From a virus, in IMG/VR virus record IMGVR_UViG_3300027759_004121, positions 1 through 21,974 of that record: 21,974 bases of DNA. One strand, written 5' to 3'. The translations under genes and the position numbers were made by a program. Shown here piece by piece: positions 1 through 21,974 of the stretch (position 1 is the first letter of the stretch; each line of letters opens with the position of its first letter). Under the pieces are notes generated by a model. It saw only the letters and a list, made by a program, of their open reading frames with translations. It ran no database searches and was not told the origin of the DNA.

Positions 1-20
1 AGCTAAGGAGAAAATGACAA

Positions 21-719
21 ATGGCAGCAATTGATTTTCCAAATAGCCCAACGCTAAATCAAACATATACAAATGGAATTCAAACATATCGTTGGAACGG
101 TACTGCTTGGCGTTTAGTTCGCACTAGTGCTGTCGGACCAACAGGCCCTACAGGTCCAGCTGGTCGTGACTCAACTGCTATTGGAGCAACAGGCCCTACA
201 GGTCCTACAGGTCCAGGAGTTACTGGTCCTACTGGAGCTGCTAGCACAGTGACTGGACCAACTGGATCTACTGGCCCTACAGGTTCATTTGCAATTACTC
301 CTTGGACAACCTATACGCCACTACTTACTGCAAGTACTACTAATCCAGTAATAGGTAATGGAAGTATTACAGGTCGCTATGTAAACATTGGTGCAACAAT
401 TATTGGTGAAATTCGTATTATTGCTGGTACCGCAGGATTTAGTCGAGGTCTTGGAACTTACTCTGTAAGCCTCCCTACAGCAGCAGTATTTGAAAATTTT
501 CAACCAGTAGGACAGGTTGTTGTGAGAGATGAAGGTCCAGGTTTGAATTATTTTGGAACTGCAATTTTTACTGGTGGATTCAATGACAGAGTTCAACTAT
601 TTATGCACTCTCAGTCAGGGACTTTTGATGAAGGTATCGGCGTTACTGATAGCTTACCTTTTGTTTTTAGTGCAAATGATAAAATTCTTATTCAACTCAC
701 ATATGAATCACAACTATAG
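21..719 (+). CDS. Collagen-like tail fibre protein with receptor-binding-type tip
   Basis: This 232-residue protein is probably a short trimeric fibre on the phage tail. Residues 1-34 form a small domain ([15 protein letters not shown], then Trp-rich WNGTAW) shared with the genes at 737 and 3777, and probably attach the fibre to the virion. Residues 39-89 are Gly-X-Y repeats, mostly GPT. Residues 90-232 form a beta-rich tip opening with WTTYTP, then GNGSITGRY and a YSVSLP strand, a pattern I recall from tips of phage minor tail proteins. The ATG at 21 has AAGGAG ten bases upstream; the earlier ATG at 14 hits a stop after six codons. The next fibre gene follows after 17 bases. The fibre role is confident from architecture; the receptor is unknown. 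Confidence 0.85.
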
Positions 720-736
720 GTTAGGAGAAAATATAA

Positions 737-2614
737 ATGGCAGCTATTGATTTTCCTAACTCACCAACACTTAATCAAACTTTTACATCTGGAGTCCAGA
801 CTTGGCGCTGGGATGGCGTTTCTTGGAACTTAGTCATATCTACAGTAGTCGGACCTACAGGTCCTACAGGGTCTCAAGGTGCAGCAAGTACTGTCACTGG
901 TCCTACTGGTGCAACAGGTACATTTTCAGTTGCAGCTTCTACTCCACCAAGTTCACCTCGTGCAGGTGACGCTTGGTTTAACGCAGATACAGGAAAATTA
1001 TTTGTTTACTACGACGACTACTGGGTAGAGTCTGCTTCATCAAATGTAGGATCTCTTGGACCTACAGGCGCTACTGGACCAACGGGTCCTAACTCAACGG
1101 TAACTGGGCCAACTGGTCCACAAGGACCAACAGGTGCAACAGGTGGTATCGGACCTACAGGTGCAACTGGTGCACAAGGTTTATATGTAACTGGCCCAAC
1201 TGGTCCACAAGGTCAAACAGGTCCACAAGGTATTACTGGTCCACAAGGTGTTCAAGGCATTACTGGTCCAACTGGAGCCGCTGGACCTACAGGATCACAA
1301 GGTGAAGTAGGTGTTACAGGTCCATCCGTGACAGGCCCAACTGGACCCACTGGTGCAACAGGACCAAGAGGTTTTACTGGTTTTACTGGACCTGCAGGTG
1401 CAACTGGTGCAACTGGTCCTTCAGTAACTGGCCCTACAGGTGGTACAGGACCAACAGGCCCTTCAGGTGGACCAACAGGACCAACAGGAGCTACTGGTGC
1501 TGTTGGTGGAACTGGACCTACTGGCCCAGCAGGTCTTCGTGGTTTGGATGGCGCAACAGGGCCAACAGGTTCAGCATCAACAATTCAAGGTCCAACTGGA
1601 CCACAAGGTGTAACTGGACCTACAGGTGCTGCTAGCAATGTAACTGGACCGCAAGGCCCACTTGGACCGACAGGTCCTACAGGTATAACTGGGCCACAAG
1701 GACCAGTAGGCCCTAGCTATCTAGGAGTAACTTCCTTAAGCAATTTAACTATTGAGAATTCAGTTACTAAAAACTTTACAGTTAATAAAGTAGATGCTTT
1801 TACAGTTGGAACAAGAGCTCGTTTAGCAAGTACCGCAGTTCCAAGCAATTTTATGGAAGGCGTTATTACAGTAATTAACGGACTTTCTGTGACAATTCTT
1901 GTAGATAAAATTAATGGAAATGGAAATACATACGCTTCTTGGGTTTTAGTTCTTGGTGCTGGTGAAGTAGGACCTACGGGTGCAACGGGTGCACAGGGAA
2001 CTTCTATCACTGTTAAAGGACAAGTTTCCAACGTAGTAAATCTTCCATCAGCTGGAAATACTGTAAATGACGCATATATAGTTTCTGCAAATGGAAATCT
2101 TTATGTGTGGAATGGTTCTAGCTGGGTTAATGCTGGACCAATTGTTGGACCTACAGGTCCACAAGGTATTACTGGTCCACAAGGTATTACAGGACCTACA
2201 GGACCTGTAAGTACAGTTTCTGGCCCAACAGGACCACAAGGTAATTTAGGACCAACAGGGCCTCAAGGAAATGTTGGACCTACAGGACCAGCTAATTTTG
2301 AATTAACTGGATCTAACTATTTAACTTCAATAATTTTGACATCGGGAGATGCTGCACGAATTGTTAAAATGAACAGTTCTACCGCAGTAGATTTAACAAT
2401 TCCTTTAGATGGATTTAATTCATACACCTTTCCTATTGGAACTCAAGTTGTATTTACTCAACTTGGAGTAGGTCAGGTAGTTGTAAGAGGACAAGCTGGA
2501 GTTACTATTAGATCAGAAGGAACTAGACTTACAACTAAAGCAAGATATGCTGTTGGTTCATTAATTAAGCTTGCTGCTAATGAGTGGCTGCTAAGTGGAA
2601 ACTTGACGGTGTAA
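737..2614 (+). CDS. Large modular collagen-like tail fibre protein
   Basis: This 625-residue fibre starts with nearly the same 34-residue domain as the previous gene. Gly-X-Y tracts, mainly GPT and GPQ, are broken by three inserts: a GDAWFN module (about 63-107), a beta module (about 325-410, [17 protein letters not shown] then [17 protein letters not shown]), and an [15 protein letters not shown] module (about 420-470). Residues 523-625 are a C-terminal domain ending [12 protein letters not shown], homologous to the end of the protein at 15659. Such C-terminal domains usually trimerise or bind receptors in phage fibres. GGAG lies just upstream of the ATG at 737, after the preceding stop. The long collagen stalk suggests an extended rod projecting from the virion. 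Confidence 0.88.
1445..1476 (+). repeat. 32-base perfect repeat shared with a distant fibre gene, copy 1
   Basis: This is identical to 15023-15054, about 13.6 kb away, and encodes [11 protein letters not shown] in both collagen tracts. Confidence 0.75.
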
Positions 2615-2615
2615 T

Positions 2616-3533
2616 GTGCTGATATCAGTTCACGCTATGCACGCTACCTTAGCTTTTCCATTTACTCCTGTTACATGGTTACCTGTTACAGATAGTACTT
2701 TTGCTTTATCAAATATAAACGCAGTAAACTATAATCAATCATTAGATAGATATGTTGCTGTTGCAAATAATGGAAAAATTGCTACATCTTCTGATACTCA
2801 AAACTGGGCACAAAGAGAAAGTAATTTTGAAGGAAATAGTATTTGGTGTGTTTCCTATGGAAACAATTTGTATGTTGCTGGAGGAAGCTCTGGAAAAATT
2901 TCAACATCTCCAGATGGGATAAATTGGACAGCTCGTTCTTCTGGTTTTGGTGCAACTCCTATTCTTGCAGTTACATACTCACCGTCTGCCTCTCTATGGA
3001 TTGCAGCAGGTGGTTCTGGAAAGCTTGCTACATCTGTAGACGGTATTGATTGGGTACTTAGAACTTCTTCATTTGGTACAACATATATAAATGGTTTATG
3101 GGCTTCAAGCTCTATTATTGTTGCAGTAGGTTATGACGGAAAACTTGCTACATCAACAAATGGAACTACATGGACTCAGAGGACTTCTAGTTTCGGTACA
3201 AGTAGTATTTTTGCAGTTACAGCTACATCTGGTGGAAGATTCTTTGCATGTGGAGAAGCTGGTAAATTTGCATTTTCAAACAATGGAACTGAATGGACTC
3301 AAGCATTTCCTACAAGTAGTTTTGGAGCCTCAACCGTTAGAGCAGTATCTATATCCTCAGATGGAACATACATCGCTGGCGGGGCAAGTGGCAAATTAGC
3401 TACCTCTTTTGACGGAGTTACTTGGATTCAAAGAACTAGCGGTTTTGATACATTAAATATTAATGGTGTATATATCGACAATAATAACGGTCTAGCTGTA
3501 GGTGCAGCTGGAAGAATTACTTATTCGGTATAG
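2616..3533 (+). CDS. Predicted seven-bladed beta-propeller virion protein
   Basis: The protein has seven repeats of 40-43 residues. Each carries a Trp (positions 21, 64, 104, 146, 186, 227, 270), an S/T-G-F-type turn, and a G-K-[IL]-[AS]-T-S strand followed by S-x-[DN]-G-x-x-W, which resembles the Asp-box of sialidase-type propellers. The first repeat lacks its GK strand and the last (GRITYSV) lacks its Trp, so the two ends probably complete one blade together. I see no sialidase catalytic residues, so binding is likelier than hydrolysis. The start is uncertain: the GTG at 2616 lies one base after the preceding stop and has no clear Shine-Dalgarno; the ATG at 2637 is the alternative. It sits among fibre genes, so it probably recognises a glycan or surface ligand. 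Confidence 0.75.
   Translation: MLISVHAMHATLAFPFTPVTWLPVTDSTFALSNINAVNYNQSLDRYVAVANNGKIATSSDTQNWAQRESNFEGNSIWCVSYGNNLYVAGGSSGKISTSPDGINWTARSSGFGATPILAVTYSPSASLWIAAGGSGKLATSVDGIDWVLRTSSFGTTYINGLWASSSIIVAVGYDGKLATSTNGTTWTQRTSSFGTSSIFAVTATSGGRFFACGEAGKFAFSNNGTEWTQAFPTSSFGASTVRAVSISSDGTYIAGGASGKLATSFDGVTWIQRTSGFDTLNINGVYIDNNNGLAVGAAGRITYSV
2676..3533 (+). repeat. Seven tandem propeller-blade repeats
   Basis: Seven coding repeats of about 120-129 bases encode the blade motif Trp...GK[IL]ATS-x-[DN]G-x-x-Trp. They have diverged at the nucleotide level, so the array is old and maintained at protein level. Confidence 0.75.
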
Positions 3534-3547
3534 AAAAGGAATCTATT

Positions 3548-3730
3548 ATGTTTTCATATTTACTTATTGAAAGTGGTCCTTTTGCTGTAAATGGACCCCT
3601 AGTACAAATTCTTTATGGCAATAATGTTATTGATGAGAGCGGCCCATGGGAATCATCTGCTTCAGCAGCAAATTGGGCGCAAGCCTATGTTGGTATGAAA
3701 AATTCTGGAATAGAAGAACCACAAATTTAA
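3548..3730 (+). CDS. Small protein of unknown function in the fibre locus
   Basis: This is a 60-residue protein I do not recognise. AAAGGA at 3535-3540 lies seven bases before the ATG, overlapping the end of the propeller gene's stop region, which supports translation. It starts with a hydrophobic stretch (MFSYLLIE) and has a middle segment ESGPWESSASAANWAQAYVGM that looks like an amphipathic helix. There is no signal peptide and no cysteine. Small genes beside tail fibres often encode assembly factors or chaperones, but nothing in this sequence proves that role. Confidence 0.65.
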   Translation: MFSYLLIESGPFAVNGPLVQILYGNNVIDESGPWESSASAANWAQAYVGMKNSGIEEPQI

Positions 3731-3746
3731 TAACTGATAAAATACA

Positions 3747-3754
3747 TATAAATC
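3747..3754 (+). promoter_or_regulatory. Possible late-promoter-like octamer
   Basis: TATAAATC matches seven of eight bases of the T4 late promoter TATAAATA. It lies in one of only three plus-strand gaps above 30 bases, 22 bases before a fibre start. AT-rich sequence makes chance likely. Confidence 0.2.
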
Positions 3755-3776
3755 AAAGAAAGAGAGGACGGATCAC

Positions 3777-4427
3777 ATGGTAGCTATTAACTTCCCAACC
3801 CCAGCGGCTAATGGGGAAGTATTTACCGTTGGTGGTCAGTCCTGGGTTTGGACTGGTGTTTATTGGGAAGCACTTCGTGTAACACCAACAGGTCCTACAG
3901 GACCTCAAGGAATTCAAGGACCAACTGGTCCTTTAGGACCTACTGGTATAACAGGCCCAACTGGAGTTGTTGGACCAACTGGTCCCGTATCTTCTGTAGC
4001 AGGACCTCAAGGTCCAACAGGTCCCACAGGTATTCAAGGTATTCAAGGTTCACAAGGAAACACTGGAAACCCAGGAGTAACTGGCCCAACAGGTCCAACT
4101 GGAGCTGCATCAACAGTTACAGGACCTCAAGGACCAACTGGTCCTAGAGGTTTAACTGGTTTTACAGGTCCTACAGGCCCAACTTCTACAGTTCAAGGAC
4201 CAACTGGTCCAACTGGTGGTGTTGGAAAATTTACTGCAAGTGCTACACAACCAGATATTGAAACCTCAACAAATGGCGATGCTTGGTTTAATACAAGTAA
4301 CGCTCGAACCTATGTTTATAGCAATGGTGTATTTATTGAAACACAAGGTGGAGCAACAGGTTCTGCAGGACCAACTGGTCCTCAAGGCTCTTTTTCAACC
4401 TCTATGTCTTGGTGGATGGGTGTATAA
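3777..4427 (+). CDS. Collagen-like fibre protein lacking a folded tip
   Basis: This 216-residue protein has the same N-terminal domain family as the genes at 21 and 737 ([16 protein letters not shown], then [11 protein letters not shown]). A GPT/GPQ collagen tract covers about residues 38-150. An insert (about 147-188) carries the GDAWFN...YVYSNGVF module also found in the 625-residue fibre. Unlike its paralogues it has no C-terminal globular domain: after a short GPTGPQG stretch it ends [12 protein letters not shown]. It may be naturally tipless, may have lost a tip, or may use a separate tip protein. GAGAGG at 3762-3767 lies nine bases before the ATG. A 46-base gap precedes it, unusually long for this locus. 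Confidence 0.82.
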
Positions 4428-4431
4428 TTAA

Positions 4432-4512
4432 ATGAATTTTAAAGAATCAACGTGCTTAAATACTGTTATTCTACTGTCATATCCTTTATTTTCTGAAAGA
4501 GGTACTAACTAA
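4432..4512 (+). CDS. Possible 26-residue leader ORF overlapping the next start
   Basis: The 84-base gap between fibre genes holds an ATG ORF of 26 codons (MNFKESTCLNTVILL...) whose TAA stop overlaps the ATG of the 1142-residue gene as TAATG. It begins four bases after the preceding stop. A hydrophobic run, TVILLSYPLF, lies in its second half. The only upstream purine-rich stretch is GGATGGG, about 11 bases away, so ribosome loading would be weak or by reinitiation. It could be a genuine small protein, a coupling leader for the giant gene, or chance. The in-frame fit to the gap and the exact overlap are the only support. Confidence 0.25.
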   Translation: MNFKESTCLNTVILLSYPLFSERGTN

Positions 4513-7500
4513 TGCCAGGTTTCTTAGGTGGTAGCAGTGGTAGCTCAAGTACAGGTGGTGGAGAGATTATCTTCCCAAAGGAGTTTATTGATCCAGTAAC
4601 GAAACTCCGTGTTTCGCAGCCTGAAAACCTTATCGATACAGACTTTGAATATGGTCTGCAGCCAACCAAATGGGAAACAGTTGAGCTCATCAACAACACT
4701 CCATCGTTCTTTTCTAAGAGCGGTGATACCACTATTCCAGGTATTGTATCTATTGCTACAAACAACGGTACCCGTGAAATTACAGTAATTACAGCTACTG
4801 ATCACGGGTTAGCGGTAGGTATCCCGATTAACGTAACTGGAACTAAATCAGTTACTGCAGATGGTTCATACGTTATTAACTCTATTCCAAACTCACTTAC
4901 TTTTACATACCTTTGTAAGGACGAGCAAAATGGTAATAATGCTATTGAAGATCTTTATTCTTCTATTATTACAGGTGAGTTTTTCCAAGGATCTCAGATT
5001 CGTGTTTCGGATGCAGACGGTATTATTACAGATGCCGAAGCAATCTCTACGCTTACAGTAACAACAGATTCAACGCATGGTTTTGGTCTTAACACACCTT
5101 TTTACTTTTTAAATTTAAACTCAACAATTTCTCAAGAGTTTGAGGCAGCAAACACTGCTGCAAAATCTTTTGACTCTTCAAACTCTGCCACTGCTCAAAG
5201 TTTTGACGGCTCTAACTCACTTTCAACTTTAAATATTGATTGGTCTAATAGCGCAGTTATCGGCGGCTCAACAAGTACAATTAGTGGCGTAAGTACATTA
5301 AATGACACAATAACTGTATCTCACGGTACAGAAAATTTTTCAGGAAAAACTGTAGGAACTCCACTTTACTATAACTTAACATCACCCGCTTCGGATGGTT
5401 ATTTCTCTACTAACCCCCGTGGAGTTGTTTTTCTAAAAACAACAACTGCTCTTAATATTCCAGTAGGTTCATCTACTTTTCAAGTGAGTTCTACCCCAAA
5501 CGGTACTGCAATTGATATTACATCTTCAATGTCAGGGACATTTCAGCTTGCAAATCAAGCTCGTACTTTTGCTGGAAATAACAGAGACCCAGTTAGTGAA
5601 ATCAATCTTACTGTAATTAAGGACACTGCAAAACTTTTTGATGGCGGAAACCGAGGATATGTTGGTGAATCTGGAAGTATTAATGAAACAAACGGTTTTA
5701 GCACTGTTTTAGGTTACTCTGACACTATTCTAGTAAGTGTCACTGCAGGAGCTGGTCTTGATTTATATGTTGGAGCAATGGTAAGGTACAGCACCTCAGG
5801 GTCTGCTGCCACTAATTTAGTGAATAATGAAACTTATTTTATAGCATCATTTGTGCCTAGCGCTACACCTAATCTTTACAATATCACTATTAAAGCGCTA
5901 CCAACAGCGTCATCAGCAGTGATTGTCCCATCTGGCGGTACTGGAACTCAGACATTCCAAAAGATTGGTGTATCAATAACTAAAGATGTAGTACATGTTA
6001 AAGACCATGGATTTACCCTTGCTGATATGGTTGAGTACACATTCCCAGTCAGTGGTCGTTTCGGGACTGTAGATGCTGGAGATGCAGTTCAGTTCTATTT
6101 TGTACAAGAAATTTTAGATACACACAACGTTAGATTGAATTCTACTGTATTTAACCCAACGGTAGCTACTGGTGGAGTAAGTACATCTGATATTACAATT
6201 CCTGGTGGAAGAACATATCGAGTACATAGATTTACAACAGTTGGAACATCTAACTTTGTAGTTAGCTCGGTTGGAACTGACTCTAATATTCAATACCTCA
6301 TTGTTGGCGGTGGAGGATCAGGTGGTTCTTATGTTGGAGGCGGCGGTGGAGCTGGCGGTATTCTTACAGGAACTCGTACTCTAACAACTGGAACATTCCC
6401 AGTAGTAGTCGGAAACGGTGGCACTGGGGTAGGAAGCACATCTGCATCACTTGTTGTAGTTGGAAATGACGGAGGTCCTTCTTCAGTATTTGGATTGTCA
6501 GCAACAGGTGGCGGCGGTGGCGGTGTTTACGCTGATGGAGCAGGTCGTGCTGGTGGTTCAGGAGGTGGAGCTGGTGGTTTCCAAAATGGAACTGGCACTG
6601 GTGGATCTCCAGCATCTGGACAAGGTTTTTCTGGCGGTAATAGTGGTTTAGGTGGCGGTCGTCCACGTTCATTTACTGGTGGCGCTGGTGGCGGTGGCGC
6701 AGGAGCTGCTGGAGGTCAAAGCAGCGAAGCCCTCAACCAAGGTGGAGATGGTGGCACAGGTATATCAACAACTATTACTGGAGCAACACTATTCTTTGGT
6801 GGCGGTGGCGGAGGCGGTAACTACACAGATGGTTCACGTCCAGGTAACGGTGGTACTGGTGGCGGTGGAGGAGGAAGCTCTAACACCCGAAATATTTCTG
6901 GTGTAGGTGGAGGACAGGCTCTTAACTCTGGTGGTAACGGTTCTGCAACTGGAGATCCTGCTAACAACGGCGGTGCTGGTGGAGCAAATACTGGCGGAGG
7001 CGGAGGCGGTTGCGGACACCATGGTCTTTCTGGTCCTGGTGGAACTGGAATTGTTATTCTTCGCTACCCATTAACTCCTGCAGTTGACTTTGTTGCCCCT
7101 GTTGCAACTGGTGGAACAACCACTACAACAACAACTCTTGATGGAACATATCGAGTACATACATTCTCTACTGTTGGAACAGCTAACTTCCAAGTTCAAT
7201 CACTAGGAACTGCATCAAACTTTGAGTATCTCCTTGTTGGTGGCGGCGGTGCTGGTGGTGGAGCTGATAACAACCAAGGTCTTGCTGGTGGTGGTGGTGC
7301 TGGCGGTATTCTTGCTGGAACATTTGTACCTTCAACAATCACATACTCTGTAGTTGTTGGAGCTGGTGCAACTGGTGTTTCTAGTTCAAACGCAGGTCTT
7401 AACGGTAACCCAAGCTCTGTCTTCGGTTTAACTGCTCTTGGTGGTGGCGCTGGTGGTAACTGGTGGAACGCAATTAGAACTGGTGGAGCATCTGGTGGTG

Positions 7501-7940
7501 GTGGTGGTAACCAAGACGGTGGAAATAACGTAGGTGGTATAGGAACTCCTCCACAAGGCAACAACGGTGGTAATGGTTCTGCATATAACGGTGGTGTCCC
7601 TGGAGCATCTGGCGGCGGAGGCGGCGGTGGTTGGCGCAGTGCTGGTGGAGCATCTACTGGCGGTGAAGGTGGTCCTGGTGGTGCTGGATATTCTTCTGCA
7701 ATTAGCGGAACTGTAACTACATACGCTGAAGGTGGTGGCGGTACTGGAACTACTCGTGGTGGTGCTCCTGGCGGTACCTCTGGAGCATTAGCAGCAAGCG
7801 TTCAAGGCAATGGATCAGCCGCTCCAAATAATAGAGGCGGCGGCGGCGGTGCTGCAGGTAACCGAAACAACGGTGCATACACTGGCGGTAACGGTGGCTC
7901 AGGAATTGTAATTATTCGTTATCCAATCGCGGTTAACTAG
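4512..7940 (+). CDS. Large virion protein with two tandem glycine-rich domains
   Basis: This is a 1142-residue structural protein. Residues 33-56 contain the block PENLIDTDFEYG...PTKWE, which I recall from virion proteins of marine phages. About 60-555 is beta-rich, with several loose copies of a module centred on [DTS]HG[FL]xxG followed by a TYF/V strand, also seen in the next gene. Residues about 563-855 and 876-1142 are duplicate domains: each starts TYRVH[RT]F, has a YL[IL]VGGGG strand and a long Gly-rich stretch, and ends GIVI[IL]RYP. No signal peptide or transmembrane segment is visible. AAGAGG at 4497-4502 precedes the ATG by nine bases. It is probably a tail or baseplate adhesin. Confidence 0.8.
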   Translation: MPGFLGGSSGSSSTGGGEIIFPKEFIDPVTKLRVSQPENLIDTDFEYGLQPTKWETVELINNTPSFFSKSGDTTIPGIVSIATNNGTREITVITATDHGLAVGIPINVTGTKSVTADGSYVINSIPNSLTFTYLCKDEQNGNNAIEDLYSSIITGEFFQGSQIRVSDADGIITDAEAISTLTVTTDSTHGFGLNTPFYFLNLNSTISQEFEAANTAAKSFDSSNSATAQSFDGSNSLSTLNIDWSNSAVIGGSTSTISGVSTLNDTITVSHGTENFSGKTVGTPLYYNLTSPASDGYFSTNPRGVVFLKTTTALNIPVGSSTFQVSSTPNGTAIDITSSMSGTFQLANQARTFAGNNRDPVSEINLTVIKDTAKLFDGGNRGYVGESGSINETNGFSTVLGYSDTILVSVTAGAGLDLYVGAMVRYSTSGSAATNLVNNETYFIASFVPSATPNLYNITIKALPTASSAVIVPSGGTGTQTFQKIGVSITKDVVHVKDHGFTLADMVEYTFPVSGRFGTVDAGDAVQFYFVQEILDTHNVRLNSTVFNPTVATGGVSTSDITIPGGRTYRVHRFTTVGTSNFVVSSVGTDSNIQYLIVGGGGSGGSYVGGGGGAGGILTGTRTLTTGTFPVVVGNGGTGVGSTSASLVVVGNDGGPSSVFGLSATGGGGGGVYADGAGRAGGSGGGAGGFQNGTGTGGSPASGQGFSGGNSGLGGGRPRSFTGGAGGGGAGAAGGQSSEALNQGGDGGTGISTTITGATLFFGGGGGGGNYTDGSRPGNGGTGGGGGGSSNTRNISGVGGGQALNSGGNGSATGDPANNGGAGGANTGGGGGGCGHHGLSGPGGTGIVILRYPLTPAVDFVAPVATGGTTTTTTTLDGTYRVHTFSTVGTANFQVQSLGTASNFEYLLVGGGGAGGGADNNQGLAGGGGAGGILAGTFVPSTITYSVVVGAGATGVSSSNAGLNGNPSSVFGLTALGGGAGGNWWNAIRTGGASGGGGGNQDGGNNVGGIGTPPQGNNGGNGSAYNGGVPGASGGGGGGGWRSAGGASTGGEGGPGGAGYSSAISGTVTTYAEGGGGTGTTRGGAPGGTSGALAASVQGNGSAAPNNRGGGGGAAGNRNNGAYTGGNGGSGIVIIRYPIAVN
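6202..7076 (+). repeat. Glycine-rich domain, copy 1
   Basis: This copy encodes residues about 563-855 of the 1142-residue protein. It shares with copy 2 the start (ACATATCGAGTACATA at 6212-6227), the VGGGG strand, a PSSVFGL segment and the closing GIVI-RYP. It is paired with 7141-7937. Confidence 0.75.
7141..7937 (+). repeat. Glycine-rich domain, copy 2
   Basis: This copy encodes residues about 876-1142. The same 16-base start occurs at 7146-7161, and the same PSSVFGL and GIVIIRYP landmarks follow in order. It is a tandem duplicate of 6202-7076 with diverged glycine runs. Confidence 0.75.
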
Positions 7941-7954
7941 GTTAGGACTAAAAA

Positions 7955-10900
7955 ATGCCAATAGATATTAACGCAGCAGGTACAGGTGGAACACACAGCC
8001 TTCGACGAGTAAATATTAATACTGAAAATGATTACATTTATTTCAGAGACAAGGATATTCCTGCAGCCATAGTAAATGGTGCGAGCTATATTTATAACAA
8101 CGGAATTGGAGCAATTGCTGGGTTATCAGAGGGTGAATTAGCCTATGCAAAAATAGAAACTTCACAAGTTTTAGCTCTCACTACTACTTCTGGTGGAAAT
8201 ACTAGAAAAAATTTGACTGGTTCTACGGCTGGAACAATTTTTTTAAACACTCCAATTGTGTATAGCAATATTACTGCTATTGGTATATCTACTCCAACAA
8301 ATCAAGCTGTTAAGTACTTTACTGACAGTACCCCATTGACTGGACTTACAAGCGGAAATACCTACTTCCTCAAAAACGTTGAATCAACCTTCTCTGGAAC
8401 AAATGCCTTATATACAGTTGCTTCTAATACACACACATTTACTACATGCGGACAAACTGGTCGTTTAGGCCCAAACACTGCTCAGATCTCGGCTGCATAT
8501 TCAACTACTTGGCATGGTACATATTTAACTCAAGGTTTATATCAAGGTTATCAAGACTGGACAGTGCCCGTATCTGGCGTATATGAATTTACTGCTTCTG
8601 GTGCTTCAGGTTATGAAGGAACTGGTGCTGGAACAGCTGGTAGAGGAGCGACAGTAAAGGGTCGTGTAACTCTTACTAAAGGTGAAATTATTACTATTGC
8701 TGTAGGCCAGCGAGGTAATGCTCCAACAGCAAATGGTCTGTATGGCGGTTCTGGCGGAGGAACATTTATTGTTCGCAAAACTGGTAACGAGCCTCTATTT
8801 GTTGCTGGTGGCGGTACTGCAGATAGTGGTGCTAGTGCAGGTCAAGATGCTGTTTTAACTCAACTAGGTGGATCTTCTCAAACTGGTGTAATTGCTGGTG
8901 GAGTAGCAGGATACGGTGGTCGCTCAACTAGTGGTCGTTCTGCTGCAGGTGGTGGTTTCTACTCTCGAGGTGAAAATGGAACTTTTACTTCCAATACATG
9001 GATTGGTGGAGGCTCGTTCTTAGACGGTTTGTCTATGTCTACTAACGCTCGCATTGGTGGTTACGGCGGTTTTGGCGGTGGCGGTCAATCAGATGGTGAT
9101 ACATCAGGTCAATCTGGTGGTGGCGGTGGCTACTCTGGTGGTGCTGGTGCACGCACTACTATTGCAGATCGTTCTGGTGGTGGTGGTGGTTCATATATCA
9201 CACCAACTGCAAATACTGTAGGTACTTCAACAGGTTTATATGATGGAGTGAGTACTTTTAATGGTGCTGCTATTACAAATCTAACTTCCTACAATACTGG
9301 TGAAGGCTCCGTTGTAATGACTATCGTGTCAACATTTACAACTGGTAACGAAGTTTACCCAACAGCTGCTGACTCAGAGGCAGGAACAAATAAGATCACT
9401 ATTGCTGCAACTGGTAGCTCATATCATACATTTGTCCCAATCAATTTTGATGCACAGAACGATTTAATCTACTCTGCAACTGCACATACCCTTTTAGATG
9501 GTGAAGCAGTAGTTCTTAATTTTAATGGAACAGCTCCTGCAGGTCTTATAAATGCAACAACTTATTATGTAAATAAAGTTAATAATTTTACATACCGTTT
9601 AAGCACTACTCCAAGTCCTACTTTTACAACTATCAATTTAACAACTCCGTCGTCTAGAGAAACTTCTACAAGCTCAACAATTAGTCGTGTAGTTGTAAAT
9701 ACAGTTCAAGACACGTTAACTATCAATAACCATGGTTTCTTAGTTGATCAACCTCTTATTTATAGCACTGGTGGAGGAACACCGATCCTACCACTTGTAG
9801 ACGGTTCAACATATTATGTATCTGAAGTTATTGATGCTAATAGAATTAGATTGAAGCTGACTCTTTCATCTGCTAACTATATCAACCTTACATCAGCTGG
9901 AACTGGTACTGCTCATAGCTTTATCTTCTCTACAGTTAATGCTTCTGAAGATACGTTATATATTGCTAATCACGGACTTGTTGACGGTCAAGCAGTTCGT
10001 TATTCAAATAACGGTGGAACTACAATTCCAGGTTTAACTAATAACACAACTTATTACATTAAAAAAATTGACCCTAGCATTGTAAAGCTTTCTTCTACTG
10101 CCGCTGGTGTGACAAGCGGTCCATATGCAAACATCACTGGTCCAGGAACTGGAACTCAACAGCTTTTAATTACCTCTCTTGACTACACAAATGATATTAT
10201 TACTGTTCCAGGTCATGGATTCTTAGCAGGAGAATTGGTTCTCTATGACGCTAAAGGTCAGACTGTAGTTAATGGTTTGGTAACTGCAACTCCTTATTAT
10301 GTTATCTTCATTGATAAGGACAACATCAAACTTGCAACAACCCCAGAAAATGCTTTAGCTGGAACTGCAGTTGACATCACTAACTCACCAGCAGGTGTAG
10401 GACGTCACACACTTACATCTCTAAGCAAGACTCCAGATGGTATTTATACCATTACCTCTCTTAACGTAAATGCGCCAACAACATTTACTGTTGAAGCACA
10501 GGGTAAAGTTCCAGAGATTGTAAAAACATTTAACCCAAGAACAGCTATTGATATTCAGCAAAACGCTTTCTTTATCCCATCACATGGTTTCTTAACAGGA
10601 ACAAAAGTAAATTACTCTAAGGGAGCTGCGGCAACTGTAATCTCAGGTTTAGCAGACTTAACTAATTATTATGTAGTTGCAATTAATAAGGACTACCTAC
10701 GTCTCGCTTCTTCAGCAGAGAATGCAGCAGGTGGAACTGTTATTACAGTCACAGACTTTGGTACAGGTGTTTCACATAGTTTCACATCTGATCAGATTAA
10801 CGGAAATGTAACTGGAGCTGGTTCTGTAAATATCACATCAGGATCTGTTCTTGTTTCAGGTTCTGGTACTCAGTTTACTAAGATTCTTAAAGTAGGAGAC

Positions 10901-13900
10901 AGATTCCGTCTATTCCCACCTAACGTAACCAAGACACATGGTGCTATTACATTTGCTGCAGCAGATATAAATACAGGTACAGATTTAATTGCTGTATCTC
11001 ACACTCTTCCTACAGGACAAGCAGTAGTTTTCTCTGCTGGAGGTGGTACAGCACCAACAACTGATGCAGGAGCTCTTGTAGAAGGCGGAACTTATTTTGT
11101 AAGAGCTGCTTCTACTTCAACCATCGCGTTACACACAACTCTTGCTGGAGCTTTAGCTGGAACTGGAACTGTAAACTTTACAGCAGCTGGAACTGGTACT
11201 ACATTTACTATAAATGCAAACACTATCAACCTTGACTTAATTTTTGCTGCAGCAGATGTAAATGTGAACAATACAATTACTAAAGCTCACAATTTTGTCA
11301 CTGGAACTCAAGTTATCTTTAATAACGGTGGAGGAACAACTCCAGGAGGTATGACAAACGGTGATTCTTACTTTGTAAGAAATACATCGTTTACATCCTT
11401 TACACTGCATACAACTGCAGCAGGAGCTACAAATAATACAGATGTAGTTGATATAACTGATGTTGGCGTAGGTATTGCATTTAGATTATATTCAGATCAG
11501 ACAGACTTCTCTTCAGTAAACGTTAACACAACAACTAACCGAATCACACGCACACACAACTTTGTTACTGGTGATGCTGTTAAGTTTGCTGCAGGTGGTG
11601 GAGTATCTCCTAGCCCATTAGTTGATGGTTACTATTATTTTGTTCGTGCAGTGAGCGCAACAGAGATTACTCTGCACAGCTCTGCTTCAGATGCTACATC
11701 TAATACAGGGGTTTCCGATATAAGTACTCTTGGAACAGGTTCTTTGTTTACATTAACAAAAACAACTCCTATCGGTCCAATTATTCGCCGTATTGCTGCT
11801 ATTGGTTCTGATACACAGATTTCTGTTGATCGTCCTTATGCTGCCGCGTATACAGCTGTGTCATACTCATACCCAACATTTATTTATGTTCGTCCAGAAG
11901 GATACTCACTGCACCGTCCATTTGATGGTGGCGTTGAAATGTCAGTAGGAACTGGTACTTCATGGGGTCAGATTGTTCGTCAGACTCGTAAGTATTTCCG
12001 TTACCAGTCAGGTAAAGGTCTACAAACATCTTGCGGTATTAACTTTAAACCATCTATTGACATTGAAAGTATGGTTAAGAGTAGCGATACAACTATCACA
12101 TGTAGAACACGTCGACCACATGGTTTAGTTAATGACTTGTTTATTAAAATCAGTGAAGCAAAAGATTCAGCGGGGGTTACAAGCACAGTTTATAACGGTG
12201 AGTTCCAAGTAACTGTTACAAGTCTTACAGAATTTAGAATTTCCAAGTCTGGTGGTATTCCAGAAGTTCGTGCTTATGGATTCCCTCAGTTCTTTGTTCG
12301 TGAATGGTCTGGTGGAGCTGTTCGTACTGGTATGTTCGACTTCCAGAACGGTATGTTCTTTGAGTTTGACGGACAAAAAATCTATGCTTGCCGTCGTTCT
12401 TCAACACAGCAGATGGCTGGAACAGTAGCTGCTCTACAAGGTAACGAAGTTATCTTTGGAACTGGCACAAGTTTCCAAGCTCAGCTCGTCGTTGGTGACT
12501 ATGTAGTTATGCGTGGCCAAAGCTATCGCGTAACTCAAATTGACAGCCAGACTCGTATGTCAGTTCGTCCTGAATATAAGGGTTCATCTGGCACAGAAAA
12601 AGAATTTAATCCTGCAACAGTAATAAATACATCGACAGATATATTTACAATTATTGGACACGGTTTTAGTGATTTACTTCCAGTTGTTTACAACTCAATT
12701 GACGGAGAGCCTGTTGGCGGTCTTGTCAACGGTCGTACTTACTATATTAGTTTACTTACTGGAAATACATTTAAGCTAAAAGCAGATCCAGATTCTGTAG
12801 GTTTTGTAAACTTATCAAGTGTTGGAACAACAACAGTTCACTCGCTGACACCTGCTAAGTCAGGCATCATCGTGACAAAGACTGTTGATACTAAGATTCC
12901 TCAGGAAGATTGGTCAATTGATCCTTGCGACGGAACTGGTGTAACTGGTTATAATCTAGACCTAAGCAAGATTCAAATGGCTTATATGGATTATTCTTGG
13001 TACGGAGCTGGAAAGATTCGCTTCGGTTTCAAGACAACAGATGGTCAAGTTCAATATGTTCACGAGTTTGTTCACAATAACAATCTCTATGAATCATATT
13101 TCCGCTCTGGTAACTTGCCAGCTCGTTATGAAGTAGTTACATACAGCAACCCAACATATATTCCATTCCTATTCCACTGGGGTACTTCGGTAATGATGGA
13201 TGGTCGTTTTGATGATGACAATGCATACCTCTTTACTCAGAACAGCCAGACTTTGGACATCCGTGGAACAACTGCAAAGTCATTTGCTTCTACTGGCATC
13301 AACTTAACAAATGATTTGATGACTGTTCAGACTCACGGTTTTAGAAGCGGAGACGTTGTTCAGTTCGAGTCTATTGGATCAAATGGTTTACGAGGATCAA
13401 ACCTACTAAACCCTCCAACTAGAATTATCGGGTCCAACACTTTTGCAAATCTAACAAACGGTGCTCGATATAAAGTAATTGCTAACTCTGCAAACTTAAT
13501 ACATTTAGCACCTAATAACGCAACTATTAGCACTGGTGCTTCATTTGCAAGAACTAGCAACGTGATGACTGTAACAACCACCTCTGCACATAACCTGACA
13601 AGCGGTATGTATGTTGGTATCTACGGAGTAACAAACTCGGTTCTAACTGCAAATCAACCAGTAACATCTCCTACTGGAGTTGCAAACGGTGCATTTACAG
13701 TAACAGTTACTGGAGCTACTACCTTTACATATCCATCTGTTGGAACTAACCAAACAATTCTAGTTGAATCTGGATCTATTATCTCTGAAGTCATTGACTT
13801 TACTGGTACAGGAAACACTCAGTTTACATACTTCCTATATCCAGATGGATCTTTAAATAATACTTCTGGTCCAAACTACCAGCCACTTATCTCACTACGT

Positions 13901-14347
13901 TTGAGCCCATCAGTATCTTCTGGTTTGACAGGTAAGCTTGGTGATCGAGATGTTATTAACCGCATGCAGCTTCGTTTGAAGGAAATTGGTATTTCAGCAA
14001 CAAACCTTGTTGACGTAAAGGTTCTTCTCAACCCACGCCTTAACAACTTGAACTTTACTGGTGTAGATGCACCTTCCTTGACCCAAGTAGTCGAGCACAC
14101 TGCTGCTGATACCGTATCTGGTGGAGTTCAGGTTTACAACTTCCGTGGAGCTGGCGGTGCATCCGCTGGTATTGAAGGAACAACAACTGTTGATGTAAGT
14201 TCACTCTTTGAAATGTCAAACTCTATTCTTGGTGGAGATAGCATCTTCCCTGATGGACCTGATATTATTACAATTGCAGTTGCACGACTTACAGGTAACT
14301 CAACACTAACATCAGCCAAACTTACATGGTCTGAAGCTCAGGCTTAG
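7955..14347 (+). CDS. Giant virion adhesin-like protein with glycine-rich and repeated beta modules
   Basis: This 2130-residue protein has four parts. Residues about 186-459 form a glycine-rich domain (DWTVPVSGVYEFTASGASG, GGGTFIVRK...PLFVAGGG, GYGGFGGGG) resembling the glycine-rich region of ALK/LTK receptors and phage adhesins. About 480-1310 holds serial beta modules of 80-110 residues with [NGSA]H[GN]F..G, a GGGT loop and TYYV. About 1332-1770 is a non-repetitive core with YFRYQSGKG and GMFDFQNGMFFEFDG, which I recall from marine myophage structural proteins; further modules follow. The C-terminus (about 1985-2130) has LGDRDVINRMQLRLKEIGI. TTAGGA follows the preceding stop, nine bases before the ATG. 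It is probably a major host-contact or baseplate-associated fibre; exact location is unknown. Confidence 0.8.
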   Translation: MPIDINAAGTGGTHSLRRVNINTENDYIYFRDKDIPAAIVNGASYIYNNGIGAIAGLSEGELAYAKIETSQVLALTTTSGGNTRKNLTGSTAGTIFLNTPIVYSNITAIGISTPTNQAVKYFTDSTPLTGLTSGNTYFLKNVESTFSGTNALYTVASNTHTFTTCGQTGRLGPNTAQISAAYSTTWHGTYLTQGLYQGYQDWTVPVSGVYEFTASGASGYEGTGAGTAGRGATVKGRVTLTKGEIITIAVGQRGNAPTANGLYGGSGGGTFIVRKTGNEPLFVAGGGTADSGASAGQDAVLTQLGGSSQTGVIAGGVAGYGGRSTSGRSAAGGGFYSRGENGTFTSNTWIGGGSFLDGLSMSTNARIGGYGGFGGGGQSDGDTSGQSGGGGGYSGGAGARTTIADRSGGGGGSYITPTANTVGTSTGLYDGVSTFNGAAITNLTSYNTGEGSVVMTIVSTFTTGNEVYPTAADSEAGTNKITIAATGSSYHTFVPINFDAQNDLIYSATAHTLLDGEAVVLNFNGTAPAGLINATTYYVNKVNNFTYRLSTTPSPTFTTINLTTPSSRETSTSSTISRVVVNTVQDTLTINNHGFLVDQPLIYSTGGGTPILPLVDGSTYYVSEVIDANRIRLKLTLSSANYINLTSAGTGTAHSFIFSTVNASEDTLYIANHGLVDGQAVRYSNNGGTTIPGLTNNTTYYIKKIDPSIVKLSSTAAGVTSGPYANITGPGTGTQQLLITSLDYTNDIITVPGHGFLAGELVLYDAKGQTVVNGLVTATPYYVIFIDKDNIKLATTPENALAGTAVDITNSPAGVGRHTLTSLSKTPDGIYTITSLNVNAPTTFTVEAQGKVPEIVKTFNPRTAIDIQQNAFFIPSHGFLTGTKVNYSKGAAATVISGLADLTNYYVVAINKDYLRLASSAENAAGGTVITVTDFGTGVSHSFTSDQINGNVTGAGSVNITSGSVLVSGSGTQFTKILKVGDRFRLFPPNVTKTHGAITFAAADINTGTDLIAVSHTLPTGQAVVFSAGGGTAPTTDAGALVEGGTYFVRAASTSTIALHTTLAGALAGTGTVNFTAAGTGTTFTINANTINLDLIFAAADVNVNNTITKAHNFVTGTQVIFNNGGGTTPGGMTNGDSYFVRNTSFTSFTLHTTAAGATNNTDVVDITDVGVGIAFRLYSDQTDFSSVNVNTTTNRITRTHNFVTGDAVKFAAGGGVSPSPLVDGYYYFVRAVSATEITLHSSASDATSNTGVSDISTLGTGSLFTLTKTTPIGPIIRRIAAIGSDTQISVDRPYAAAYTAVSYSYPTFIYVRPEGYSLHRPFDGGVEMSVGTGTSWGQIVRQTRKYFRYQSGKGLQTSCGINFKPSIDIESMVKSSDTTITCRTRRPHGLVNDLFIKISEAKDSAGVTSTVYNGEFQVTVTSLTEFRISKSGGIPEVRAYGFPQFFVREWSGGAVRTGMFDFQNGMFFEFDGQKIYACRRSSTQQMAGTVAALQGNEVIFGTGTSFQAQLVVGDYVVMRGQSYRVTQIDSQTRMSVRPEYKGSSGTEKEFNPATVINTSTDIFTIIGHGFSDLLPVVYNSIDGEPVGGLVNGRTYYISLLTGNTFKLKADPDSVGFVNLSSVGTTTVHSLTPAKSGIIVTKTVDTKIPQEDWSIDPCDGTGVTGYNLDLSKIQMAYMDYSWYGAGKIRFGFKTTDGQVQYVHEFVHNNNLYESYFRSGNLPARYEVVTYSNPTYIPFLFHWGTSVMMDGRFDDDNAYLFTQNSQTLDIRGTTAKSFASTGINLTNDLMTVQTHGFRSGDVVQFESIGSNGLRGSNLLNPPTRIIGSNTFANLTNGARYKVIANSANLIHLAPNNATISTGASFARTSNVMTVTTTSAHNLTSGMYVGIYGVTNSVLTANQPVTSPTGVANGAFTVTVTGATTFTYPSVGTNQTILVESGSIISEVIDFTGTGNTQFTYFLYPDGSLNNTSGPNYQPLISLRLSPSVSSGLTGKLGDRDVINRMQLRLKEIGISATNLVDVKVLLNPRLNNLNFTGVDAPSLTQVVEHTAADTVSGGVQVYNFRGAGGASAGIEGTTTVDVSSLFEMSNSILGGDSIFPDGPDIITIAVARLTGNSTLTSAKLTWSEAQA

Positions 14348-14351
14348 GAGG
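14346..14351 (+). promoter_or_regulatory. Strong Shine-Dalgarno inside the preceding stop
   Basis: AGGAGG starts within the TAG stop of the giant gene and lies five bases before the GTG of the cupredoxin-tipped fibre. It fixes that start and implies coupled translation. Confidence 0.8.
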
Positions 14352-14356
14352 AAAAA

Positions 14357-15646
14357 GTGCCAATTTTAAGACTTGGACTTTCTAATCCTGTAGCCAACGA
14401 GGATATTGTTCTTTATAACGCTACGGCAAACTACTTAGTTTCTGTAGTCGTAGCTAATAAAGCAATTAATGCAACTCCTTTAACAAAAATAAGCATTTGG
14501 GTTGTACCTTCAAATGCAACAATTCCTGCTCAGTATGCATATATAGCGTCTAATATAACTGTTTCGGTAGGTCAGTCATTCGAGACTTTTAGATTTGCTA
14601 TAAATAACGGTGATACAGTATATGTACGATCAACTCTCGCTTTAACATCTTTTAGTATTAATGGTGTATCACAAGAAGATTCTGCTCTTCCAGTAAATCT
14701 TGCTCAGACTTTTACCAACAAAGTTATTCGTGGCGACAACAACACTTTATATTTAGAGTCTGGAACTACAGCACAACGCCCTGCCTCAGCAGAAGCTGGT
14801 TATGTAAGATTTAACACAGAAACCGAAAGTTTAGAAGTAAAAACATCAGCAGCATGGGCAGAGGTTGGTTCTGGAGCTGCTGGCGGCGTAACTGGGCCTA
14901 CAGGAATTCAAGGACCAACTGGACCGACAGGACCGACAGGCGCAGCTTCGACTGTCACTGGACCGACGGGTCCAACAGGGCCTTCTGGTGGACCGACAGG
15001 TCCAACTGGAGCAGCTGGAGGAACAGGACCAACAGGCCCTTCAGGTGGACCAACTGGAGCCACTGGAGCCACTGGCCCCACTGGACCGACAGGTGCAAGT
15101 GTTACAGGTCCTACGGGTGCTGCTTCAACTGTTACGGGTCCTACGGGTGCGACAGGTGCAACAGGAGCAAGTGTTACAGGTCCTACAGGACCTACAGGAG
15201 CTACTGGTGTCGCAACTTTTAGTGGAACTACAGACGCAACGGCAGCATCAATAACTATTGACGAAGTTGCCTACTCTGCTATTGCAAGACTAGTTGTAAC
15301 CGCTAACGGAACATCCGCCTATCAATTTAACAGTCACTACTCGGGAGATGACCCAACAATTTTTGTTCTTGGCGGAGCAACAATTGCTTTCAACTTGTCT
15401 GAAGCTAGCCATCCTTTTAAACTACAACATGATATTGGTGCTGGTTTTGTAGATATTACTGCTGGATTAATCCACTCTACTACAGGTGGAACTTTAACCA
15501 CTAACGCAAACGCTCAAGGTAAGGTTACTGGAACTCTATATTGGAATGTTCCTGTAACAGCTGCATCTGGCGGGTATCGCTATATTTGTGCATCACACGC
15601 TGGTATGGTTGGTACCATTACCCACAAATCACTGAGTGCGATCTAA
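14357..15646 (+). CDS. Collagen-like fibre with C-terminal cupredoxin-like domain
   Basis: This is a 429-residue protein. Residues 1 to about 110 form a beta domain (MPILRLG..., [11 protein letters not shown]) shared with the next gene. [14 protein letters not shown] module, then GPT-rich collagen (about 178-284), lead to a C-terminal domain (286-429). That domain looks like a cupredoxin: a [15 protein letters not shown] strand, His352 in SHPFKLQ, and [13 protein letters not shown], giving Cys411, His414 and Met417. These match the His plus C-x2-H-x2-M arrangement of type-1 copper sites. Copper binding is inferred; the fold may serve only as an adhesive tip. GTG is chosen as start because AGGAGG at 14346-14351 overlaps the preceding stop at ideal spacing. 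Confidence 0.85.
14972..15006 (+). repeat. 35-base perfect direct repeat, copy 1
   Basis: This stretch is identical to 16412-16446, read by eye, in the collagen tracts of adjacent fibre genes. It encodes [12 protein letters not shown] in the same frame in both. Confidence 0.8.
15023..15054 (+). repeat. 32-base perfect repeat shared with a distant fibre gene, copy 2
   Basis: This is the partner of 1445-1476. The same peptide is encoded with different codons at 14972-15006 in this same gene. Confidence 0.75.
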
Positions 15647-15658
15647 GGAGACACAAAG

Positions 15659-16936
15659 ATGCCAGTTAAACGTTTAGGAGTTGCATCTCCTGCTGCATAT
15701 ACAAATGCATTCACACTTCTTACTACTGCAGACGTCGCTTGCGTTGCCTCAGTTATTATTGCTAATAAAGGAACTATAGAGCTCAATGCAACTGTCTTTG
15801 TTGAACCCGTTGAGTCTCCAGGTAACCCAGCTACTCGTGCTTATATTGTAAACAGTTTAGTTGTTGGTGTTGGACAGTCTTTTGAAACTTTTAGATTTGC
15901 AATGACCGTTGGAGATAAAATTTATGTAGCAGCAAGTACGGCTAATGCATCTTTCTCCACTACAGTAGCTTACGAGTCAAGTGGTCGATCAAATATTGTT
16001 TATCAATCAACACAGCCAGGATTTCCTCAAGTTGGAGATATCTGGGTTAATAGTTCTACTAATGCAGTTGGCTTGTATACAGGAAGTGGTTTTAGCACTG
16101 TAGCTACAATTGCTCCTACAGGACCTACAGGACCAGTAGGGCCACAAGGCAATGCAGGTCCAACAGGAGCGTCAGGACCGCAAGGTTCTGGTATTTCTAT
16201 ATTAGGCTCATATGCAACTCTTCAATTACTTCAAGCAGATAACCCGACTGGTACAGCAGGGCAAGGGTATATAGTTTCACCAAATCTTTATGTTTGGGAC
16301 GCTCAAAACTCCGCATGGATCAATGCTGGGCCTTTTGTTGGACCGACTGGGCCAACTGGTGCTACAGGGGTAGGTTCGACAGGGCCTACTGGACCTACGG
16401 GTGTTTCAGGACCAACAGGGCCTTCTGGTGGACCGACAGGTCCAACGGGACCAACTGGTGCAGCAGGTCCTACGGGTCCTACAGGTATAGCAGGACTCTC
16501 AGTCACTGGACCTACAGGTCCAACAGGAGCTGCAAGTACAGTCACAGGACCTACAGGAGCAACTGGCGCAACAGGTGCGGCTTCAACAGTTACAGGTCCG
16601 ACTGGAGCAGGTGGAACTTGGGATACAGTTCAACCAATTGAAGTTAAAACTGACACATATACATTAGTTTTGGGCGATGCTGGAAAACTCATTAGATGTA
16701 CAAAAGCAACATCTATGTCAATTATCATTCCTGCAAATGCTGCAGCAGCATACTCAATAGGACAACGAGTTGACATTATGCAGTACGGAGCAGGTCAAGT
16801 AACTGTTAGCCCAGATACTGGTGTAACACTTAGATCTACTCCTACAAACAAGTTAAGAGCTACATACTCATCAGCATCTATTATTAAAATTGCAACAAAT
16901 GAATGGGTCCTAGCTGGCGACCTAGCGCTTACATAG
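15659..16936 (+). CDS. Collagen-like fibre with trimer-tip-type C-terminal domain
   Basis: This is a 425-residue protein. Residues 1 to about 105 are homologous to the N-terminus of the preceding gene ([24 protein letters not shown]). [16 protein letters not shown] module follows, then a short collagen tract, a [21 protein letters not shown] module also present in the 625-residue fibre, and a longer GPT tract up to about residue 320. Residues 321-425 match the C-terminal domain of the 625-residue fibre (LGDAGKLIR, then GAGQVTV and [12 protein letters not shown]). It therefore joins the N-terminal type of its neighbour to the C-terminal type of a distant paralogue. AAGGAG overlaps the previous stop, ahead of the ATG. 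Confidence 0.86.
16412..16446 (+). repeat. 35-base perfect direct repeat, copy 2
   Basis: This is the partner of 14972-15006. Flanking bases differ on both sides, which bounds the identical block. Confidence 0.8.
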
Positions 16937-16948
16937 TTAGGAGCAGGT

Positions 16949-17584
16949 ATGCCATTAAGTTTAGGAATAGCTAGCGGAGCTGGATTTTTAAAAAATCCTG
17001 CCGAACCTGCAGCTCTTGGATATAGAGTTAATTATATTACTAATCCATCTTTTGAAGTAGACACCACTAACTGGTTTGGTTTTGGCGCAGCTACTCTTGC
17101 TAGAACTACAGGTGAGTTTAATACTGGATCTGCATCTCTATCTATCACTAATTCTAATGCTTCAGGTGCTCAGTTCGGTAACAGTGGAACTATGATTCCA
17201 CTAGTGGCAGGAGAAGGTACTTACTACCTAAGTGCCTATATAAAACTTGGGGTCGGTGCTTCAGAAGCAGTATATTCTTTTCGTGTTCTACAATATGCGG
17301 CCCAAGACTCTAGTGGAACAGTTGCTGCAGAAACTATTGGTTCTCAATCTTTATTATATACGGGAAACTGGGTGAGATTGAGCGGCTCTTTTGTAAAGAA
17401 TGCTGGGGCAAACTTTGCCATTATCAGAATTCCTACAACTTCACCTGTTTCAGGTGAGATTTTTTATGTGGATTCTGTTATGCTAGAGAAGTCAACTACG
17501 CTAAAGTCATACTTTGATGGAGGCAGTGGAGGATTTTGGTCGGGAGCTGCAAATGCTAGTTTTAGTGGGGCAACTCCTTACTAA
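16949..17584 (+). CDS. Carbohydrate-binding-like jelly-roll tail protein
   Basis: This 211-residue protein begins MPLSLGIASG, loosely like the two fibres before it. Residues about 28-190 fit the galactose-binding/CBM jelly-roll pattern common in phage tail proteins: YITNPSFEVDTTNW at the start, GSASLSITN, a YYLSAYIKLG strand, WVRLSGSFVKNAG and IFYVDSVMLEKS near the end. The tail, YFDGGSGGFWSGAANAS, is typical of such domains in actinobacteriophage minor tail proteins, as I recall them. It lacks collagen repeats. TAGGAG follows the preceding stop, seven bases before the ATG. It probably binds a host glycan; no enzyme motif is visible. It is the last structural gene before the glycosyltransferase cassette. 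Confidence 0.78.
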   Translation: MPLSLGIASGAGFLKNPAEPAALGYRVNYITNPSFEVDTTNWFGFGAATLARTTGEFNTGSASLSITNSNASGAQFGNSGTMIPLVAGEGTYYLSAYIKLGVGASEAVYSFRVLQYAAQDSSGTVAAETIGSQSLLYTGNWVRLSGSFVKNAGANFAIIRIPTTSPVSGEIFYVDSVMLEKSTTLKSYFDGGSGGFWSGAANASFSGATPY

Positions 17585-17591
17585 AATATTT

Positions 17592-17599
17592 TATAAAAA
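17592..17599 (+). promoter_or_regulatory. Possible late-promoter-like octamer
   Basis: TATAAAAA matches seven of eight bases of TATAAATA, in the gap before the 71-residue gene and glycosyltransferase cassette, 16 bases before the ATG. The neighbouring AAAATATTTT palindrome shows how AT-rich the site is. Confidence 0.2.
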
Positions 17600-17615
17600 T
17601 AGAAAAGGACTATCA

Positions 17616-17831
17616 ATGACAAACAATACAGAACCTGCCTTAAAAGATATGTATAAAGATACCTCTTGTTACACATACGAGGTAGTTATGCTTGTTCAAA
17701 TACTAGCTCCTAGCAAAGACATTGCTGATATGAAACTAGATCAAGATGGCGGATATATAAGTAAAAGAGATGTAGAATTTAAACACTCAACTCTCCTATA
17801 CAAAGATGGGATAGACGAGGAAATAAAATGA
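17616..17831 (+). CDS. 71-residue conserved-looking protein of unknown function
   Basis: The start at 17616 is chosen because AAAGGA at 17604-17609 lies six bases upstream; an open frame extends further left but overlaps the previous gene and has no such site. The protein has YTYEVVMLVQILA followed by KLDQDGGYISKRDVEF, predicting beta strand, helix, strand. It has one Cys and no membrane segment. The TGA stop overlaps the glycosyltransferase ATG (ATGA), so the two are probably translationally coupled. I do not recognise the family. A link to glycan transfer or fibre assembly rests on position alone. Confidence 0.7.
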   Translation: MTNNTEPALKDMYKDTSCYTYEVVMLVQILAPSKDIADMKLDQDGGYISKRDVEFKHSTLLYKDGIDEEIK

Positions 17832-18889
17832 AAGTAGCCGTCTACACGATAGCCCTTAATGAAGAGAAGTTTGTTGAAACTTGGTACAACTCTGTAAAAG
17901 ATGAGGCAGATTATCTGCTCATAGCAGATACAGGATCAACAGATAAAACTATTGAGAAGGCTCTTGCTTTAGGAATCAATGTTGTATCTATATGTGTAAA
18001 GCCTTGGCGTTTTGATCAAGCAAGAAATGTTTCTTTAGGGCTACTTCCATCTGATATTGACTACTGCATTCCTTTAGACATGGACGAGATTATGTTACCG
18101 GGATGGAAAGCAGAGCTTGAAAAAGCATTTGAAGCTAAAGCTACTCGCCCTAGATATAACTATACTTGGAACTGGAATGAAGATGGAACTCCTGGCCTAA
18201 CCTTTGGTGGAGATAAGATTCATGCTCGCCACGGATATCGTTGGAAACATCCAGTACACGAAGTTCTAGTTCCTGACCGAATGCAAGAGGTTCAGTATTG
18301 GACTCAGGCAACTATGGAGCATCACGCAGATAATACGAAGTCACGAGGGCAGTATTTAGATCTGCTAAAAATCTCTGTAGAAGAAGATCCATATGATGAT
18401 AGAAATGCTTTCTATTATGCAAGAGAGCTATATTTTTATAACAGACTTGATGAAGCAAAAGAAGAATTTAAACGTCACCTACAGCTACATACAGCAAGAT
18501 GGGCACCAGAGCGTTCAGCATCAATGCGTTTTATTGGAAAGATATCCAAAGAAGATGCAGAGCTGTGGTTTACCATGGCAATAAAGGAAGCTCCAGAACG
18601 TAGAGAAGCATATGTCGATCTCGCTCAACACTACTACTCTATTGCCAATTGGGAAGAGTGTTATGAAATAGCAATGAAAGCTTTGGCAATCACTGTTAAG
18701 CCTATGGAGTATCTCTGTGAAGCAGAGGCTTGGGGCCATACACCGCACGATATGGCAGCAATTGCTGCTTACAACTTAGGAAGATATCAAGATGCAGTTG
18801 TTCATGCAAGAGCTGCTTTTGAGATTGCTACTCCAGAGCACAAGGAAAGACTTGCTAATAACTTAGCGTTCTGCGAGCAGAAAGCATGA
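17828..18889 (+). CDS. Family 2 glycosyltransferase with helical-repeat C-terminus
   Basis: This is a 353-residue cytoplasmic enzyme. Residues 1 to about 200 form a GT-A fold: VYTIALNEEKFV at the N-terminus, D34-TGSTD39 for the nucleotide sugar, FDQARNVSL (62-70), and the metal-binding D84-M-D86-E87. HARHGYRWKHPVHEVL follows, as in other GT2 proteins with a TPR-like tail. The C-terminal third has helical-repeat features (AYVDLAQHYYSIANWEECYEIAMKAL as one unit, LGRYQDAVVHARAAFEIA as another). The donor and acceptor cannot be read from sequence. It overlaps both neighbours by ATGA, and GAGG at 17817-17820 supports the start. Likely acceptors are a virion protein, such as the Thr-rich collagen fibres, or a host glycan. 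Confidence 0.87.
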   Translation: MKVAVYTIALNEEKFVETWYNSVKDEADYLLIADTGSTDKTIEKALALGINVVSICVKPWRFDQARNVSLGLLPSDIDYCIPLDMDEIMLPGWKAELEKAFEAKATRPRYNYTWNWNEDGTPGLTFGGDKIHARHGYRWKHPVHEVLVPDRMQEVQYWTQATMEHHADNTKSRGQYLDLLKISVEEDPYDDRNAFYYARELYFYNRLDEAKEEFKRHLQLHTARWAPERSASMRFIGKISKEDAELWFTMAIKEAPERREAYVDLAQHYYSIANWEECYEIAMKALAITVKPMEYLCEAEAWGHTPHDMAAIAAYNLGRYQDAVVHARAAFEIATPEHKERLANNLAFCEQKA

Positions 18890-19461
18890 CATATCCTAAT
18901 TGGTTTATTGAGGGCGGAGCTATCCATAACTTCTCTAAATTCTTACCTGCGTATAAAGATGTAAAGGTAGATTTTCTCCAGCTAGGAGCCTACACAGGGG
19001 ATGCTTCTGCATGGCTTTTTGATAATGTTCTCACCCACCCAGAATCAACTTTAACAGATGTAGATACTTGGGAAGGCTCTGAAGAAGAAGAGCACATGGA
19101 TATGGATTGGAAAAGTGTAGAAGAAACCTACGATCAAAAACTACGACCTTTCCTTGACTCAGGTCAGCTAATAAAAAAGAAAATGACAACTAAAGAATTC
19201 TTTAAGTCAAATAATAAAAAATATGAGTTTGTCTATGTAGATGCAGATCATCATGCAATCTGGGCCCTTAGAGATGGATTAGACGGGTACTCCTGCCTTA
19301 ACAATGGAGGAATACTTGCCTTTGATGATTATATGTGGGGAGCTTCTTTACCTAAAATGGATCAGCCTAAAACAGGGGTTGATGCATTTTTGATTCCTTA
19401 TGCAAATAAAGTTAATGTTCTAGAGCAGGGTTTGCAAGTTTGGACGAGGAAGATTTTTTAG
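18886..19461 (+). CDS. Class I SAM-dependent methyltransferase (Methyltransf_24-like)
   Basis: This is a 191-residue protein. F30-LQLGAYTGDAS41 is the glycine-containing SAM-binding loop. FVYVDADHHA (115-124) and GGILAFDDYMWG fit the Methyltransf_24-type Rossmann fold, where the acidic and His residues often bind metal. Related enzymes act on sugars or small hydroxylated compounds. Coupled to the glycosyltransferase by an ATGA overlap, it may O-methylate the transferred sugar; that is inference. Its last 50 bases overlap the 3' end of the minus-strand WhiB-like gene. The frame ends cleanly at TAG after VWTRKIF, so no truncation is evident. Confidence 0.83.
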   Translation: MTYPNWFIEGGAIHNFSKFLPAYKDVKVDFLQLGAYTGDASAWLFDNVLTHPESTLTDVDTWEGSEEEEHMDMDWKSVEETYDQKLRPFLDSGQLIKKKMTTKEFFKSNNKKYEFVYVDADHHAIWALRDGLDGYSCLNNGGILAFDDYMWGASLPKMDQPKTGVDAFLIPYANKVNVLEQGLQVWTRKIF

Positions 19462-19936
19462 ATTTAGTTTTCTTAGTAGTTTTTTCTACACGATCTGCTT
19501 TGTAAGCTTCAACTGCATTTGCACTGGTTCTACTTCTCCAAGCAAAACCACACTCTGTACATGTAACAACTTTTGCTGTTGTCCATCGTCCTCCATTAGG
19601 AAGTTGCTCAATAGAAGTTTCTAGTTTTGAAGGTCTAGCTGTGCAGTATGGACAATTAGGAAATCTACGACGTCTTGTCTCTTCACCGTTGTAGGACACT
19701 GACAGAGCTCTGCGAATATCAACTTCATCTCTACCGCCCCAGATACCCCAGATTTGACGATGCTCTAGAGCCCACTGAAGACATTCTGAGCGCACAGGAC
19801 AGGTAAAGCACATGTTCTTAGCCGCATATTTTTCTTTAAAGTCTTTAGAGAAAAACCAGTCTAAAGCGTACCTATTAGAAGGCTTGGCACAAGTAGCCTC
19901 TGATTGCCAATTAAGATTCTCTGCTGGTTTCCACAC
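19412..19936 (-). CDS. WhiB-like iron-sulphur protein fused to a zinc ribbon
   Basis: This is a 174-residue regulator. The WhiB signature is complete: Cys16, Cys43, Cys46 and Cys52 (C-x2-C-x5-C), then G64-IWGG68 and the basic helix start. WhiB proteins bind a 4Fe-4S cluster and usually contact sigma factor and DNA. A second cysteine set, Cys95-x2-Cys98 and Cys126-x2-Cys129, looks like a zinc ribbon, followed by a Lys/Ser-rich tail (about 150-167). Most WhiB proteins stop near 80-130 residues, so this extension is unusual. The start is GTG; no Shine-Dalgarno is visible, and losing residues before Cys16 would break the cluster site. It probably regulates phage or host transcription. Confidence 0.85.
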   Translation of the reverse strand: MWKPAENLNWQSEATCAKPSNRYALDWFFSKDFKEKYAAKNMCFTCPVRSECLQWALEHRQIWGIWGGRDEVDIRRALSVSYNGEETRRRRFPNCPYCTARPSKLETSIEQLPNGGRWTTAKVVTCTECGFAWRSRTSANAVEAYKADRVEKTTKKTKSKKSSSSKLANPALEH

Positions 19937-19949
19937 ATAACTATAGTAG

Positions 19950-19955
19950 ACTATA
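19950..19955 (-). promoter_or_regulatory. Possible -10 element for the WhiB/zinc-ribbon gene
   Basis: TATAGT on the minus strand lies 13 bases before the GTG. With usual spacing this would give a very short leader without a Shine-Dalgarno, a known actinobacterial style. The only -35 candidate (GTGTCA) is about 20 bases away, too far for a good match. Confidence 0.22.
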
Positions 19956-19993
19956 AATTATAAAAATATCGGTTATGACACGATTATCTTAAA

Positions 19994-20329
19994 TTATATT
20001 TCTATCCAAGTTGCAGGAAAGATAGAATCAACTAAATCTCCATACTCTGTCTCACCTAACTCATTGCAGACTACATAATCTTCTTCATCTTCTATTATTC
20101 CAGTCCACCCATAATTTGGAGAGCACTTGTCAATTAAATTAAATCCATCTCCAAGAGAAATCGCTACTCCATCTCTTTGTAAAGCGGAAGCTAAAGCTCT
20201 TCTTACCAAGTCATTCTCTAGATCAATATGTTCAAAGGTGTAATAAATAACCGAGCAGTCTACCTGTGGATCGTATCCAGATCCTTCCCACTCTTCCCAA
20301 AGAAAGTCACCCGGTCTATCGCTTCTCAT
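19994..20329 (-). CDS. Acidic protein of unknown function
   Basis: This 111-residue protein is strongly acidic (WEEWEGSGYD, IIEDEEDYVV, ELGETEYGDL). It has three scattered Cys without a zinc-binding spacing and a probable helix at ENDLVRRALASALQRDG. It starts at an ATG preceded on the minus strand by AAGGTAGGA. It lies nine bases after the stop of the upstream four-cysteine gene, so they probably share a transcript. I do not recognise the family. Acidic early phage proteins sometimes bind host proteins or mimic DNA, but no evidence here favours that. Confidence 0.68.
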   Translation of the reverse strand: MRSDRPGDFLWEEWEGSGYDPQVDCSVIYYTFEHIDLENDLVRRALASALQRDGVAISLGDGFNLIDKCSPNYGWTGIIEDEEDYVVCNELGETEYGDLVDSIFPATWIEI

Positions 20330-20338
20330 ATTCCTACC

Positions 20339-20632
20339 TTATATTTGATCATCTTCAGGGTTAATATTAAGCTCAAAATCTGGACTCTGCTGATCCAAAA
20401 AATACATTTCGCTAGTAAGTTTCATTTCAAATATTCCAGCTATGGTCACTGACCCGCACATAGCGCATACCTCAACAGATCCATTATTTACTTTATTAGG
20501 AACATCTACGCCTTTTAGACGCATAATTATTCGCCCTGTGGTGTCCATACTCTCTGGCTCCCACTTTGCATGATTGTCCATCCAACATACTTCACAAATA
20601 GGTACAGGACTGATTACTGGTTCTGCAGCCAT
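20339..20632 (-). CDS. Small four-cysteine, probably zinc-binding protein
   Basis: This is a 97-residue protein. Cys13-x2-Cys16 (ICEVCW) and Cys56-x2-Cys59 (VCAMCG) form a plausible zinc ribbon or knuckle with a 39-residue loop. The C-terminal part is acidic (SPDFELNINPEDDQI). No helix-turn-helix is seen. The Shine-Dalgarno is weak (GTTGGA). It lies between two WhiB-like genes on one strand, fitting a regulatory or early gene block. The function is unknown; nucleic-acid or protein binding is possible. Confidence 0.72.
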   Translation of the reverse strand: MAAEPVISPVPICEVCWMDNHAKWEPESMDTTGRIIMRLKGVDVPNKVNNGSVEVCAMCGSVTIAGIFEMKLTSEMYFLDQQSPDFELNINPEDDQI

Positions 20633-20664
20633 AAGTCCAACTTTCAGTAGGTTAAGGTAATAGT

Positions 20665-20961
20665 CTACCCGTATAAAGCATGAGGGACATCTTCTTTAAG
20701 TATTATATTTAACTTACCTCGTATTTGTTTTCTTTCCTCTGGAGAGTACCCTCCCCAAAAACCGTGCTTTTCATTTTGCACAGCCCAGTCTCCACACTCT
20801 TTTAGATGTGCACAAGAAGAACATATCTTTTTAGCTTCAACATAAGCATTAAGTCTTTGACCAACAACTACTTCATCTTTATCCTCGATATAAAACAACT
20901 CTGCGCCTATTTCGGCGCAGAGCGGTTCTTCATATTTCCAAGGCGGCACAAGGTCCGTCAT
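20665..20961 (-). CDS. WhiB-like transcriptional regulator
   Basis: This 98-residue protein has Cys15, Cys47, Cys50 and Cys56 (the last three as ICSSCAHLKEC), then HGFWGGYSPEERKQIR, the standard WhiB turn and basic segment. The gap between the first two cysteines (31 residues) is longer than is typical for the family, as in the other WhiB-like protein here. The ATG at 20961 is chosen over an in-frame TTG four codons upstream, because GGAGG sits five bases before that ATG. Phage WhiB proteins can repress host WhiB genes; a role in controlling host or phage transcription is inferred. The next gene upstream ends 21 bases away. Confidence 0.88.
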   Translation of the reverse strand: MTDLVPPWKYEEPLCAEIGAELFYIEDKDEVVVGQRLNAYVEAKKICSSCAHLKECGDWAVQNEKHGFWGGYSPEERKQIRGKLNIILKEDVPHALYG

Positions 20962-20966
20962 CTTCC

Positions 20967-20971
20967 CCTCC
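20967..20971 (-). promoter_or_regulatory. Shine-Dalgarno deciding the WhiB-like start
   Basis: GGAGG on the minus strand lies five bases before the ATG at 20961 and overlaps the in-frame TTG at 20973, making that TTG an unlikely start. Confidence 0.75.
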
Positions 20972-20982
20972 AAGAAACTAGT

Positions 20983-21327
20983 TTATTTTTCTGACGCTAT
21001 CTTTCCTACTTCATAACCGCACCCAGCGTATCCAGCAATATCAATCCATGTGTCAGGTTGGAACCCAGAACCATGAGCAAAACGTGCCATTTTAAGACCG
21101 ACCATCATCATTGCTACTTGCTCATTGGTTATTTCTACACCAAGAATAACGGACCAAATCTTTGCAGTTCTTGTAAAGTTTTCTTCTGGTCCGCCATAAT
21201 TAGCGTTTCTATCTTGCGTAGTGATTCGAGCAGCCTCACGCAAGGCTTCTACACGATGTGGAGTATCAGAAGTCTGTTTAGCATAATCATTAATAGGGGG
21301 AACATTATTATTTGCTTGTTCAGACAT
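20983..21327 (-). CDS. DUF6378-like phage protein
   Basis: This 114-residue protein matches my memory of the DUF6378 family found in many phages: REAARITTQDRNANYGGPEENF, then TAKIW, VAMMMVGLKMARF and a C-terminal DTWIDIAGYAGCGYEV. It is mostly helical. The NYGGP segment and the MMxxLKxAR helix are the conserved parts. Its biochemical role is not established to my knowledge. GAGG lies seven bases before the ATG, and the gene overlaps the upstream 70-residue gene by eight bases. Confidence 0.82.
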   Translation of the reverse strand: MSEQANNNVPPINDYAKQTSDTPHRVEALREAARITTQDRNANYGGPEENFTRTAKIWSVILGVEITNEQVAMMMVGLKMARFAHGSGFQPDTWIDIAGYAGCGYEVGKIASEK

Positions 21328-21532
21328 TCTTCAACCTCGCAGTCACTAGAGCAGTATATGAATAAGTACTAGGTATTTTTAAGCTAGGCTCTATCTCTAG
21401 CTCATAAGAAACATACTTACCAAGTTCTTCTTGTTCAATGTCAATAAATCCAGATAATTCTTTTTTAGCTTTATCTTGAATATTTTGATAGTCACTACCA
21501 TCAACTCTAAACTTAAAAGTAGCGGAGTTCAC
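21320..21532 (-). CDS. 70-residue protein of unknown function
   Basis: The GTG start overlaps the TAG stop of the upstream gene by one base (TAGTG), favouring translational coupling over an independent site; no strong Shine-Dalgarno is seen. The pattern is strand, helix, strand: ATFKFRVDGSDY, then a Lys-rich helix, then YELEIEPS and YTALVTARLKN. I recall similar small unnamed proteins in actinobacteriophages but cannot name a family. A ferredoxin-like half fold is possible. Confidence 0.68.
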   Translation of the reverse strand: MNSATFKFRVDGSDYQNIQDKAKKELSGFIDIEQEELGKYVSYELEIEPSLKIPSTYSYTALVTARLKNV

Positions 21533-21972
21533 TATGGAACTCGTTTCTCTAGCTGTTGTGGCGTGTAGTGGAATCCGTCTAAGACAGGTTCTTTTCCGTC
21601 CGTTGTTTTAACAATAATGTCACCGTATCTAATACTTACTACTTTGCCACGGCGTCCATTATGCAATTTACCCATATCGCCATCAAATGCGTTCCATTTA
21701 ACTCTGACTTCATCGGCAACAACGATCTGACCAGATTGTGCTGGCACCCATCTTTCATTTTTAGTGTCTACAATAATTGCATGACCTAGCGCCAATTTAC
21801 CAAATAGTTCAATAATTTGACTTAGGTTTGCTTCGTTCTTTTGTGGGTCTGGATCTGTATTCTTTAGTTCTTCCCACTTTTCTAGTAGGGCAATAACATG
21901 ATCACCAACAACTCTTTTAGTTTTGTTGTTGGTCAACTGTTCTTTGACCCACGGCATATCTACTTTGGCCAT
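21532..21972 (-). CDS. SH3/KOW-like domain protein of unknown role
   Basis: This is a 146-residue protein starting at an ATG two bases from the window's right edge, so its ribosome binding site cannot be seen and a longer form is possible. The N-terminal half is helical (WVKEQL, DHVIALLEKWEEL). The C-terminal half contains NGRRGKVVSIRYGDIIVKTTDG, a KOW/SH3-like barrel pattern, ending in HYTPQQLEKRVP. I recall similar unnamed proteins in actinobacteriophages. It may bind nucleic acid, but no catalytic motif is visible. It is the first visible gene of the minus-strand block. Confidence 0.72.
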   Translation of the reverse strand: MAKVDMPWVKEQLTNNKTKRVVGDHVIALLEKWEELKNTDPDPQKNEANLSQIIELFGKLALGHAIIVDTKNERWVPAQSGQIVVADEVRVKWNAFDGDMGKLHNGRRGKVVSIRYGDIIVKTTDGKEPVLDGFHYTPQQLEKRVP

Positions 21973-21974
21973 CT

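Follow-up and report, generated by a model that had tools for sequence, protein, structure and literature searches.

Besides the genes described here, the window (the whole stretch of DNA that was analyzed, a virus record of 21,974 bases) contains mostly plus-strand phage tail genes. On its (−) strand, an ORF of 174 aa with a GTG start occupies positions 19412–19936, which are exactly the bounds proposed, without a strand, in an earlier note on this DNA. Pfam, alignment and an AlphaFold2 model revealed the following layout. The protein begins with a WhiB domain (aa 9–80; positions 19697–19912 on the (−) strand) that includes W10, C16, F28-F29, C43, C46, C52 and the turn G64-I-W-G-G68. In the alignment, a run of arginines (R88–R91; 19664–19675) links this domain to a zinc ribbon (aa 93–137; 19526–19660, from alignment and model) with the pairs C95-x2-C98 and C126-x2-C129, and the protein ends in a predicted basic helix and a Lys/Ser tail (aa 138–174; 19415–19525), in which K/R residues number nine vs four D/E. 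The second cysteine set of the window protein reads C95-P-Y-C98 and C126-T-E-C129, and all of the elements listed in the earlier note, namely, the four cluster cysteines, the GIWGG turn, the C-P-Y-C and C-T-E-C pairs and the Lys/Ser tail, are present. At its 3′ end, the ORF overlaps a convergent methyltransferase-like gene (18886–19461) by 50 bases. The latter follows a glycosyltransferase gene (PHROG 13126) on the (+) strand, the pair spanning positions 17828–19461 beside tail-fibre genes; in relatives, this pair is often located farther off or elsewhere.

We found that the WhiB model of Pfam (PF02467) matches residues 10–73 with an E-value of 1.5e-16 and 61.1 bits vs a cut-off of 23.6, and a match to the same model was present in all 35 family members scanned. 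Membership in the WhiB/Wbl family is also evident from the cluster cysteines C16, C43, C46 and C52 (present in 105/105 aligned rows) and from the G[I/V]W[G/A]G turn, which takes the form GIWGG at residues 64–68; the tryptophan, the FF pair, GIWGG and the cluster cysteines of the window protein all align with those of Streptomyces WhiB (8dy9). Both domains were well modelled by AlphaFold2 from 35 sequences (mean pLDDT of 85.7), and residues 9–80 of the model resemble WhiB1 and WhiB3 bound to sigma-A region 4 (Z of 10.8, rmsd of 1.3, 67–68 residues aligned).

Further analysis of the second cysteine set revealed that all eight cysteines are invariant in 105/105 aligned rows of unique relatives, among which the window is possibly counted twice, since locus L087 is its own stretch, and for which the underlying scans were selected partly on ribbon motifs. 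When loci were selected by the WhiB domain alone, the ribbon cysteines were present in 80/80 loci (the best 80 of 509 relatives), and when they were selected by a neighbouring acidic gene alone, the eight-cysteine protein was present in 120 of 127 loci, many of the loci from both selections lying on the same contigs as those of the first scans. The other seven contigs end no more than 300 bp from the acidic gene, one of them with a truncated copy of the WhiB-ribbon gene. The same 105 rows also keep R117, W133, R136, S138 and N140 without exception, and the arginine run is retained to varying degrees (R88 in 96 rows, R89 in 104, R90 in 70 and R91 in 96). Shuffling of the 94-aa C-terminal part reproduced the C2-C2 arrangement in 168 of 200,000 trials, and the second cysteine set is not due to chance. 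The earlier note's reading of a WhiB domain fused to a further metal site is therefore supported, and the motif of this site is strictly conserved (105/105 rows); that note had named non-conservation of these cysteines as grounds for abandoning the idea, and they proved invariant instead.

Next, we compared codons with those of four relatives. The numbers of synonymous/non-synonymous differences were 3/0, 5/0, 19/1 and 16/3 in the ribbon and 8/0, 8/0, 23/0 and 21/5 in the WhiB domain; judged by these counts, the ribbon is under purifying selection similar to that on the WhiB domain between close relatives. In the tail, the corresponding numbers were 2/3, 1/7, 2/7 and 2/5, i.e., it changes freely, so that the basic character is kept but the letters are not. 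Within the WhiB domain itself, the tryptophan of the turn is kept in 97 of the 105 rows, and the remaining eight have GTRGG or GTRAG. These two turns characterize a Microbacterium-phage type (L082, L083, L084, L086 and relatives) and are without the tryptophan used on sigma-A; of the whole genomes scanned, Pumpernickel and A3Wally are of this type, and in both the WhiB of the GTRGG/GTRAG type is the sole WhiB match.

The full protein matched 563 of 50,697 phage records by tblastn, and the match reached the ribbon in at least 12 of them: Actinomycetia phage DSL-LC01, seven Microbacterium phage records and four Arthrobacter phage records. Nine of these ribbon-reaching proteins were read, and both cysteine sets were present in 9/9; in the records, such proteins are annotated merely as WhiB family. 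Searching the phage records with the ribbon only returned 18 records, of which 8 were WhiB proteins, while single tblastn scans of IMG/VR each yielded about 490–509 relatives. The layout occurs in actinophages of about 90–195 kb from lakes as well as in Microbacterium and, more distantly, Arthrobacter phages. The earlier note did not know this as a standard WhiB layout. Among the curated Pfam and NCBIfam models, none that scores over its cut-off reaches into the extension after the WhiB domain; within one set of large actinophages, however, the layout is the rule. When 396 actinobacterial chromosomes were searched with the ribbon profile, no such fusion was seen, and the profile produced three marginal matches in long ORFs; the two that were inspected (methyltransferase-like and transposase-like by eye) are not fused to WhiB, and the third is locus L332. 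A bacterial origin of the fusion was also considered and set aside: one genome scan found no relative, and a second found four chromosomal WhiBs, all without the ribbon and with 35–51% identity over parts of the WhiB domain.

Structure comparison of residues 91–137 gave weak and tied matches to the ribbons of A12.2, RPB9, TFIIS, RNase P and NrdR (Z of 2.9–3.5, rmsd of about 2.2–3.5, 39–46 residues aligned), as is expected of a 45-residue ribbon. Thermococcus RPB9 (1qyp) topped the non-WhiB chains in Foldseek (E-value of 0.2) and ranked third in a sequence search with the ribbon profile (E-value of 0.05). The model predicts a ribbon of the TFIIS/RPB9 type, with two CxxC knuckles and strands at residues 105–111, 120–126 and 132–134, followed by a long helix at residues 136–167. 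With the C-terminal ribbon of TFIIS, RPB9 and A12.2 (Z of 3.0–3.5 for these three), the window protein shares the three strands and the CPxC...CxxCGxxW spacing, whereas it is phage-encoded, fused to WhiB and without the conserved acidic pair in the hairpin. TFIIS-dependent transcript cleavage uses such an acidic pair at the hairpin tip. In our 105 rows, positions 110–113 are not conserved as acidic (position 110 is E in 58 rows, and position 111 is a mix of Q, D and E), so the protein does not qualify as a TFIIS-like cleavage factor. The ribbons of NrdR and of ISL3-type transposases likewise share a bacterial CPxC...CxxC pattern with arginines between the pairs, and NrdR and one transposase-like ORF turn up in ribbon searches; the window protein, in contrast, is without an ATP-cone or transposase domain. 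Specifically, no ATP-cone Pfam match was found up to an E-value of 1, and the C-terminus consists of helix and tail, which separates the protein from NrdR. A reading as HNH endonuclease was rejected, with no HNH Pfam match in the window ribbon and only weak HNH_5 matches in 2 of 35 relatives (best 0.018).

Directly upstream of the WhiB-ribbon gene, on the same strand, lies a gene for an acidic protein of 111 aa (19994–20329; pI of 4.05), which the earlier note did not mention, nor did it mention a plain WhiB gene located 0.7 kb upstream. Linkage of the acidic partner is strict: of the 110 distinct loci whose sequence extends far enough, 107 have it immediately upstream, the misses being L161, Cece and Racecar, and in Cece the gene at this position aligns with the partner by eye. 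Reciprocally, the WhiB-ribbon gene was found at all 120 testable partner loci (of 127, seven being contigs that end early). The partner matched 7 of the 50,697 phage records, all seven of which also have the WhiB-ribbon gene, and it was not seen in the mycobacteriophages of this collection. Its pI ranged from 4.05 to 4.74 across 40 representatives, and in the window the pI of 4.05 contrasts with 9.49 for the WhiB-ribbon protein. The partner was modelled confidently (pLDDT of 88) and returned no PDB match at an E-value of ≤0.001 (best Z of 3.1), which does not in itself prove a new fold. The strict linkage and the opposite charge suggest that the two proteins form a complex, and the tightly linked acidic partner is the best lead to come from this analysis.

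Farther upstream, also on the (−) strand, a 97-aa protein with two CxxC pairs (CEVC...CAMC; 20339–20632) is encoded in 71 of 105 distinct loci, often as the next gene in the operon, and has no Pfam, PHROG or NCBIfam match. It is followed by the plain WhiB gene (102 aa, without a ribbon; 20665–20973; Pfam E-value of 5.4e-12; 52 of 107 distinct loci), a gene for a DUF6378 protein (20983–21327; 70 of 90 distinct loci) and a gene for a conserved neighbour of 146 aa (21532–21972; 82 of 84 distinct loci). The 146-aa protein is without a family match, and even Microbacterium phages keep its homologues close to the WhiB-ribbon gene; its C-terminal half (GRRGKVVSIRYGDIIVKT) resembles a KOW motif by eye.

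In DSL-LC01, the WhiB-ribbon gene ends a rightward block that contains genes for thymidylate synthase, DNA polymerase I, helicase and RecA, and it faces leftward collagen-like genes, as does the gene in the window. We also analyzed 16 related records of 92–195 kb, of which those from IMG/VR are possibly fragments, and found Sigma70 region 2 in none of them (the control was positive in 10 of 14 genomes). Weak Sigma70_r4 matches occurred in 11 of the 16 records, 3 of them over the cut-off; these are mostly short HTH stretches and were taken for HTH proteins rather than for sigma factors. Single-subunit RNA polymerase gave no match in the 16 records and none in the control genomes either, which makes this search uninformative. 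Each of the 16 records contained one to three WhiB matches, and in four of them (Pumpernickel, A3Wally, Racecar and the IMG/VR record G009) the ribbon WhiB was the only one.

Two known kinds of WhiB protein come close to this layout. Mycobacterial WhiB7 likewise joins a WhiB core, which docks on region 4 of sigma-A (a property that the window protein would share), to a basic, DNA-contacting C-terminus, but in place of the short AT-hook of WhiB7, the window protein has a folded ribbon with four cysteines, followed by a basic helix. For WhiB7, both binding to sigma-A region 4 and a need for the C-terminal AT-hook in activation have been described (PMC3905903); WhiB1 and WhiB3, with conserved W residues and a G[I/V]W[G/A]G turn, also bind this part of sigma-A (PMC10245118). 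In Fruitloop gp55 (PHROG 1333), also a phage WhiB, cysteine pairs likewise form a C-terminal module, and the tail is basic, as in the window protein. Its finger is treble-clef-like (C-x2-C-x13-C-x3-C, with weak matches to zf-MYND and DUF2116), in contrast to the C-x2-C-x27-C-x2-C of the window ribbon, and PHROG 1333 covers residues 4–100 of the window protein vs 1–132 of Fruitloop gp55, which places the window protein outside the Fruitloop type. At least 80% of Fruitloop gp55 was covered in 383 of 659 matching phage records, and the phages listed with WhiBs of this type have genomes of about 40–61 kb. In Fruitloop (L460), the gene lies at 756–1157, and WhiBs of PHROG 1333 are labelled "WhiB/HNH endonuclease" or simply WhiB.

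A search for WhiB plus zinc-ribbon architectures, as the earlier note had proposed, therefore has a divided outcome: there is no annotated family, but a different finger is common in the WhiBs of mycobacteriophages. We found no literature on either the WhiB-ribbon or the Fruitloop-type layout among mainly open-access papers, and the word "zinc" is absent from the main text of a survey of phage WhiBs (PMC8612146). A WhiB with a different C-terminal zinc finger is already common in mycobacteriophages, and the general idea is not unique; what is new is this particular ribbon and its invariance, its confinement, within the collections searched, to a single set of large actinophages, and the linked acidic partner. 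Together, the ribbon and the Fruitloop-type finger suggest at least two gains of a zinc module by phage WhiBs, both at the C-terminal position where WhiB7 has its DNA-binding AT-hook.

We lean, by a modest degree, toward the reading that the WhiB-ribbon protein is a phage-encoded transcription factor for takeover of the host RNA polymerase, which would dock on sigma-A and place its ribbon on promoter DNA. The WhiB domain would hold a [4Fe-4S] cluster and dock on region 4 of the host primary sigma factor, which is the natural reading because the window protein keeps the sigma-contact features of WhiB1, WhiB3 and WhiB7. Since the arginine run, the ribbon and the basic helix replace the AT-hook, ribbon and helix would grip promoter DNA and thereby confer specificity for phage promoters; the contact with DNA or polymerase anticipated in the earlier note is thus plausible from the sequence and the model. 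The acidic partner could be a co-factor or an antagonist that binds the basic WhiB-ribbon protein. The position at the end of a replication-gene block, facing tail-fibre-type genes, together with the lack of Sigma70 region 2 in the records searched, makes the protein a candidate switch for middle or late phage genes. Sigma docking may not be general, as GTRGG/GTRAG breaks the motif used on sigma; going by sequence, this turn may alter or abolish the sigma contact in the Microbacterium-phage type. The presence of one or two further WhiBs in several of these phages was also counted against our main reading, as were the weak fold matches of the ribbon and the failure of the promoter search to yield a motif for this factor.

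That the ribbon touches RNA polymerase rather than DNA, bridging sigma-A region 4 and the enzyme core as the RPB9 and TFIIS ribbons do, we consider rather unlikely. RPB9 (1qyp), the RNA polymerase I subunit A12.2 and TFIIS are indeed among its best sequence or fold neighbours, but NrdR-type and transposase ribbons match about equally, the acidic pair of the TFIIS hairpin tip is not conserved, and the arginine run ahead of the ribbon and the basic helix behind it fit nucleic acid better. The protein might instead mainly antagonize host WhiB proteins in the manner of the mycobacteriophage TM4 WhiB, which represses host whiB2 and blocks septation (PMC11797047, PMC10202952). This would leave a strongly selected ribbon and a tightly linked partner unexplained, and the plain WhiB genes of several of the same phages would be enough for the purpose, which makes such a role decidedly improbable.

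The strict adjacency, the opposite charge and the lack of a clear PDB match for the partner would also be compatible with a partner that is itself the functional component, toxin-like or a DNA mimic, with the WhiB-ribbon protein mainly controlling or neutralizing it. We regard this as very improbable: the gene pair adjoins replication and recombination genes, and the most distant phages (Racecar, Mimi and Atuin) keep the ribbon WhiB while their upstream gene is without demonstrable homology to the partner.

Extending the takeover reading to both genes, we tentatively propose as a possible scenario a two-gene module of large actinophages, in which the WhiB domain would clamp sigma-A region 4, the ribbon would read phage promoters and the partner would control or complete the complex. 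In phage T4, promoters are redirected by AsiA and MotA, which pair a factor bound to sigma region 4 with a DNA-binding function. If the proposal is true, the two-gene module would amount to a metal-based counterpart of sigma appropriation in T4, and the Microbacterium-phage branch would have changed its sigma contact (GTRGG). AsiA and MotA, unlike the WhiB-ribbon protein, are two separate proteins without metal clusters, and the likeness is one of proposed logic, not homology. WhiB genes serve as a marker for actinophages, though the mode of action is known for very few phage WhiBs; with cultured Microbacterium phages that have the pair and Arthrobacter phages that have the ribbon WhiB, phage control of sigma-A is directly testable.

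No conserved promoter motif could be assigned to the WhiB-ribbon factor by word counts in the upstream regions of G001 or in DSL-LC01. Apart from this, and with no link to the WhiB-ribbon protein established, DSL-LC01 (L316) contains about 32 near-identical promoter-like repeats on the (+) strand between positions 22603 and 43299 (consensus GATTCTAAAGATGTTATAATAGAATCA, ≤9 mismatches), about one per gene in a block of small genes. The repeat has an extended −10 element (TGnTATAAT) within the inverted repeat GATTCTA...TAGAATC and no obvious TTGACA, and it matches 36 times genome-wide vs 0.5 expected from shuffles.
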